A stretch of 64,000 bases of DNA from positions 62,001 through 126,000 of the forward strand of contig JAKSLH010000003.1 in the NCBI GenBank assembly GCA_024401335.1. Reading direction: 5' to 3'. Positions 1 through 64,000 of this stretch are shown one piece after another (position 1 is the stretch's first letter; each line of letters starts with the position of its first letter). The stretch comes from Bacteroidales bacterium. Its GTDB lineage: Bacteria; Bacteroidota; Bacteroidia; Bacteroidales; Marinilabiliaceae. A program made the position numbers and the translations under genes. A model generated the notes under the pieces. The model had not been told where the DNA came from. It saw nothing but the letters and a program-made list of their open reading frames with translations, and ran no database searches.

Positions 1-2
1 CT

Positions 3-533
3 GGTACCGACCTCTACCTCTGCTGGTCTATCTCTACCAGCGCTGGCGATAACTGTGCTTCAGCTCCTTGTCTTGCGGTAGACAACATCAGCTTGGAATT
101 TGTTCCTGCAGCTGTCCCTGAGGCTGCTCATTATATCTATGTCGAAGACCAGACAGATTGGGCTACAATGGGCTTATATGCTTATGGAACATCAGAACTA
201 TATGGTGCATGGCCAGGCATTGTTATGATAGAAACCAAGGAAGTGGATGGTGTTAAATATAAGGTATTCCCATACGATGTTACCGTGGATGGTACATACA
301 ACCTTATTTTCAACAACTGGAACAACAGTTTACAGACTCCTGAATTCGAAGTTTCCGAGGCTCGCGACTACTATCTCACAGTTACATCTACCCAAGTTAC
401 CGAGAAAAAAACTTCTACAGGCATCTCTTCTGTTGTTGCACAACCTGCAAAGAGCAGAAAGTACATCAAAGATGGTAGACTATACATCGAACGTAACGGT
501 GTTCGCTACGACCTACTCGGTATACGATATTAA
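3..533 (+). CDS. C-terminal part of a secreted protein with starch-binding-type module (partial)
   Basis: The reading frame is open from the left edge, so the gene starts upstream and only about 176 C-terminal residues are seen. The segment from about residue 40 (AAHYIYVEDQTDWATMGLYA) through the NLIFNNWN stretch has the aromatic-rich beta-sandwich pattern of CBM26-like starch-binding modules, which bind alpha-glucan at the cell surface. The last ~25 residues (KYIKDGRLYIERNGVRYDLL) look like the short C-terminal tail common on exported Prevotella proteins. Binding to starch is inferred from the family; the catalytic part, if any, lies outside the window. A strong terminator follows. Confidence 0.6.
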   Translation, partial: GTDLYLCWSISTSAGDNCASAPCLAVDNISLEFVPAAVPEAAHYIYVEDQTDWATMGLYAYGTSELYGAWPGIVMIETKEVDGVKYKVFPYDVTVDGTYNLIFNNWNNSLQTPEFEVSEARDYYLTVTSTQVTEKKTSTGISSVVAQPAKSRKYIKDGRLYIERNGVRYDLLGIRY

Positions 534-605
534 TCTATTGGTAGTACGTTAAATTCTCTTTTGCTGATCGTTAATATATTTTTGTAGCAAAAGACGATAA
601 TTATA

Positions 606-645
606 AGGCTGAATCTTCACAAAGGAGATTCAGCCTATTTTTTTT
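606..645 (+). terminator. Rho-independent terminator after the starch-binding protein
   Basis: Perfect 11-bp stem AGGCTGAATCT / AGATTCAGCCT (606-616 and 626-636) with a 9-nt loop, followed by a run of eight T residues. Confidence 0.9.
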
Positions 646-812
646 GTCGGTTCAAAAAAGGGTTATCTGGACACCAATAGTTGCTTTATTCCTTTGAAAC
701 AAAATCTATTTGCTAATTTCACGTGTATCATTTAAGTGTATTTCAAGCTTATTTGCTATTTTCGCGTCTGATATCCTATATAATCTACATTGGGCCTGTT
801 AATCGAGCTGAC

Positions 813-2921
813 ATGAAATACTTGTTATCCATACTTGTTCCACTGGTTGTTGCAGTTGTTGCTAACGCTCAGCAACTATCCATCCCAGAAAAAATCGATT
901 CTCTTTTCGAAGTTTGTGACAACGCTTTTGGTACCGACATCGGTCTGGTCAACTGCGATAAACTTATCTCATTGGCACGCAAATCTGATAATCTCTATGC
1001 CGAAACGTCTGCTAATATGCTGAAGGCTGCTACGTATTACAATAAGCTGATGTACGATAGAGTGATAGAATTTTGTGATAGTATCGATAATCATCCTGAA
1101 GTGCGTAAACGTTTCCCTAAAGGCTATTATACTATGTGCTCTTATCGTGCTGAATCTTACATCAATAAAGGGAAATATCGACTCGCTATCGAATTGGCGA
1201 AGGATATTTACAATGCCGGTAAGGATATGGTTGAAAATGCGTCTGATGATAATTGTAGGGATGACGGAACTACTGTTATTGTCGCTGCTATCGAAAATAT
1301 CGCCGTTGCTTATAGAAAAATCGGACAATTCAATATCGCTATCGAATATCTTGATAATGGCATTGATATGTGTGTCAAGAACCTCGACAGGTTCTTCTAC
1401 GAATATATGGAGTTGGTTGAATACAAAACTGATTTTATCGCGAATAGCTATAAGAAGGGTGAGCCTACCGTTTTCATCGATGAATATGACGAGGCTGTAC
1501 TACAATATAAAAATCATGTCTCGGAAGATCTTTACGAGAACGATGATGCTGTTCTTCGACTTAAGGGTCTGCGTCTGAGGATGAAGGTCGCCATGACCAA
1601 TGATGATAGGGAGGCTGCGACATCTTATTTCGATCAGGTTGAAAGTATCTATATTAATGATAAACAAGCTAATACATATAGGGCTGAATATCTCTTGATT
1701 AAGAAGGAATACTGCATGTATGTTGGCGATATGAATAAGGTCGTGGATTGCTGCGATAGCATACTCAAGGTGCTTGATAATAATGCCAACGGTATGGTTA
1801 TGCTTAAGTTGCTCCGTGATAATCTTACCGCTAATCACCGACTGGGACGATTCGAATACGACTACGACATCGCTATGCGTATCCTCCAGCTTAAGGATTC
1901 TCTTGATGAACAGCGTACCGCTGCTTCTATCGAAGAAATGGGCACCATTATGGGACTCGATATGGCTAAGTTGGAGGCTCAAAGGCAAAAGTCTCAGAAA
2001 ACTATTTGGTTCATGATTGCTATTATAACTGTCATGGGGGCTGTTATCATTATTGTTATCTTTGTTATACGTCAGAATAAGCAACAGAAACGTATTCTCG
2101 AACTCGAAGTTGATAGACAAACTAAGGAGATTAAGGAGAAGAATAGGGATATTATCGATAGCATCAACTATGCTCAGCGCATCCAGTCTGCTTTACTCCC
2201 CGATATCGAGGGACTTAAATCCAATGGCATCGAAGGTGCTTACGTTTTCTTCAAGCCTCGTAACATTGTCAGCGGCGACTTCTACTGGGCCCACAATGAG
2301 GGTAGTAGAATGATGATTGCTTGTGCCGACTGTACCGGACATGGCGTTCCTGGGGCCTTCATGTCAATGATCGGCACTACGCTTCTCAACGAGATATGCG
2401 CTAACGAACGCGATCTTAAACCTGGCGAGATTCTTGAAAGACTCGACGCACAGCTTATCAGTGCTTTGAGCCAGAAGAACAATAGCGGTGTCCAAGATGG
2501 CATGGATATGGCTATCATGAGCTACGACGCTGCTTCTCATTCCCTTATGGTGGCCGGAGCTCGCCGACCTGTTTATTTCTTCAATAACGGTGAGATGCAT
2601 GAAATAAAGGGTACTAAGCGAAGCATCGGCGAAAGGGATGATAAGAGTAGGGCTAACGAATTCACTACCACTCAGATGGAGGTCTGCAAGGGCGATACTC
2701 TCTATATGTGCTCCGATGGCATAGCCGACCAGTTTGGCGGACAGAGTGAAGAGTCTCCTAATGGCAAGCGCCTGAAGTCTACCGGACTCAAGAAGATGAT
2801 CGAACAGGTCAACAAACTGTCTATCAGAGATCAGGAGATGGCTCTCGAGAAGATGTACGAAGAGTGGAAGGGTACTTGCTATCAGGTCGATGATGTCTCT
2901 ATGATTGGTGTTAGATTCTGA
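813..2921 (+). CDS. Membrane-bound SpoIIE/PP2C-type serine phosphatase with TPR-like sensor region
   Basis: About 702 residues from the ATG at 813, chosen because it opens with a signal peptide (MKYLLSILVPLVVAVVANAQ). An ATG frame upstream at 723 adds 30 unlikely residues. The helical, TPR-like region (about 25-380) would be periplasmic, followed by one membrane span (about 397-420), a charged coiled-coil linker, and a C-terminal PPM/SpoIIE phosphatase (about 470-702). Metal-site motifs are visible: SGDFYW, ADCTGHGVPGAF and CSDGIAD. Such proteins dephosphorylate anti-sigma-antagonist-type or other signalling partners; no anti-sigma partner gene is adjacent. It converges on the thioredoxin gene with a 16-bp gap and no hairpin. 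Confidence 0.85.
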   Translation: MKYLLSILVPLVVAVVANAQQLSIPEKIDSLFEVCDNAFGTDIGLVNCDKLISLARKSDNLYAETSANMLKAATYYNKLMYDRVIEFCDSIDNHPEVRKRFPKGYYTMCSYRAESYINKGKYRLAIELAKDIYNAGKDMVENASDDNCRDDGTTVIVAAIENIAVAYRKIGQFNIAIEYLDNGIDMCVKNLDRFFYEYMELVEYKTDFIANSYKKGEPTVFIDEYDEAVLQYKNHVSEDLYENDDAVLRLKGLRLRMKVAMTNDDREAATSYFDQVESIYINDKQANTYRAEYLLIKKEYCMYVGDMNKVVDCCDSILKVLDNNANGMVMLKLLRDNLTANHRLGRFEYDYDIAMRILQLKDSLDEQRTAASIEEMGTIMGLDMAKLEAQRQKSQKTIWFMIAIITVMGAVIIIVIFVIRQNKQQKRILELEVDRQTKEIKEKNRDIIDSINYAQRIQSALLPDIEGLKSNGIEGAYVFFKPRNIVSGDFYWAHNEGSRMMIACADCTGHGVPGAFMSMIGTTLLNEICANERDLKPGEILERLDAQLISALSQKNNSGVQDGMDMAIMSYDAASHSLMVAGARRPVYFFNNGEMHEIKGTKRSIGERDDKSRANEFTTTQMEVCKGDTLYMCSDGIADQFGGQSEESPNGKRLKSTGLKKMIEQVNKLSIRDQEMALEKMYEEWKGTCYQVDDVSMIGVRF

Positions 2922-2937
2922 TTCCAGACTTGCTCTC

Positions 2938-3294
2938 TCATTTAGCTATCAGTTCCTCTGCCATGTGTTGTAGGTCTATATGGCCTAAACCACCTACAAC
3001 GCGACGTATATCTCCCTCTTTGTTGATGAAAAATAGGGTAGGGATCGACATGATACGCGCTGCCTCTGCTATTGCCTGGTTCTTGTCCACATCTACTTTG
3101 ATCACTTTTATCCGGCCTTCATACTCTTCTGCCAAGCGCTCCAGTTGTGGAGCAAGGGCTTTGCATGGACCACACCATGTGGCGTAGAAGTCTATGATGA
3201 CCGGCATCTTGCCTGTGTAGTCATAACCACGTAAGTATTGTAGATACTGACTGATGTTCTCTGATGAGTTTCTTGAATTGAATAATCCTGTCAT
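2938..3294 (-). CDS. trxA: Thioredoxin
   Basis: 118 residues with the thioredoxin fold. The redox motif WCGPCK is at residues 40-45, and the cis-proline motif SIPT is near residue 87. The N-terminus (about 25 residues) is polar with no signal peptide, so it acts in the cytoplasm as a general disulfide reductant. It lies 32 bp behind the polyferredoxin membrane gene and is probably co-transcribed with it from the promoter region shared with oxyR, which suggests oxidative-stress control. The symbol is by family; more than one thioredoxin is usual in these genomes. Confidence 0.92.
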   Translation of the reverse strand: MTGLFNSRNSSENISQYLQYLRGYDYTGKMPVIIDFYATWCGPCKALAPQLERLAEEYEGRIKVIKVDVDKNQAIAEAARIMSIPTLFFINKEGDIRRVVGGLGHIDLQHMAEELIAK

Positions 3295-3326
3295 GATGTT
3301 TGCTTTTTAGTTGTTTCTAATATGTC

Positions 3327-4049
3327 TTATTTCGATGAAGACTCTTTCATCTCCATGATTTTACTTGGACATGCAATGATACATCTGCCACATTTGATGC
3401 AGTCTGTGTTCAAATATCCTTCTTCCTGTCCTCGGCTGTCGTATGGTGTCAACTGCATCGGACAAACACGTGCGCAGCTCTTGCATTTCATCTGACATGT
3501 GCTGCCTACATGCACTCTTTTAAATCCATCCGGTAAATTGCCCTTGCGTGGAGCTGCCCACGACGATAGTGTCCCCATAGGGCAGAACGAACACCATGTG
3601 CGTGGTGCATATATGAAGGCTAGTGCCACTCCAGCAATGGTTGTAACGAGTATGATGTTCCAGAACACTCTGCCTATAGCCGACCAATCTCCCCAGGCAT
3701 AATATGTCTGTATGCCAAATACGCTGAAGATGAATACTAGCATAAAAATCCTCCACCCACGCGATCGTAGAAATGTCGGTATTGGTTTGTGTGGTGAATA
3801 CTGTGATATCAGTCTGTCAAAGAGATTTCCGCGAGGACATGCATTGCCACACCACCACCGGCCTTTGCGTATGCTTACTACTACAGGGGCTATCATGCAT
3901 ATTAAAGCGACAATCCCTATTATAGGGAAAAATGCTCCAATGACTAGATAGGCTATTAATATCCAATAGAGTGAATTGCCTTTTGTGCTGAAATGACGAT
4001 GAAATTGCGTTGCTGCCATGATTTGTTGTTTGTTACTGTTATACTTCAT
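3327..4049 (-). CDS. NapH-like 4Fe-4S membrane protein
   Basis: 240 residues with about four membrane spans. It carries two CxxxCP/CxxCP membrane-edge motifs typical of NapH/CcoG-related proteins (C67-x3-C71-P and C153-x2-C156-P), and C-terminal ferredoxin clusters (C185/C189/C192/C196 and C217/C220/C223/C227, the last ending CP). Such proteins pass electrons from quinol or ferredoxin to partner reductases. The ATG at 4049 is used; a second ATG ten codons in (4019) is also plausible. It is divergent from oxyR and upstream of trxA, so a role in reducing-power supply during oxidative stress is a reasonable inference. Confidence 0.8.
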   Translation of the reverse strand: MKYNSNKQQIMAATQFHRHFSTKGNSLYWILIAYLVIGAFFPIIGIVALICMIAPVVVSIRKGRWWCGNACPRGNLFDRLISQYSPHKPIPTFLRSRGWRIFMLVFIFSVFGIQTYYAWGDWSAIGRVFWNIILVTTIAGVALAFIYAPRTWCSFCPMGTLSSWAAPRKGNLPDGFKRVHVGSTCQMKCKSCARVCPMQLTPYDSRGQEEGYLNTDCIKCGRCIIACPSKIMEMKESSSK

Positions 4050-4092
4050 TTTGATGTTGCAAAAGTGCTTCTAATATGATTGATGAACAACA

Positions 4093-4122
4093 GATTTTAT
4101 TTATCTTTACATTGATAAAATC
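4093..4122. promoter_or_regulatory. Inverted repeat operator and promoter in the oxyR divergent region
   Basis: Arms GATTTTAT (4093-4100) and ATAAAATC (4115-4122) are perfect inverted repeats 14 bp apart. Between them lies TATCTTTA (4102-4109), one base from the Bacteroidetes -7 consensus TAnnTTTG, 22 bp before the oxyR ATG. The size and placement fit an autoregulatory OxyR/LysR operator. A weaker -7 candidate on the opposite strand (CACTTTTG, 4061-4068) would serve the divergent operon. Confidence 0.55.
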
Positions 4123-4130
4123 TATCGAAC

Positions 4131-5057
4131 ATGACTCTACAGCAATTAAAGTATATCGTTGCTATCGATCGATATCGCAATTTTGCCCTGGCTGCCGATG
4201 CCTGCAACATTACTCAGCCTACACTCAGCTCTATGCTTCAGAAGCTTGAGGAGGAACTTGATGTGCGCATCTTCGATCGTAGCAACAAGAGTGTTACGCC
4301 TACCAGTAGCGGTCAGCGCATCATACGCCAGGCACAGCGTGCATTGATGGAGGCTGAACGTATTCAGGAGATGGTGGCTGAAGATAAAGGTGAAATTGGT
4401 TCATCTCTGCGTCTGTCTGTTGGCCCGACAATAGCTCCTTATATCCTTCCTCAGTTCATACATCATTATCGTGCTGACTATCCTCAGGTGCAACTGTCTA
4501 TCCAAGAGATAAAGGTCTCTCAGATGCAAGAGATGCTGCTCCAGGGACAGTTGGATGCCGCCATGGCCATTAGTGGCAATGCTGTTGATGGCATCTTCGA
4601 GATTCCTCTCTATACGGAGAAGTTTATGGTATATTTGGCTGAAAGCTGTTGGCGTAAGCTTCCTGTGTTCAAGCCTGAAAACCTCGAGCACGAAAACATG
4701 TGGATTATGAAGGAGGCTCAATGTCTGCGCGACAGTGCTTTTAGCTTTTGTAAGGCTCGCAGCAAGGGTCGTTATATCTACGAAGCAGGTAGCATCGACA
4801 CTCTCGTGCGTATCGTCGACCTCAATGGCGGATTCACTATTATCCCCGAAATGCATGTGCCTTTCCTTAGTGAAAAGCAAAAGGAAAACGTTCGCCGCAT
4901 AGAAGGTGATTATCTCTCAATGCGTCGCATATCTCTATACATCAAGGACGATTATATCCATCAGCGCCTTCTTAATACTATAACTGATACGCTTAAGACT
5001 TTTCTTCCTAAAGAGATGCTCGCCGAGGGTATCGCTAATCATGGCATTAGACTTTGA
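4131..5057 (+). CDS. oxyR: Hydrogen peroxide-sensing LysR regulator OxyR
   Basis: 308 residues: LysR winged HTH at 1-60 (MTLQQLKYIVAIDRY, then FALAADACNITQPTLSSML), linker helix, and periplasmic-binding-like sensor domain from about 90. The sensor has CLRDSAFSFC, with C198 and C207 nine residues apart, matching the two redox cysteines of E. coli OxyR (C199 and C208 in the context CLRDQAMGFC). It activates peroxide-defence genes after disulfide formation. It lies divergent from an Fe-S membrane protein/thioredoxin pair, a likely target. The divergent spacer carries a dyad consistent with autoregulation. Confidence 0.93.
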   Translation: MTLQQLKYIVAIDRYRNFALAADACNITQPTLSSMLQKLEEELDVRIFDRSNKSVTPTSSGQRIIRQAQRALMEAERIQEMVAEDKGEIGSSLRLSVGPTIAPYILPQFIHHYRADYPQVQLSIQEIKVSQMQEMLLQGQLDAAMAISGNAVDGIFEIPLYTEKFMVYLAESCWRKLPVFKPENLEHENMWIMKEAQCLRDSAFSFCKARSKGRYIYEAGSIDTLVRIVDLNGGFTIIPEMHVPFLSEKQKENVRRIEGDYLSMRRISLYIKDDYIHQRLLNTITDTLKTFLPKEMLAEGIANHGIRL

Positions 5058-5205
5058 TTAGTATCTTGAATCTATAAAAACATGTCATTATGGCATATTT
5101 CTATTGTTTTATAGGTGCATAATATGTCAAAATGTCTTATTTCTTTGTTTGGCATATCTGTTGTCTTGGTATTTGCAAACATTAAAATGTAAATACAACA
5201 AGCTT

Positions 5206-7788
5206 ATGGATTTCAACAATTTTACATTGAAGGCTCAAGAGTCTATCCAAAAGGCAGTTCAGATAGCTCAGAATAATGGTCAGCAGGCCATTGAGCCTCT
5301 CCATATCCTCAAAGGGGTTATGGATACAGAACAAGACATTACTCATTATGTGTTCAATAAGTGTGGCGTCAACCACAATCTCTCTAGTGTCGTTGATGCG
5401 GCTCTTAGCGGCCTCCCTCGTGTGAGCGGTGGTGAACCATACCTCTCCCGCGATGCTAATGACGTTGTCAACAAGGCTGTTCAGCTGAGCCGCGATAATG
5501 GCGACCAGTTCGCTTCTGTCGAATTTCTGCTCCTCGCTATTCTTAAATGTGGCGGACAGGCTTCTCAGATGCTTAAGGATGCTGGCGCTACCGAGAAGGG
5601 CTTTGCCGATGCTATCAACGAGATGCGCAAGGGCTCTAAGGTCAACTCACAAAGTGCTGAGGACACTTACAACGCTCTTGGTAAATATGCCATTAATCTC
5701 AATGAACGTGCTCGTCAGGGCAAACTCGACCCGGTTATCGGACGTGACGATGAGATTCGTCGTGTGCTCCAGATTCTCTCTCGACGTACTAAGAACAATC
5801 CTATCCTTATTGGCGAACCTGGTGTCGGAAAGACGGCCATCGCTGAGGGTCTGGCTCATCGTATTGTCAACGGTGACGTACCTGAGAATCTGAAGGATAA
5901 GGAGATTTTCTCTCTCGATATGGGTGCTCTTATCGCTGGCGCTAAATATAAGGGCGAGTTCGAAGAGCGCCTCAAGAGCGTTGTCAAGGAGGTGATCGCT
6001 TCCGATCGTGTGGTTCTCTTTATAGATGAGATTCATACTCTCGTCGGTGCTGGTAAAAGTGAAGGTGCTATGGATGCCGCTAATATACTTAAGCCTGCTC
6101 TTGCCCGCGGTGAACTGCGTGCTATCGGTGCAACAACGCTCGATGAATATCAGAAGTATTTCGAAAAAGATAAGGCTCTCGAACGACGTTTCCAGACTGT
6201 CATTGTCGACGAACCTTCTACTCTCGATGCCATAAGCATTCTTCGTGGCTTGAAGGAGCGCTATGAGAGCCATCATAAGGTTCGTATCAAAGACGAGGCG
6301 ATAATAGCAGCCGTTGAGTTGTCTCAGCGCTATATATCTCAGCGTTTCCTCCCTGATAAGGCTATCGACCTTGTCGACGAGGCTGCTGCTCATCTTCGCA
6401 TGGAGATGAACTCTGTCCCTGAGGATATAGACGATCTCGAACGCCGTATCAAGCAGGTCGAGATCGAACGTGAGGCTATAAAGCGCGAAGGCGATAAGGC
6501 TAAGATTGCTGAACTCGACAAGCAGATTAGTGAACTCAAGGGCGAATGTGCCGCAAAACGTGCTAAATGGAAGGCCGAAAAGGATGTCATCGATGGCATA
6601 CAGCAGCAGAAGTCGGCCATTGAGCAGTACAAGTTCGATGCTACTCGCTACGAACGCGACGGTATGCTCGATAAGGTTGCCGAATTGCGTTATGGCCGTA
6701 TCCCTGAGGCTGAACGTCAGATTGATAGCCTTAAGCTACAGCTCCAGCAGATGCAGGGCGAAGGCGCTATGATTAAGGAGGAGGTCGATTCCGATGATAT
6801 AGCTGAGGTTGTGAGCCGTTGGACTGGCATCCCCGTGGCTAAGATGCAGAAGAGTGAACGTCAGAAGTTGCTGACTCTCGAAACTGAATTGCACAAGAGG
6901 GTAGTAGGGCAAGACGAAGCAATACGTGCCGTTGCCGATGCAGTTCGTCGTAGTCGAGCAGGCCTGCAGGATGGCAAACGACCTATAGGATCTTTCATCT
7001 TTGTAGGAACCACCGGTGTCGGTAAGACAGAACTGGCGAAAGCTTTGGCAGAGTTTCTCTTCGACGATGAGACGCAGATGACCCGTATTGACATGTCAGA
7101 GTATCAGGAAAAACACACTGTAAGCCGTCTTATTGGAGCGCCTCCGGGCTATGTGGGCTACGATGAAGGTGGTCAGCTTACCGAAGCGGTACGTCGCAAG
7201 CCTTACTCTGTCGTTCTCCTCGATGAGATAGAAAAGGCTCATCCCGATGTCTTCAACATCCTTCTTCAGGTGCTCGACGATGGACGTCTGACCGACAATA
7301 AGGGACGCACAGTGGACTTTAAGAACACTATCATCATAATGACGTCTAATATGGGTTCTGCCCTTATCCAGGAGCATTTCGAGAAGACTGGCGGCAACAT
7401 TACCGACGAACTGATCGAAAGCTCTAAGAACGACGTGATGCAGATGCTTCGTAAGACTATACGTCCTGAGTTCCTCAACCGTATCGACGAGATTGTGATG
7501 TTTACTCCTCTCGGTCAGCATCAGATTGAGGAGATTGTTGGCCTGCAGGTCAACGGCGTGAAACGTATGCTTGCCGACAATGGCATAACTATCGATGTTA
7601 CGCCTGCCGCTATCCGCTGGATTGCTGAGGCAGGTTTCGATGCTATGTATGGCGCACGTCCTGTGAAACGTGCCCTCCAGACTTATGTTCTCAACGAATT
7701 GTCTCGTCAGATACTTGCCGAGAATGTGACGAAGGATAAGCCATTGGTGGTCGATTGCGCTGACAACAAACTGGTGTTTAGGAATTAA
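5206..7788 (+). CDS. clpB: ATP-dependent disaggregase ClpB
   Basis: 860 residues from the ATG at 5206, chosen because [17 protein letters not shown] is the conserved ClpB start; 34 upstream in-frame residues look non-coding. Domains in order: Clp N repeat (1-150), first AAA+ with Walker A GEPGVGKT (about 203), coiled-coil M domain (about 410-530), second AAA+ with Walker A GTTGVGKT (about 603), and the C-terminal D2-small domain. No ClpP-binding loop (IGF/L) was noticed, consistent with a disaggregase working with DnaK rather than a protease unloader. A weak promoter-like pair (TTTG 5148, TATTTG 5170) lies upstream. Confidence 0.97.
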
Positions 7789-7812
7789 GGTGTTGTTATA
7801 TAGGCAAAAAGT

Positions 7813-7852
7813 AAGGGAGGATGCTCAGTTTGAGCGTCCTCCCTTTGTTGTC
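7813..7852. terminator. Stem-loop between convergent clpB and esterase genes
   Basis: A 15-bp stem with one G:T pair (7813-7827 with 7831-7845) and a 3-nt loop separates the convergent genes. The T tract on either side is short, so it is probably a bidirectional terminator. Confidence 0.7.
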
Positions 7853-7868
7853 TTCGGTTTATGAATGA

Positions 7869-8768
7869 CTAGTCTTTCTTCTGAAAGAATGGTGGGAACT
7901 GTGGAGCTGGCGCATACAAGGCGTCAATCCATATCTGCAGATCCTGCAGCATGATGTCGTGATACTTAAAACACTTACCGCAACCCCAGCCATGACCGCC
8001 AGCAGGGTAGACGTGCATGTTTGCCTTTACACCGGCTTTCTTCAGAGCAAGGTAATACTCTGCCGAATTGCGTGGCGAAACAAGGAAGTCATCGTCAGAG
8101 AGAAGCAGTATCGCAGGAGGTGTCTGGCTGTTAATCTGCAACTGATTGCTATAGAGGTCCTCAAGCTCCTTCGATGCGTTTTCACCTATGAGGCAGTTGT
8201 GCGAGTCAAGATGTGTGTACTCCTTGTCCATCGATATCACTGGGTAAAACAATATCTGGAAGTTTGGCTTGGTGGCCTCTTCGCTGTGAGTCGCTATTGT
8301 CGATGCTAGGTGACCTCCGGCCGACGAACCCATGATGCCTACTTTGTTTGTGTCTATTCCCCATTTCTCAGCGTTTTCACGTATGATGCGCATGGCCTCT
8401 GTAGCATCGCTGATAGGCACCTCTGTCACGCCCATTGGCATACGATATCTCAATACGATTGTTGCAATGCCTTGCTTGGTGAAGAAGTCTGCCCATTCAT
8501 AGCCCTCCTGGCCTATCGAAAGCACACGGTATCCGCCTCCTGGACAAATAAGCACTGCCATTCCATTCTTTACCGAATCTTCTGGCAAGAACACTCTGAT
8601 GCTTGGCTTGAAATTTCTTGTTTCATCGTCATAAGGCTGGGTCTTGTCTATTCCATTGCTGTTTGGCAATCCATTCTGCCACAAATCAATGTCAAAACCC
8701 TTTGCTTCTTGTGCCATGCAGCATGCTCCACTGCAAAGCAGCACTAGTGATAAAAAGATTCTCTTCAT
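7869..8768 (-). CDS. Secreted alpha/beta-hydrolase (acetyl esterase / xylan esterase-like)
   Basis: 299 residues from the ATG at 8768, which begins a signal peptide (MKRIFLSLVLLCSGACCMAQ). The esterase/lipase fold is shown by an oxyanion-type CPGGGY stretch (75-80), the nucleophile elbow GSSAGG with S149, a late acidic residue in LSDDDFLV and the histidine in AGGHGWG. Bacteroidetes homologues remove acetyl groups from plant polysaccharides such as xylan; the exact substrate is not readable here. It stands alone, convergent with clpB. An upstream ATG at 8795 adds nine residues and would bury the signal peptide. Confidence 0.85.
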   Translation of the reverse strand: MKRIFLSLVLLCSGACCMAQEAKGFDIDLWQNGLPNSNGIDKTQPYDDETRNFKPSIRVFLPEDSVKNGMAVLICPGGGYRVLSIGQEGYEWADFFTKQGIATIVLRYRMPMGVTEVPISDATEAMRIIRENAEKWGIDTNKVGIMGSSAGGHLASTIATHSEEATKPNFQILFYPVISMDKEYTHLDSHNCLIGENASKELEDLYSNQLQINSQTPPAILLLSDDDFLVSPRNSAEYYLALKKAGVKANMHVYPAGGHGWGCGKCFKYHDIMLQDLQIWIDALYAPAPQFPPFFQKKD

Positions 8769-8825
8769 ATCTAAATTACTTGTTTCATGACACAAAAGTA
8801 TAAAAATAACAAATACACGCTTTCA

Positions 8826-8867
8826 ACTCTTAAAACTTAATTCTTAATTCTTGACTCTTAAAACTTT
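8826..8867 (+). repeat. Heptanucleotide tandem repeat upstream of ftsY
   Basis: Six head-to-tail 7-bp units of the form (A)xxCTTA: ACTCTTA, AAACTTA, ATTCTTA, ATTCTTG, ACTCTTA, AAACTTT. The fourth unit supplies the TTG of the ftsY -33 box. A related array of GT-type heptamers lies at 45580-45635. Confidence 0.75.
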
Positions 8868-8879
8868 TCATTATTTTTG
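8851..8879 (+). promoter_or_regulatory. Promoter of ftsY-rimO
   Basis: Bacteroidetes-type promoter: -33 element TTG (8851-8853), 18-bp spacer, perfect -7 element TATTTTTG (8872-8879). The ftsY ATG lies 22 bp further on. Confidence 0.7.
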
Positions 8880-8901
8880 CGGAAATAACCGGTTATATAA
8901 G

Positions 8902-9861
8902 ATGGGATTATTCTCAATATTTAAAAGCAAAGAAAAGAAGGAAAGCCTCGATCAGGGTCTTTCTAAAACGAAGGAGTCTCTCCTCGGTCGTATCACAAGG
9001 GCTATCGTCGGCAAGACTAAGGTCGATGACGATGTCCTCGATAACCTCGAAGAGATCCTCATCACTAGTGACGTGGGAGTTGAGACAACTCTCAAGATTA
9101 TCGAGCGTATTCAGGAACGCGTGAAGCGTGATAGCTATATGGGTACTGACGAACTCAATACTATTCTTCACGAAGAGATAGCCGCACTTTTGGCCGAAAA
9201 CGAGAAGAGTGATAATAAGGACTTCGATACGCCTCAAACGGGCGAGCCTTATGTTATCATGGTTGTCGGTGTCAATGGAGTGGGCAAGACTACAACTATC
9301 GGAAAGCTTGCAAGCAAATTCTCACGCGCTGGCAAAAAGGTGGTTCTCGGTGCTGCCGATACTTTCCGTGCCGCTGCTATCGAACAGCTCCAGGTGTGGG
9401 CCGATCGCGTTAATGTGCCTATCGTTAAACAGCAGATGGGTTCAGATCCTGCTTCGGTAGCTTTCGACACACTCCAATCAGCCAAGTCTCAAGGCGCAGA
9501 TGTGGTAATCATCGATACAGCAGGGCGTCTTCACAATAAGGTCAACCTCATGAATGAACTCTCAAAGATAAAGAACGTCATGAAAAAGGTTGTTCCTTCC
9601 GCTCCTAATGAGGTGCTTCTTGTTATTGACGGATCTACAGGTCAAAACGCCTTTGAGCAAGTTAAGCAGTTTACTCTTGCGACAGAGGTCAATGCACTTG
9701 CTGTCACAAAGCTTGATGGGACAGCCAAGGGAGGAGTTGTGATAGGTGTATCCGACCAGTTCTCAATTCCTGTCAAGTATATTGGTGTAGGCGAGGGTAT
9801 TGACGACCTTCAGGTTTTCGATAAGACAGCATTTGTCAATTCACTTTTTGGCGATAAATAA
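8902..9861 (+). CDS. ftsY: Signal recognition particle receptor FtsY
   Basis: 319 residues from the ATG at 8902 (MGLFSIFKSKEKKES). A short basic N-terminus lacks the long acidic A domain of enterobacteria, as is usual in Bacteroidetes. The NG domain follows, with GTPase motifs GVNGVGKTTT (about 122), DTAGR (about 205) and TKLDGTAKGG (about 270). It docks SRP-ribosome complexes at the membrane for co-translational insertion. The stop codon shares a base with the rimO ATG, so the two are translationally coupled. Confidence 0.97.
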   Translation: MGLFSIFKSKEKKESLDQGLSKTKESLLGRITRAIVGKTKVDDDVLDNLEEILITSDVGVETTLKIIERIQERVKRDSYMGTDELNTILHEEIAALLAENEKSDNKDFDTPQTGEPYVIMVVGVNGVGKTTTIGKLASKFSRAGKKVVLGAADTFRAAAIEQLQVWADRVNVPIVKQQMGSDPASVAFDTLQSAKSQGADVVIIDTAGRLHNKVNLMNELSKIKNVMKKVVPSAPNEVLLVIDGSTGQNAFEQVKQFTLATEVNALAVTKLDGTAKGGVVIGVSDQFSIPVKYIGVGEGIDDLQVFDKTAFVNSLFGDK

Positions 9862-11171
9862 TGAGCAAGCAGGAAGTAGCATTATTCAAGACTGTCGACG
9901 TTGTCTCACTGGGCTGTTCTAAAAACCTGGTCGATAGCGAACGTCTGATGGCTCAGCTTAAGGCTAACAACATAAGGGTGACACACGATGCCGAGAAACC
10001 TAAGGGCGAGGTGGCTGTCATCAACACTTGTGGCTTCATCGGTGATGCTAAAGAGGAGAGTGTCGACACTATTCTTCAGTTCGCCGAGCTGAAACGCAGG
10101 GGTAAGATAAAGAAGCTTTATGTCATGGGGTGTTTGTCTGAACGTTATCGCAAAGATCTCACTGAAAGCATCCCGGAAGTAGATAAGTTCTATGGCAAAT
10201 TCGACTGGAGTGGTATTATAACCGAACTGGGGGCCACCTACCGTCGAGATCTGATGAGTGAACGATCTGTTACAACACCAACGCATTACGCATATCTAAA
10301 GATATCTGAAGGATGCAACCGTATGTGCTCTTATTGCGCTATTCCTTTGATTACTGGTCGCCACACTTCGCGTCCAATGGAGGAGATCATCGCTGAAGTA
10401 GAGCATCTTGCTTCGCTGGGTGTCAAGGAGATTCAGGTGATTGCCCAGGATCTCTCGTCTTACGGAACTGACCTCTATAAGGAGAACAAACTCGCTGAAC
10501 TCATAGATAAGATATCTCAGGTCGATGGCATACAGTGGATTCGTCTCCATTATGCTTATCCTGCCGGTTTCCCTAAGGACATCTTGCCTGTGATGGCTAA
10601 TAACCCTAAGGTGTGTAAGTATCTCGATCTTGCCCTCCAGCACATTTCCGACCACATGCTCGGCGTTATGCTCCGCAAGATTAATAAGGAACAGACTTTG
10701 GCTCTTCTTAAGGAGATTCGCGAGAAGGTTCCTGGTATCCACATCAGAACTACTTTCATCGCTGGTCACCCTCAGGAGACTGAAGAGGACTTCAAGGAGC
10801 TTATGGAGTTTGTCAGGGAGGCTAAATTCGAACGTCTTGGCGTCTTCCCTTATTCTCACGAAGAAGATACTTATAGCTATAAGCACTACGAAGATAATAT
10901 ACCCGACGAGGTTAAGCAGCAACGTGCTGAGGCTATCATGGAGCTACAGTGTGGAATAAGCCAGGAACTTAACAGCAAGAAGGTGGGCTCAATGATGAAG
11001 GTGATTATCGACAGATACGAAGATGGACAGTATATCGGCCGTTCTGAATTCGACTCTCCTGAGGTCGATCCTGAAGTGATAATAACTACTGATCGTCAAC
11101 TTAAGGTCGGCGAGATGTATGAAGTGAGAATTACTTCGGCAGAAGACTACGACCTGATGGCAATGATTTGA
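9861..11171 (+). CDS. rimO: Ribosomal protein uS12 methylthiotransferase RimO
   Basis: 436 residues. The N-terminal MTTase domain has cluster cysteines in GCSKN (C19), NTCGF and MGCLSE. The radical-SAM core has CNRMCSYC (C153, C157, C160), and a C-terminal TRAM domain contains the YIGRSEFDSPEVD stretch. The ASERYRKDL-type context and GRHTSRPMEEI after the SAM motif match RimO rather than MiaB. It adds a methylthio group to an aspartate of ribosomal protein S12 using two 4Fe-4S clusters. It overlaps ftsY by one base and shares its promoter. Confidence 0.95.
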   Translation: MSKQEVALFKTVDVVSLGCSKNLVDSERLMAQLKANNIRVTHDAEKPKGEVAVINTCGFIGDAKEESVDTILQFAELKRRGKIKKLYVMGCLSERYRKDLTESIPEVDKFYGKFDWSGIITELGATYRRDLMSERSVTTPTHYAYLKISEGCNRMCSYCAIPLITGRHTSRPMEEIIAEVEHLASLGVKEIQVIAQDLSSYGTDLYKENKLAELIDKISQVDGIQWIRLHYAYPAGFPKDILPVMANNPKVCKYLDLALQHISDHMLGVMLRKINKEQTLALLKEIREKVPGIHIRTTFIAGHPQETEEDFKELMEFVREAKFERLGVFPYSHEEDTYSYKHYEDNIPDEVKQQRAEAIMELQCGISQELNSKKVGSMMKVIIDRYEDGQYIGRSEFDSPEVDPEVIITTDRQLKVGEMYEVRITSAEDYDLMAMI

Positions 11172-11205
11172 TTTTCAAGGGGCAATCCCCATAAAACTTT
11201 ATAAT

Positions 11206-11718
11206 ATGGCAAACAACGCTCAAACACTCAAAGACGCCGACTACAAGATCATTCCTGGTTTTGGCTTTGGCAAGGTGAAATTCGGTATTAAGAAGGACGA
11301 ACTCCTCAAGATAATGGGTCAGCCTGACGAAATCGAAGAAGACGCTAATTATGGTGATGCTCCCGATGATAAGGTGACTGTGTTCTACTACGATCAGGAT
11401 GGCTTCTCTGTATCTTTCGACAAGGATGCTAAGTATCGCCTCACTGAGATGTCTTTCGATAGCGACGCTTTCGTTCTCGAAGACAAGGTTAGGGTAGGCA
11501 TGGGCAAGGACGAGGTCCTCGATATCCTTAAGAAGGCGGGCTACGACGAGCCTAGCGAGGAGGATCTATCTGAAGATCTCTCTCCAGAAAACGAGGGCAC
11601 TGAAGCTTATACCTACGACGATAAGAACGTGACTCTCTGGTTCGACCACGAAGTGCTCGGCACTATCCAGACTGGTCCTTTCTGGCTTGATTCTGATACT
11701 ATCAAATGGCCTGAATAA
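11206..11718 (+). CDS. Acidic hypothetical protein with two internal repeats
   Basis: 170 residues, very acidic, with no signal peptide or membrane span. Two halves look alike: GFGKVKFGIKKDELLKIMGQ (about 19-38) and EDKVRVGMGKDEVLDILKKA (about 90-109). Each is followed by beta strands with aromatic FYYD / TYDDKNVTLWF segments, reminiscent of the SmpA/BLIP-like alpha-beta repeat. No function is assigned. It follows rimO by 34 bp with a small GGGG-CAAT-CCCC hairpin (11179-11190) between them, and ends at a strong terminator, so it may be the last gene of the ftsY operon. Confidence 0.75.
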   Translation: MANNAQTLKDADYKIIPGFGFGKVKFGIKKDELLKIMGQPDEIEEDANYGDAPDDKVTVFYYDQDGFSVSFDKDAKYRLTEMSFDSDAFVLEDKVRVGMGKDEVLDILKKAGYDEPSEEDLSEDLSPENEGTEAYTYDDKNVTLWFDHEVLGTIQTGPFWLDSDTIKWPE

Positions 11719-11744
11719 GTTTTTTTCTATCGGCATAAAAAAGA

Positions 11745-11776
11745 AGAGGCTGACTAGTTAATAGTCAGCCTCTCGC
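11745..11776. terminator. Bidirectional terminator between convergent genes
   Basis: Perfect 12-bp stem AGAGGCTGACTA / TAGTCAGCCTCT (11745-11756 and 11762-11773) with a 5-nt loop. An A-rich left flank gives a U tract to transcripts from the minus strand. Confidence 0.8.
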
Positions 11777-11792
11777 TTTATCTGTATGTCAC

Positions 11793-12650
11793 TTAATCTA
11801 TCGCCTCTGCTATTGTGGTGCTGATGATCTTGGCCTCTGTAAGCTGACCAATCTTCCACACTGTCCAGTAGATGCCACACTCCCCGTCATCATCTTTCAA
11901 TGTCAATAGATATCTGAGGTCCGAAAGCTCACATACGTATGCCTGCCTTCCCAGATTCCTAAAAATGATGCTTCGCGATGGTAATTCTGCTCCCATGATG
12001 TCTGCTGCCGAACAGATGATGCCAACGCCCCATCCTCGCATATCTACATTCTCTCCATATTGGTTCACTCCCATCATGTCTCCTGTGGTCTCAAATGTGA
12101 ACTCTACAAGCGCCTTGTCCGAATATCCCTCAAACTGGTCACTTGATATTATTCCTATGTCCGACATCTTGAGCTCCTTGCGCTCGCCATATGTGTGAAC
12201 TCTGTCCAGATATGCATCTTTTACTGTCATCTCACAAATGGTGTCACACAAGAGGAAGATGCTCTTTACTTTGTTTTTGTACTCTTCATTGAGCTTTACC
12301 TTCAGCGATGTCGCTCCATTCACTATGGTCGAGACGTCACGGCTCTCATTGCCTTCTGTTACATATCTTACTATGAGATTGAGCTTGCTTACAGGGCCCT
12401 CTATGTCTTTGAGGTCTACAACAACCAGATCGTAATTGCTTAGGTCATAAAATGCATTTTTGTCTTCCTCGTCTCCTGCTAGCCAGCCTCTTCCACTCCA
12501 TGCATCGTTAAATACTATGTGGCTTGTCTGTGGATCATAGTCTGAAGACCATCCGAAATCCATCTGTGTTTTGTCAAGTATGTTGGGCTCTTTATCTTGA
12601 CATGCGTTGAGTGTTAGGACAACAGCTGCAATTGGTAAAATCTTGTTCAT
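11793..12650 (-). CDS. Hypothetical outer-membrane lipoprotein
   Basis: 285 residues with a lipoprotein signal peptide; the lipobox LNAC gives Cys17, followed by QDKEPN. The rest is predicted soluble and rich in beta strands, with a patterned W/F/Y content (MDFGWSSDYDPQT, GIYWTVWKIGQL). No family was recognised and no catalytic motif is visible. It is a single gene, convergent with the acidic protein and divergent from the first YfiR/TonB cassette; the 260-bp divergent spacer holds the cassette promoter. Confidence 0.75.
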   Translation of the reverse strand: MNKILPIAAVVLTLNACQDKEPNILDKTQMDFGWSSDYDPQTSHIVFNDAWSGRGWLAGDEEDKNAFYDLSNYDLVVVDLKDIEGPVSKLNLIVRYVTEGNESRDVSTIVNGATSLKVKLNEEYKNKVKSIFLLCDTICEMTVKDAYLDRVHTYGERKELKMSDIGIISSDQFEGYSDKALVEFTFETTGDMMGVNQYGENVDMRGWGVGIICSAADIMGAELPSRSIIFRNLGRQAYVCELSDLRYLLTLKDDDGECGIYWTVWKIGQLTEAKIISTTIAEAID

Positions 12651-12848
12651 TGTTGTTTTTGATGATTGCGTTTTTACATAATGGTCATATTACGTATGTT
12701 CATTCTAAAGGTTCTCTTTTGTTCGCTTAATTTCTAATGCGTTTAATTTGTTAAAAACAAGCGACCTATAGGCTTTTTATAGTATATCTCCTCGTCTTTA
12801 CTCTATTATAATAGTAAATTATGCCGATAAACGAATAAAAACTGATGA

Positions 12849-12883
12849 TTTCAATAAAATATAAGTAAAATAGATTAATTTTG
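12849..12883 (+). promoter_or_regulatory. Promoter of the first YfiR/TonB-receptor cassette
   Basis: Perfect -7 element TAATTTTG (12876-12883) with a TTTC -33-like element (12849-12852) 23 bp upstream. The start codon is 28 bp downstream in an A-rich leader. Confidence 0.6.
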
Positions 12884-12911
12884 CATCAATATATAACAAG
12901 AGAAAAGTAAA

Positions 12912-13415
12912 ATGAAAAAATCAATCCTAACACTGCTTTTAGTGTTGTTCGCTATGTCGGCAAAAGCACAGATGGCACAGTTCCAAGCACTGTACATCTA
13001 TAATTTTGCTAAGAACATCGGCTGGCCTTCAGAAGATGCATCGAAAGAACTAGTCATCACAATCATAGGTGACAATGATTTGGCTGCAGAACTCAACAAG
13101 TTGGCTGCATCTAAGGCTATCGGTTCCCGTAAGGTCGTTGTTAAAGAATCAGCTACTGCTAATGGCTTGCAAAAGTCAGACATCATTTGTCTTGGCGACG
13201 CAAAATCTAGCCAGATCTCTTCTCTTCTCGCAGCTCAAGAGGGTAACAAGAACCTTATCGTTTGCGGCAAGAAAGGATTGTGCGCTCAGGGTGCAGGCAT
13301 ATCTTTCGTCTCAGAAGGCGGCAAGTTGAAATTCGAAATCTCCAACAAAAACATTTCTAAACGAGGTCTTCAGGTCAGCCAGAAGCTGTTGCAGCTTGGC
13401 ACAGAAGTAGACTAA
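12912..13415 (+). CDS. YfiR-like (DUF4154) periplasmic protein, copy 1
   Basis: 167 residues: signal peptide (about 1-19, ending SAKAQ), then the DUF4154/YfiR fold with ALYIYNFAKNIGWP, VITIIGDNDLAAEL and GISFVSEGGKLKFEISNKN. Cysteines at ICLG and VCGKKGLC may form disulfides, as in Pseudomonas YfiR. In Pseudomonas, YfiR restrains the diguanylate cyclase YfiN; no GGDEF protein is present here, so the output must differ. It is 16 bp ahead of a TonB receptor and nearly identical (about 90%) to copy 2. The physical pairing suggests it works with the receptor in the periplasm (inference). Confidence 0.85.
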   Translation: MKKSILTLLLVLFAMSAKAQMAQFQALYIYNFAKNIGWPSEDASKELVITIIGDNDLAAELNKLAASKAIGSRKVVVKESATANGLQKSDIICLGDAKSSQISSLLAAQEGNKNLIVCGKKGLCAQGAGISFVSEGGKLKFEISNKNISKRGLQVSQKLLQLGTEVD

Positions 13416-13431
13416 TCGAAACAACTCTAAG

Positions 13432-16338
13432 ATGAAAATAAAATTTATTGTATTAGCATTGGCTGCGATGTTATTGTCGGTTGACATGACAGCACAGCAA
13501 CAGTTGACAAAAGAACAAATTCTTAACATGTCAATAGAGGAACTCTCTGAGTTGCCTCTCGAAGATTTGATGCAGGCTGTTGAGACACTCGGTGTATCAA
13601 GCGTTGATGAACTTTTTGCTATGATTATGAACAAGAATGTCTCTTCTGCTTCTAAGAAGGAGGAAGATACATTTACTTCGCCATTGTCATCAACAGTTAT
13701 CACTAAGAACGAGATGCGTACCTATGGTGTGACATCTATCGAGGAGGCTTTCCGCCTTATCCCTGGTATGATCGTTACCGAAAAGACTAACGGTATGTAC
13801 GACGTTCAGATGCGTGGTCTCAACAATATCCCTGACAACAACATGTATCTCTATACTGAGAATGCCAACACTCTTATCATGATTGATGGCCGTCCTGTTC
13901 AGAGCTACGTGATGGGTTCTTGTAACTTCGATGTGCTCCCTATCTCTATCGAAGATATCGAACGTATCGAGGTTGTTCGTGGTGCTTGCGGCGCTCTCTA
14001 TGGTGCTAACGCTGTTACTGGCGTTATCAATATCCTTACAGAGAAGCCTGGTGAGTCTTCTAACCTCATTAGCGGTAACATCCAGATGGGTTCACAGAAC
14101 ACTTACATTGGCGATTTCGCTGTTCGTAAGGCTTTCAACAACAAGATCGCTGCTGGTCTTACTGTTAATATGCAGCATCGTGAGCGTCCTACTGATAAGC
14201 TCTATGTTATCCCAGGTCAGAGCGGTCTGTTCTATTGCGACAATAACGCTATAATGCCAGAACCTGGTGCTGTCGAATATACTGTTTACTCTTCTGAATT
14301 CGATAAGGAATTCCGTAAGTACAAGACATCAGATCCACAGACATATCTCGCTCTCTACCAGCAGAAGGCTTTGCTTCTTCAGCAGCGTCTTGGTGTGATG
14401 CAGGCTGGTAACGGTGTCGGTGGGTACTATAATGTGTCTGAAATCGACCAGTTTAAGCAGTTCTATCCTGAATATGATGATCAGGGTCAGCAGATTGTTT
14501 CTTATCGTATTTTCGATGCTAAGGAACCAGAAACTCCAGGTGCAAATATGTTCCCATCACCCGAACTCGCTCGTAAGCAGGCTGGTATCAATGCATACAT
14601 CACTTTGACTCCTGCTCCTGATGTTACAATCAATATCACCGGTGGTTATCAGAACTCAGAGGCTAAATCTACTCCTGTAGGTGATGATATCTTCTCATTC
14701 AATGGCCGTATATCTAAGACTGGTCACGCTACTCTCGACGCCTCAATCAAGGATCTTCGCGTTCTTGCAAATTATCATGGCGGTGTTCAGAATTATGCAG
14801 AGGGCGTCCCTGGCTTCAAGATTTTTGTTAATGAGTTCAACGCTTCTGCTGAATATGACTTCAACGTTGGTGGACTCGGGATTCGTCCAGGTATCTCTTA
14901 CCAGAATCTTCAATATGACGATTATGTTCCTGACTACTATGATGAAGCTAATAAGAAATGGATGTTCCATGATCCTGGCTACAAGTATAAGGAAGGTACT
15001 AACAACCACCTCTCTGGCTTCTTGACTTATGGCGGTAAGCTCGAGACTATTGCTCCTAGTGTTCGCCTTGACTATAAGCTCGGTGATGTTCGTCTCATCG
15101 GTGCATACCGTGCCGACAAGACTAATATCCCTGATAAGTGGCACCACTCATGGCAGTTCGCCGCTAGCTACTCTATAAACGACAACAACTTCATCCGTCT
15201 TGTTTATGGTCGTGCTAATCGCGGTACTAACCTCGTTAACTCTACTGCCGACTTCGAATGGACTCGTACTAATATGGTCTATCCTAAGCGTCTCCACTTC
15301 GAGAAGAACAAGGAAGCTGACTTCATGAAGATCGATAACATCGAACTTGGTTATCGTTGGAAGCCTTCTCAGAAGGTGCTCGTTGATGCAGAATTGTTCT
15401 ACTCTATAAGCAACAACTACGGTGCCCTCATGGCTAGCTCTGCTTCTATGAATGTTCAGAACGAAGGTACACAGGCTATCATAATGAAGCTTCGTGAAGG
15501 TCTCAATATTTATGAGGGTATGTTTGGTGGTCGTGAGGGACTTGCTCAGGCTGTTGCCGCTAACCCTGATCTCATCAAGGAGGCTCTTACTAAGATGATC
15601 TCTGGTTCGGGCGACTCCTATGAAGATGAGGGTTTCGACCTCGGTCTTCTCCTCGAGCCTTATGCTAACATCAAGTACTCTTCACTACCTTATAAGGTTA
15701 ATCAGATTGGTCTTTCATTCAACGTTGACTACATCATCTCTTCTAAGTTGATCGCTAAGTTGAACGCTAACTTCCAGAATACTACTATCGACAACTATTA
15801 TGTCTACAACCAGACTAGCGATATTCAAGCTATGCTCGGCGAGGCTAAGGGAAGCGCAACTAATGAACTCTCACAGGCTTTTGCTGGCATCATTCAGCAG
15901 TATCTCTTAAATGGTAAGTCTGTTAAGGAGGCTGCCGATCTAGTTCTTGGTCCTAAGTATAACGCAAAGAAGAACTGGTCTGAATTCGGTAATACTACTA
16001 TTACTCACGACGACTCTTCTACTCCTAAGTCTAATGGCGTTAAGCATAAGGATACACCTTCTTTCTATGGTATGCTCGGCCTTATCTATAAGCCTATGCA
16101 GCAGCTCGAGGTTTCGGCTTTCGCTAACTTCATCGGTAAGCGTACCTACACTACTAAGTATGGCGCTGAAAAACTCGACAACCGTTGCACTGTCAACATG
16201 AAGGTTGGTTATAAGCCTATACAGCAGATGGAGTTGTTCTTCAATGCTCACAACCTCTTTAATACCGAAAAGCGCGAATTCGTTTATTGCGACGAAATCG
16301 GCGGTATCTACACCATCGGTGTTAACTTCGGTTTCTAA
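13432..16338 (+). CDS. TonB-dependent outer-membrane receptor, copy 1
   Basis: 968 residues. It has a signal peptide, then a distinctive helical N-terminal stretch (ILNMSIEELSELPLEDLMQA, then SSVDELFAMIMNKNVSSASK) instead of the CarboxypepD-like domain of SusC. The plug domain follows (SSTVITKNEMRTYGVTSIEE, ERIEVVRGACGALYGANAVT, GVINILTEKP), then a long beta-barrel ending in aromatic GIYTIGVNFGF. It imports an unknown ligand using TonB energy. No SusD partner is present; instead it is paired with a YfiR-like gene. It ends at a terminator before the second cassette. Confidence 0.92.
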   Translation: MKIKFIVLALAAMLLSVDMTAQQQLTKEQILNMSIEELSELPLEDLMQAVETLGVSSVDELFAMIMNKNVSSASKKEEDTFTSPLSSTVITKNEMRTYGVTSIEEAFRLIPGMIVTEKTNGMYDVQMRGLNNIPDNNMYLYTENANTLIMIDGRPVQSYVMGSCNFDVLPISIEDIERIEVVRGACGALYGANAVTGVINILTEKPGESSNLISGNIQMGSQNTYIGDFAVRKAFNNKIAAGLTVNMQHRERPTDKLYVIPGQSGLFYCDNNAIMPEPGAVEYTVYSSEFDKEFRKYKTSDPQTYLALYQQKALLLQQRLGVMQAGNGVGGYYNVSEIDQFKQFYPEYDDQGQQIVSYRIFDAKEPETPGANMFPSPELARKQAGINAYITLTPAPDVTINITGGYQNSEAKSTPVGDDIFSFNGRISKTGHATLDASIKDLRVLANYHGGVQNYAEGVPGFKIFVNEFNASAEYDFNVGGLGIRPGISYQNLQYDDYVPDYYDEANKKWMFHDPGYKYKEGTNNHLSGFLTYGGKLETIAPSVRLDYKLGDVRLIGAYRADKTNIPDKWHHSWQFAASYSINDNNFIRLVYGRANRGTNLVNSTADFEWTRTNMVYPKRLHFEKNKEADFMKIDNIELGYRWKPSQKVLVDAELFYSISNNYGALMASSASMNVQNEGTQAIIMKLREGLNIYEGMFGGREGLAQAVAANPDLIKEALTKMISGSGDSYEDEGFDLGLLLEPYANIKYSSLPYKVNQIGLSFNVDYIISSKLIAKLNANFQNTTIDNYYVYNQTSDIQAMLGEAKGSATNELSQAFAGIIQQYLLNGKSVKEAADLVLGPKYNAKKNWSEFGNTTITHDDSSTPKSNGVKHKDTPSFYGMLGLIYKPMQQLEVSAFANFIGKRTYTTKYGAEKLDNRCTVNMKVGYKPIQQMELFFNAHNLFNTEKREFVYCDEIGGIYTIGVNFGF

Positions 16339-16365
16339 AGTCTAGTTATCTAATCGATAATAGCC

Positions 16366-16401
16366 AGAGGCTGCCTCATTTTGAGGTGGTCTCTTTTTTT
16401 T
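16366..16401 (+). terminator. Terminator after TonB receptor copy 1
   Basis: 13-bp stem with three G:T pairs (16366-16378 with 16382-16394), 3-nt loop and eight T residues. It separates the two cassettes transcriptionally. Confidence 0.85.
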
Positions 16402-16540
16402 GTCTAAACCAGAACTAGTTTGTTCGATTATGCGTAATTTTTGTCATATTGTGTAATATCATGTTTTTTTCTTAAAAACTCAGCAACTAAATATCACACT
16501 ATTCGTACCAATCAAAAAATCATTTTAACAAACTGAGAAA

Positions 16541-17044
16541 ATGAAAAAACTATTTCTAACTTTTTTGCTAGTATGCAGCTGCGTTCTTGCAAAGGCTCAG
16601 ATGGCACAGTTCCAGGCACTGTACATCTACAACTTTGCTAAGAACATCGGATGGCCAGCTGATGATGCATCCAAAGATCTGGTTATTACTATCATCGGTG
16701 ATAACGATCTTGCTGCTGAACTTAACAAACTTGCCGCTTCTAAAGCTATTGGATCACGCAAGGTTGTCATCAAAGAATCTGCTACGACCAACGGATTGCA
16801 GAAGTCTGACATTATCTGCCTCGGCGAATCAAAGGCCGGTCAGATCGCTTCTCTTCTCTCTGCTCAAGAGGGTAACAAAAATCTTATCGTATGCGGTAAG
16901 AAAGGCCTTTGCTCACAGGGTGCCGGTATAGCATTCGTATCTGAAGGTGGTAAGCTTAAGTTCGAGATTTCTAACAAGAACATCTCTAAGCGTGGCCTTC
17001 AGGTGAGCCAGAAGCTCCTTCAGCTCGGTACAGAGGTCGATTAA
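16541..17044 (+). CDS. YfiR-like (DUF4154) periplasmic protein, copy 2
   Basis: 167 residues, the same length as copy 1 and about 90% identical in the mature part. Changes are mostly conservative (for example SED to ADD, GDAKSSQISS to GESKAGQIAS), while many synonymous positions differ. The signal peptide (MKKLFLTFLLVCSCVLAKAQ) has diverged more than the mature protein. The cysteines of ICLG and VCGKKGLC are kept. It is 27 bp upstream of TonB receptor copy 2. A weak -7 candidate lies in the 139-bp spacer after the copy 1 terminator, but none is convincing. Confidence 0.85.
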   Translation: MKKLFLTFLLVCSCVLAKAQMAQFQALYIYNFAKNIGWPADDASKDLVITIIGDNDLAAELNKLAASKAIGSRKVVIKESATTNGLQKSDIICLGESKAGQIASLLSAQEGNKNLIVCGKKGLCSQGAGIAFVSEGGKLKFEISNKNISKRGLQVSQKLLQLGTEVD

Positions 17045-17071
17045 CTAATGTAAGATAATTAAATCAGTAAT

Positions 17072-20017
17072 ATGAATATCAAATACGTAGCAACGTTGCT
17101 CTTGGCTGCTATCGTCTCTGCCGAGATTAGCGCTCAGCAACAGCTAACTCGTGAGCAGATTCTCAACATGTCAATTGAGGAACTTTCCGAATTGCCTTTG
17201 GAAGATCTTATGCAGGCTGTCGAGACTCTTGGCGTGTCAAGTGTCGACGAACTCTTTGCAATGATTATGAATAAGAATGTGTCTTCAGCGTCTAAGACTG
17301 AAGAGGATTCATTCACTTCTCCTTTGTCTTCTACTGTTATCACTCGTGATGAGATGCGCACTTATGGCGTCTCTACTATCGAGGAGGCTTTTCGTCTTAT
17401 TCCTGGTATGATCGTTACCGAGAAGCTTAACGGTATGTACGACGTCCAGATGCGTGGCCTCAATAATATCCCTGATAACAACATGTTGCTCTATACCGAG
17501 AATGCTAATACGCTCATCATGATCGATGGCCGTCCGGTACAGACTTATACTATGGGTTCACTCAACTTCGATATACTTCCTATCTCTATCGAGGATGTTG
17601 AGCGTATCGAGGTTGTTCGTGGTGCCTGCAGCGCTCTCTATGGTGCAAATGCTGTAACAGGCGTTATCAATATCCTTACAGAGAAGCCTAGCGAAAGCTC
17701 TGACTTCGTTAGCGGTAGCATACAGATGGGCTCTCATAGCACATACGTCGGTGAAATAGCTTTGCGTAAGGCTTTCAACAGTAAGGTAGCTGCGGGCTTG
17801 ACTGTCAATATGCAATACCGCGAACGTCCTACCGACAAGCTCTATGTTATACCTGGTCAGGATGGTCTCTTCTATTGCGACAACGCTAGCATCATGCCTG
17901 AGGCTGGCATTCAAAACTTTTCTCCTTATTCTGAAAAGTTCGACCGCGAATTCGCTGCTCTTAAGGAGACCGACCCTGAAGCTTATCAGGCTAAATACCT
18001 TGAGGCTGTTGCTCTCTACAAGCAACGTATGCAGACCGTAATGGCTAGCCAGGCTGTTGGTGGCTACTATTCTGTTAATGAGCTCGGCAACTTCAAGCAG
18101 CTCTATCCTGTTGCTTACGATGCTGATGGTAACATTACCGAATATCGTATCTTCGACGCTATGGAACCACAGGCGCCTGCTTCTGAGATGTTCCCTAATC
18201 CTCAGATCGCTCGTAAACAGGCTGCTTTCAATGCTTATTTGACTGTTAAGCCTGCTAAGGATGTGGTGCTTAACTTTACTGGTGGCTATCAGAACTCTTT
18301 GGCCAACGCTACTCCTGTAGGCGACGATATCATGTCTTTCAATGGTCGTACTTCTAAGACTGCCTACGTGGCTCTCGATGCCTCTGTGAAAGATCTCCGC
18401 GTTCTCGCTAACTACCATGTGGGTCCTCACAACTATGCAGTTGGCGTTCCTGGCTTTAAGATTAATGTTAAGGAGTTCAACGCTTCTGCTGAATACGATT
18501 TGCATGTGGGCGGCCTCGGCATTCGTCCTGGCATCTCTTATCAGAACCTCAAATACGAAGACTACGCTCCTGAATATACTAACAGGGCTACTTACGAATG
18601 GGAATTCAAGGATCCTGGCTATAAGTATGAAGAGGGTAAGGATCGCCACCTCTCTGGCTTCCTCTACTACGATACTGAACTCAAGACTATTGCTCCTAGC
18701 GTTCGTCTCGACTATAAGCTCGGTGATGTCCGCCTTATCGGTGCTTACCGTGCCGACAAGACTAACATACCTGACAAGTGGCACCACTCTTGGCAGCTCG
18801 CCGCTAGCTACTCTATCAACGAAAACAACTTTATCCGTTTCGTTTATGGCCGAGCTAATCGTGGTACTAACGTGGTTAACTCTTCTGCCGACTACGACTG
18901 GGAACGTACCAATATGGTCTATCCTCGTCTTCTCCACTTCGAGGCTAACGAAGATGCAGATTTCGTAAAAATCGACAATTTCGAGCTTGGATACCGCTGG
19001 AAGCCTACGAACAAGGTGCTTGTCGACGCAGAGCTGTTCTATTCGAAGAGTGATCAGTATGGAGCACTCATGGCTCACGAGGGTGAGATGCTTGTGTCAC
19101 AGGAAGAGATGACAAAGATTATCTATCTCTGTAAGACTACAGCTGACGGCTATCTAGCACAGGGCTATAAATACCAGATGTTTGCTAACAAGGACCTCCA
19201 GAAGTTTGTTCTTCTAAACCTTGTCAACAATGCCGACATGGGTACTGTCCTCGAGCCATACGCTTCTATTAAGTACAACCAGTTGCCTTATGAGGTACAT
19301 CAGGTAGGCCTCTCATTCAACATCGACTATATCATCTCTTCTAAGTTGATCGCTAAGTTGAATGCTAACCTCCAGCGTACTATCATCAACAACTACTACG
19401 AGTATAGCCAGACTGACGACGTTAAAGCTCTCTTGCAGAAGGCTCAAAACAGAGCGTTCGGCTTCAGCATCGACCAGTCTAAGTACGATCCAGCTAACCC
19501 TCTCGCTATGTACAACATCGATGGCGAGGTTCCACAGGCATTCTTCGATCTCGTTGACCGCTACATCAAACTCTGCGATGATAACGGCGGAGTACAGCCA
19601 GAAGGTGTATGGCAGAAGGCTGGCGAGCCACTCTTTGACAACTATGACGTACGCCGTAACTCTTGTCACTTCGGTAAGACTTCTGCCGACGAACTTGAGC
19701 GTGAATTGCGCGACGGTCACGTACATAAGGCTACTCCAGCATTCTACGGTATGCTCGGTCTTATCTACAAGCCTTTGCAGCAACTCGAGGTTTCAGCATT
19801 CGCCAACTTCATCGGTAAGCGTACATTCCTCTTGAAGTATGGTACTTCTGAACTCGACAACCGTTGCACTGTAAACATGAAGGTTGGTTACAAGCCTGTC
19901 AACAATTTCGAGATCTTCTTCAACGCTCATAACCTCTTCAATACAGAGAAGCGTGAGTTCTCATATTGCGATAAGATCGGCGGAATCTATACAATTGGTG
20001 TCAACTTCGGATTCTAA
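17072..20017 (+). CDS. TonB-dependent outer-membrane receptor, copy 2
   Basis: 981 residues, collinear with copy 1: signal peptide, the same helical IEELSELPLEDLMQA segment, plug (ERIEVVRGACSALYGANAVT) and barrel ending GIYTIGVNFGF. Plug and strand regions are nearly identical between copies. Sequence and length diverge sharply in segments likely to be extracellular loops, for example after SDQYGALMA (about residues 655-725) and DDVKALLQKAQNRAFGFSI (about 785-880). This suggests the two receptors take up different ligands. The gene ends at a terminator. Confidence 0.92.
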   Translation: MNIKYVATLLLAAIVSAEISAQQQLTREQILNMSIEELSELPLEDLMQAVETLGVSSVDELFAMIMNKNVSSASKTEEDSFTSPLSSTVITRDEMRTYGVSTIEEAFRLIPGMIVTEKLNGMYDVQMRGLNNIPDNNMLLYTENANTLIMIDGRPVQTYTMGSLNFDILPISIEDVERIEVVRGACSALYGANAVTGVINILTEKPSESSDFVSGSIQMGSHSTYVGEIALRKAFNSKVAAGLTVNMQYRERPTDKLYVIPGQDGLFYCDNASIMPEAGIQNFSPYSEKFDREFAALKETDPEAYQAKYLEAVALYKQRMQTVMASQAVGGYYSVNELGNFKQLYPVAYDADGNITEYRIFDAMEPQAPASEMFPNPQIARKQAAFNAYLTVKPAKDVVLNFTGGYQNSLANATPVGDDIMSFNGRTSKTAYVALDASVKDLRVLANYHVGPHNYAVGVPGFKINVKEFNASAEYDLHVGGLGIRPGISYQNLKYEDYAPEYTNRATYEWEFKDPGYKYEEGKDRHLSGFLYYDTELKTIAPSVRLDYKLGDVRLIGAYRADKTNIPDKWHHSWQLAASYSINENNFIRFVYGRANRGTNVVNSSADYDWERTNMVYPRLLHFEANEDADFVKIDNFELGYRWKPTNKVLVDAELFYSKSDQYGALMAHEGEMLVSQEEMTKIIYLCKTTADGYLAQGYKYQMFANKDLQKFVLLNLVNNADMGTVLEPYASIKYNQLPYEVHQVGLSFNIDYIISSKLIAKLNANLQRTIINNYYEYSQTDDVKALLQKAQNRAFGFSIDQSKYDPANPLAMYNIDGEVPQAFFDLVDRYIKLCDDNGGVQPEGVWQKAGEPLFDNYDVRRNSCHFGKTSADELERELRDGHVHKATPAFYGMLGLIYKPLQQLEVSAFANFIGKRTFLLKYGTSELDNRCTVNMKVGYKPVNNFEIFFNAHNLFNTEKREFSYCDKIGGIYTIGVNFGF

Positions 20018-20042
20018 AAGTATAATTTAATTGTCTCTAAAT

Positions 20043-20082
20043 AAAACGATGATCTCCTCAAAAGGGAGGTCGTCGTTTTTTT
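20043..20082 (+). terminator. Terminator after TonB receptor copy 2
   Basis: 15-bp stem with G:T pairs (20043-20057 with 20065-20079), 7-nt loop, and a T run on the plus strand. Confidence 0.85.
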
Positions 20083-20366
20083 ACATCCACCCCAAGCTAC
20101 CAATCTCTCTTACCAAGTCGCCACATTCTTAAAATAGGGTAGTCCTGTCCCCACAACAACAGCGACTCCATCAGGATTTGAGTGGTTTTTTATAAATAAA
20201 AATGCAGTTAATGACTACATGTGTCAATTTACTGCATACTACGCCCTTAGATGTATATTCAAATTAAAAGCATTCTCCAACCTTAGCGCTCAAAATCATC
20301 ATCCGAAAATAGAAGATTATTATGGAATATATTAGCAGCACGACTCCAGAAGAGAGCAAAAAACAC
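20083..20366. other. Non-coding spacer with an imperfect inverted repeat
   Basis: Between the two terminators no credible gene was seen. The only structure is an inverted repeat: outer arms ATGCAGT (20202-20208) and ACTGCAT (20231-20237), inner arms TGAC (20212) and GTCA (20223). It could be a small RNA hairpin or a protein site; no promoter was recognised beside it. Confidence 0.35.
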
Positions 20367-20403
20367 AGGAGGCTGGCACTTTATGGTGTCAGCCTCCTTT
20401 TTA
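20367..20403. terminator. Terminator of the aldo/keto reductase operon
   Basis: 13-bp stem with one G:T pair (20367-20379 with 20386-20398) and a 6-nt loop. T tracts are available on both strands, so it can stop minus-strand transcription from the reductase as well as plus-strand read-through. Confidence 0.8.
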
Positions 20404-20417
20404 TAAGGAATCTCTGT

Positions 20418-21818
20418 TTAGATTCTCTCTTGCTTTAGATCTTCTACAAAGCCGTCAATCATTCTGAGCTTCTCTGGTATCTGTATGTTCTGTGGACAAT
20501 GATGTACACACTGATTACATCCGATACAATGATCCGCCTGCCTTAGTTTTGGCACATTCCTGTCATATCCTACAAGGAATGCACGACGTTGCTTCGCATA
20601 TTCAGCATCCATGCTGCTCTTTGGCATGTTGCCCTCATTTACACATTTGTTGTAGTGCAAAAGTATTGCTGGTATATCTATACCGTATGGACATGGCATG
20701 CAATATTTACAGTCATTACATGGTATTGTCGGATACTTTAAGATCAACTTGGCTGTCTCTGCCAAGAACATGTTCTCCTCATCTGTTAAGACATCAAGCG
20801 GTGAATATGTTCGTATGTTGTCCTGAAGATGCTCCATATATGTCATACCACTCAAGACTGTCAATATGCCACTAGGTGAACCTGCAAATCTGAATGCCCA
20901 CGAAGCAACACTGTCTTCTGGTCTTCGCTGCTTCAAACGCTCTACAATATGCGTTGGCAACTTCGACAATCTACCGCCCAAAAGTGGCTCCATGATAACT
21001 GCTGGAATACCTCTCTTGACTAGCTCATTGTAAAGATAGTCACCATCTATGCTTCTGTTGTCTGTGCCTTTGGCCTGAATGCAATCTACGTAGTTATACT
21101 GTATCTGGACAAAATCCCATTTGTACTTGTCATGCACTGACAACAGATAGTCATATACTCTGATGTCACCATGGAACGAAAATCCTAGGTTTCTTATTCT
21201 TCCTTTGGCTCTCTGCTCTGCAAGCCAGTCAAGTATGCCATTGTCCAGATATCTCTTCTGGAAGGTCTCCATGCCTCCATTACCTACGCTGTGAAGCAAC
21301 AGATAATCTACATAGTCAACCTGCAGATTCTTTAGAGAGTTCTCAAACATCTTGATCGACTCTTCGCGGCTCCATAGGGTAGGGCTGAAGTTAGATAGCT
21401 TGGTCGCTACATAATATGAATTACGTGGATGACGACTTAACGCTATACCTGTTGCCGCTTCCGACTTGCCCTGGCAATATACTGGTGATGTGTCATAGTA
21501 GTTTACACCATGCTCCATAGCATAATCTACAAGGCGATTGACCATGTCCTGATCTATCTCGTCTGCTAAGGTATTGCCTCCGTCTCGAGCACTCTTGCCT
21601 GCCTTGGTCGGAAGGCGCATCATTCCATATCCTAATATCGAAACCTTGTCACCTGTTGTTGGTGTGGTCCTATATGTCATCTCGCCAACCGACTGAGTAG
21701 TCGATTGTATGACTTCTTCATTTCCTCCCGCACATGATGCTAAGGCCATTGTCGACATTCCTGCACCAAGTCGCTTGAAGAAGTCTCTACGGGTTATTAT
21801 GTTTTTGCTGTTTTCCAT
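20418..21818 (-). CDS. Aldo/keto reductase with twin-arginine signal and C-terminal 4Fe-4S domain
   Basis: 466 residues. The N-terminus has a Tat-like motif (TRRDFFKRLG) and a hydrophobic run ending LASCAGG, suggesting export as a folded cofactor protein, possibly lipidated. An AKR barrel follows, with catalytic-type residues in YDTSPVYCQGKS, ATKLS and LLLHSVG. The C-terminus carries ferredoxin-like clusters CNDCKYCMPCPYG and CIGCNQCVHHCPQ. It is 17 bp downstream of a polyferredoxin membrane protein, which probably feeds it electrons. The substrate is unknown. Confidence 0.85.
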   Translation of the reverse strand: MENSKNIITRRDFFKRLGAGMSTMALASCAGGNEEVIQSTTQSVGEMTYRTTPTTGDKVSILGYGMMRLPTKAGKSARDGGNTLADEIDQDMVNRLVDYAMEHGVNYYDTSPVYCQGKSEAATGIALSRHPRNSYYVATKLSNFSPTLWSREESIKMFENSLKNLQVDYVDYLLLHSVGNGGMETFQKRYLDNGILDWLAEQRAKGRIRNLGFSFHGDIRVYDYLLSVHDKYKWDFVQIQYNYVDCIQAKGTDNRSIDGDYLYNELVKRGIPAVIMEPLLGGRLSKLPTHIVERLKQRRPEDSVASWAFRFAGSPSGILTVLSGMTYMEHLQDNIRTYSPLDVLTDEENMFLAETAKLILKYPTIPCNDCKYCMPCPYGIDIPAILLHYNKCVNEGNMPKSSMDAEYAKQRRAFLVGYDRNVPKLRQADHCIGCNQCVHHCPQNIQIPEKLRMIDGFVEDLKQERI

Positions 21819-21835
21819 GATCGATCCCTTAATGG

Positions 21836-23296
21836 TTAAATGTATTTATGAACCTCATGTCCCTCAACATATATCGCTGAGAATGGTCGTGCTGGACACA
21901 AGTTCTCACATGCACCACAACCAATGCATCGTTCCGCATTTACTACAGGTATCTTGTGCGCTGATTTCGGTGACTCTACCATTGTTATCGCTCCCGATGG
22001 ACAATGACGTGCACAGTTGCCACACTCTACATCATCACTGAATGCTACGCAGTTCTTCATCGACCAAACGGCGTGACCTGTCTGGATTGACGACTTCTCG
22101 GCCTTGTCTATCAGTGTGATGGCGCCTGCTGGACAAACCTCAGAACATTTGGTACACTCCGGACGACAATAGCCTTTCTCAAACGACATCTCTGGTTGAA
22201 GCATGTTCGGACGCAATACATTGTTTGGACATGCCGATACACACAACTGACATCCTACACATTTTGAGAGGAAATTATCTATCGATAACGAACCAGCTGG
22301 CACTACTCTCGTCTTGCGCGATGGAGCCTCTTTGTCAAGTATCACGGCTAATCCGCCATCAAGGATCTTGTCCTGGGCTTTGACTGACGATGCTGTGGCC
22401 ATTGCTGCTGCAGTGATGATAAACGACCTTTTGCCGTTGTCTATACCTTCGCTGCTGTCTACTGCGCCGTTCTTGTCCGCTTTTCTGAATGTGTAGCTTA
22501 TGGCTTTCTTGTTACACTTCTCTATGCAGTCACCACACGATACACATCGTGAATAGTCTATTGTGTGCTCCTTTGCATTGATACATGATGCCTTACAGTT
22601 GCGCTGGCATAATGTACAGCCATTACACTTCGACGTGTCTATGGTTGGCTTCAACAATGAGTATTTTGAGACAAAGCCTAGAAGTGTGCCTACCGGACAG
22701 ATGGTGTTGCAATATGTTCGGCCGTTGCGCCATGCTAATATGGCAATAACAATAAGTGTTACAGCCGCTACAGCAAGCGCTGAAATGCTTCTTACCCAAA
22801 CATCTACTTTGTAGAACGCATAGCTGTTGTAATGCTCTGCTATCGCTGCAAGACCGTTGTTCGCCAATTCATATAATGGCTGCAACATGGTGTTTACTAT
22901 ACGGCCAAATGCTGCGTATGGATCAAGTACGGCAATTACAATGCCTATGCCTAATACCACAACAACAGCATACAACGCAAGCACTACATATCGCAAAATG
23001 CTCTTTGCTGGCGAATATGTGAATCTGTTTTTCTTCGTCTTTCCTGCTATCCACGAGATTATGTCCTGAAATACTCCCATCGGACATATAACAGAACAAT
23101 ACAGGCGTCCGAAAACAAATGTCAGAACTAACAGTGACACTATTACAATAGCATTCAATGATAGTACTGCCGGAATAAACTGCATTTTGGCCATCCAGCT
23201 TAGATATGTATGCACCGTACCTGTGAAGTCAAGAAATAGGGCAGTGATACATAAGAAGAAAATGGTGGCCAGAATTAATCTGACTTTTCGTAACAT
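21836..23296 (-). CDS. NapH/NapG-like fused membrane polyferredoxin
   Basis: 486 residues. The N-terminal half has about five membrane spans with two cytoplasmic-edge motifs, CSVICPMG and CNTICPVG, as in NapH. The C-terminal half carries at least five more cysteine clusters (CNGCTLCQRNCKASC, CVSCGDCIEKC, CVGCQLCVSACP, CTKCSEVCP, CIGCGACENLCP) and an internal twin-Arg-free hydrophobic stretch (RSFIITAAAMATASSV). The arrangement looks like a NapH-type electron donor fused to a NapG-like polyferredoxin. It is upstream of, and probably donates electrons to, the Fe-S aldo/keto reductase. The promoter is at 23326-23333. Confidence 0.82.
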   Translation of the reverse strand: MLRKVRLILATIFFLCITALFLDFTGTVHTYLSWMAKMQFIPAVLSLNAIVIVSLLVLTFVFGRLYCSVICPMGVFQDIISWIAGKTKKNRFTYSPAKSILRYVVLALYAVVVVLGIGIVIAVLDPYAAFGRIVNTMLQPLYELANNGLAAIAEHYNSYAFYKVDVWVRSISALAVAAVTLIVIAILAWRNGRTYCNTICPVGTLLGFVSKYSLLKPTIDTSKCNGCTLCQRNCKASCINAKEHTIDYSRCVSCGDCIEKCNKKAISYTFRKADKNGAVDSSEGIDNGKRSFIITAAAMATASSVKAQDKILDGGLAVILDKEAPSRKTRVVPAGSLSIDNFLSKCVGCQLCVSACPNNVLRPNMLQPEMSFEKGYCRPECTKCSEVCPAGAITLIDKAEKSSIQTGHAVWSMKNCVAFSDDVECGNCARHCPSGAITMVESPKSAHKIPVVNAERCIGCGACENLCPARPFSAIYVEGHEVHKYI

Positions 23297-23325
23297 ATAA
23301 AATGGTCTTTGGTTTTTTGTTGATA

Positions 23326-23333
23326 CAAATATA
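23326..23333 (-). promoter_or_regulatory. -7 element for the polyferredoxin/aldo-keto reductase operon
   Basis: Reads TATATTTG on the minus strand, a perfect TAnnTTTG match, 30 bp before the start codon. No clear -33 TTTG was found. Confidence 0.5.
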
Positions 23334-23402
23334 TATAATACGAAGAACTTTAAGCATCTATAGAAGAAATATCAATCATTATTGCAGTGGATTGTCTCTC
23401 CT

Positions 23403-24170
23403 TTATTCTACAACCAACCCGTCATATGACATCTCAACTCCATCAGGTAGCTGATGGTTGTATTCCGCATAGTTGCCAAAATCATGGTTGATATGCGTGA
23501 AATATGTACGTCGTGGCTTCAGCTCCTCTACTACTTCTAACGCTTGCGATATCGAAAAATGCGACATGTGCGGTTCGTGCCTGAGTGCATTCAAAACAAG
23601 CACATCCAGACCTCTGAGCTTCTCCATCGATTCTGCAGGTATCTTACTGGCATCTGTTATATATGCCCAGTCTCCTATCCTGTAACCAAATATCGGCATC
23701 TTTGCATGCATGACTCGTATCGGCTCTACTTTTATGCCGTTGATCTCAAATGGCTCTGACGTGATTACATTGAGGTTGATATTGGGCGCTCCAGGATATT
23801 TGTTCACTTCAAAGACGTATGGATACATCTGCATTATGCCATCTGCATGAAATTTCTCTGCATAGACATTCAATGGCGCATGCATTGAATAGTTGAGACC
23901 TCTTACGTCATCAAGCCCTCCAATATGATCGTAGTGACGATGCGTAATCAAGATTGCATCAACATGACGACATTGAGCATTGATCATCTGCATTCTGAAA
24001 TCAGGTCCAGCATCTACTACTATCTTCGTGTCACCTATCTCCCATAAGGCCGACGCACGCAGACGTTTGTCTCGCGGGTCTGCCGACATGCAACGCTTGC
24101 ATTGACATCCGATGACCGGCACTCCTGTCGATGTTCCTGTTCCAAGGAATGTGAGCTTCATTCTTGTCAT
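23403..24170 (-). CDS. MBL-fold metallohydrolase, PhnP/lipoate-octanoyl hydrolase-like
   Basis: 255 residues of metallo-beta-lactamase fold. It has an N-terminal LTFLGTGTSTGVPVIGC, a cysteine pair CQCKRC typical of the PhnP-type group, and metal ligands in THRHYDH, with late histidines in YFTHINHDFG. The family cleaves phosphodiesters or cyclic phosphates; the substrate here is unknown. The ATG abuts the trkA stop codon, so it is the last gene of the DUF4268-trkH-trkA operon. An ATG three codons later is an alternative start. Confidence 0.82.
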   Translation of the reverse strand: MTRMKLTFLGTGTSTGVPVIGCQCKRCMSADPRDKRLRASALWEIGDTKIVVDAGPDFRMQMINAQCRHVDAILITHRHYDHIGGLDDVRGLNYSMHAPLNVYAEKFHADGIMQMYPYVFEVNKYPGAPNINLNVITSEPFEINGIKVEPIRVMHAKMPIFGYRIGDWAYITDASKIPAESMEKLRGLDVLVLNALRHEPHMSHFSISQALEVVEELKPRRTYFTHINHDFGNYAEYNHQLPDGVEMSYDGLVVE

Positions 24171-24863
24171 TTATTTTAAATAGGCTTCTGCAAACTTATT
24201 AAAACCAAATGGTGTGCCGCAACATACCATTATGTCTCCTTTCTCAAAGTGATAAGGACTGTCAAACATATATTTGCCTACACGCACCTCTGTGTCCTTG
24301 CCTATGATGTTCTTCTTGATGACCTTGCGCTTGACACATACTAGCGTCATCTCATATTTTGATGTGAGGTTACAGTCTTCGGCTGTCTTGTCTAGGAAGT
24401 CGTTAGGCACTTCTATCTCATATATCGACGTGTCTTCTGTTAGGTTATATGTGGCTTTGACTCTATTCGAAACAAGACGGTTCGCTATAGCTACTGCTGC
24501 ATCATATTCTGGGTTGACAACTACCGACACTTCTAGGCCATGAAGCACTGTCTCATGCAACGGAGATAACGATCTGCCTATGATGTTCTTTACTCCTAGC
24601 TTCTTCAGCAATGCTGTTGTCTGTATCGAAGCTGCCCAGTCTTCACCAATGGCTACGACAACGGCATCAACTTCATTGAGCGGCTGCGTGCGCATCGCTA
24701 GCTCATCAACCGAATTCAGACATACCGTTCCCGTGAATTTGTCCTTAAATTCTTCGACAACTTGTTCGCGTGCATCAATGCCTATCACTTCATGCCCCAT
24801 CGCTGTGAGCTGTAAACCTAGGCTCATGCCAAAATTGCCAAGTCCAATAATTATGAAACGCAT
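24171..24863 (-). CDS. trkA: Potassium channel regulatory subunit TrkA/KtrA-type
   Basis: 230 residues. An RCK-N Rossmann domain has the NAD-binding GLGNFGMSLG and the acidic IDARE after strand 2; a C-terminal RCK-C/TrkA-C domain runs about 140-225. It gates the TrkH channel in response to nucleotide. It lies 25 bp behind trkH. At 230 residues it is a single-repeat (KtrA-like) subunit, half the length of enterobacterial TrkA. Confidence 0.92.
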   Translation of the reverse strand: MRFIIIGLGNFGMSLGLQLTAMGHEVIGIDAREQVVEEFKDKFTGTVCLNSVDELAMRTQPLNEVDAVVVAIGEDWAASIQTTALLKKLGVKNIIGRSLSPLHETVLHGLEVSVVVNPEYDAAVAIANRLVSNRVKATYNLTEDTSIYEIEVPNDFLDKTAEDCNLTSKYEMTLVCVKRKVIKKNIIGKDTEVRVGKYMFDSPYHFEKGDIMVCCGTPFGFNKFAEAYLK

Positions 24864-24888
24864 ACCTATAGTGTTTTAGGATTATCTA

Positions 24889-26964
24889 TTATATCATTAC
24901 TGTTTCGTGTGGGTAGGTGTAGTACTGCTTTGGTGCCGGATCAATGAAACACATGGCAAATACCAAAATGCCAATACGACCGATGAACATCTCTATCAAT
25001 AATACTATGTGTGAGGCTGTCGATAGGTTGAGGGTGACATCAAGACTCATACCACCTGTAAACACTGCCGAACATGACTCAAATATAAGCCTTGTCATTC
25101 CGATCTGCGGGTCAAAGACCTTGAACAATATCGCACAGATTACCATTACAAATCCTGATATCGCTATTACAGCAAAAGCTCGCCTGATCGACTCTTCAGC
25201 TATCTGCCTGCCATACACTTCAATTGTCGTGCGACGTCGCAATACACTCTTTATATTGAGCATTGCAACAGCAAATGTTGTTACTTTTATACCACCACCT
25301 GTCGAGAGTGGCGCACATCCTATCCACATCAGTATCGTAAGCACCAATAGGGTGATCGGACCGGTATGGGTGAGGTCCACAAGGCAGAATCCTGCCGTTC
25401 TGGCACATACCGACATGAAGAATGAATCACTGACGCGCTCTGTGAAACTACTGTCTTGTTGGGTGTGATTTTGCTCTGAAAAGAAGAATACTATGGTGCC
25501 CAATACCACAAGCCCTAGATGTGTGAAGAATATGATGCGGTTGTTAGCATTGATAAGTCTCGACTTGTATGTTGTATTGTTTCTGATGTTGAATATACGG
25601 CAGAAAAAGAGCTTTATGTGGCACTTGCACCAGTCTATCGCTGCCGACTGCAGCGGGAAGCCTAATCCTCCAAGTATGACGGTCAGAGCTATGACTATAT
25701 GCAATGGTCGCAAATTCGCTACATACGGATTCATAAGGCCTCCCTCCAGATTCGTGAATCCTGCATTGCAGAATGCCGATATCGAGTGGAAGAGCGAATA
25801 GAACATGAGCGAATCGGCCGGCATGTCTGGAACTCTGTCTCGCATGAAGTCAAATATAAACCATGCACATATTACCTCTATGATTACAGTAACATACATG
25901 ATGCGTTTGAGTGTCTGGAATATGTCGGTCATGTTATCCGCACTCACTAGGTCTTTTATCACAAAACGATTCTGTAACGATGCTCTGCCTGTAAGGGAAA
26001 GAGCAAAGAAACAGGTGAATGTCATTACCCCAATACCACCTACCTGTATCAATATGAGCATTATCGTCTGACCAAATGGTGTCAGCGATGTTGATATGTC
26101 TATAATCGATAGTCCATTGACACATACTGCCGACGTGGAAGTGAACAATGCCTCAAAAAACGACATCTCTCCTACATGACTGTTTGGCATCAGCAACAAA
26201 CCACAGCCTATAAGTATGATTATTATGAAACTGCCGATGAATAGGGCAGTAGGACTGGTCTTTCGGCCCAGAATAGTGATTCCTAGTCGTGATATCTCGT
26301 TGATGGCTATTATCGTTACTACACCGCTTATGGCGTATTTATGCCACATTATATCATGCCAGTCACCAAAGATCTGACCATATTGCGGCATATACCAATA
26401 ATAGAGGCAGTTGCCTATGGCATAAAACACCTCTGCCAGTGGTACACGATTGCCGACAAAGAAATACTTGAATGTCTTTACTATCGACTTCCAGATGTTA
26501 CGAGGGGTTATGCGACGAACAAACTTTCTCCATAATATCGCAATCGCTAGCTTTATGCTCTTTCGCGCTACTTTACGAAACGGACGTGTATTGAGCCTCT
26601 TCGATGCTATGCGGATTGGGTCAAACGAACTGGCGTGTATGTATCCTATTAACTTGTAAACTTGGATAAATGCAAAAAGACCAATAAGATTGCGGTTGAC
26701 AATAAGCAGTCGGGTAGAGGTTGCAGGATCAACGTCAAAACCTATCTGCCAGATGATATTCACCAGACACCATACCGCAGCAACTATGGTCACTGTATCT
26801 ACAACAAGATTGACCGGCCTGCGGAACATCTCAAGAAACTTAGTAAAATAGAAGTGGATGTTATAGTATGTCCTCTTCGTAAATTCTATGATGCTCTTGA
26901 TTGCCGCTATTGGTCTCTCTCTAAGCGCCTCACTAAATCTTTTTGTTTTATCTAAAAGTTCCAA
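24889..26964 (-). CDS. trkH: Potassium transporter TrkH/KtrB-type with long N-terminal membrane extension
   Basis: About 691 residues from a TTG at 26964; an in-frame stop lies five codons further up, and the first ATG is residue 45 (position 26832). Residues from about 240 form the TrkH core of four pore repeats with selectivity-filter-like segments (STSAVCVNGLS, AFCNAGFTNLE, RTAGFCLVDL, SAVFTGGMS). The ~230 residues before it contain several further membrane segments with basic linkers (SIKLAIAILWRKFVRRITPR). It forms a K+ uptake channel with the adjacent TrkA. The true start is uncertain. Confidence 0.9.
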   Translation of the reverse strand: MELLDKTKRFSEALRERPIAAIKSIIEFTKRTYYNIHFYFTKFLEMFRRPVNLVVDTVTIVAAVWCLVNIIWQIGFDVDPATSTRLLIVNRNLIGLFAFIQVYKLIGYIHASSFDPIRIASKRLNTRPFRKVARKSIKLAIAILWRKFVRRITPRNIWKSIVKTFKYFFVGNRVPLAEVFYAIGNCLYYWYMPQYGQIFGDWHDIMWHKYAISGVVTIIAINEISRLGITILGRKTSPTALFIGSFIIIILIGCGLLLMPNSHVGEMSFFEALFTSTSAVCVNGLSIIDISTSLTPFGQTIMLILIQVGGIGVMTFTCFFALSLTGRASLQNRFVIKDLVSADNMTDIFQTLKRIMYVTVIIEVICAWFIFDFMRDRVPDMPADSLMFYSLFHSISAFCNAGFTNLEGGLMNPYVANLRPLHIVIALTVILGGLGFPLQSAAIDWCKCHIKLFFCRIFNIRNNTTYKSRLINANNRIIFFTHLGLVVLGTIVFFFSEQNHTQQDSSFTERVSDSFFMSVCARTAGFCLVDLTHTGPITLLVLTILMWIGCAPLSTGGGIKVTTFAVAMLNIKSVLRRRTTIEVYGRQIAEESIRRAFAVIAISGFVMVICAILFKVFDPQIGMTRLIFESCSAVFTGGMSLDVTLNLSTASHIVLLIEMFIGRIGILVFAMCFIDPAPKQYYTYPHETVMI

Positions 26965-26995
26965 CGGACTATTTGTTTGTTAACCTGCTTGAACG

Positions 26996-27451
26996 CTAAA
27001 AATGAATGAGATAATCCTGCACCTCAAGGAATGCCTTCTCTAATCGCAACATGTTGTCTATGAGGAAATGTATCATGTCTGGCCATTTCTCTTTGTCATA
27101 TATGTTGCCATCCATGCGCACATATATACGGGCACATGTGTCTCCGGCATTCTTGACATAGTTTCTGTCCCATACAAGCTCACCGCCGAAAGTGGCTTCG
27201 AAAAGCGACTTGCAGTTGTTCATCTTCTCCCAAAGATTCTCGAGTTTCTCTTCCTGTATTGGGTTTATCTCCATGGCTACCATCGCCATCTTTGTGTCAA
27301 CATCAAAACGCAAATCTAGCCCCTTTATGCCCGTTCGGTCGTTTATCCACTTTATCGGACGACCATTCTGACCTGGCAATCGACGTGTTTTACTCTCAAG
27401 TTTATGCCAGAAGGCATGTCGCATCTCTTGCGCCTCTTCTTTAGAATACAT
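26996..27451 (-). CDS. DUF4268 family protein
   Basis: 151 residues, soluble, with no signal peptide. The patterns WHKLESKTRRLPG, WINDRTGIKGLDLRFDVD and FGGELVWDR match DUF4268, which is often found alone or at the end of larger nuclease-like proteins in Bacteroidetes. Function is unknown. It is the first gene of the operon with trkH (31-bp gap), but no functional link to potassium transport is evident. Upstream, a TATATTCG -7-like element (minus strand, 27485-27492) has one mismatch. Confidence 0.75.
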   Translation of the reverse strand: MYSKEEAQEMRHAFWHKLESKTRRLPGQNGRPIKWINDRTGIKGLDLRFDVDTKMAMVAMEINPIQEEKLENLWEKMNNCKSLFEATFGGELVWDRNYVKNAGDTCARIYVRMDGNIYDKEKWPDMIHFLIDNMLRLEKAFLEVQDYLIHF

Positions 27452-27601
27452 TTTGTTATAAATATGTGAAACGAGTTATAATTGCGAATATAAAAAATAA
27501 AATTGAATTGAACCTGATTTTAAGATGGGAAATCTGATGCCTCAATTCAACTATTTACTATCATATTTATCGATTATAATTATAAAAAAATGTTCGATTA
27601 G

Positions 27602-27632
27602 TTTGATAATGTGTATGAAAGTGTTATTTTTG
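27602..27632 (+). promoter_or_regulatory. Promoter of the AraC-regulator gene
   Basis: Textbook Bacteroidetes promoter: -33 TTTG (27602-27605), 19-bp spacer, -7 TATTTTTG (27625-27632). The ATG is 18 bp downstream. Confidence 0.8.
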
Positions 27633-27650
27633 TAGGAAAGTAAATAGAAT

Positions 27651-28565
27651 ATGGACAACATAACTAACTCTCCAGGAACATTTAGATTCGCCGAGATATC
27701 TCGTAACAGCATGGATATCTTTGAATTAGGTAAACTTGTTAACAGATTGGATCGTTGCGGATTATTTATTTGTCGTCAAGGTTCCATAACTTTAGCTATC
27801 GATCAGAAGGAATACGTATTGGTTAGAGGTGGCGTATTTATTTATATGCCATCAGCTATGCTTCGTCCTGTTCAGATGAGCGAAGATGCCGAGGGATTGA
27901 TGGTTTCTGTTGACATAGACTATATTATTCAGGCTGTTAACAAGGTCTCAAATATTGAAAATGTCCTCTATCTGAGGGATTATCCATATACAATGCTTGC
28001 TGAGGAACAGTTCCAGCAGTCGTTGGCGTTGCTTCAAATGATATGGAAGAAATCTGACGAAATCAAGGAGAACAAATATACTGGCATTAAATATACATTA
28101 GCTACCGAGATTGTGAAGTCAATGGGCCAGGTGGCCTTCTTCGAGATTCTCAATGCATATTTCGATAAGCGTCCTTCTGGCTTTGAAGGTGAGCTCCAGA
28201 TTATGGCTGAACACTCTAAGCGTGATATGATCTTCTTCAAGTTCCTTGTTTCACTCTACAAGAATTACACTTCTGAGCGTGATGTTGCTTTCTATGCCGA
28301 AGAACAGAACTTGTCATCAAGATATTTCTCTTCTATCATCAAGGAGAAGTCTGGTCATAGCGCATTACAATGGATTGTGAATGTCGTAATCGGTAATATC
28401 AAGCAGGCTCTTGAGGGGTCCGACCTCTCTATCAAGGAGATTGCAATGAACCTTAATTTCCCTACACAGAGCTTCTTTGGCAAGTATTTCAAGCAGTATG
28501 TTGGCGTCTCTCCTAAAGAATACCGTGAGAGAATGCGCGGCACAAGCAAAAAAGACAAGAAATAG
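27651..28565 (+). CDS. AraC-family transcriptional regulator
   Basis: 304 residues. The N-terminal cupin-like sensor domain (about 20-150, e.g. LFICRQGSITLAID and VLVRGGVFIYMP) is followed by a C-terminal double HTH: EERDV-type first helix with FYAEEQNLSSRYFSSIIKEK, then SIKEIAMNLNFPTQSFFGKY and the signature GVSPKEYRE. It probably responds to a small ligand and controls nearby or distant metabolic genes. The MBL-fold gene follows after 8 bp and is likely co-transcribed. Confidence 0.9.
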   Translation: MDNITNSPGTFRFAEISRNSMDIFELGKLVNRLDRCGLFICRQGSITLAIDQKEYVLVRGGVFIYMPSAMLRPVQMSEDAEGLMVSVDIDYIIQAVNKVSNIENVLYLRDYPYTMLAEEQFQQSLALLQMIWKKSDEIKENKYTGIKYTLATEIVKSMGQVAFFEILNAYFDKRPSGFEGELQIMAEHSKRDMIFFKFLVSLYKNYTSERDVAFYAEEQNLSSRYFSSIIKEKSGHSALQWIVNVVIGNIKQALEGSDLSIKEIAMNLNFPTQSFFGKYFKQYVGVSPKEYRERMRGTSKKDKK

Positions 28566-28573
28566 TTGTTGAT

Positions 28574-29383
28574 ATGGAAAAGGTGACGATGCTAGGTACC
28601 GGAGCAGCAATGGTAACTACTTGTTACAACACTTGCTTCACTCTTAGCGATGACGATGGCGAACATTTTCTCGTCGATGGAGGTGGCGGAAATGGTATAA
28701 TAGCACAACTGAAAAAGGCTGAAATTTCTATCTCTCAGATTCATAACGCCTTCATATCTCATAATCATACCGACCATATTCTTGGTATGGTATGGGTCAT
28801 TAGATACATCTGTCAAGAGGTCAACAAAGGACGATACGAGGGAAATCTGACTATTTATGGCCATAAGAAGTCGGTTGACGCTCTGCGCACTATTAGCGGA
28901 CTCGTATTGCAACCAAAACAGCAGAAGCTGATAGATGAGAGGATTTGCTTCCACGAAATCGAACACGACACCCAATTGACTATCGGCGACAGAGCCTTCC
29001 ATTTCTTCAATATCTGGAGTAAAAAGGAACTTCAACATGGCTTTACCGTAACATTGCACGATGGCCGTAGACTGGCTTTCCTGGGCGATGAGCCTTACAA
29101 CGTCAACAATGAAGATATTATCAAGGGTTCTGACATAATTATGCAAGAGGCTTATTGCCTGCACTCTGAGGTAGATAAGTATAATCCTTATCCCAAGAGT
29201 CATGGCACTGTGATGGACTCATGTAAGAACGCTCAGGCTCTTGGAGCTTCGACTACTATCTTGTTCCATACCGAAGGCCGTACTCCTATGACCGACAGGA
29301 AACGACTATACACAAGTGAAGGTCAGGCCTATTTCAACGGTCGTCTTTTGGTTCCTGACGACCTCGAGGTAATTGAATTATAA
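28574..29383 (+). CDS. MBL-fold hydrolase, ribonuclease Z-like
   Basis: 269 residues with a metallo-beta-lactamase fold starting at VTMLGTGAAMVTTCYNTCF and metal ligands in SHNHTDH, FLGDEP and a late FHTEGR/SHGT region. The closest general relatives are RNase Z/AtsA-like hydrolases. It lacks the long exosite arm expected in true tRNA 3' processing enzymes, so a small-molecule hydrolase is likelier. It is 8 bp after the AraC regulator and 21 bp before the pseudouridine synthase. Confidence 0.8.
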   Translation: MEKVTMLGTGAAMVTTCYNTCFTLSDDDGEHFLVDGGGGNGIIAQLKKAEISISQIHNAFISHNHTDHILGMVWVIRYICQEVNKGRYEGNLTIYGHKKSVDALRTISGLVLQPKQQKLIDERICFHEIEHDTQLTIGDRAFHFFNIWSKKELQHGFTVTLHDGRRLAFLGDEPYNVNNEDIIKGSDIIMQEAYCLHSEVDKYNPYPKSHGTVMDSCKNAQALGASTTILFHTEGRTPMTDRKRLYTSEGQAYFNGRLLVPDDLEVIEL

Positions 29384-29404
29384 GATTATAATATAGAATA
29401 AGTT

Positions 29405-31012
29405 ATGCTGCATAAATTCATGCATAACATAAACGAATGTGAATTGCCCAAGCAGTTCACATTTCCTTTTTGTTACGAGCCTCATCCCTTGATTGTCGAG
29501 GCGGCTCATGAAGTGTCCTCTTTATACAGCAAACAACTTCATACGCTCGGAGAGGGCAAAATGATGGGGGTGTTGCTTGTTCGCGACACTCAGCAGAACA
29601 TTGGCTATGTCGCTGCTTATTCGGGCGAGTTCGCTGACAATAACAACTTCTTTGTTCCTCCAATCGTCGATTATCTGATACCTGACGGATATTTCAAGAC
29701 TCACGAAGCTGAAATATCTCAACTTAACGCTGCTATTTACAATATCGAGAACTCTAGCTTGATGTCTGAACTGAAAGATGATATATCCAGTCTTAAGGCT
29801 CAGAAAGACAAGTCACTAGCTGAGGCTAAGGCTCAATACAAGCTCAATAAGGCTCTTAGAGATGAGCTTCGTTCTAAAGGTTCTCTTACACCTGACGATG
29901 AACAGAGGATGATTCGCGAAAGTCAGCACGAAAAGGCTGAGATTCATAGGCTGGATATGAAATTGAAGGGAGAGATTGGCCTTCTCGAACAGCGATTATC
30001 CGATATGAATACTCAGGTGGAGACGATGAAGGAAGAACGACGTGTCAAGTCCGATAGCCTCCAGCGCTGGCTGTTCCAGCAATATGTCCTTCTCAACGCT
30101 CGTGGCGAACAACGTAGGGTCGATGTTATATTTAGCGACAGGGGACTGAACATGCCTCCATCTGGTGCTGGCGACTGCTGCGCTCCTCGTTTGCTCCAAT
30201 ATGCTTACCAACATTGTCTGCAACCTCTTGCTATGGGTGAGTTTTGGGTTGGTCCCGACTCAAAAGGGTCTTTACGTTGCGAGGGCAATTTCTATCCTTC
30301 CTGCCAGAAAAGATGTGTCCCTATATTGAGTTTTATGCTTCAGGGACTTGATGTCGAAGAGAATCCTTTGAAACGTGCTGTCATTTCTGATCTGCCTGTC
30401 GTTTATGAAGATAAATGGATCGTGGTGGTCAATAAGCCTGGCGGATTACAAAGTGTCCCGGGACTGACAACTACCGATTCCGTGGCGACACGTCTTAGCG
30501 CAAGATATGCCTCAAACGATATCACACCAGCACACAGACTCGATCAGTTTACTTCTGGCTTGCTGATAGTTGCCAAAAATAGAGATGTACTGGCTTTGTT
30601 GCATCGCCAGTTTGAAAATAGGGAGGTGAAGAAACGATATGTAGCACTGCTTGAACACTATCCCTCCAGTAAAGCCGGCGTCATCGACCTGCCTATAGGA
30701 TATGACCTTGATGACTCACGAAGAAGGACTGTTGACAAGGCTGGCGGGAGACCGGCTGTGACACATTTTTCAATCATCGGCGAGATGAACGAACACCCTC
30801 TGGTGGAATATCTGCCCGAAACAGGACGTACACATCAGCTTCGCATCCATTCTGCTCACCCAGAAGGTCTTGCTACGCCTATTGTGGGTGATAGCCTGTA
30901 TGGCAAGAAGGGCGATAAGATGTATCTGTGTTCTTGCGGGATAAAGCTGAAGCATCCTGTTACATCCGAATTGCTCGACATTGAAATTCCTAAAGATGAT
31001 TGGTTCAGATGA
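29405..31012 (+). CDS. RluA-family pseudouridine synthase with coiled-coil N-terminal extension
   Basis: 535 residues. The C-terminal ~220 (from VVYEDKWIVVVNKPGGLQSV) form the RluA catalytic domain with HRLDQFTSGLL (catalytic D near 378), YVALLEH and the TGRTHQLRIH motif. The first ~320 residues are an extension with a long charged coiled coil (about 95-215) and a cysteine-containing segment (SGAGDCCAPRLLQ, NFYPSCQKRC). The architecture matches a Bacteroidetes/proteobacterial subgroup of RluA-like enzymes about 550 residues long. It isomerises uridine in rRNA or tRNA; the target is not readable. Confidence 0.87.
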   Translation: MLHKFMHNINECELPKQFTFPFCYEPHPLIVEAAHEVSSLYSKQLHTLGEGKMMGVLLVRDTQQNIGYVAAYSGEFADNNNFFVPPIVDYLIPDGYFKTHEAEISQLNAAIYNIENSSLMSELKDDISSLKAQKDKSLAEAKAQYKLNKALRDELRSKGSLTPDDEQRMIRESQHEKAEIHRLDMKLKGEIGLLEQRLSDMNTQVETMKEERRVKSDSLQRWLFQQYVLLNARGEQRRVDVIFSDRGLNMPPSGAGDCCAPRLLQYAYQHCLQPLAMGEFWVGPDSKGSLRCEGNFYPSCQKRCVPILSFMLQGLDVEENPLKRAVISDLPVVYEDKWIVVVNKPGGLQSVPGLTTTDSVATRLSARYASNDITPAHRLDQFTSGLLIVAKNRDVLALLHRQFENREVKKRYVALLEHYPSSKAGVIDLPIGYDLDDSRRRTVDKAGGRPAVTHFSIIGEMNEHPLVEYLPETGRTHQLRIHSAHPEGLATPIVGDSLYGKKGDKMYLCSCGIKLKHPVTSELLDIEIPKDDWFR

Positions 31013-31061
31013 TTTGCCTGCTTTTTTTCGGTAATTGTATGCTGATAGTATGAGCGCAGTC

Positions 31062-31091
31062 TTTGTTTATTTAAAATGTTTTATAACTTTG
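31062..31091 (+). promoter_or_regulatory. Promoter of the rhodanese-MBL lipoprotein gene
   Basis: -33 TTTG (31062-31065), 18-bp spacer, perfect -7 TAACTTTG (31084-31091). The start codon is 31 bp downstream. Confidence 0.72.
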
Positions 31092-31122
31092 TTATCTAGA
31101 TTATTAATTAATTCTTAAGTCT

Positions 31123-32187
31123 ATGAAATATATTGCAACTGGTCTTGTTGGCATTTTATTCAGCCTTTCTGGTTGTGTTGCTCAAAACAACAATTCTACA
31201 TTTAATAGCTATCCCGCTGATGAATTCGAAAACCATATCCTTGATGCTGGCATGGTTCGCCTTGATGTCAGAACTTATGATGAATATATAAGTGGACATA
31301 TCACCGATGCAATAAATATCGATGTGAATAAGTCTGACTTTGAAGATAGAGCCTTGTCAACATTACCTAAGACTAAGACTATAGCAGTGTACTGCCGTAG
31401 CGGCAACCGAAGCAAGAAAGCTGCTAATATCCTCCTGAAAAATGGATTCAAGGTGATCGAACTCGATAAGGGTATCACTTCATGGACAGCTGCTGGTAAG
31501 CAGGTGACTACTGAAGAGGTTGACATGTTCAGTACATTACATCAGATGCCTATATTCGCCTATTGCATCAAACATGGTAGCGTTAAGCTTAGGGTAGGGG
31601 ATGCGTGGATATATGTTGATCCTGTTGCAAATGCTATTCCTCCAGTAACCGATTTCACTACTATGCCTAAGGCTGATATAATCCTGATTACTCATGAACA
31701 CATGGATCATCTCGACTCATTAGCTATCAATCAGCTTACTAAAGAGGGTACTCAGCTGATTCTTAACCCTCGAAGCAGCGAGATATTGGGTAACAAGGGT
31801 GTTGTCATGAAAAATGGCGATAATATGAACGTTGCCGGCACTTGGGGCCTTGAGGCTGTTCCTGCATACAACAACTCTGAAGATAAACAGCAGTTCCATC
31901 CTAAAGGACGCGACAATGGCTATATCCTTACAATAGATGGCTTCCGTATCTACATCGCTGGCGATACTGAAGACATTGATGAGATGAAGGATATCAAGGA
32001 TATTGATGTCGCTTTCTTGCCATGTAATCTGCCTTTCACTATGACACCTGAACAGCTGGCTAATGCTGCAAATATCATTAAGCCAAAGGTGCTTTTCCCT
32101 TACCATTACGGACAGACTGACATAAGCCAGGTCGTAAAATTACTTGAGGGCTCTTCTATTGATGTGAGAATAAGACAATATCAGTAG
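31123..32187 (+). CDS. Lipoprotein fusing a rhodanese domain to a UlaG-like MBL hydrolase
   Basis: 354 residues. The lipoprotein signal (FSLSGC, Cys18) anchors it in the envelope. Residues about 30-125 are a rhodanese domain with active-site loop YCRSGNRSKKA (Cys90), which carries sulfane sulfur. Residues about 135-354 are an MBL-fold hydrolase with THEHMDH, AGDTEDI and late FPYHYG histidine. Rhodanese-MBL combinations are known in persulfide metabolism (ETHE1-type), but there the MBL comes first and is a dioxygenase; here the order is reversed and the MBL is UlaG-like. Substrate unknown. Confidence 0.85.
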   Translation: MKYIATGLVGILFSLSGCVAQNNNSTFNSYPADEFENHILDAGMVRLDVRTYDEYISGHITDAINIDVNKSDFEDRALSTLPKTKTIAVYCRSGNRSKKAANILLKNGFKVIELDKGITSWTAAGKQVTTEEVDMFSTLHQMPIFAYCIKHGSVKLRVGDAWIYVDPVANAIPPVTDFTTMPKADIILITHEHMDHLDSLAINQLTKEGTQLILNPRSSEILGNKGVVMKNGDNMNVAGTWGLEAVPAYNNSEDKQQFHPKGRDNGYILTIDGFRIYIAGDTEDIDEMKDIKDIDVAFLPCNLPFTMTPEQLANAANIIKPKVLFPYHYGQTDISQVVKLLEGSSIDVRIRQYQ

Positions 32188-32223
32188 AATTGGTTGACTT
32201 TAATTACACAAACAAATAATCCC

Positions 32224-33012
32224 ATGAAAAAGTTTGTCGTCTATTCAGCTATGTTAGCAGGTTGTGTCGCTGCTAGTGCACAGTATAATGTGCAACTTCA
32301 TTATGATCTCGGACATAATTTGTATAGTGATGCAGAGGCTCAACGTCAAGCGGTTACTGCTACGTTTGAATTCCTTAAGCCCGACCGTCTCGGCTCTACA
32401 TTTATGTTTATCGACCTTGACTTTCATGGCAATGACACAAATAACAATGGCGCAATGGGCGCTTATTGCGATTTGAGTCGCGATTTTACAGTGAAACACG
32501 TCAATGAAGCCAATAATATCACGGCTCATTTTCAATATACTGGTGGACTTAACACTACCGCAGGTTCATATCAGCAGGCTATGATGATTGGTCCTGCATG
32601 GCAATGGCATAGCATGGATTTTAGCCGTATGTTTATCCTCCAGGTTTCATATAAGCAGTATTTCAAACATCTTCAAAACGAGGCCCATCCTAGCTTTCAG
32701 GTGGCTACAATATGGAACATCAACTTCGCTCAGGGACTGTTTACTTTTAATGGCCTCGCTGAGACATGGTATGGCTACAGCCCTGATTTCGTGTCGATAC
32801 CTGGTGCTCCCGATCCTGTCTTGATTCCAAAGAAGAAGGTCGCTTTCCTTGCTGAACCTCAATTCTGGATCAATGTGATTGGCAGAGAACGTCCTAATGA
32901 CAGATTGAGCGTTGGTACCGAATGGGAGATAAGCAACAATTTCATCTATCCATCTCAGGGAACAAGGAGCTTCTTTATTAATCCTACACTTGCATTGAAA
33001 TATACTTTCTAA
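32224..33012 (+). CDS. DUF5020 family outer-membrane beta-barrel-like protein
   Basis: 262 residues from the ATG at 32224, chosen for its signal peptide (MKKFVVYSAMLAGCVAASAQ). The rest alternates aromatic and polar residues in strands (VQLHYDLGHNLY, LGSTFMFIDLDFHG, FSRMFILQVSYKQYF) and ends with an aromatic LALKYTF, as expected for a small outer-membrane barrel. The pattern fits DUF5020, related to Tsx-like nucleoside channels. No partner suggests a substrate; the gene is 36 bp after the rhodanese-MBL lipoprotein and probably co-transcribed. Confidence 0.78.
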   Translation: MKKFVVYSAMLAGCVAASAQYNVQLHYDLGHNLYSDAEAQRQAVTATFEFLKPDRLGSTFMFIDLDFHGNDTNNNGAMGAYCDLSRDFTVKHVNEANNITAHFQYTGGLNTTAGSYQQAMMIGPAWQWHSMDFSRMFILQVSYKQYFKHLQNEAHPSFQVATIWNINFAQGLFTFNGLAETWYGYSPDFVSIPGAPDPVLIPKKKVAFLAEPQFWINVIGRERPNDRLSVGTEWEISNNFIYPSQGTRSFFINPTLALKYTF

Positions 33013-33077
33013 GTGTAGCATCTTCAGTCTTTTAAGTATGAGCATTTAATTACAATCTATATTAATTTCTTTCAATT

Positions 33078-34553
33078 ATGAAGAGACTACTTTTATTTCT
33101 TCCTGTTCTGGCTCTTGCATCTTGCGTGAGCGGACCAAAACAGCTCGACAATCCTGTGCTGACTATCGAAGGCGGTCAGATTCAAGGTGTTTTCGCCGAT
33201 GATCACCAGGATGTCTATGTTTATCGTGGAATCCCTTATGCTGCTCCTCCTATTGGCGACTTGCGCTGGAAAGAACCTCAGCCTGTTGTCGCATGGGAAG
33301 GCGTTAAAATAGCCGATAAGTTCGGTCACCCTGGCTATCAGTCTGTTCATTATCCTGGTGGTTATGCCACTGAATGGGGCTATGGCGACGAAGCACCACA
33401 AAGCGAAGATTGTCTCTATCTTAATGTGTGGACAAAAGCTCCTGGCAACGTTGATAAGAAGCTGCCTGTGGCTCTCTGGATTCATGGCGGCGGATACCGT
33501 GAAGGGTGGGGCTCTGAACCTGAATTCGACGGCCAGGAATGGGCTAACAAGGATGTAGTTCTCGTGTCTATCAACTATCGTCTTGGAATATTCGGCTTCC
33601 TCACTCATCCCGCTCTCGATGCAGAAAGTCCTCATGGCGTGTCGGGTAACTATGGTATACTCGACCAGATTGAGGCTCTTAAGTGGATACGTAAGAATAT
33701 CGCTCAGTTTGGTGGCGACCCTGACAATGTGACAATATTCGGACAGAGCGCTGGCGCTGGTAGCGTAAAGACGGTTTGCGAATCCCCTCTCGCTCGTGGC
33801 TATTTCCAGAAAGCTGTGATTATGAGTGGCGGCGGTATAACTATTCCCGACCCTAACAAGCCTGCTCCTGAATTGCCTCGTAACTCTATTTTCCGTAAGA
33901 TGACTATGGCTGAGGCTGAAGCTGAATCTAAGGCTGTACTCGACTGGGCTGGACTTACCGACCTTGATAAGATGCGCAAGGCTAGCACTGAAACTATGTA
34001 CGCGCTTAATACTATCCATAACATGGCTACTGGCAAAATGGGTATCGTTACTATGATGCCTATGGTTGATGGCTACGTTAGCCTTAAGTCTTTCGATGAT
34101 GCTGTTCTCGACGGCTCTATTGCTGATGTGCCATATATGATTGGATACACTCTCAACGACCTCGGTAACATGGGTGGCGGCATCGCTGACTTCTGCCGCG
34201 TTCGCTCTGAAAAGGGCGCACAGGCTTGGGCTTACCAGTTCGCTCGCCCTCTGCCTGACGATGGCTCTCATCCTGAAGTTACAGCTCGTCTGAAGGGTGC
34301 GTTCCACTCTTCTGACCTCTGGTATGTATTCAAGTCACTTAAGCATTGCTGGCGTCCTTGGACTAAGGGCGACTGGGATCTGTCTGAGAAGATGCTTACT
34401 GCTTGGACTAACTTCGTTAAATTCAGCAATCCTAACGGCGAAACAGACGGCGCCTGGACTACTTGCACCGCTGAAAAGCCTGACTTCATGCTCTTCAAGC
34501 TTGATGAGAATGAGACTGAGGCTTCTGAGATGGGACAGCCTCTGGTTCCATAA
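33078..34553 (+). CDS. Type B carboxylesterase lipoprotein
   Basis: 491 residues with lipobox ALASC (Cys16). The carboxylesterase/cholinesterase fold has YRGIPYAAPPIGDLRW, SEDCLYLNVW (disulfide cysteine region), oxyanion loop WIHGGGY and nucleophile motif FGQSAGAGS (Ser near 225), with a late histidine in FHSSDLWYVF as the likely triad base. It hydrolyses carboxylic esters at the cell envelope. Relatives in polysaccharide loci act on acetyl or feruloyl groups, but the substrate is not determined here. A hairpin follows the stop. Confidence 0.88.
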   Translation: MKRLLLFLPVLALASCVSGPKQLDNPVLTIEGGQIQGVFADDHQDVYVYRGIPYAAPPIGDLRWKEPQPVVAWEGVKIADKFGHPGYQSVHYPGGYATEWGYGDEAPQSEDCLYLNVWTKAPGNVDKKLPVALWIHGGGYREGWGSEPEFDGQEWANKDVVLVSINYRLGIFGFLTHPALDAESPHGVSGNYGILDQIEALKWIRKNIAQFGGDPDNVTIFGQSAGAGSVKTVCESPLARGYFQKAVIMSGGGITIPDPNKPAPELPRNSIFRKMTMAEAEAESKAVLDWAGLTDLDKMRKASTETMYALNTIHNMATGKMGIVTMMPMVDGYVSLKSFDDAVLDGSIADVPYMIGYTLNDLGNMGGGIADFCRVRSEKGAQAWAYQFARPLPDDGSHPEVTARLKGAFHSSDLWYVFKSLKHCWRPWTKGDWDLSEKMLTAWTNFVKFSNPNGETDGAWTTCTAEKPDFMLFKLDENETEASEMGQPLVP

Positions 34554-34571
34554 GCAATATCATACGATCTC

Positions 34572-34606
34572 GCACCTGACGCGAATGATAAAATTCCGTC
34601 AGGTGC
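34572..34606 (+). terminator. Stem-loop after the carboxylesterase gene
   Basis: 10-bp perfect stem GCACCTGACG / CGTCAGGTGC (34572-34581, 34597-34606) with a 15-nt loop. The T content after it is modest, so termination may be partial. Confidence 0.55.
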
Positions 34607-34636
34607 TTGAATCATTTTAGCAATAAGATAACGAAA

Positions 34637-35743
34637 ATGAAAAACAGACAACAGGAAATTGTACGTACTGGCTATCTCGGTATAGCAACAAATGCTCTCG
34701 TGGCTTCTGGTAAGGCTGTTGTCGGCCTCGCCGCCGGATCAATGGCTATCGTTCTAGATGCGGTCAACAACCTTACTGATGCTATGTCATCAGTCATTAC
34801 TATTATTGGTGTAAAACTTGCAGGACGACCTGCCGATGATAAACATCCTTTCGGCTATGGACGTATCGAATATTTTACTGCACTGGTGATCGCTGCGATT
34901 ATTCTTGTCGCTGGCGCTACTTCTCTGATCGAAAGCATTAAGGGTATCTTCGAACCATCTGAACAGGAATATACTACCGTTGGCCTCTGTATCGTTGCAG
35001 CTTCTGTTGTCGTTAAGTATTTTCTCGGTGCATATACTAAGCGTAAAGGGAAGGAACTTAGCAGCGACTCTCTCATCTCTTCGGGTACTGACTGTCTTTT
35101 CGACTGTGTCATAAGTATCTCTACTTTGGTGTCTGCCGCTATCACTCTCTTCTTGGGATGGAATATCGACTGCTGGCTGGCTGCCGCTATCTCATGCGTC
35201 GTGATTAAGGCTGGTCTCGAAATGCTTATGTCTCCTGTTAATGAATTGCTCGGTATGCGTAGCGATCCGGAACTTACCGCTGCAATAAAAGCACGCGTGA
35301 AGGAAATTGATGGTATTCGTGGCGCTTACGACGTTGTGATTCATAACTATGGCCCAGAACAAAATATCGGTGCTCTCCATGTTGAAGTTGAAGATACAAT
35401 GACTGCCGCTGATCTCCACCATATAACACGACAGATTCAACTTCTTGTTCGTAAGGAGTTTGGTATATTCGTTACTGTCGGTTTCTATGCACATAATCAA
35501 GAGAACTCCGATGAAGCACGCGAAGAGAACACTATACGTCAATATGTAATGTCTCTCGAAGGCATATTGGGCATGCATGGCTTCTATGTCAATCACTCCG
35601 ACAAAATGCTTTCTTTCGATGTTGTCTATTCTTTCAAGGTTACTCATCCGATAACTCTTCGACAGCAGATTGTTGACTGGTTGCAAAGCAATTATAGCGG
35701 ATATAACATCAGTGTCGGACTTGACAGAAATTATAGCGAGTAA
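34637..35743 (+). CDS. Cation diffusion facilitator transporter
   Basis: 368 residues from the ATG at 34637; an upstream ATG at 34607 falls in the terminator stem. Six membrane helices with CDF metal-site motifs: DAVNNLTDAMSS (helix 2), HPFGYGRIEYF, and SDSLISSGTDCLFDC (helix 5, replacing the usual HxxxD-type pattern with DSLxSxxTD). The cytoplasmic C-terminal domain (about 210-368) is longer than in E. coli FieF and may be duplicated. It exports divalent metals such as Zn, Fe or Mn in exchange for protons; the specificity is uncertain. Confidence 0.88.
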   Translation: MKNRQQEIVRTGYLGIATNALVASGKAVVGLAAGSMAIVLDAVNNLTDAMSSVITIIGVKLAGRPADDKHPFGYGRIEYFTALVIAAIILVAGATSLIESIKGIFEPSEQEYTTVGLCIVAASVVVKYFLGAYTKRKGKELSSDSLISSGTDCLFDCVISISTLVSAAITLFLGWNIDCWLAAAISCVVIKAGLEMLMSPVNELLGMRSDPELTAAIKARVKEIDGIRGAYDVVIHNYGPEQNIGALHVEVEDTMTAADLHHITRQIQLLVRKEFGIFVTVGFYAHNQENSDEAREENTIRQYVMSLEGILGMHGFYVNHSDKMLSFDVVYSFKVTHPITLRQQIVDWLQSNYSGYNISVGLDRNYSE

Positions 35744-35784
35744 ATACAGTAGAATTAATTCATAAAACATAAAATCTAACACTT

Positions 35785-36324
35785 ATGATTGCAATAGTCT
35801 TAGTTGTCATCTTGGCAATATTTCTTATCGGTACATATAATGGCCTCGTAAGCAAACGTAATCAGGTACAAAACGCTTTTGCTGGTGTCGATGTCCAGCT
35901 TAAGAAGCGATATGACCTCATTCCTAACCTTGTTGAGTCTGTAAAGGGCTACATGAAGCACGAGGAGACTGTCCTTGCTCGTCTTGTTGAACTCCGTAGC
36001 ACTCCTTATGCTCAACTTACTGATGCTCAGAAAAACGAACTTGATAATGGTGTTCAAAAGGTAATGAGCGGTCTTCGTGTTACTGTTGAGCAATATCCTG
36101 ATCTTAAGGCTTCTGAAAATGTGATGCACCTCCAGCGCACTCTCAATGAAACAGAAGAACAGATATCTGCTGCTCGTCGTAGCTACAACGCTGCTGTTCT
36201 TGAATACAACAACGCTATGCAGACATTCCCTACCAACCTTATCGCTGGCTTGCTTGGCTTCCAGGCTAAGGAGTTCTTCGAAGCTCGACAGGAAGAACGC
36301 GAAAATGTACAGGTAAAGTTTTAA
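35785..36324 (+). CDS. lemA: LemA family protein
   Basis: 179 residues. One N-terminal membrane helix (IAIVLVVILAIFLIGTY) is followed by a four-helix LemA domain with conserved YNGLVSKRNQVQNAFAGVDV, KRYDLIPNLVESVKGY and SYNAAVLEYNNAMQTFP. The role of LemA is poorly defined; in several bacteria it is linked to membrane homeostasis or small secreted peptides. It is 13 bp ahead of a DUF3137 gene, a pairing seen in many genomes. Confidence 0.92.
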   Translation: MIAIVLVVILAIFLIGTYNGLVSKRNQVQNAFAGVDVQLKKRYDLIPNLVESVKGYMKHEETVLARLVELRSTPYAQLTDAQKNELDNGVQKVMSGLRVTVEQYPDLKASENVMHLQRTLNETEEQISAARRSYNAAVLEYNNAMQTFPTNLIAGLLGFQAKEFFEARQEERENVQVKF

Positions 36325-36337
36325 TAACTAACTAACA

Positions 36338-37243
36338 GTGACTCAAGATACTTGGAGCAACATTGAACCACGCATAGATTCTGCTATCCAAAGCTTATAT
36401 CAAAAGAAGCAGGATAGCAGAAAACCTATGTTTTTAAATGGCTTGCTTATAGGCGGAGGTATTACACTTTTCTGTGTCTTCTTGGGCTTCTTCCATATTC
36501 TTGTTCCTATCATAGGATGGGGTATCGGTTGCCTTATAATGTATTTGGTTTACGAAAACAATCGTAACAAACAGTATAAGGATGAAGTGATGCCTCAGAT
36601 TGTCAACTCTATTTGCCCAGGGGCTACTTATCACCCTGATGGTAATATCTCTAAAAAGGTTATCGAAGCGGCTGACCTCTATGAAGTTCACGATTACAGG
36701 AACGAGGACACCATACGTGGTAAGATTGATAAGACCGATTTCGTCTATGGCGAAGTAACATTGTCACACGTAGAGAGCAATGGTAAAAACACTCGCACGG
36801 TTATCGATTTCCAGGGTTTTGTCTTCGATGCCGATTTCAACAAGGATTTTAAGGGTATAACTAAGCTTTCTACCGAGAAGGTTCATCTCTCTGCACATTC
36901 TTTGTTCTCGGCTCTTTGCCGATGCAAACTTGAAGATGTTAACTTCGAAAAGACTTTCTCTACTTATTCTACCAACGACCAAGAGGCCCGATATATCCTT
37001 TCACCGGCTCTGCAACAACGTATTCTCGAAATGTACGATGTTTTCAGATCACAACTCTGTGATAGAGATCTATCTATATCGTTCCACCATGGCAGAATGA
37101 CTATTATGGTGCCTTCTTCTACCAACCGATTCGAAGTGAAATATACTGTCGACGAAGTGAAGAAGGATTTCATAGCACTCTGTATCATGGTCGATATCGT
37201 CGAGATGCTTAATCTTAACTTAAGAATTTGGACTAAAGAATAA
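36338..37243 (+). CDS. DUF3137 family membrane protein
   Basis: 301 residues from a GTG at 36338; no ATG is in frame upstream, and the next is residue 31. Two membrane helices close together (about 30-75) are followed by a soluble domain with VYGEVTLSHVES, DFQGFVFDADFNKDFKG and FSTNDQEARYILSP-like motifs of DUF3137. Found next to lemA in many genomes, so the two probably act together. Function unknown. Confidence 0.85.
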   Translation: MTQDTWSNIEPRIDSAIQSLYQKKQDSRKPMFLNGLLIGGGITLFCVFLGFFHILVPIIGWGIGCLIMYLVYENNRNKQYKDEVMPQIVNSICPGATYHPDGNISKKVIEAADLYEVHDYRNEDTIRGKIDKTDFVYGEVTLSHVESNGKNTRTVIDFQGFVFDADFNKDFKGITKLSTEKVHLSAHSLFSALCRCKLEDVNFEKTFSTYSTNDQEARYILSPALQQRILEMYDVFRSQLCDRDLSISFHHGRMTIMVPSSTNRFEVKYTVDEVKKDFIALCIMVDIVEMLNLNLRIWTKE

Positions 37244-37279
37244 TCTATATCTCATTATTACATAACACATCTATCTACT

Positions 37280-39901
37280 ATGAAGAAACTGCTTGTTTCC
37301 TTAACTGTCATTGCTTTATCAGGCATATTATCTATGGCTCAGGACAACGGTAACGCTTCTTGCGATTATCCGTACCTTAACACTAATCTTTCCTATGCAG
37401 AACGCGTAGAAAATCTGCTCTCTCTTCTGACTCCTGAAGAGAAGGTGGGACTGATGATGAATAAGTCTATCTCTGTTGACCGTCTTGGAATCCCTTCCTA
37501 CAACTGGTGGAGCGAGGCTTGTCACGGTGTACGACAGGGTGGTTATACTGTCTATCCTCAGCCTATCGGTATGGCGGCAGCATTCAGCGAAAAACTTGTC
37601 TATGATGTCTTCTCTACTGTTTCTGACGAGGCTCGAGCTAACTGGAACCGTACTAACCATGAAGACAATGCTCTCTTTAACGTGCCTATGGGCGTCACTT
37701 ACTATCCTGGCAATCCTGAACTTTCGTTCTGGTGCCCTAATGTCAACATTTTCCGCGATCCTCGATGGGGACGTGGACAGGAGACTTGTGGCGAAGACCC
37801 TTATATGAATGCTGTGCTTGGCGTGCAGACTGTTCTAGGTATGCAGGGTAACGATAGCCGCTATTTCAAGACTCACGCGTGCGCTAAGCACTACGCAGTT
37901 CATAGCGGTCCTGAACCTCTCCGACATACATACAACGCTTCTGTCTCTATGCGCGACCTGTGGGAGACTTACCTCCCTGCATTCAAGGCTCTCGTTAAAA
38001 AGGCTAACGTACGCGAGGTGATGTGCGCATACAACCGTTATGAGGGTCGTCCTTGCTGCACTTCTGATCGTCTTCTCGTGGATATACTTCGCAATAAATG
38101 GAACTACGACGCTATTGTTGTTACCGACTGCGACGCTATAAACAATTTCTATAATAAGGGACAACACGAGACTCATAAGGATCCTCTCTCTGCTTCTGTC
38201 GATGCTGTTCTTAATGGTACCGACCTCGAATGTGGTAAGGTTTTCATGGTGCTTACTGAAGCTCTCGAAAAGGGTCTCATAAAGGAATCGGACCTCGATA
38301 ACCATCTGCGTAAAACTCTTATGGGACGCTTCGAACTTGGTATGTTCGACCCTGCTGATATGCTTCCTTGGGCTAATCTAGGCGAAGATGTGATAAGCAG
38401 CGAAGCTAATAACAACCTTGCTGTCCAGGCTGCACGCGAATCAATGGTGCTTCTTAAGAACAACGGTATTCTTCCTCTCTCTAAGAAGATCAAGACTATA
38501 GCTGTCGTTGGACCCAATGCCGATGATGTAGAACTCCTCAACGGTAACTATGGCGGCACTCCAACCGACAATCATAAGCATTCTCTTCTCGAAGGCATAC
38601 GCAACGCTGTCCCTGGCGCTAACATAATCTATCATAAGGCTTGCACTCTCGATGACGACTATAATACCATTAATCATCTCTCTGACTTCAATGATGGCAA
38701 GGGTGTGTTTGTTGAGTTCTGGAATAACAAGGAACTTACTGGCAACCCTGATGTCACGGGGTACTATAGCGAACTGAATTTCTCTACTTTCGGTGGTTGG
38801 GGATTTGCTCAGGGTATCAGCACTGAGAGCATCTCTGTTCGTATCACAGGTAAGTATAAGGCTACTTTCACTGGCGATATGAAATACTCACTTATGTCCG
38901 ACAATGGCTATATCCTTAAGGTAAATGGCAATATAGTTGAAGAGGGTACACCAGGTCGCAGAGGCTTTGGTTTCGGACGTAAGACTGAATATAAGTCGTT
39001 CCCAGTCAAGGAAGGTGAAACTTATGATGTAGAAATCGAATACCGACGCGGTAACGGCAATTTCGCTCTCCTCCGTGGTGAGATATGCGAACGTAAACTT
39101 GTCGAATACAATGAACTTTCTGCACAGGTTAAGGATGCTGATGTAATCATTGTGATAGGTGGTATATCTGCCCGCATGGAGGGTGAAGGTGGCGATAAGG
39201 CTGATATCGAACTTCCTGGTGTTCAGCAACGTCTGGTCCGTGCTATGCACGCTACAGGCAAACCTGTCGTTATGGTTAACTGCTCTGGTTCGGCTATTGC
39301 TTTTGGTAGTATAGAAGATCAATATGATGCTCTCCTACAGGCTTGGTATCCAGGACAGGGTGGTGCTCAGGCTCTTGCCGAAGTTCTCTTCGGTGATTTC
39401 AACCCTTCTGGTAAACTGCCAGTCACTTTCTATGCTTCTAATAATGACCTTCCTGACTTTCTAGACTATAGCATGGAAAACCGCACCTACCGTTATTTCC
39501 ACGGGACTCCGCTCTACGCTTTCGGTTATGGCCTTTCTTACACTTCTTTTGCCTACGGTAAGGGATCTATATCAACTCCTTATATGACAAACGACGACAA
39601 GGTTACAATCACTGTTCCTGTTACCAACACTGGTAAACGCGACGGTGAGGAGATTGTGCAGGTTTATGTAAAGGCTCTCGACTATGCTGACGCTCCTATC
39701 AAGTCTCTCAAGGGCTTCCAGAAGATTAAGGTGGCTGCCGGTAAGACTGCCAACGCGGTGATTACTCTCGACAGTGAAGCTTTCGAATATTATAATCCTC
39801 AGCTCGATGAATTGTCACCTCGTGCCGGTCACTATAAGATTCTCTATGGTGGATCTTCTCTCGATGGCGACTTGCAGAGCTTCGACTTCGAACTGAAATA
39901 A
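37280..39901 (+). CDS. GH3 beta-glycosidase with inserted PA14 domain (beta-xylosidase/glucosidase)
   Basis: 873 residues with a signal peptide ending SMAQ. The GH3 N-terminal barrel (about 45-340) has WWSEACHGV and catalytic nucleophile Asp (about 285) in VVTDCDAI. The GH3 C domain is interrupted by a PA14-like carbohydrate-binding insert (about 470-600, GVFVEFWNNKELTG through YDVEIEYRRG). The C-terminus is fibronectin-III-like. The TDCDA nucleophile context is that of beta-xylosidase-type GH3 enzymes. It probably releases xylose or glucose from oligosaccharides in the periplasm. It ends at a strong terminator. Confidence 0.92.
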   Translation: MKKLLVSLTVIALSGILSMAQDNGNASCDYPYLNTNLSYAERVENLLSLLTPEEKVGLMMNKSISVDRLGIPSYNWWSEACHGVRQGGYTVYPQPIGMAAAFSEKLVYDVFSTVSDEARANWNRTNHEDNALFNVPMGVTYYPGNPELSFWCPNVNIFRDPRWGRGQETCGEDPYMNAVLGVQTVLGMQGNDSRYFKTHACAKHYAVHSGPEPLRHTYNASVSMRDLWETYLPAFKALVKKANVREVMCAYNRYEGRPCCTSDRLLVDILRNKWNYDAIVVTDCDAINNFYNKGQHETHKDPLSASVDAVLNGTDLECGKVFMVLTEALEKGLIKESDLDNHLRKTLMGRFELGMFDPADMLPWANLGEDVISSEANNNLAVQAARESMVLLKNNGILPLSKKIKTIAVVGPNADDVELLNGNYGGTPTDNHKHSLLEGIRNAVPGANIIYHKACTLDDDYNTINHLSDFNDGKGVFVEFWNNKELTGNPDVTGYYSELNFSTFGGWGFAQGISTESISVRITGKYKATFTGDMKYSLMSDNGYILKVNGNIVEEGTPGRRGFGFGRKTEYKSFPVKEGETYDVEIEYRRGNGNFALLRGEICERKLVEYNELSAQVKDADVIIVIGGISARMEGEGGDKADIELPGVQQRLVRAMHATGKPVVMVNCSGSAIAFGSIEDQYDALLQAWYPGQGGAQALAEVLFGDFNPSGKLPVTFYASNNDLPDFLDYSMENRTYRYFHGTPLYAFGYGLSYTSFAYGKGSISTPYMTNDDKVTITVPVTNTGKRDGEEIVQVYVKALDYADAPIKSLKGFQKIKVAAGKTANAVITLDSEAFEYYNPQLDELSPRAGHYKILYGGSSLDGDLQSFDFELK

Positions 39902-39925
39902 GACTCAATTCACTCTAGTAATATG

Positions 39926-39955
39926 GCACCGAGAAAATATCTCGGTGCTTTTTTT
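39926..39955 (+). terminator. Terminator after the GH3 gene
   Basis: Perfect 9-bp stem GCACCGAGA / TCTCGGTGC (39926-39934, 39940-39948), 5-nt loop, then seven T residues. Confidence 0.92.
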
Positions 39956-39998
39956 CTTCAATAAAATGCCTTATATTTGAAGTCAAAGCACTAAGCTC

Positions 39999-40619
39999 AT
40001 GAAAGTAATTATTCTCAATGGTAGCCCTAAAGCTAATGGCAATACAGCCACTGCTCTTCGTGAAGTAGAAAAGACTCTTAATGCTGAGGGTGTTCTAACA
40101 GAATTTATACATGTCGGACAACGTGACATACATGGATGTATGGCTTGTAACCGCTGCTGGTCTATCGGACAGTGTGTCATAGATGATGTTGTCAATGAGA
40201 TATCTGAAAAGGTTAGCGAAGCCGACGGCCTGTTGATCGGATCTCCCGTCTATTTCTCTTCTCCTTCTGGACAACTGTTGGCACTCCTCGACCGTCTATT
40301 CTACTCAAATCTACATACCAACTGGTCTATGAAGGTTGGAGCTGCTGTTGCGGTGGCGCGACGTGGTGGAACAACAGCTACATTCGATGTTCTCAATAAG
40401 TATTTTCTCAAGACCAATATGCCTGTCGTGCCTTCTCAATACTGGAATATCGCTCATGGATGCGATCCGGGAGAAGTGACTCAAGATAAAGAGGGCATGC
40501 AGACTATGCGACAGCTTGGACGCAATATGGCGTTCCTCATTAAGAGTATTGAACTCGGAAAGCAACAATACGGACTGCCAACAGAAGAGGAGAGGGTAGA
40601 GACTCACTTCATTCACTGA
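39999..40619 (+). CDS. NADPH-dependent FMN reductase / iron-sulfur flavoprotein-like
   Basis: 206 residues of flavodoxin-like fold. The FMN phosphate loop LNGSPKANGNTATAL is at the N-terminus, a cysteine-rich CMACNRCWSIGQC lies near residue 45, and GSPVYFSSPSGQ forms the isoalloxazine-binding loop. The cysteine spacing is compatible with an iron-sulfur flavoprotein (Isf-like) that moves electrons from ferredoxin or NADPH to small acceptors. It is 22 bp ahead of the carbonic anhydrase gene. Confidence 0.85.
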   Translation: MKVIILNGSPKANGNTATALREVEKTLNAEGVLTEFIHVGQRDIHGCMACNRCWSIGQCVIDDVVNEISEKVSEADGLLIGSPVYFSSPSGQLLALLDRLFYSNLHTNWSMKVGAAVAVARRGGTTATFDVLNKYFLKTNMPVVPSQYWNIAHGCDPGEVTQDKEGMQTMRQLGRNMAFLIKSIELGKQQYGLPTEEERVETHFIH

Positions 40620-40641
40620 TAAACTCTTTTTTCACAGCAAT

Positions 40642-41196
40642 ATGATACAACAGATTCTCGAATATAACAAGCAATTCGTGAGCTCTAGAGGCTACGAGAA
40701 ATATAAGACTAGCAAATATCCCGACAAGAAAATTGCTATCGTTACTTGTATGGATACTCGACTTGTCGAACTGCTGCCTGCAGCTCTTGGCATTCGTAAT
40801 GGTGACGTCAAGATAATCAAGAATGCAGGAGGTACCATTACCAACCCGTTCGATTCTACTGTCCGATCTCTACTTGTGGCTATCTATGAACTGGGTGTGA
40901 ATGAGGTTATGATAATTGGACATACTGGCTGCGGAGTACAAGGTATGGATAGCCAGGAAATGCTTCATCTGATGCGACAACGTGGTGTTGACGACGAACA
41001 CATCTCTCTGATGAAACATTGCGGTATCGACCTCGATTCATGGCTTCACGGCTTCGACGATACAGACGCCGCTGTGCTCGAAACTGTCGACCTTGTCAAA
41101 AACCATCCACTAGTACCTAAGGATATTGTGGTTCGTGGTTATATAATGGATAGCGAAACAGGCGAACTACGAGTAATTGAAGAAGATTGTAATTAA
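40642..41196 (+). CDS. Beta-class carbonic anhydrase
   Basis: 184 residues. Zinc ligands are Cys36 in the CMDTR motif (with the Asp38-Arg40 pair), and His93 and Cys96 in IIGHTGCG. It interconverts CO2 and bicarbonate in the cytoplasm. The gene lies directly after the flavoprotein and likely shares its transcript. The -7 box of the next gene begins 9 bp after its stop codon. Confidence 0.92.
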   Translation: MIQQILEYNKQFVSSRGYEKYKTSKYPDKKIAIVTCMDTRLVELLPAALGIRNGDVKIIKNAGGTITNPFDSTVRSLLVAIYELGVNEVMIIGHTGCGVQGMDSQEMLHLMRQRGVDDEHISLMKHCGIDLDSWLHGFDDTDAAVLETVDLVKNHPLVPKDIVVRGYIMDSETGELRVIEEDCN

Positions 41197-41204
41197 AAAT
41201 TGCC

Positions 41205-41212
41205 TATCTTTG
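41205..41212 (+). promoter_or_regulatory. -7 element upstream of the YczE-cytidylate kinase fusion gene
   Basis: Perfect TATCTTTG immediately after the carbonic anhydrase stop codon, 23 bp before the ATG at 41236. -33-like TTG triplets at 41177 and 41187 are not ideally spaced. Confidence 0.6.
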
Positions 41213-41235
41213 CATCGTTTATTTTGACCAAAGAC

Positions 41236-42540
41236 ATGAAATCAATCATTCGACGATATATCTATTTCGTCATTGCACTATTCTTCAACTCGTTGGGCGT
41301 TGCCCTTATAACAAAAGCTTTCTTAGGTACATCTCCAATATCTAGCGTTCCGTATGTACTGAGCCTTTTCACTGACTTCACTCTCGGACAGTGGACTATT
41401 GCTTTCAACTTGATTCTGATTGTCGCTAACTTCTTCATTTTGAAGAAGGATGATATCAAGCGTCAGTGGTTCGACATTTTTATTTTACTCCCTGTCGTTG
41501 CTTTCTTCGGGGTTTTCATCGACTTTTCTATGGACCTTTTGTGGTTCATCGAACCTATTACTTATAGCGATCAGATTGTAGCTCTTTTGATCGGATGCGT
41601 AATACTCGCACTAGGCGTTTCTATGGAGGTTCAGGCTGATGTCGCTATGCTACCGGGCGAATTTATCGTTCGTGCTATATCTAAGGCTTCTGAAAAGGAA
41701 TTCGGACTTGTAAAACTCTGCTTTGACTCATCTCTGGTTATTGCATCTATCATCATCTCCGTATTGATGTCTGGGACAATAATTGGTGTGCGTGAGGGTA
41801 CTGTGATTGCGGCAATTATAGTGGGCCCTATCACTCGCTTCATACGTCCTCGTATGTCTTTTGTCATGCCATGGCTTTTCCCTGGTTCTAAAGACGAAGA
41901 AGAAACTATTACTGATTCATCACAATATCCAATTGTGGTGACTATTACACGCGAATTTGGTAGCGGAGGAAGAATCCTGGCTAACAACCTCGCCAAAGTG
42001 ATGGACGTGAAGTTCTTCGATAAGGAGATTATCGAGATGGCTACCCAAGAAAGTCAGCTTAGCCAGAGATATATCATTGACAACGAACAGCATGTGACTA
42101 ACTCGGAGCTCTTTTCACTTATTACTCAAAGCTATGAGACTAATGTCGAAAAGAGTATGTCAAGCTCCGATGTGCTTTTCGTTACCCAAAGCAAAATAAT
42201 ACGTCGTATCGCTAAAGAACAGTCTTGCGTAATTCTCGGACGTCTGGCTGATTATGTTCTTGCCGATTGGCCTAAAGATCGCATTGTTCGCGTTTTCTGC
42301 TACTGCGATCCTGAATCTGCATGCGAACGTTGCAATAATGTTTACCATGATCCATGGACTATCAATGAGATCATCAAGAAAAACGAGGCTCGTAAGACTC
42401 ATTATGAGCACTATACTGGCCAACGTTGGGGCGACCCTCATAACTATGATTTAATGGTAAATACGGCCTCTATTACAATAGATTTGGCTACTCGACTTAT
42501 CATTGCATTGGCTCTCGAAAAGAACAAGAGCGAAGAGTGA
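41236..42540 (+). CDS. Fusion of YczE-like membrane protein and cytidylate kinase-like domain
   Basis: 434 residues from the ATG at 41236, which follows a -7 promoter element; an earlier in-frame ATG at 41200 lies inside that promoter. Residues 1-205 form about five or six membrane helices in the YczE/YitT style (RYIYFVIALFFNSLGVALIT at the start). Residues about 232-434 are a cytidylate-kinase-like P-loop domain opening with VVTITREFGSGGR, with FFDKEII and RLADYVL motifs of the Cmk-2 group. Both halves are intact. The fusion tethers a nucleotide-kinase-like domain to the membrane; its substrate is unknown. Confidence 0.85.
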   Translation: MKSIIRRYIYFVIALFFNSLGVALITKAFLGTSPISSVPYVLSLFTDFTLGQWTIAFNLILIVANFFILKKDDIKRQWFDIFILLPVVAFFGVFIDFSMDLLWFIEPITYSDQIVALLIGCVILALGVSMEVQADVAMLPGEFIVRAISKASEKEFGLVKLCFDSSLVIASIIISVLMSGTIIGVREGTVIAAIIVGPITRFIRPRMSFVMPWLFPGSKDEEETITDSSQYPIVVTITREFGSGGRILANNLAKVMDVKFFDKEIIEMATQESQLSQRYIIDNEQHVTNSELFSLITQSYETNVEKSMSSSDVLFVTQSKIIRRIAKEQSCVILGRLADYVLADWPKDRIVRVFCYCDPESACERCNNVYHDPWTINEIIKKNEARKTHYEHYTGQRWGDPHNYDLMVNTASITIDLATRLIIALALEKNKSEE

Positions 42541-42546
42541 TTCTTT

Positions 42547-43176
42547 ATGCATTATTTCTTTACAGAATCCGATTTCAAGCAACCTGACAACCGCCTACAG
42601 GTAATCAACCAAATGGGACTTTCTCATTTACGGTTTGTTGGAGCTAATCAGATACACTCTGACAATGTTTCTATAGTTGGTTCTGATTCTCCCGACATAA
42701 TTCCCGATTGTGATGCTCTCGTCACATCCATCTCTGGTATCGCTTTGTATATCCTGACCGCTGATTGCGTTCCTGTTTTACTCCACGATAGTGAGAATGG
42801 GGTAGTGGCTGCAATACACGCAGGATGGAAGGGTACTGCATCTAAAATCGTTGAGAAAACACTCTCTATGATGTGTTCCACTTATGGCTCAGAACCTTCC
42901 AATATCAACGCGATAATAGGACCACATATTCACTCAGATTGTTTTGAAGTAGGACCAGAAGTTGCGGATAAAATAGGGTGGCAATATGTCGATGCAACAA
43001 GCTGTAACGGTAGACCAATGCTGAGCCTTACAAGAGCTAATGTCGATCAACTGACATGTTGTGGCGTAAAACAATCTAATATCTTGGTTGACAGTCGCTG
43101 CACATTCTCTGATAATTTGTTCTCATGGCGTCGAAATCAGACCGAAAAACGCATGGGTAGCTACATATATCTTTAA
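42547..43176 (+). CDS. pgeF: Purine nucleoside phosphorylase / laccase-domain protein PgeF (YfiH family)
   Basis: 209 residues, slightly shorter than the usual 240-270 at the N-terminus. Cu-oxidase_4 fold with NQIHSDNV, TADCVPVLL, HAGWKGT and GPHIHSDCFEVG, which supply the His/Cys metal site. The family removes mis-incorporated residues from peptidoglycan precursors or acts on adenosine/inosine, depending on species. Only 6 bp separates it from the fusion gene, so it is co-transcribed. Confidence 0.88.
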   Translation: MHYFFTESDFKQPDNRLQVINQMGLSHLRFVGANQIHSDNVSIVGSDSPDIIPDCDALVTSISGIALYILTADCVPVLLHDSENGVVAAIHAGWKGTASKIVEKTLSMMCSTYGSEPSNINAIIGPHIHSDCFEVGPEVADKIGWQYVDATSCNGRPMLSLTRANVDQLTCCGVKQSNILVDSRCTFSDNLFSWRRNQTEKRMGSYIYL

Positions 43177-43339
43177 TCTCACCTACTAATTCACATTATT
43201 TTACTCCATGTGAGTTAAATTAAACTAAATAGCTAATACCCAATTGCTAAAATAATCCTCAAAATATTTTATAAATACACATAAAATAATGACAAACCGG
43301 TGTCTTTTGTGTTTTTCTGCGGTTAAATAAATTAAAGTC

Positions 43340-43371
43340 GTTGTTTTTCTTGACTCGTCAGAATAAATTTG
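43340..43371 (+). promoter_or_regulatory. Promoter of the orphan YfiR-like gene
   Basis: -33 GTTG (43340-43343), 20-bp spacer, perfect -7 TAAATTTG (43364-43371). The leader to the ATG at 43442 is about 65 nt. The rest of the 265-bp spacer (43177-43339) is AT-rich with no other structure noticed. Confidence 0.7.
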
Positions 43372-43441
43372 TATTGTTTTTTAAAACATAACCCCTCTAT
43401 TCCCGTAACAAAGGATAGAAATAAACATATAAATTACACAG

Positions 43442-43951
43442 ATGAGAAAGATTTTGTTTTTATTTATGTTGGCTATCTGCGCTAACGTTTCATCATTCGC
43501 ACAAGACGACAGCAAGATGTACATAGCATTCATCGTTAATGTTGCTCGTAACATTTCTTGGAATGAACTCTCTCAAGATGAAGATTTTGTAATATCCGTC
43601 ATGGGCAACGAACAGCTTGCTAATGATTTGTCAAAGAAGCTCTCTGATAAATTCATTGGATTGCACAAGATCGTTATTAAAAACGTAAATAATCCATCTC
43701 AACTTTCTGCAAGCAGCATGGTTGTCATGAACAAGAATGCATACAAGTTTATGCAGACTGTTGCTAATACATACCAGTCTAAGCAGTGTGTAATTCTTGC
43801 ATGCAGCAAGGGCCAGTGTCCTAACGGTGCCGATATGTCACTCTTCAACCAGGGTGATCGCGTTGCCTTCCAAATGAGCAACAGCCGTCTTAAGCGTCAT
43901 GGTTTAGTAGTAAGCGCTAAACTTCGCGACCTCGGCGAAATGGTTGACTAA
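43442..43951 (+). CDS. Orphan YfiR-like (DUF4154) protein
   Basis: 169 residues with a signal peptide (ending SSFAQ). DUF4154 features: YIAFIVNVARNISW, FVISVMGNEQLANDL and a C-terminal DRVAFQMSNSRLKRHGLVVS that aligns with the end of the paired copies. The cysteine pair ACSKGQC corresponds to VCGKKGLC in copies 1 and 2. It is much more diverged than they are from each other. Unlike them it is monocistronic, between its own promoter and a terminator, with no adjacent receptor. Confidence 0.82.
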   Translation: MRKILFLFMLAICANVSSFAQDDSKMYIAFIVNVARNISWNELSQDEDFVISVMGNEQLANDLSKKLSDKFIGLHKIVIKNVNNPSQLSASSMVVMNKNAYKFMQTVANTYQSKQCVILACSKGQCPNGADMSLFNQGDRVAFQMSNSRLKRHGLVVSAKLRDLGEMVD

Positions 43952-43973
43952 CCCCTTACTATCATAACACAAG

Positions 43974-44000
43974 AGCTACCCCAAAAAGGTAGCTTTTTTT
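43974..44000 (+). terminator. Terminator after the orphan YfiR-like gene
   Basis: 7-bp stem AGCTACC / GGTAGCT (43974-43980, 43988-43994), 7-nt loop, seven-T tail. Confidence 0.85.
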
Positions 44001-44011
44001 GTTTATGTCAA

Positions 44012-44044
44012 TAAAAAAGGTCGCACCCCAAAGAGATGCGACCT
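44012..44044 (-). terminator. Terminator of the nfnB gene
   Basis: Stem AGGTCGCA / TGCGACCT (44018-44025, 44037-44044). The run of A residues at 44013-44018 gives a U tail on the minus-strand transcript. Confidence 0.85.
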
Positions 44045-44071
44045 ATATAATTGTCAATTATTTATTGTCAA

Positions 44072-45538
44072 TTACTTCTTCATGTATTCGTCCATTGAAG
44101 CAGCAGCCTTGCGACCATCACCCATTGCGAGGATTACAGTAGCACCACCACGAACAATGTCACCACCAGCAAATACATCATCCTTAGTTGTCTGGAGAGC
44201 GTCATTTGCCTCAAGAGTTCCCTTTGGAGTAGTATGAAGCTCTGGATGTGCAGTAGGAATAAGTGGGTTTGGAGATACACCTACACTCACTACAACCATA
44301 TCTGTATCAAGGAGAACTGTCTTGCCTTCTACAGCTACTGGACTACGACGACCTCTTTCGTCTGGCTCGCCAAGCTCCATAACCTGAAGTTCAACCTGCT
44401 TTACGCGACCCTTCTCGTCAGCGATGTACTGGATAGGGTTGTGAAGAAGCATGAACTCAATGCCTTCCTCCTGTGCGTGCTTGATCTCTTCCTTACGTGC
44501 TGGCATCTCGTCCATTGAACGACGATAGACAAGATATACATGTTCTGCACCAAGACGCTTAGCTGTACGAACTGAGTCCATAGCTGTGTTACCACCACCT
44601 ACAACTACAACGTTCTTGCCAAAGAATACTGGAGTATCCTTCTTAGGATCTGCTGCACCCATGAGATTAACACGTGTAAGGTACTCGTTTGAGCTCATGA
44701 TGCCGATTGAGTTCTCACCAGGGATGTTCATGAAGCGTGGAAGACCAGCACCGGAACCAACGAAGAAGCCCTTGAAGCCCTCTGCACGAAGATCGTCCAT
44801 TGTAGCTGTCTTGCCAACAATGAAATCTGGCTCAAACTTAACACCCATCTTACGCATATTCTCGATTTCTGCCTCAACGATTGAGTTTGGAAGACGGAAC
44901 TCAGGAATACCATACTTCAATACACCACCGATTTCATGAAGTGCCTCGAATACAGTTACATCATAACCCTTCTTTGCCATTTCACCTGCAAAAGTCAAAC
45001 CTGCAGGACCTGAACCGATTGACGCAACCTTGATGCCGTTTGATGCTGCCATTTCTGGTACTGCCATCTTGCCAGAGTTGCGCTCGTAGTCAGCAGCAAA
45101 ACGCTCGAGGTAACCGATTGCTACGGCTGCCTTCTTGCCCTTTGTATATGTACACTGGCTCTCACACTGCTTCTCCTGTGGACATACACGACCACATACT
45201 GCAGGAAGTGAACTTGTGTTCTTGATTGTCTTGATTGCCTCAGCAAATTCACCTCGCTCGATATTCTTGATGAACTTAGGAATGTTGATCTCAACTGGAC
45301 ACCCCTGCATACAGCCTGGGTTTGGACAGTCAAGACAACGCTTTGCCTCCTGCTGTGCCTGCTCGAGTGTCAAGCCTTCGTTAACCTCTACATACGACTT
45401 ATTGCGGATGTTAGGGTCAACCTCAGACATCTTAACACGCTCGATTGCCATACGATCTTTTGGAGAAATAGCCGAACGCAAATCTACACGCCAGCTTTCT
45501 TCACGCTCTGCTTTGAGCTTTTCTATATCTATAGCCAT
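44072..45538 (-). CDS. nfnB: NfnB / glutamate-synthase-small-subunit-like flavoprotein
   Basis: 488 residues. N-terminal Fe-S region with CLDCPNPGCMQGCPVEI and CGRVCPQEKQCESQC, FAD-binding GSGPAGLTFAG, NADPH-binding GGGNTAMDSVRTAKRLG and a C-terminal FAD motif GGDIVRGGAT. Alone it could be the small subunit of glutamate synthase (gltD-like). No large subunit is nearby, and an NfnA-type partner is immediately upstream. The better call is therefore the large subunit of NADH-dependent reduced-ferredoxin:NADP oxidoreductase, which bifurcates electrons between NAD and ferredoxin. Confidence 0.8.
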   Translation of the reverse strand: MAIDIEKLKAEREESWRVDLRSAISPKDRMAIERVKMSEVDPNIRNKSYVEVNEGLTLEQAQQEAKRCLDCPNPGCMQGCPVEINIPKFIKNIERGEFAEAIKTIKNTSSLPAVCGRVCPQEKQCESQCTYTKGKKAAVAIGYLERFAADYERNSGKMAVPEMAASNGIKVASIGSGPAGLTFAGEMAKKGYDVTVFEALHEIGGVLKYGIPEFRLPNSIVEAEIENMRKMGVKFEPDFIVGKTATMDDLRAEGFKGFFVGSGAGLPRFMNIPGENSIGIMSSNEYLTRVNLMGAADPKKDTPVFFGKNVVVVGGGNTAMDSVRTAKRLGAEHVYLVYRRSMDEMPARKEEIKHAQEEGIEFMLLHNPIQYIADEKGRVKQVELQVMELGEPDERGRRSPVAVEGKTVLLDTDMVVVSVGVSPNPLIPTAHPELHTTPKGTLEANDALQTTKDDVFAGGDIVRGGATVILAMGDGRKAAASMDEYMKK

Positions 45539-45579
45539 AATGGTCTAATTCTTAATTGTTAGTACTTTATCAGCTTCGA

Positions 45580-45635
45580 ATTTCGTAACTCGTATTTCGG
45601 ATTTCGTAATTCGTAACTCGTATTTCGTAATTACT
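45580..45635. repeat. Heptanucleotide tandem repeat between nfnA and nfnB
   Basis: Eight 7-bp units of type A(A/T)(T/C)TCGT: ATTTCGT, AACTCGT, ATTTCGG, ATTTCGT, AATTCGT, AACTCGT, ATTTCGT, AATTACT. An exact 18-bp repeat (45582-45599, 45610-45627) has period 28, which is four units. Two further ATTCTTA-type units occur at 45548-45561, nearer to the nfnB start. Confidence 0.8.
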
Positions 45636-46461
45636 TCTGTGCCGCCTTCCAAGCTTCCATTGCTTCTGCCTCTTCTGCACGGTAGCTTGCCATACGTGCC
45701 AACATACCGTCCCAGTCAACCTGATGTGCATCAAATTCAGGACCGTCAACACATACAAACTTGGTCTTGCCACCTACAGTAACACGACATGCACCACACA
45801 TACCTGTTCCGTCAACCATGATTGTATTCAAGCTGACTACAGTAGGGATGTCATATTTCTTTGTTGTGAGCGCACCAAACTTCATCATGATAGCTGGACC
45901 GATAACTACAGCCTCAGTAACCTTCTCCTTGGCAATGACGTCTTCCATACCTACAGTAACAACGCCCTGCTTTCCGTATGAACCATCGTCTGTCATGATA
46001 ATGACTTCATCTGCACTCTTACGAACCTCGTCCTCAAGAATGATAAGATCTTTTGTACGTGCTGCGAGAACTGCAACTACTCGATTGCCAGCTGCCTTGT
46101 GAGCCTGGATGATAGGGAGCAATGGAGCAACACCTACACCACCACCACATGCCAATACTGTGCCTTCCTGCTTCTCGATCTTTGTTGCCTGGCCAAGTGG
46201 ACCAACAACGTCTGTAATATAGTCACCTACATTGAGGTTGAAAAGCTTGTTTGTTGACACGCCAATACGCTGAACTACAAGTGTAATTGTGCCCTTTTCT
46301 ACATCGCTGCCTGCGATTGTCAAAGGAATGCGCTCGCCATCCTCACCTATACGTATGATTACGAAGTGACCTGCACGACGCGACTTGGCAATACGTGGAG
46401 CCTCCACAACGAACTTTGCTACATTAGCTGAAAAAAGTTCCTTACCAACGATTTTGTTCAT
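45631..46461 (-). CDS. nfnA: NfnA / sulfide dehydrogenase-like FAD-NAD subunit
   Basis: 276 residues. FAD domain with RRAGHFVIIRIG and IPLTIAG, NAD domain with [12 protein letters not shown], and a [2Fe-2S] site with CGACRVTVGGKTKFVC. The C-terminus (VDWDGMLARMASYRAEE) is typical of NfnA and absent from PyrK. It binds NAD(H) and passes electrons to NfnB. The two genes are separated by 92 bp containing the heptamer array. Its stop overlaps the end of the repeat. Confidence 0.82.
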   Translation of the reverse strand: MNKIVGKELFSANVAKFVVEAPRIAKSRRAGHFVIIRIGEDGERIPLTIAGSDVEKGTITLVVQRIGVSTNKLFNLNVGDYITDVVGPLGQATKIEKQEGTVLACGGGVGVAPLLPIIQAHKAAGNRVVAVLAARTKDLIILEDEVRKSADEVIIMTDDGSYGKQGVVTVGMEDVIAKEKVTEAVVIGPAIMMKFGALTTKKYDIPTVVSLNTIMVDGTGMCGACRVTVGGKTKFVCVDGPEFDAHQVDWDGMLARMASYRAEEAEAMEAWKAAQK

Positions 46462-46729
46462 AACTATGAGTATATTGTTTTCTTTATTATATACTTATTT
46501 ATATAAGTCTTGCAAATATGCTAATTTTTTCATCGCAATTGATTGCCGTGTGACAATTTATATATGTTCTAAACTAATTTCACAATGATGTTTAGTTTTA
46601 AACTGTAAGAACAATTTATTACGCGTTTTGATTTGATATACAAACACCGCTTTTGCCTTACTATTTGAAAGAAGAGCAAATATATTTACGTGTTTTGCGT
46701 AATTTTTGCATCGGCTATAGCTTTCTACT

Positions 46730-48037
46730 TCAAATGATGTCTTTCAACGGGTCTCTATATAGTTCTATCATTGCTGGTATCAACAACAGCCCTCTCATTG
46801 ACATGAACACTAAAAAGGCTATCCATAAGCCTGTATTCGACAATATCGGCACTAACACTACCAACGATATGATATACGCAATAGTGGCTCCAAATACAGA
46901 GTTCCTGAGCGGCTTTACACATGTACTTCCAAACATTATCCCGTCCATAATAAATGGAGCGAAACCTATAAGTGGCACTGCTATAATATAATACACATAA
47001 TCTGAAGCATACCGTAACACATCCTCCGATGGCTCAAATAATACTAGAATATCTTTCCACCATATCAAATAGATTGCCACATACGATATCGAGACGAATA
47101 ATGCCCACACAAACAATGTCTTACACGATTTTCTGAATCTGTCTATCGAACGCTCTCCGATAAACCTTCCGCTCAACGACTCTGCAGCAAATGCAACACC
47201 ATCAAACATATAGCTATACAAGGTGAATAGCTGCATCAATAAAGCATTTGTCGCGAGCGCTATATCTGAAATACCAGCCGCTACCTGCGTGAATACTGTA
47301 TAGGTGGTCGCCATGCAGAAGTTCCTTAGAAACACATCTCTATTGACCTTGAAAAACATCAACATCGACGGATCGTTCAACTTCTGTAATTCTAATGATG
47401 TGCCTTCTGAATACCTTCTTTTGTATATGATATATGCCAAAGCTACACTGGCATACTGTGAAACGACCGTTCCTAATGCTATTCCTTCTATCCCCATTCC
47501 CATTTTCATGGTAAAGAACAGACTGAATATTATATTGATAACATTGGTAAATATGGATATGTACAATGGCGTCTTGGAGTCTTGCATTCCAATGAACCAT
47601 CCATTAAAACTAAAAAGGGGTAGGGCAGCCGCCAAAGCATATAATCTTACCGATGTATATCGGCTCACAAGCTCCATGACATCTTGAGTTCCACCCATCA
47701 ATCTTACTGATACATTCTCTATGGGCACTTTTAACAGTAACATGACTGCAGCTATAGCAAAGGCTACAGTTAACGCTCTCATCAACAACTTCCGGGCCTC
47801 TTCCTTGTTTCCTGCACCATACGCCTGCGCTGTAAGCCCTGTCGTTCCCATCCTTAGGAACGCACAATTCATATATATAAAGTTGAATATCGTTGTTCCA
47901 ATAGCTACAGCCCCTATCATCACATCACCTCCAATGCGACCCGCTATTGCTATATCTGCCATGCCCAATAATGGTACTGTTATGTTGCTTAACGTGTTGG
48001 GGACGGCTAGTTTCAGTATGCTTTTGTTTATATTCAC
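46730..48037 (-). CDS. MATE-family efflux transporter
   Basis: 435 residues with twelve predicted membrane helices in two MatE repeats. The N-terminus ILKLAVPNTLSNITVPLLGM fits the DinF/NorM-like group, with CAFLRMGTTGLTAQAYG in the first repeat. It exports cationic compounds using Na+ or H+. The start is a GTG at 48037, the only one that keeps the conserved first helix. A perfect -7 element lies only 4 bp upstream, which points to a very short or absent leader. Confidence 0.9.
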   Translation of the reverse strand: MNINKSILKLAVPNTLSNITVPLLGMADIAIAGRIGGDVMIGAVAIGTTIFNFIYMNCAFLRMGTTGLTAQAYGAGNKEEARKLLMRALTVAFAIAAVMLLLKVPIENVSVRLMGGTQDVMELVSRYTSVRLYALAAALPLFSFNGWFIGMQDSKTPLYISIFTNVINIIFSLFFTMKMGMGIEGIALGTVVSQYASVALAYIIYKRRYSEGTSLELQKLNDPSMLMFFKVNRDVFLRNFCMATTYTVFTQVAAGISDIALATNALLMQLFTLYSYMFDGVAFAAESLSGRFIGERSIDRFRKSCKTLFVWALFVSISYVAIYLIWWKDILVLFEPSEDVLRYASDYVYYIIAVPLIGFAPFIMDGIMFGSTCVKPLRNSVFGATIAYIISLVVLVPILSNTGLWIAFLVFMSMRGLLLIPAMIELYRDPLKDII

Positions 48038-48041
48038 ACAT

Positions 48042-48049
48042 CAAAGTTA
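48042..48049 (-). promoter_or_regulatory. -7 element of the MATE gene
   Basis: TAACTTTG on the minus strand, a perfect consensus match, ending 4 bp before the GTG start codon. No clear -33 element was seen. Confidence 0.45.
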
Positions 48050-48184
48050 AATATTTTTTGGTTATGGGTAGGTCTTAACCATTAAAATATCATAAGTAGG
48101 CTCGTTTTATGTTAATCAAAATCAAACTGTTTTTTTATTAATCGGGAAACAACGAACTTCGCATTGTAATCGAACAAACTATAT

Positions 48185-48712
48185 ATGAGTTTTATAAAAA
48201 ATAAGATAGCTGTATATGCAAGCTTCTCTCTTGCTCTGGCATCTTGCTCCCAGTCATCTGAACTTATTTCTGTCTCTGTCCATGGACATGTGATAGGCGA
48301 AACTGATGACTCGTTTACTCTCGTTCAGGGTAACGACACTATCGTTCTTCCTAGCAATCCCGACATAAAGGCTAATAAGATTTTCTTACAAGACTCTGTC
48401 GTTGTTCGCTATTCTTCATGCGGCGATAATATAGTTGTCGATGACATAATACTTATCGCTCATAAACAGCCTCTTAACAATGTTGATGAACTGTTTATCG
48501 GATGCTGGAACGACAATGAGTCTAGAACAAAGATGACTTTCAACTCTGATCAGACTACTGACACTGCAGGTCAGCGCTGGCTTGTGCTTGGCAAGCATTT
48601 TTACCTTCAGACTGACAACCAGTCTCTTGAGTATGATATTGTTCGTGTAGATGCTCATACTATGATTCTATGCCACGCCGATCATACTCTACATATGCAC
48701 AGGGCTAATTAA
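48185..48712 (+). CDS. Hypothetical lipoprotein, possibly lipocalin-like
   Basis: 175 residues with lipobox ALASC (Cys21). The C-terminal part (IGCWNDNESRTKMTFNSDQT, WLVLGKHFYLQTDN) reads like the short barrel of lipocalin-like lipoproteins of Bacteroidetes, in which a Gly-x-Trp opens the first strand. No function is known. It is a single gene; the upstream spacer is shared with the divergent MATE gene. Confidence 0.7.
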   Translation: MSFIKNKIAVYASFSLALASCSQSSELISVSVHGHVIGETDDSFTLVQGNDTIVLPSNPDIKANKIFLQDSVVVRYSSCGDNIVVDDIILIAHKQPLNNVDELFIGCWNDNESRTKMTFNSDQTTDTAGQRWLVLGKHFYLQTDNQSLEYDIVRVDAHTMILCHADHTLHMHRAN

Positions 48713-48739
48713 AAGAGATATATCACTCTCCTATATTTT

Positions 48740-49204
48740 TCATTTTTCGAGGCTGCCTAGTTCTATGCTGAGCAGTCTCTTTTTTATCTCTACACCACCT
48801 GCATAACCGCCTATATCACCATTGGCTGATATTACTCTGTGACATGGGATGATTATTGCAATGGGATTTCGGTTATTTGCTTGACCTACTGCTCTCATTG
48901 CCTTGATATTACCTATCCTCCTTGCTTCTTCCTTATAACTTATCTGTTCACCATATCCTATCGTTTGTAAGGCCGCCCAACATCTCTTCTGAAACTCTGT
49001 TCCTGACACTTCTAGCTTAACATCAAATGTTCGCCTCTCTCCTTTGAAATACTCTTCTAGTTGTCTGATCACTTCTTCCGCAATCATAGATTGACCATAT
49101 GGATATTGCATTTCTGTAAATGACAGAATTCTTAATGCATCACCATTGGTCACGATATATAAGGGGCCTATAGGACTGTTATACTTTGTTTGTACCATCT
49201 CCAT
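48740..49204 (-). CDS. ogt: Methylated-DNA-protein cysteine methyltransferase
   Basis: 154 residues. The C-terminal domain carries the acceptor-cysteine motif IPCHRVI with GGYAGG downstream, and the DNA-reading helix region FQKRCWAALQTIGYGE and RAVGQANNRNP. It repairs O6-methylguanine by irreversible alkyl transfer to the active cysteine. The size without an AdaA domain fits Ogt/AGT. Confidence 0.95.
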   Translation of the reverse strand: MEMVQTKYNSPIGPLYIVTNGDALRILSFTEMQYPYGQSMIAEEVIRQLEEYFKGERRTFDVKLEVSGTEFQKRCWAALQTIGYGEQISYKEEARRIGNIKAMRAVGQANNRNPIAIIIPCHRVISANGDIGGYAGGVEIKKRLLSIELGSLEK

Positions 49205-49233
49205 TATTATATGCTCTCAAATATAGCCTTTTC

Positions 49234-49264
49234 TTGGTATATTAGTAATAAACTTATAAGTTTG
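49234..49264 (+). promoter_or_regulatory. Promoter of the DUF1294 gene
   Basis: -33 TTG (49234-49236), 20-bp spacer, perfect -7 TAAGTTTG (49257-49264), 18 bp before the ATG. Confidence 0.7.
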
Positions 49265-49282
49265 TCATAAAAACATATTTGT

Positions 49283-49561
49283 ATGACTTTTGATTATCCT
49301 ACTCTTATATTAATTGCCTTAGTTGCTATTAATCTCATTGCTTTTATAGCTTATGCGATAGACAAATATAAGGCCAAACACAACAAATGGCGTATATCAG
49401 AAGCGTCATTGCTTATTCTAGCTGCTATAGGTGGTAGCATAGGTGCCCTGACCGCAATGTACACACTCCGACATAAGACAAAACACCCACAATTCTATAT
49501 CGGCGTTCCTGTCATTCTTGTCCTGCAGATTACTGGCTGCTTATACTATCTTTTTGCATAG
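49283..49561 (+). CDS. DUF1294 small membrane protein
   Basis: 92 residues with three hydrophobic helices and the DUF1294 signatures FIAYAIDKYKAKHNKWRISE and GGSIGALTAMYTLRHKTKHP. Function unknown. Monocistronic, with its own promoter. Confidence 0.88.
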   Translation: MTFDYPTLILIALVAINLIAFIAYAIDKYKAKHNKWRISEASLLILAAIGGSIGALTAMYTLRHKTKHPQFYIGVPVILVLQITGCLYYLFA

Positions 49562-49669
49562 CTTTATGTCCATGTGTCTCTATATGACATTCATAGTTCA
49601 CATGCTTTAATAGCGGTGTATTTTTTCACAAATAGTATCAAACAACATCCAACGCATTTTATTTTCAAC

Positions 49670-49677
49670 TATATTTG
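49670..49677 (+). promoter_or_regulatory. -7 element of the amino-acid symporter gene
   Basis: Perfect TATATTTG 29 bp before the ATG at 49707; no good -33 element. Confidence 0.55.
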
Positions 49678-49706
49678 CACTAAATAAAGTAATAGAGAAT
49701 AAATTG

Positions 49707-51407
49707 ATGGACTTTTTAGCTAAATGGATAACGCAGTTTGAGGCATACATCAGTAGTCATCCTGTTTTCATTATAACTCTTTTAGGTACTGGTTTGTTCT
49801 TTACCATCTACCTCGGATTCCCACAAATACGCCTTTTTATTAAAGCTTTCCATGTATTACGTGGAAAATACGATAAGGTATCTGCCGAAGGTGATGCTTC
49901 TCATTTTCAGGCTCTTGCGACTGCTTTGTCTGGTACGATAGGTACCGGTAATATTGCCGGTGTTGCTCTTGCTATTCATCTTGGTGGTCCAGCCGCTCTT
50001 TTCTGGATGATGATCACTGCGCTCATTGGTATGGCTACCAAGTTTGTCGAGGTGACTCTGTCTCATAAATATCGCGTCAAACTCCCTGATGGAACAATGG
50101 CTGGTGGACCGATGTTCTATATGCGCGAACGACTGAATATAAAGCTCAAAAATGGTCGCCAGATACCAACAGGTAAAGTGATTGCATTCATATTTGCTGC
50201 CTCGACATTAATTGGTGCCTTTGGTACCGGATGTCTGCCTCAGATCAATAGCATTTCAACTGCTATGTTCAGCACTTTCGGTATTCCTCAGATGCTTGTT
50301 GGTGGTGTTCTGGCTATTATTCTGGCTTCTGTTATCTTTGGTGGCATCAAACGTATCGTAAAGGTTACCGAGAAACTTGTGCCTTTCATGGGCGTCGCAT
50401 ATTTCATCGGTGCTTTGGTTGTTGTAATATATCATTACGAAAATATCATCCCTGGCATTTGCTCTATTTTTGATAGCATGTTTACGGGTTCTGCCGCAAC
50501 AGGTGGTTTCTTGGGAGCTTCCGCATCTTTCGCTCTGTCACGTGGCGTCAATAGAGGTCTCTTCTCTAATGAGGCTGGACAGGGTTCTGCTCCTATCGCT
50601 CATGCTGCTGCTCGATGCAAAGAGCCTGCCGCAGAGGGTCTTGTCGCTCTGCTTGAACCTTTCATCGATACTGTTGTCATCTGTATGCTTACCGGTACAA
50701 TGATATTATCATCGGGCGTTTGGACCGAAAAGTTCGACAATAAGTTCCAGCAATCTGACATGCTCGTGCTTAATAATACATACTCTTGGGCTAAGGATGT
50801 CCGAAATGCTATCGACGATGAAGAACAATATTTCAATGGCTTGATGGTTGTGCGCAATGGTGTTGTTATTGACAAGATGGTTACTGTTATCAACTCCAAC
50901 TCTATCGCAGATGATGTGAATATTCTATGCAATGACGAGCCTTTCTCTGGCATGATCAATGTCATAAAGGGTACACCTATATTGCGAACTTCTGAGGGCG
51001 ATGAGATTGAGGTTTATGGTAAATCACTCATCCACAGCGCACCACTGACAATAAAAGCGTTCTCGTCAAGTTGGTTTGGAGACTTCGGCGAGTATATCGT
51101 GACACTCTCATTGCTTCTTTTCGCCTTTTCTACAACAATCGCTTGGAGCTATTATGGTGATAGAGCTTCGGTTTATCTTTTTGGACCAAAGGCTGTTGTT
51201 CCTTTCCGCGTCATCTATGTTGTGGGCTTCTTTATCGGCTCATTTACCGATACGGCGATTGTCTGGAGTATAGCGTCTATTGGCATCGTTTTCATGTCTA
51301 TGCCTAACCTTATAGGCATCTTGGCTCTTCATAAGGAAGTGAAGCAAGAAATGAAGAATTATATCGCCAACATGGATAATGGCATTGACTACGAAGAGGA
51401 AAAGTAA
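49707..51407 (+). CDS. Sodium:alanine/glycine symporter (AgcS family) with a large loop insert
   Basis: 566 residues from the ATG at 49707. AgcS motifs: GTGNIAGVALAIHLGGPAAL, MATKFVEVTLSHKYR, and SNEAGQGSAPIAHAAA. Usual members are about 450-500 residues. The extra length is a soluble segment of about 110 residues (about 350-455, WTEKFDNKFQQSDMLVLNNT to EVYGKSLIHSAPLTIKAF) between two membrane helices near the C-terminus. It imports alanine or glycine with Na+. The function of the insert is unknown. Confidence 0.9.
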   Translation: MDFLAKWITQFEAYISSHPVFIITLLGTGLFFTIYLGFPQIRLFIKAFHVLRGKYDKVSAEGDASHFQALATALSGTIGTGNIAGVALAIHLGGPAALFWMMITALIGMATKFVEVTLSHKYRVKLPDGTMAGGPMFYMRERLNIKLKNGRQIPTGKVIAFIFAASTLIGAFGTGCLPQINSISTAMFSTFGIPQMLVGGVLAIILASVIFGGIKRIVKVTEKLVPFMGVAYFIGALVVVIYHYENIIPGICSIFDSMFTGSAATGGFLGASASFALSRGVNRGLFSNEAGQGSAPIAHAAARCKEPAAEGLVALLEPFIDTVVICMLTGTMILSSGVWTEKFDNKFQQSDMLVLNNTYSWAKDVRNAIDDEEQYFNGLMVVRNGVVIDKMVTVINSNSIADDVNILCNDEPFSGMINVIKGTPILRTSEGDEIEVYGKSLIHSAPLTIKAFSSSWFGDFGEYIVTLSLLLFAFSTTIAWSYYGDRASVYLFGPKAVVPFRVIYVVGFFIGSFTDTAIVWSIASIGIVFMSMPNLIGILALHKEVKQEMKNYIANMDNGIDYEEEK

Positions 51408-51415
51408 TTTTTTCT

Positions 51416-51423
51416 TATCTTTG
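51416..51423 (+). promoter_or_regulatory. -7 element of the secreted protease gene
   Basis: Perfect TATCTTTG just after the symporter stop codon, 31 bp before the protease ATG. Confidence 0.6.
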
Positions 51424-51454
51424 AAGAATTCAAAAACGAACTTATTAGCTGTTT

Positions 51455-53518
51455 ATGAATTCTGTCAGATCACTATTATATACCTCTTTAATCTCTATAT
51501 CGTTAAATGCTGTAGCTCAGGATGTTGACTGGGTAACATTCCCTGCTGCATTTCAAGATAGAGAGATTGCTAAGGGACGACCATTCGTGTTTGCCAATTC
51601 ACACGCTACCGATCTTAATATATCTAATAGCGGTGTCTTTGAATCTTATTCAGACGGGACAATCTCTTGGACTATCGGTGTTCGTTCCGAATCATCACGC
51701 AACATAAATGTGACCTTGTCTGATGTCTTTTTAGGTCCTTCTGATGAGCTGAATATATATAGTCCTGACTCATCTTCATTTCAGTCATTTAGATACTATG
51801 ATGTGCCACAGAGTGGGGTAGTGCAGTCCCTCCCTATTCAGGGTGATTCATTGATTGTAAGCCTGCTGGCTTACGATATCCCTAACTCTTCTTTCAAGAT
51901 AAGCTCTGTCAATTGTGGCTTTATCAATCTACCAGAACACACTTCCCAGAGACATGGACACCTCAAGGCTAGTGCTGGTAGCTATGGTTCATCAGAAGAT
52001 TGTGAAGTCAACGTGTCATGTGACGACTCTTACGCTGAAATAAAACAGTCGGTATGTCGTCTTCTGATCAATGGCAATTCCTACGGCACAGGTACTCTGG
52101 TCAACAATACTCTGCAAGATGGTAAACCATACGTGATTACTGCTGCACACGTTGTTACCGACAATAAGATAACGTCGTGTCTTGCTCTTTTCAACTTTGA
52201 ATCTCCATTCTGCCAAGATATCGAACCTAACTCTTCATATATGGAGAAAATACAGGATGCAACACTGGTTGAAATCGACGAGACACGCGATATGGCTCTT
52301 CTATGCTTGTCTAGCGCGCCAGTTAGTGCATCCCGTCCTTACTGGAGCGGATGGAATTTATCTACCGATGTTTCTGGCATGGATAGATTCTACTGTATCC
52401 ATCATCCCTATGGTGACGTGAGAAAGGTTTCTATCGCAGATGCCGTGATGGCTAATACATCATATACATACGACAAAACAAATAGCGGAAAGGATTTCGA
52501 ACTGAACAACCACTGGCGTGTGATCAAATGGATATCTGGCACTACCGAAGGTGGCTCTTCAGGTAGTGGTTTGTTCGACAGTAACTTGCGTCTAATAGGC
52601 AGCCTTTCTGGTGGATTAGCTTCTTGTAGAAATGAGAAGAGTGACTACTATTGGATGCTGGCGAACAACTGGGATGTTTTAAAGACATATCTGGATCCAG
52701 CTAAGACGGGTGCGTTATCCATGAACGGTTGTTTCCTTAGTCCTGACATTATTATCAATGATTTTTCGGCTGGCAAGGAGACTCCTGTTCTAAAACTTAG
52801 ACCCGATGATCAAAAGGGATATATAGCAGGTCATAACTCTTACCATACAACTAAAATTTCTCAAAAAATGGGACAAGATGGCAGCGAAAGCTCTATCTAT
52901 GGTGTGTATCTATCTCCATTCGTTGCTCGTTCTGTTCATGATCAGAGTTTCTATATAACTATATGGAACGATAAAGATGGCGTGCCTGGCGATGTCATCA
53001 CTACAAAACAAGTGAACAACAAGTTGTTGAGCGCCAAGAAAATCTCATATCACGCTTTGCTTGACGGACCATGTAAGGTTCAGGGTACATATCATGTCGG
53101 CGTTGAATTCTCTTATAACACATCTGCTGTTGATACTCTCGCTTTCTACTGCCAAGAGGGTAGTGGTGCCCTGTTTTATGCCGATGAAAAATGGCAGAAG
53201 GCAACCGCATTCGGTAGCGAAAATGATCTAAGTCTTTTCATAGGTGTCAGATGCACGAAATCTACTAGTACACCTACATCAAACTCTCAAATAGACAATC
53301 TGACCATCAGACGTGTCAACCTTAATTCTTATCAGTTAAGTGGCTCATATATCAATCATATTAACGTGCTTGACATAACCGGACGTACAGTCGCTAACTA
53401 CAACATCAAAAACGAAATGGCGACTATCAGTCTTGATAGTTTTCCTTCCGGAATATACATAGTTGATGTCAACACTTCAGGTGGTAACCAATCATTTAAG
53501 GTGATCAACAGAAAGTAA
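51455..53518 (+). CDS. Secreted trypsin-like serine protease with type IX sorting domain
   Basis: 687 residues with a signal peptide ending AVAQ, then a beta-rich prodomain (about 25-170). The trypsin-like domain has the catalytic triad His in ITAAHVV, Asp in ETRDMALL and Ser in TEGGSSGSGLF, resembling lysyl-endopeptidase-type enzymes. A galactose-binding-like region follows. The C-terminus (INVLDITGRTVANYNIKN to SGIYIVDVN, ending FKVINRK) is a classical T9SS type A sorting signal, so the enzyme is exported through the type IX machinery. menA follows after 8 bp. Confidence 0.9.
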   Translation: MNSVRSLLYTSLISISLNAVAQDVDWVTFPAAFQDREIAKGRPFVFANSHATDLNISNSGVFESYSDGTISWTIGVRSESSRNINVTLSDVFLGPSDELNIYSPDSSSFQSFRYYDVPQSGVVQSLPIQGDSLIVSLLAYDIPNSSFKISSVNCGFINLPEHTSQRHGHLKASAGSYGSSEDCEVNVSCDDSYAEIKQSVCRLLINGNSYGTGTLVNNTLQDGKPYVITAAHVVTDNKITSCLALFNFESPFCQDIEPNSSYMEKIQDATLVEIDETRDMALLCLSSAPVSASRPYWSGWNLSTDVSGMDRFYCIHHPYGDVRKVSIADAVMANTSYTYDKTNSGKDFELNNHWRVIKWISGTTEGGSSGSGLFDSNLRLIGSLSGGLASCRNEKSDYYWMLANNWDVLKTYLDPAKTGALSMNGCFLSPDIIINDFSAGKETPVLKLRPDDQKGYIAGHNSYHTTKISQKMGQDGSESSIYGVYLSPFVARSVHDQSFYITIWNDKDGVPGDVITTKQVNNKLLSAKKISYHALLDGPCKVQGTYHVGVEFSYNTSAVDTLAFYCQEGSGALFYADEKWQKATAFGSENDLSLFIGVRCTKSTSTPTSNSQIDNLTIRRVNLNSYQLSGSYINHINVLDITGRTVANYNIKNEMATISLDSFPSGIYIVDVNTSGGNQSFKVINRK

Positions 53519-53526
53519 ACAAACCA

Positions 53527-54429
53527 ATGAATATCAAAGCTTGGATTAGCGCATTTCGCTTGCGTACATTGCCTCTTTCATTCTCTCTTATCATCGTAGG
53601 CTCTTCACTTGCTTACGCAGAGAATGTTTTCGACTGGACTATCTTCTCTCTCGCTATCTTGACAACTCTGTTTCTTCAGATCTTGTCCAATATAAGCAAC
53701 GACTACGGTGATGCCGTTTCTGGTGCTGACTTTGCAGGTAGAGTAGGACCAGAAAGAGCTGTACAAAGCGGAGCTATCACATATTCTCAGATGCGCAGTG
53801 CTATATACGTATTCGCATTACTATCGCTTGTTAGTGGCATCACTTTACTTGCTTTCAGCTATCCTCGTCTCAATACTGGCGGATTTATTCTTATGCTATC
53901 TATCGGTATCGCATCAATAATTGCTGCTATATGCTATACTATCGGCCGTCGCCCTTATGGCTATAGAGGTCTGGGCGACTTGTCTGTATTCATATTTTTT
54001 GGATTGGTGGGTGTAATGGGTAGTTTCACACTTTACTATGGAGCACCATTGGCTTCTGTTATTCTGCCTGCATCTAGCATAGGTCTTCTGAGCATGGGCG
54101 TCCTTAACATGAACAATATGCGTGACCACGATAGCGATCAAAGAAGCGGCAAGAATACCTTGATTGTACGATATGGCATAGAATGGGGTAGACGTTACCA
54201 GTTTGTTGTTATTATATTGGCATTTGTCCTTTTTGCCGTCTATATCTACATGTTCGGCAAACCATTGCAGTACATATCACTTGTCGGTTTCCTTCGCCTT
54301 ATACCGCATTTGCACTTTATTTCAGATAGCAAAAACGATAGTCGTATCGATACGCAACTTAAGGTCGTTTCCTTGGCTACATTACTCATATCCATACTCT
54401 TCGCAATAGGTACATTTATAGCTTACTAA
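53527..54429 (+). CDS. menA: 1,4-dihydroxy-2-naphthoate polyprenyltransferase
   Basis: 300 residues with about eight membrane helices. The UbiA-type prenyl-diphosphate motifs are NDYGDAVSGAD (first Asp-rich site) and NNMRDHDSDQRSGKNTL (second). It attaches the isoprenoid tail to DHNA in menaquinone synthesis. No other men genes are adjacent; the short gap to the protease looks like simple co-transcription. Confidence 0.95.
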   Translation: MNIKAWISAFRLRTLPLSFSLIIVGSSLAYAENVFDWTIFSLAILTTLFLQILSNISNDYGDAVSGADFAGRVGPERAVQSGAITYSQMRSAIYVFALLSLVSGITLLAFSYPRLNTGGFILMLSIGIASIIAAICYTIGRRPYGYRGLGDLSVFIFFGLVGVMGSFTLYYGAPLASVILPASSIGLLSMGVLNMNNMRDHDSDQRSGKNTLIVRYGIEWGRRYQFVVIILAFVLFAVYIYMFGKPLQYISLVGFLRLIPHLHFISDSKNDSRIDTQLKVVSLATLLISILFAIGTFIAY

Positions 54430-54436
54430 CCATACT

Positions 54437-54466
54437 ATAGAAACAGCTACTTAGTGTTGTTTCTAT
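54437..54466 (+). terminator. Stem-loop after menA
   Basis: 9-bp arms ATAGAAACA / TGTTTCTAT (54437-54445, 54458-54466) with a 12-nt loop. There is no T tract, so this is a weak terminator candidate. Confidence 0.4.
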
Positions 54467-54558
54467 CACCACAATCTGCCTGTATATTGACTTATTTTCT
54501 CACTAAATGTTGTTAATGATTAAAAATATTAATAACTTAGAGGAAAACACAATAAAAC

Positions 54559-56349
54559 ATGGCAGCAATCAATATAAATGACAAAATAGCAACAGTTAGA
54601 GAGTTGATGGAACAACGTAATCTTGACGCTCTTGTTGTTATGACCGAAGACCCACACGGAAGCGAATATCCAGCTAAATACTGGAAGTTTCGCGAGTTTC
54701 TTACAGGCTTCAACGGTTCAGCAGGTACACTTGTTATAACGGCTAAACATGCTTGTTTGTGGACAGACTCAAGATATTACATTCAAGCTACAAAACAACT
54801 GAGAAACACTTGTATAGAGCTATTCAAATATGGATTGCCTAACGTGCCTGACTATGTGACTTATCTTACCGACGTGCTGCCATCCGAAAGTACAGTCGGT
54901 GTTGATGGTTTTACTATCTCTTATGAGAAGTGCCGCAACATGAAGAAAAAGCTTGCAGAGTTTGGAATAAAGATCGATTATAAGGTTGATATCATCGACG
55001 AGATATTTGCTCCTCGTGAACCACTGCCTAACGATGAAGTCATAGAAGTCGATCCAACAATTGCTGGTTTAACACGAATGCAAAAGGTTGAACAGTTGCG
55101 CGAAATAATGCGAAAAAACAACGTTACACATTATATTGCCACTGCTCTCGACGACATTGCCTGGATATCTAATCTACGCGGAAATGATATAGAATATAAT
55201 CCCGTTTTCTATGCTTATATGATAATTGGTCTAGACGATGTTAACCTCTATATTGATCCGCATAAGCTGACATCCGCAGTCAGTCATCGATTAATGGAAG
55301 ATGGATTTAAGCTGTCTTTATACGATCACTTCGAAAAGAATCTTGGCAACATACCTGCAAATTCTCGCGTTTTTTTCGATCCTTCTACTGCGAATACACG
55401 TATAATACAAGCCATACATAAACATGCGCATCTAGTTGAAGGCAAAAGTAGCATCGAATTGATGAAGAGCCAGAAAAGTCCCGACGAGATTAATCACATA
55501 TATTCAAGCATGATCCGTGACGGAGTTGCTCTGGTAAAGTTCCTCCATTGGCTTGAAGATAACGTCGGAAAACAACGTTTGACAGAACTCGATGTTGCTC
55601 AAAAACTAATCGATTTCCGCAGCGAACATAACCTCTATATGAGCGAATCATTCGAACCTATATCTGCTTATGGTTCTAATGCTGCCATTGTGCATTATTC
55701 TCCTTCATTGGAGGGCTGTGCAGAACTTAAACCTGAAGGATTGCTGCTCCTAGACACTGGCGCTCAATATGCCGACGGTACAACTGATATAACCCGAACT
55801 ATACCTCTCGGACCAGTTTCTAATGAGGCAAAAAAGGACTATACTTTGGTTCTGAAAGGGCATATTGCCTTGGCTAATGCTATGTTCCCTGAAGGGACAC
55901 GTGGTGTACAGCTTGATATCCTTGCTCGACAGGCATTGTGGCAAGTTGGAGAAGATTATGGACATGGCACCGGACATGGTGTCGGTTATTGCCTAAACGT
56001 TCATGAGGGCCCACAACGTATAGCAAAAACAGACAATGGGGTAGAGCTACGTGCTGGAATGATTACATCTAATGAACCTGGTGTCTATCGCGAAGGAAAA
56101 CATGGTATTCGTATAGAGAACCTTGTGGTTTGTGAACCTGCTTGCGAAACAGAATTTGGAAAATTCTTGAAGTTCAGGACATTGACCTTGTGTCCAATTG
56201 ATACTCGACCTATACTTATTGATTTGTTGACTGACAACGAAAAGAAATGGTTAAACAACTATCATAGAATGGTCCGTGCAACTCTAGTTGAGTTCTTAAG
56301 CGAAGATTCTGACAAACAATGGCTTATCAACGCCACAAATGAAATCTAA
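54559..56349 (+). CDS. Xaa-Pro aminopeptidase (aminopeptidase P, M24B)
   Basis: 596 residues: two creatinase-like N-terminal domains (about 1-310) and the M24 pita-bread domain with two-metal ligands Asp in LLDTGAQYADGTTDITRT, His in GTGHGVGYCLNVHEGP and Glu in SNEPGVY and RIENL. The length and three-domain layout match eukaryote-like aminopeptidase P. It removes N-terminal residues before proline. It is the last plus-strand gene before the dif-like site. Confidence 0.94.
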   Translation: MAAININDKIATVRELMEQRNLDALVVMTEDPHGSEYPAKYWKFREFLTGFNGSAGTLVITAKHACLWTDSRYYIQATKQLRNTCIELFKYGLPNVPDYVTYLTDVLPSESTVGVDGFTISYEKCRNMKKKLAEFGIKIDYKVDIIDEIFAPREPLPNDEVIEVDPTIAGLTRMQKVEQLREIMRKNNVTHYIATALDDIAWISNLRGNDIEYNPVFYAYMIIGLDDVNLYIDPHKLTSAVSHRLMEDGFKLSLYDHFEKNLGNIPANSRVFFDPSTANTRIIQAIHKHAHLVEGKSSIELMKSQKSPDEINHIYSSMIRDGVALVKFLHWLEDNVGKQRLTELDVAQKLIDFRSEHNLYMSESFEPISAYGSNAAIVHYSPSLEGCAELKPEGLLLLDTGAQYADGTTDITRTIPLGPVSNEAKKDYTLVLKGHIALANAMFPEGTRGVQLDILARQALWQVGEDYGHGTGHGVGYCLNVHEGPQRIAKTDNGVELRAGMITSNEPGVYREGKHGIRIENLVVCEPACETEFGKFLKFRTLTLCPIDTRPILIDLLTDNEKKWLNNYHRMVRATLVEFLSEDSDKQWLINATNEI

Positions 56350-56447
56350 ACGTTAGAATCATCATTATAGCTTAAACTCGCGTCACAAATGGGCAACAAA
56401 CCGTCCGTACAAACGCGCTACAAATGAAAAGAAATTACAAAAAATAT

Positions 56448-56477
56448 GGGTAGAGTCAATTTCAGACGACTCTACCC
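56448..56477 (-). terminator. Terminator between convergent aminopeptidase P and serine hydrolase genes
   Basis: Perfect 10-bp stem GGGTAGAGTC / GACTCTACCC with a 10-nt loop. The A-rich left flank (56434-56445) gives a U tract on the minus strand. Its left arm contains the last rightward GGGTAG motif and its right arm the first leftward one. Confidence 0.8.
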
Positions 56478-56495
56478 TATATAATCCCATATCAA

Positions 56496-56523
56496 ATTAA
56501 ACATAATACAAATTCTAAGACAA
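56496..56523 (-). other. dif: Candidate dif site (XerC/XerD recombination site)
   Basis: Read on the minus strand: XerC-side arm TTGTCTTAGAA (56513-56523), 6-bp centre TTTGTA (56507-56512), XerD-side arm TTATGTTTAAT (56496-56506). The XerD arm matches E. coli dif (TTATGTTAAAT) at 10 of 11 positions. The XerC arm shares 7 of 11, including TAGAA at the crossover edge, with B. subtilis dif (ACTTCCTAGAA). The 11-6-11 spacing is exact. The site is intergenic and lies exactly where gene orientation and GGGTAG motif polarity switch. Family comparison is from memory; the function is inferred. Confidence 0.72.
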
Positions 56524-56565
56524 AATAACCATATCTAAGAACCTAGCAAAAATATAAAAAATCAG

Positions 56566-57903
56566 CTAATTCACCAAGTTTCTAAACATCCATTCAGGAT
56601 CATCAGATAACATATCATTATCTGGCCAGTTCTCCACATTTTTAATTGCGGCATCCATAACCAGACGCAGCATGGTTGCAAGCTCAGGACCTCTATGATT
56701 TGAACAGTTGAGTAAAACTACATAACAGATATCATTATCAAGTCTTCCTATAATAGCTGATGTGGCCGCCAATGTTCCTGTACGATACCAAGAGTCACCA
56801 ATTATTCTACGCCATCCTAAAGGATCATATCCAGGTTGACAATTAACCATTGTATCAACTGTTTGCTTACCTAACTGGTCTATGATGCTTTGATGACCAT
56901 CTATGGTTAGTACCAATTTCAATAAATCTGTTGCACTTGAAACCCATCCTCCGGCAGATCCTAGTGTATGAATGTCTGTGCCTCCATAAGCTCTTCTAAC
57001 CATCTCACCGGTTCCTGTATAATCAAATGCTACATGGCTTGTGTCAGCTTCATAATAAACGACTTCATTATCTAGTCTTTCATTCAGGTATGAATACCCT
57101 ATCTGTGAGTCATATATTCCTAATGGCGCCAATACTTCACTTTTCACATAATCTTCGTATGGCATTCCCGACGCTTTAGCTACAATCTCTCCTAATATGC
57201 CATAACCAAAATTAGAATATATCGATGCAGAACCTGGCTTAAAATGCATCGATTTCGTTTGCATGAAACGTATGATATCTTCCATCTTAATAGGCAATTC
57301 CTTGCCCATTTGACGCGCTATAGACTGTGGCATGAACATCGGATCTCCATACCTAGCAGTCCAGCCTCCAGAATGGTTAAGAAGCTGGTAGACAGTAACA
57401 TCTCCCATTCTTTTGTCTTTATATGCTAGATATTTGTCATTATTAAGAACTCCAGTAGGTCCAAAAACCTTCTGATGTAGGCCTATACTACCCTTTTCTA
57501 CTAATTTCATTACAGCGACCGCCGTAATTAGTTTCGATACACTGGCCACACGCAGGATATTACCAGGTAACATCGGTACGCTATCCTCAACACTGCTAAA
57601 ACCGATTCCTTTGGCATATACTAGCTTACCATTTTTGCTTATTGCAACTGAAGCACCTCCCTTTAATCCCTCTCGCTTTAATAACCTGTATATGGTTTTA
57701 TCTATTACATCTATTACTGTATCGCTATTCTGAACCTGGTATGATTCACCCTTTATCTTATCTGTATTGCATACAGTTTTTATTTCTGGATGAGAAACCT
57801 CAGACAATAAACCCAATGTCAATTTACCAGTCGTGGCTACAAACAGCACAACCAGAATGATAAATATGACTTTTGATTTTATTGACGTTTTCATCAGAAT
57901 CAT
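56566..57903 (-). CDS. Serine hydrolase, class C beta-lactamase/DD-peptidase family
   Basis: 445 residues with an N-terminal membrane anchor (KVIFIILVVLFVATTGKLTL). Penicillin-binding-type motifs: SVSK in RVASVSKLITAVAVMKL (catalytic Ser and Lys) and YSN in IYSNFGYGILGEIV. Such proteins are esterases, peptidases or cell-wall enzymes rather than necessarily antibiotic-resistance enzymes. The ATG overlaps the stop of the DUF4105 gene by four bases (ATGA), indicating translational coupling; a second ATG three codons later is possible. Confidence 0.85.
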   Translation of the reverse strand: MILMKTSIKSKVIFIILVVLFVATTGKLTLGLLSEVSHPEIKTVCNTDKIKGESYQVQNSDTVIDVIDKTIYRLLKREGLKGGASVAISKNGKLVYAKGIGFSSVEDSVPMLPGNILRVASVSKLITAVAVMKLVEKGSIGLHQKVFGPTGVLNNDKYLAYKDKRMGDVTVYQLLNHSGGWTARYGDPMFMPQSIARQMGKELPIKMEDIIRFMQTKSMHFKPGSASIYSNFGYGILGEIVAKASGMPYEDYVKSEVLAPLGIYDSQIGYSYLNERLDNEVVYYEADTSHVAFDYTGTGEMVRRAYGGTDIHTLGSAGGWVSSATDLLKLVLTIDGHQSIIDQLGKQTVDTMVNCQPGYDPLGWRRIIGDSWYRTGTLAATSAIIGRLDNDICYVVLLNCSNHRGPELATMLRLVMDAAIKNVENWPDNDMLSDDPEWMFRNLVN

Positions 57904-59099
57904 TTAACTACCGATCTTTTCAAAAGATTGCCATTACGTATTGTCAAAGCAATAGCGATAGGAATACTCATTGATGGGATGTCTTGTACTCCTATTACAC
58001 TTAACAAAATGAAAAGCGCAAGAAATACAATATTTGCTGAAGTTAATATCCTTGTCAACTTAATCGATATTTTATTTCTGAGCAATAAAACGATAATAGG
58101 CCAATATAGAATTGATGCCCAAAGAACATTTATATTCAACGAACATACGCTATGCTTTGTAAATAGCCATAAATACCAAAACAAGAGCGATAAAAGCGCA
58201 CACGACAAGAATAAAACAACATCAAAGGACTTGATGTATGTTGTATACCTGTATTCTATCAAAAATATCAATATACTAATGATGAGTATACTCCATCCTA
58301 GTAAATCCGGAGATATTGTAAACGAACTTGATTCTAAAGTTGTAAACTCTTTCTCTATGACTAACTGTTGTTTACTGATTGTATTATTGTTTACAAACAA
58401 AGAGTCTAAGTAAACTGGTAAATATGCTCTATTATATGCATCTGCTAAATCGTCAGTTTTCATACCTAATAGCAGGTCGATTCCTTGAGCGGTCCAACTT
58501 GATTCTGGCACATAATAATGGATATAATCTCTATACGTCCATCCGTTTGTAGATCTGTTATTATCAAGATTTCTGTCTATCCCCTTTGCCTTGAAAACGA
58601 TATCTCTAATTCTAGTGGCACAATTATCGAAAAAGAAATCATATCTATAAAAGCGATTGTCAGGACTAATATTCCATACAAGATACTCCCATAACTGCTC
58701 CTTTTGCGTATCTGATAAGTCTAATATACTCTCTGTTACAGATCGATTATCACGCTTATATGCTGCTATAAACTGCCTGTAAAGGTTTGTAGAAAGCATG
58801 TAGTCGAGATCACCGTTCATAAACTTCAAATAGAAGTTCGGAGTATTAAAATCGAATGTTCCATAATTAAATACAACATCGATATTTAGTGAATCATCTA
58901 CTACACGTAAAGCACTATGACCAAATACAGAGTATAACTCATCACCACTTGAACATGTCAATAGAGATATTCTTGACTGTTTACTTAGTTTAATTACTTG
59001 AGCGTTTACACTAGTAAACACACATAATAATGAAATAATTACAAGTAAACACTTATATACTACCCTTGTAAACACCCTTATATTATTTGTAAACAACAT
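57900..59099 (-). CDS. DUF4105 (Lnb N-terminal-like) membrane protein
   Basis: 399 residues: signal peptide (about 1-34), a periplasmic DUF4105 domain with LLTCSSGDELYSVFGHSALRV, FNYGTFDFNTPNFYLKFMNG and DFFFDNCATRIRD (a Cys-containing papain-like pattern), then about four membrane helices at the C-terminus. Function is not established; homology to the Lnb N-terminal domain is a family description. The gene is AT-rich and unusually dense in GTTTAC/GTAAAC hexamers (11 inside it). It follows pyrD by 6 bp. Confidence 0.82.
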   Translation of the reverse strand: MLFTNNIRVFTRVVYKCLLVIISLLCVFTSVNAQVIKLSKQSRISLLTCSSGDELYSVFGHSALRVVDDSLNIDVVFNYGTFDFNTPNFYLKFMNGDLDYMLSTNLYRQFIAAYKRDNRSVTESILDLSDTQKEQLWEYLVWNISPDNRFYRYDFFFDNCATRIRDIVFKAKGIDRNLDNNRSTNGWTYRDYIHYYVPESSWTAQGIDLLLGMKTDDLADAYNRAYLPVYLDSLFVNNNTISKQQLVIEKEFTTLESSSFTISPDLLGWSILIISILIFLIEYRYTTYIKSFDVVLFLSCALLSLLFWYLWLFTKHSVCSLNINVLWASILYWPIIVLLLRNKISIKLTRILTSANIVFLALFILLSVIGVQDIPSMSIPIAIALTIRNGNLLKRSVVK

Positions 59100-59105
59100 T
59101 AAAGT

Positions 59106-60026
59106 TTACAGAAGTAAACCTCCTGTAAGTTCTTTTACAGAATCTATCTTATGACGAACAAGGTATTCTTGTATACCGTTTACAACTTGAACACTAATGG
59201 TAGGATCAATGAAATTAGCTGTACCTATCTGAATCGCAGACGCACCAGCAAGGAGGAATTCTACAGCGTCAGTAGCAGAACATATACCACCAAGACCAAC
59301 TACAGGAATATTCACCGCTTTAGATACCTGCCATACCATGCGCAATGCAACAGGTTTTACTGCAGGACCTGATAAACCACCAGTAACAGTAGAAATGACT
59401 GGACGACGTCGTTCAGCGTCTATTGCCATTCCTAAAAGTGTATTTATCAAGGATACTGAATCGGCACCTGCACCTTCTACAGCCTTAGCAATATCAGCAA
59501 TTGAAGTCACATTTGGTGTAAGCTTTACCATCAAATGTTTCTTGTAAACCTTACGAACGGCTGAAACAACATTTGCTGCTGACTCACAACTTGTTCCAAA
59601 CCCCATGCCACCCTCTTTTACATTAGGACATGATATGTTCAACTCTATAGCTGGTATATTATCGAGCTCATTGATGCGTTCTGCTGTTGCTACATAATCT
59701 TCAACACATGAACCTGATACGTTTACAAGAACCTGTGTCTTAGTATACTTCTTCAATTTTGGATTGATATTATCACAGAAGTAATCAACTCCCTTATTCT
59801 GCAATCCTACAGCATTTATGATGCCCCTAGGAGTCTCAGCGAGACGTGGATATGCATTGCCTTCACGAGGCTTTAATGTTGTTCCTTTTACGATAATGCC
59901 ACCGAGTGAATCAACATCGATGAAATCATCATACTCATAGCCATATCCAAATGTACCAGAAGCCGTCATTACCGGATTCTGCAACTTAAGTCCTTTGCCT
60001 AAGTCAACTGACAAATTTACTCCCAT
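59106..60026 (-). CDS. pyrD: Dihydroorotate dehydrogenase B, catalytic subunit
   Basis: 306 residues of TIM-barrel class 1[18 protein letters not shown] at the start, [11 protein letters not shown] with the catalytic cysteine, FMN-contacting VKLTPNVTS and the late [20 protein letters not shown] phosphate site. It oxidises dihydroorotate to orotate in pyrimidine synthesis using NAD through PyrK. It overlaps pyrK by 10 bp. The DUF4105 gene begins 6 bp after its stop, and a GTTTAC/GTAAAC dyad sits on that junction. Confidence 0.96.
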
Positions 60027-60796
60027 TTCAAATCGTTTATATCAAATACAGGACCTTCTGAACAAACACATTTGTGACCCTTCTTGGTGTCTGTAACACA
60101 GCAGAGACAAACACCAATGCCACATGCCATCTTGTTTTCAAGAGATACATAGCATGGTATACCTGAAGCCTTAGCCACCTTTGAAATAGCTTTCATCATT
60201 GGTGTTGGACCACATACTAGCATACTTGTAAACTGATTTACTCCAGACTTGAGGAACTCATGATCTGTGACAAATCCCTTTGTACCAGCAGTTCCATCTT
60301 CTGTAGTAACAGCAACATTTCCTATCGACTTATATGCATCCATTCTTAGTAAACCATCTGCAGAACGTGCACCCAAAAGATAATTGACATCGCTGCCGTT
60401 CTCTTTGAGTATATGTCCTAGATATAGCAATGGTGCAACACCTACACCACCACCAATAAGAAGAGGACGATTGCCCGCCTTTGAACAATCGAATCCATTA
60501 CCTAATGGGTAAACAAGATTAAGAGTGTCATTTTGTTTGAGTAAGCCAAGCATTCTTGTTCCATTTCCTACTGTTCTAATTAGAAGTGTAATGGTGTTGG
60601 CTTCCCTATCTACATAGTGAACCGAGATAGGTCTACGAAGGAAAGTTCCTGCAGTGTCTGGTATTTTTACTTCGACAAACTGACCTGCATTGATTTCTGG
60701 CAGGTTATCAGGATGCTTAAGCGTAAGCAGTATATAATCGGGTTCTATAGCCTCGATCTGCTTAACCGTAAAATCAGTTGTAAATCTTTTCAGCAT
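60017..60796 (-). CDS. pyrK: Dihydroorotate dehydrogenase B, electron-transfer subunit
   Basis: 259 residues. FAD domain with [11 protein letters not shown] and [13 protein letters not shown] domain with [13 protein letters not shown], and a C-terminal [2Fe-2S] site [20 protein letters not shown]. It carries electrons from PyrD's FMN to NAD. It is the first gene of the pyrK-pyrD-DUF4105-serine hydrolase operon, with a well-formed promoter upstream. Confidence 0.95.
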
Positions 60797-60818
60797 TGCT
60801 GGTCTGTTTTATATATCG

Positions 60819-60850
60819 CAAAAATATAAGAAAAACAGCCATTATGCAAA
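60819..60850 (-). promoter_or_regulatory. Promoter of the pyrK operon
   Basis: Minus-strand -33 TTTG (60847-60850), 20-bp spacer and perfect -7 TATTTTTG (60819-60826), 22 bp before the pyrK ATG and just after the XRE gene stop. Confidence 0.8.
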
Positions 60851-60853
60851 TTT

Positions 60854-61435
60854 TCAATAATTCAATGTATCTGGCTTATATAGCGAGAATGAACCATCTG
60901 TATAAAAGACAACTATTTTAGATACTATTTTACCCGCATTCTCGTTGTTTTCAATGGTTTTTGCTATTGCAGGAGCTGCACTTTCACGACGAGAAGATGG
61001 TTCATGATAGCTTCTGTTTTTATCATGACTCACTTCCTTTTCCTCAGATGATTGACTTGATATATTTGAGTCTCTAACAACATTGGAATGATTATTGTCC
61101 GACATAGACTCATCAGACAACAATGAACTGTCAACTGGAGAATCATCATTGTTTACAGAAAATAGATCAAATGATGGTTGTACTGCAACATGGTTTACAG
61201 AATTATTGCGATTTACAGCCTTAAGCATATCGCCATTGCCTGTCAACAACCACTCTTTATTGATATCAGGAAACGCACTTAATATATTATCGATTGTAGT
61301 TTCAGTAAACGAACTCCCGCGTCCACTTGGTGACATGACATGTGATACCATTCCCTTTGAAACACCTATACGCTGCGCGAATTCTGTCTGGTTAATATTG
61401 TAGTGCTGAAGCAATCTGATAATACGTTCTCTCAT
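60854..61435 (-). CDS. XRE-family transcriptional regulator
   Basis: 193 residues. N-terminal HTH (about 1-70: YNINQTEFAQRIGVSKGMVS, INKEWLLTGNGDMLK) of the type common in Bacteroidetes. A long, low-complexity Ser/Asn/Asp linker (about 85-160) follows, then a short conserved C-terminus (KIVSKIVVFYTDGSFSLYKP). No S24-type protease motif was seen, so it is not a LexA/CI-like self-cleaving repressor. Its promoter contains a TGTAAA-T-TTTACA palindrome between the -33 and -7 boxes, pointing to autorepression. It may be the binding protein for the GTTTAC cluster (inference). Confidence 0.82.
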   Translation of the reverse strand: MRERIIRLLQHYNINQTEFAQRIGVSKGMVSHVMSPSGRGSSFTETTIDNILSAFPDINKEWLLTGNGDMLKAVNRNNSVNHVAVQPSFDLFSVNNDDSPVDSSLLSDESMSDNNHSNVVRDSNISSQSSEEKEVSHDKNRSYHEPSSRRESAAPAIAKTIENNENAGKIVSKIVVFYTDGSFSLYKPDTLNY

Positions 61436-61470
61436 ATAATCAATTATTGGTTTACTTGTAATATACAGTA

Positions 61471-61501
61471 CAAATATATGTAAATTTTACAAGTCAACAA
61501 A
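61471..61501 (-). promoter_or_regulatory. XRE-gene promoter with overlapping palindromic operator
   Basis: Minus-strand -33 TTTG (61498-61501), 19-bp spacer, perfect -7 TATATTTG (61471-61478). The spacer holds the 13-bp palindrome TGTAAATTTTACA (61479-61491), the relaxed form of the GTTTACA motif; a further GTTTAC lies downstream at 61450. Confidence 0.75.
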
Positions 61502-61531
61502 CCAAAATCGAATTAAATAACAAACAATTTT

Positions 61532-61563
61532 GTTTACACATATAACGCTTATATATGGTAAAC
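61532..61563. repeat. 32-bp inverted repeat built on GTTTAC arms
   Basis: GTTTACACATATAA (61532-61545) is mirrored, with small mismatches, by TTATATATGGTAAAC (61549-61563) around a CGC centre; another GTTTAC follows at 61569. It looks like a strong dyad protein site upstream of the XRE promoter. Confidence 0.6.
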
Positions 61564-62290
61564 TATGTGTTTACATATATAGCAAATAGATTAAACACAC
61601 TAAACAGTACTGAACCAAAACTATAGTAGATTATAGCATTTTGCTGATTATTAAGATATTATAAATACAAATATGTATATAAAAGGCGTTTACTACCCTA
61701 TTTATACATATTAAACATATATATGTGGTTTATATAAACACATCTAATCAACTGATTATCAATACTTATTATATTATAATAACAACATTGTAATATCGTG
61801 TAAACAAGGTGATTTACATGTATTTCTGTTGTATACATAAGAATTTACTTAAAGACGAGAGAATTAATGATTGTTTACTAGTTTACATGTAGTATACATC
61901 AATACCACCCTACTCTATTTTCTTCGTTTGTTATAATCAATAACGAAAATGAACAGTGGTTTATTGTTTAATGAATACTGTATTAGCTAAAACAGTAAGA
62001 TGTATGGACTGAATCTAGTCTAAAGCTTAAATCCATACACTAATCGCACAAACAGGTCTTTTTCTATCCTTCATTATCCTTGATAGAGAAATTATAATTA
62101 TTGAATTATGAATAGGTATATTATGTTAATGTCATTATTGAAGGGAAAAGCCAATTTTTTACTACAGGTTACCGTCACCAGGGATAGATGAAATCTCTTT
62201 GTATATACATATGTAGTTCGCTCGAGCCTTGATAGCTATTTCTAAACCAATTAACTTGATTATAGTATTCATTCATTTACAGAAATTGAC
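61564..62290. other. Long AT-rich non-coding region upstream of the XRE gene
   Basis: Together with the promoter and dyad above this is a 910-bp gene-free stretch (61436-62345), the longest in the window. It contains further GTTTAC hexamers (61569, 61688, 61800, 61873, 61881), an 8-bp inverted repeat TGTATGGA / TCCATACA (62001-62008, 62032-62039), and a small less AT-rich patch (about 62166-62250). No DnaA boxes, tRNA or convincing ORF were seen. Confidence 0.6.
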
Positions 62291-62291
62291 A

Positions 62292-62324
62292 TAAAAAAAA
62301 ATGACGCCCTATACAAGGCGTCAT
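62292..62324 (-). terminator. Terminator of the secA-lgt operon
   Basis: Perfect 8-bp stem ATGACGCC / GGCGTCAT (62301-62308, 62317-62324) with an 8-nt loop. The A run at 62293-62301 gives a long U tail on the minus-strand transcript. Confidence 0.92.
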
Positions 62325-62345
62325 TTATAATGAATTATCGTCTAA

Positions 62346-63152
62346 TTATTTATTTCGTATAAGCGAATTGTATATGCACCATATACCAACTAGAACAAAT
62401 GGAATACTGAGAAGCTGTCCCATATTTAAAACCATATCTGCTTCAAAAGCTTCCTGGTCTGCTTTTATAGTTTCAATAAGCATACGGAATCCAAAAACCA
62501 ATACTAGGAACAAGCCAAATAAGGCTCCTTCTTTTTCTATATAGTTCTTCTTCCAATATAAGAACGATAGCAGACAGAACACACCAAGATACCAAACAGC
62601 TTCATATATCTGACTAGGATGCCTTGGAATCAGTGCATCATCAGGATGGAGTCGAAGGAATCGGAATGCCCATGGCAATTCCGGATCACATGGTGAACCA
62701 CATATTTCAGAATTCATAAGGTTACCCGTACGAATAAAGAAACCTGAAAGAGCAACGACAACAACTATATGGTCAAGTACCCATAGATATGTCTTTTTAC
62801 TGACTTTCTTATGATAGATATAAAGCGCTATCAGAATACCTATGGCTCCTCCATGGCTCGCTAGGCCACCTTCCCATATCTTAAATATCTCGATAGGATG
62901 CTGTGAGTAATAATCCCAACCATAGAAGAAGACATGCCCCAGACGCGCGCCTAAAACAGTTCCCACAATGGTATAGATAAATATCTTATCTACCCATTCC
63001 TCAGGATGTCCTTCCTTGGTAAGCATTTTATTCATAATCAAGTAACCAAACCAGAACGCTAAAGCAAAAAGTATGCTATAGTAACGTATCTGGAGTGGCC
63101 CGAGATTAAACATCACGGGATCAATGTCCCAGTCGATATATCCTAATATCAT
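62346..63152 (-). CDS. lgt: Prolipoprotein diacylglyceryl transferase
   Basis: 268 residues with seven predicted membrane helices and the Lgt signature region: RYYSILFALAFWFGY, GARLGHVFFYGWDYY (catalytic-type Arg/His area), GGLASHGGAIG and FIRTGNLMNSEICG, where the Arg-Asn core sits. It transfers diacylglycerol to the lipobox cysteine of prolipoproteins, the first step for the lipoproteins encoded elsewhere in the window. It starts 13 bp after the secA stop. Confidence 0.96.
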   Translation of the reverse strand: MILGYIDWDIDPVMFNLGPLQIRYYSILFALAFWFGYLIMNKMLTKEGHPEEWVDKIFIYTIVGTVLGARLGHVFFYGWDYYSQHPIEIFKIWEGGLASHGGAIGILIALYIYHKKVSKKTYLWVLDHIVVVVALSGFFIRTGNLMNSEICGSPCDPELPWAFRFLRLHPDDALIPRHPSQIYEAVWYLGVFCLLSFLYWKKNYIEKEGALFGLFLVLVFGFRMLIETIKADQEAFEADMVLNMGQLLSIPFVLVGIWCIYNSLIRNK

Positions 63153-63165
63153 GATGCACTAGTTT

Positions 63166-64000
63166 TTATTCTGCTAATCCTTTGCCGCAACACTGCTTAT
63201 ACTTCTTGCCAGATCCACAAGGACAAGGATCGTTACGTCCTACACGCTTTTCAGCACGGATAGGCTCTGTTACACGATTCTGCTGACCTGCATTCTGCAT
63301 TGCCTGACGTTGAGCCTCCTGCATCTGCTCATGCATAGCCTGCAATTTTGCCATTTCTGCCTGACGACGAGCAGCTTCCATCTGAAGTCTCTGACGAGCC
63401 TGTTCCTGGGCAGCAGCAGCCTCTTCTGGGTTGCGAACTGCAATAGAAAGACGGGTAAGCGACGATACTACATCTGTATTGATGCTCTCTATCATGCTCT
63501 TGAACAAGTTGAATGACTCAAACTTATAGATCAAGAGAGGATCCTTCTGCTCATACGAAGCATTCTGTACAGATGTTCTAAGTTCATCAAGCTGTCGCAA
63601 ATGCTCTCTCCAAGCATCATCAATTGTAACTAGCATGATAACCTTTTCAAATGAACTGATAAGCTCCTTTCCTTCTGTCTGATATGCCTTCTCCAAATTG
63701 GTTGGTATTTGGAATACACGCTTGCCATCTGTAATAGGAACAACAATGTTCTTATATTTGCCAGCCTGCTGTTCATACACCTGCTTTACTACAGGGAATG
63801 CTTGCTCTGCAATCTTCTGACATCTCATAGAGAAGGCTTCCCATGCCTTTAAATAAAGCATATCAGCCAACTGGTTGTTGTTCTTCTTATAGAATTCCTC
63901 TTCAGTAAATGGCAATTCAATAGCAAAGACCTTAAGAACATCCAAACGGAATGACTCGAAATCATTAGCGTTCTTTCCATCTGCAACCAGACCATCTGCA
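63166..64000 (-). CDS. secA: Preprotein translocase ATPase SecA, C-terminal part (partial)
   Basis: The frame is open to the right edge, so the gene starts outside the window. About 278 C-terminal residues are present: helical wing/scaffold with SSFEKVIMLVTIDDAWREHL and SYEQKDPLLIYKFESFNLFK, a Gln/Ala-rich linker, and the zinc-binding SEC-C tail GRNDPCPCGSGKKYKQCCG that binds SecB or ribosomes. SecA drives export through SecYEG. It is followed closely by lgt, joining two protein-export steps in one transcript. Confidence 0.96.
   Translation of the reverse strand, partial: ADGLVADGKNANDFESFRLDVLKVFAIELPFTEEEFYKKNNNQLADMLYLKAWEAFSMRCQKIAEQAFPVVKQVYEQQAGKYKNIVVPITDGKRVFQIPTNLEKAYQTEGKELISSFEKVIMLVTIDDAWREHLRQLDELRTSVQNASYEQKDPLLIYKFESFNLFKSMIESINTDVVSSLTRLSIAVRNPEEAAAAQEQARQRLQMEAARRQAEMAKLQAMHEQMQEAQRQAMQNAGQQNRVTEPIRAEKRVGRNDPCPCGSGKKYKQCCGKGLAE

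Follow-up and report, generated by a model that had tools for sequence, protein, structure and literature searches.

A GTTTAC array around an XRE gene near a dif-like site hints at an undescribed way to mark the chromosome terminus in Bacteroidales

Results

Near a dif-like site in a 64,000-nucleotide stretch of Bacteroidales DNA (the window), the gene of an XRE-type regulator is enclosed by an array of 30 GTTTAC/GTAAAC words (58318..61886, no strand), which is documented by word counts, recurrence in relatives and selection at synonymous sites. A near-terminus XRE gene combined with a recurring array hints at an undescribed way to mark the chromosome terminus. The cluster itself is real, and the 29 copies in 3.6 kb given by the initial annotation become 30 on recounting, out of 54 on both strands of the whole window; none of 100 dinucleotide shuffles of the window reached 54 (25.2 ± 5.2). 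The annotation also rightly described the cluster as far denser than its surroundings, with at most four words per 3.6 kb in the rest of the window. Markov simulations of 58301-61900 (400 per order) gave means of 2.3, 2.6 and 8.9 and maxima of 7, 10 and 17 for orders 1, 2 and 3, respectively.

The words run through coding and non-coding DNA, as first described. Eleven lie in the gene for a DUF4105/Lnb-like membrane protein (57900..59099, minus strand), four in pyrD for dihydroorotate dehydrogenase (59106..60026, minus strand), three in pyrK for the electron-transfer subunit (60017..60796, minus strand) and three in the XRE gene (60854..61435, minus strand), giving 21 of 30 within coding sequence, and the other nine are intergenic or cross gene ends. 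The densest part, with nine words in 205 bp (58979..59183, no strand), spans the boundary at which pyrD ends and Lnb begins, and seven GTATAC are present in addition between 57801 and 62000. Over 372 sites from 14 genomes (GTATAC included) the orientation is mixed, in keeping with the non-polar zone reported for the window, and no clear preferred spacing or phase emerged, so helical phasing and fixed spacing were set aside.

The genome (2.715 Mb in 33 contigs, 84.6% complete) contains 1033 GTTTAC (0.38/kb) compared with 1852 copies of the word read backwards, and GTTTAC is therefore not common genome-wide. In 58 other stretches of our choosing (1.115 Mb) there are 390 copies (0.35/kb) and never more than 6 in any 3.6 kb. 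Together with the window these stretches make up ∼43% of the genome, within which we found no second comparable cluster, and the scattering of similar clusters that had been named as refuting the initial reading did not appear there. Nor was there a further cluster, such as sites dispersed over hundreds of kb would give, in the remainder of the window and eight stretches of the same contig.

In each of the 14 genomes of the window's group (13 of the genus and 1 from another genus), XRE sits within an array of GTTTAC or of a variant of it, which bears out the earlier observation of an XRE regulator embedded in the cluster. At 12 of these loci GTTTAC ranks in the top three 6-mers by over-representation, and at the other two TGTAAA is over-represented together with ATTTAC or GTAAAA. 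Most group genomes carry 14-39 GTTTAC across 4-8 kb, extending through neighboring coding sequence, and the array still encloses XRE where the gene is inverted (L063, L067, L068 and L070). Its extent takes in XRE, pyrKD and Lnb and leaves dif outside.

Persistence of the motif at synonymous sites, a check suggested by the initial annotation, was assessed by synonymous-codon shuffles pooled over 13 of the 14 group loci. We counted 42 GTTTAC in pyrK compared with 10.3 in the shuffles, 34 compared with 10.0 in pyrD, 88 compared with 21.8 in Lnb and 36 compared with 11.0 in the XRE frame, and only 5 compared with 3.5 in the dif-side gene, which was found in 8 of 13 loci. Array words are thus kept by selection at synonymous sites, with a three- to fourfold excess in these four genes and hardly any in the gene on the dif side. 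The sites keep to fixed positions only in part: the positions turn over, with 32 sites at 12 positions in pyrD, 39 at 17 in pyrK and 87 at 51 in Lnb (12 of 14 loci). Sharing of word positions is partly forced by the protein sequence. The strength of the G017 array word (P 1e-6) is matched by chance words elsewhere, such as CAACAA at 1e-9 in L087.

No comparable array was found in 20 order-level loci picked for a near XRE-dif pair, where the strongest word was ATATTA (34 compared with 12.2, in L212), and a dense array throughout Bacteroidales is ruled out for these 20. The GTTTAC array is specific to one group; elsewhere in Bacteroidales a different palindrome occurs, at a smaller number of sites and chiefly at the XRE promoter.

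The XRE protein, characterized from its sequence, predicted structure and relatives, comprises a Cro/P22-c2-like helix-turn-helix (HTH; residues 1-66), a disordered linker and a conserved C-terminal β-hairpin (strands 174-177 and 183-186). Matches of the Pfam HTH_3/Phage_CI_repr type (E 0.002-0.005) fall short of family cut-offs, a PHROG regulator matches at E 2.9e-10, the HTH block of the AlphaFold model has means of 84-98, and the top Foldseek match is 434 Cro (probability 1.00, E 0.04). The predicted fold places the protein among the XRE/Cro-CI HTH proteins. Neither Pfam nor NCBIfam has a match to its hairpin, no peptidase-type domain occurs among its Pfam matches, and solved homologues match at the level of the HTH, none across the entire protein. 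A close phage or plasmid origin was rejected, the HTH matches being distant. Of 148 order genomes, 130 gave an XRE match and 18 gave none at E 1e-8.

The recognition helix starts with Lys in 12 GTTTAC genomes and with Ser or Gln in the two altered-word genomes, which are a sister pair. This correlation between residue 27 (Lys) and the word amounts to one or two evolutionary events. XRE is the likely binder of the array, and we consider it very probable that it does bind there. The multi-site protein-binding zone of the initial annotation accordingly survives as a probably protein-bound zone, with binding a matter of inference and XRE the probable binder.

By word counts, the intergenic region upstream of XRE (61436..62345, no strand) holds array words and, near the promoter, TGTAAA/TTTACA, which makes autoregulation probable. 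TGTAAA occurs in 14 of 14 group XRE promoters compared with 38 of 226 control upstreams, and GTTTAC in 13 of 14 compared with 33 of 226. At 75 other Bacteroidales loci (counted after merging L119 and L209, which share a contig), the XRE promoters contain TTGTAA in 61 cases compared with 226 of 1178 controls, and GTTTAC in 29 compared with 100 of 1178. TACA-NN-TGTA was the top dyad in an unbiased scan of these 75 loci, with 150 copies in 76.8 kb compared with 23 in 863 kb, a 72-fold enrichment. Outside the group the palindromes lie mainly <1 kb from the XRE start and rarely at dif itself (2 of 25 loci, one of them a duplicate). Such placement is what simple autoregulation would give.

The dif-like Xer site (56497..56521, minus strand), identified by comparison with relatives and accompanied by a GC-skew change on the same contig, lies 1.8 kb left of the array, beyond a serine-hydrolase gene. 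It replaces a string at ∼62102-62131, which we take to resemble E. coli dif and which is conserved in no relative; the cluster is thus near a dif-like site, as had been claimed, but the conserved site is at 56.5 kb. As a dif-like sequence near the skew change that is conserved in relatives, it is a candidate Xer/dif site. There are four tyrosine-recombinase matches. The dif pattern with ≤3 mismatches is present in 37 of 41 relatives (reversed controls, 30 of 41), and at 2 mismatches in 96 of 148 genomes (reversed control, 31 of 148).

XRE is 4-29 kb from the dif-like site in all 19 family genomes that have the two on a single contig, a linkage that is partly circular because the pattern was derived from sites near XRE in this family. 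Cluster, XRE and dif-like site stay together in close relatives, the arrangement that the initial annotation had asked about. Four of the 19 pairs (G007, G012, G015 and G016) rely on 3-mismatch sites, and G007, G015 and G016 have an equally good match elsewhere. Order-wide, XRE and dif are on one contig within 30 kb in 34 of 89 genomes with both (∼2% expected); the 43 one-contig pairs have a median distance of 12.6 kb (2.2 kb in L212), in nine of them the distance exceeds 30 kb, with a maximum of 112 kb, and in 46 of the 89 genomes the two are on separate contigs, which is uninformative. Some genomes with a near pair are without pyrK. No dif match was seen inside the stretches of many named loci, or in one Parabacteroides and one Prevotella replicon. 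At 4-kb resolution, the Alkaliflexus GC skew reverses sign in the interval separating XRE from dif. The XRE-dif linkage rests on dif identity by resemblance, and may in part be inherited gene order.

Discussion

We propose that the array is a terminus nucleoprotein site with a MatP-like role and without homology to MatP. The dif-linked XRE of Bacteroidales would bind short sites surrounding its own gene through its HTH, which would recognize the array word, and form with them a compact complex a few kb from dif. Within the group of the window, this binding site would have turned into the non-polar GTWWAC and the array enlarged in most genomes. The long disordered linker and conserved hairpin may recruit a partner or connect bound XRE proteins, and the complex could mark the terminus so that it is segregated late or acted on by FtsK/Xer at the septum, with the same protein repressing its own gene. 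We give this joint explanation, terminus marking plus self-repression by one compact complex near dif, an even chance, and whether the array has a terminus-related role at all is equally finely balanced. More tentatively, Bacteroidales might possess their own terminus-marking system, in which a dif-linked XRE with a conserved docking hairpin seeds a compact centromere-like complex beside dif, at sites flanking the XRE gene, and passes the terminus to the division machinery, the array having enlarged in coding DNA and its word co-evolved with the recognition helix in the window's group.

The array could instead be regulatory only, an autorepressor having multiplied operators that tune pyrKD-Lnb transcription and its proximity to dif being functionless inherited gene order. 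The clustering of operator palindromes at XRE promoters of loci beyond the group would fit, as would the widespread arrangement of XRE adjoining pyrK and pyrD. We regard this as rather doubtful, since 30 sites in 3.6 kb, 21 of them in coding sequence, would exceed the needs of promoter control, since the coding-sequence words are retained against synonymous shuffling, and since near XRE-dif pairs include 11 genomes in which the PF10418 match is absent (5) or on another contig (6).

A replication-fork barrier, in which a protein-covered array beside the protein's gene stalls forks at the terminus as a non-polar analogue of Tus-Ter/RTP, would suit the compact sites and the position of array and gene at or near the GC-skew change. 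Mixed orientation and absent phasing, a skew that fluctuates over ∼85 kb left of dif on the window's contig with no sharp switch at the array, and the lack of a dense array in the 20 order-level loci weaken this idea, and we consider it improbable. Least likely is that base composition or chance produced the cluster in a region rich in A+T (GC 0.357), or that another protein binds the words: the simulations never gave 30, the same or a variant word recurs in 14 genomes with its positions turning over, and related words lie within the XRE promoter itself.

Returning to the proposed terminus site, the feature shared with MatP/matS of the enterobacterial Ter macrodomain is a sequence-specific protein, putative here, with non-polar repeated terminus sites, here 30 words beside a dif-like site. 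In one report, matS has 13 bp and 23 repeats in 800 kb (PMC3330122). Whereas matS is dispersed over hundreds of kb, the words here are packed in ∼3.6 kb, the word is GTWWAC and the XRE gene is inside its own array. MatP was not among the XRE Pfam matches up to E 0.1, and PF06303 (MatP) had no match in the window's own genome (84.6% complete), the E. coli control being positive.

In RTP/Ter and Tus/ter, the terminator protein gene lies close to its own terminus sites, as XRE does here. The present array differs in its many short, unphased sites without polarity and in the Cro-type fold of XRE; rather than polar flanking sites we find mixed orientation and one array in the part read, and no Tus or RTP family occurs among the XRE Pfam matches. 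In RacA/ram, Noc and SlmA, DNA binding and recruitment reside in separate parts of the protein and the sites are numerous, and RacA sites are origin-proximal. XRE resembles them in its many sites and in its HTH with a separate hairpin, and differs in that the array is terminus-proximal and compact. Noc sites have a scattered distribution, and those of SlmA are origin-rich (PMC4331003, PMC4117426). The analogy to matS/MatP, Noc and SlmA first drawn for this DNA hence holds for a multi-site zone beside a dif-like site and not for the scatter described for matS and Noc. With the Cro/CI phage repressors (434 Cro, P22 c2), XRE shares the HTH fold, a palindromic operator outside the group and distant PHROG repressor matches, and it differs as a chromosomal gene whose product has no peptidase-type Pfam match and a short conserved C-terminal hairpin.

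Among the best matches listed from the open literature, in the parts available, none describes a terminus-binding protein for Bacteroidales. A gene that is conserved, linked to dif and paired with a defined DNA word offers a direct experimental handle, and an array in coding sequence means that a putative binding signal shapes synonymous codon choice. Across lineages, the candidate words for putative XRE sites are GTTTAC, GTATAC, ATTTAC and TTACATTTGTAA.

A GTTTAC array in and around the XRE gene

Counting both strands, the window has 54 copies of the word GTTTAC. Thirty of them lie between 58318 and 61886, a cluster that the initial annotation had recognized correctly but with 29 copies. Markov simulations of this stretch with its own composition reached maxima of 7, 10, and 17 copies at orders 1, 2, and 3, respectively. 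As had been described, the words run through Lnb (the DUF4105 gene; 11), pyrD (4), pyrK (3), the helix-turn-helix gene XRE (60854..61435, minus strand; 3), and intergenic DNA or gene boundaries (9); we found no clear rule of spacing or orientation among them, in keeping with the earlier view that this is not a polar fork trap. The whole genome (2.715 Mb) holds 1033 copies, compared with 1852 of the word read backwards. No similar cluster was seen in 58 stretches from elsewhere in the genome; their 1.115 Mb hold 390 copies (0.35 per kb), and no 3.6-kb span among them has more than 6. These stretches and the rest of the window (43% of the genome) have a density that predicts ∼987 copies genome-wide, so a second GTTTAC cluster in the remaining 57% is possible but not needed to explain the total. 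The first 20 kb of contig C8 (L177, 1-20000) contain the minor array word GTATAC 12 times, against 0-4 times in 19 other stretches, possibly a second cluster.

Conservation among relatives

The XRE protein was matched in 34 of 41 genomes, counting the window's own. Within the genus, 13 of 15 genomes have an orthologue and two gave weak matches only. When the surroundings were compared over up to 20 kb in 20 relatives, XRE, pyrK, pyrD, and Lnb were grouped in all 20, with a serine-hydrolase gene beyond Lnb in 15. A pyrD-pyrK tree (rooted for drawing only) divided the 21 loci, with support of 100/100, into a group of 14 (13 from the genus, including the window, plus G017 from a different genus) and a remainder of seven. 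In the XRE-pyrD region, GTTTAC ranks first among over-represented 6-mers in nine of these 14 and is within the top three in 12; GTATAC leads in G008, and the remaining two have TGTAAA plus ATTTAC (G012) or TGTAAA plus GTAAAA (G011). Array regions of 4-8 kb, with limits set by eye, contain 30 copies of GTTTAC in the window, 26 in L061, 22 in L062, 27 in L063, 39 in L064, 26 in L065, 15 in L066, 23 in L067, 22 in L068, 14 in L069, 25 in L070, 9 in L071, 21 in L075, and 1 in L077. An array of this word or a variant surrounds XRE throughout the group, and no such array surrounds XRE in the other seven family loci. A few loci outside the group have unrelated words with P values of 1e-7 to 1e-9, compared with 1e-20 in the strongest group loci, so the array of G017 (P 1e-6) would not convince by itself. 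The array is also kept in four close species (L063, L067, L068, and L070) whose XRE gene points the other way relative to pyrK.

Selection within coding DNA

The array words are selected within the coding DNA of the group. We shuffled synonymous codons within each gene, keeping protein and codon usage, and pooled 13 loci (L077 omitted; GTATAC counted as well for L066). In this check of synonymous sites, of a kind that the initial annotation had proposed, GTTTAC exceeded the shuffled expectation in pyrK (42 versus 10.3), pyrD (34 versus 10.0), Lnb (88 versus 21.8), and the XRE frame from stop to stop (36 versus 11.0). The serine-hydrolase gene on the dif side, present in eight of the 13 loci, gave 5 versus 3.5, with four of the five from L064. 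Loci vary, L071 having no excess in any gene and L069 an excess in pyrD alone. Sites also turn over: the 87 in Lnb are spread over 51 positions in 12 genomes, and one pyrD position and one pyrK position are common to seven of the 12.

The XRE promoter and protein

The 150 bp preceding XRE contain TGTAAA in 14/14 and GTTTAC in 13/14 group loci, against 38/226 and 33/226 control upstream regions from these loci. Of 75 other loci, 61 have TTGTAA, 59 TGTAAA, and 29 GTTTAC, against 226, 221, and 100 of 1178 controls. TTTG-rich promoter elements of Bacteroidota may add to this excess. When 4-base dyads with spacers of 0-8 were scanned, TACA-N2-TGTA ranked highest, with 150 occurrences in 76.8 kb of upstream DNA versus 23 in 863 kb (72-fold). 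At least one lies within 7 kb of XRE in 55 of the 75 loci (up to 10; group loci have 0-2), mostly ≤1 kb from the XRE start, with a lesser rise near the pyrD end. These promoter-centered sites suggest what seems to be an ancestral operator mini-array of the family, from which the group would have moved to GTWWAC and enlarged the array.

The 193-residue XRE has a confidently predicted helix-turn-helix (residues 1-70, block means 84-98), a disordered middle, and a short C-terminal hairpin with the consensus IxRIVIFYxDGTFxxYxP in 29 aligned relatives. Pfam and NCBIfam searches gave matches below their cut-offs only, and the best Foldseek match, 434 Cro (E 0.04), is at fold level only. The first residue of the recognition helix is Lys in the 12 GTTTAC genomes, Arg in seven array-less family relatives, and Ser or Gln in G012 and G011, where the outer G is missing from the main words; because these two are sisters, this joint change is one event.

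Linkage to a dif-like site

A 25-base dif-like sequence conserved among relatives lies at 56497-56521, between an aminopeptidase gene and the serine-hydrolase gene; the array begins 1.8 kb away. The sequence resembles E. coli dif. The search pattern was built from sites near XRE in the family, so family linkage is partly circular. It matches 37/41 genomes at ≤3 mismatches, with reversed controls matching 30/41, and weak single matches therefore prove little. In 19 family genomes XRE is on the same contig as a dif match, at a distance of 4-29 kb (15 at ≤2 mismatches); in G014, G020, and G023 the two fall on separate contigs. In L087 (∼12408-13450) a dif-like site lies ∼0.5 kb from an XRE gene located on the other side of pyrD.

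Across the order, XRE was matched in 130/148 genomes and the pattern, at 2 mismatches, in 96/148 (reversed control, 31/148). Both are listed for 89 genomes, on one contig in 43 and on different contigs in 46. The 43 pairs have a median distance of 12.6 kb; 26 are no more than 15 kb apart, 34 no more than 30 kb, and five >50 kb. Because short contigs favor short distances, the fair figure is 34/89 within 30 kb, against ∼2% under random placement. XRE often stays close to the dif-like site even without pyrK, since five of the 43 pairs lack a match to its iron-sulfur domain (PF10418) and six more, all within 23 kb, have their only such match on another contig, as do two further genomes with XRE-dif distances of 55 and 89 kb. 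The window has a second PF10418 match at 45715-45828 (minus strand; contig C23, 107715-107828), 14 kb left of pyrK. A 375-kb Parabacteroides distasonis "plasmid" (L287, NZ_OY725779.1) with nqr, holA, pyrK, pyrD, and an XRE gene may be a chromosomal piece, and a 1.77-Mb Prevotella replicon labeled plasmid (L286, NC_022111.1) has an XRE match that is not annotated; no close dif match was seen in either stretch.

GC skew on the window's contig is positive left of ∼32 kb, mixed to ∼116 kb, and negative beyond, with the dif-like site at 118.5 kb. It fluctuates near zero for ∼85 kb left of dif (∼32-116 kb, including window 1-54000) and is steadily negative to the right, a pattern that would fit termination spread toward only one side. 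In Alkaliflexus imshenetskii the sign changes at ∼4.003 Mb, between XRE (4.001 Mb) and dif (4.009 Mb), where values are small; one negative stretch lies at 3.92 Mb.

Possible role of the array

Alongside the observed array, selection, linkage to the dif-like site, and promoter motif, we consider it most likely that XRE would bind the array words and coat several kilobases beside dif, offering many C-terminal hairpins to a partner and so marking the terminus, and that it would also repress its own gene. The leading alternative is a regulatory array belonging to a gene that lies near dif by coincidence. A replication fork barrier is less likely, because the array has no polarity and the skew no sharp change there.

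No terminus-binding protein of Bacteroidales was found among the literature matches listed or in passages of PMC3091885, PMC3025954, and PMC10197239. Family tests placed XRE in none of the MatP, Tus, or RTP families. In outline, XRE and its array would work like MatP/matS, RacA/ram, or RTP/Ter.
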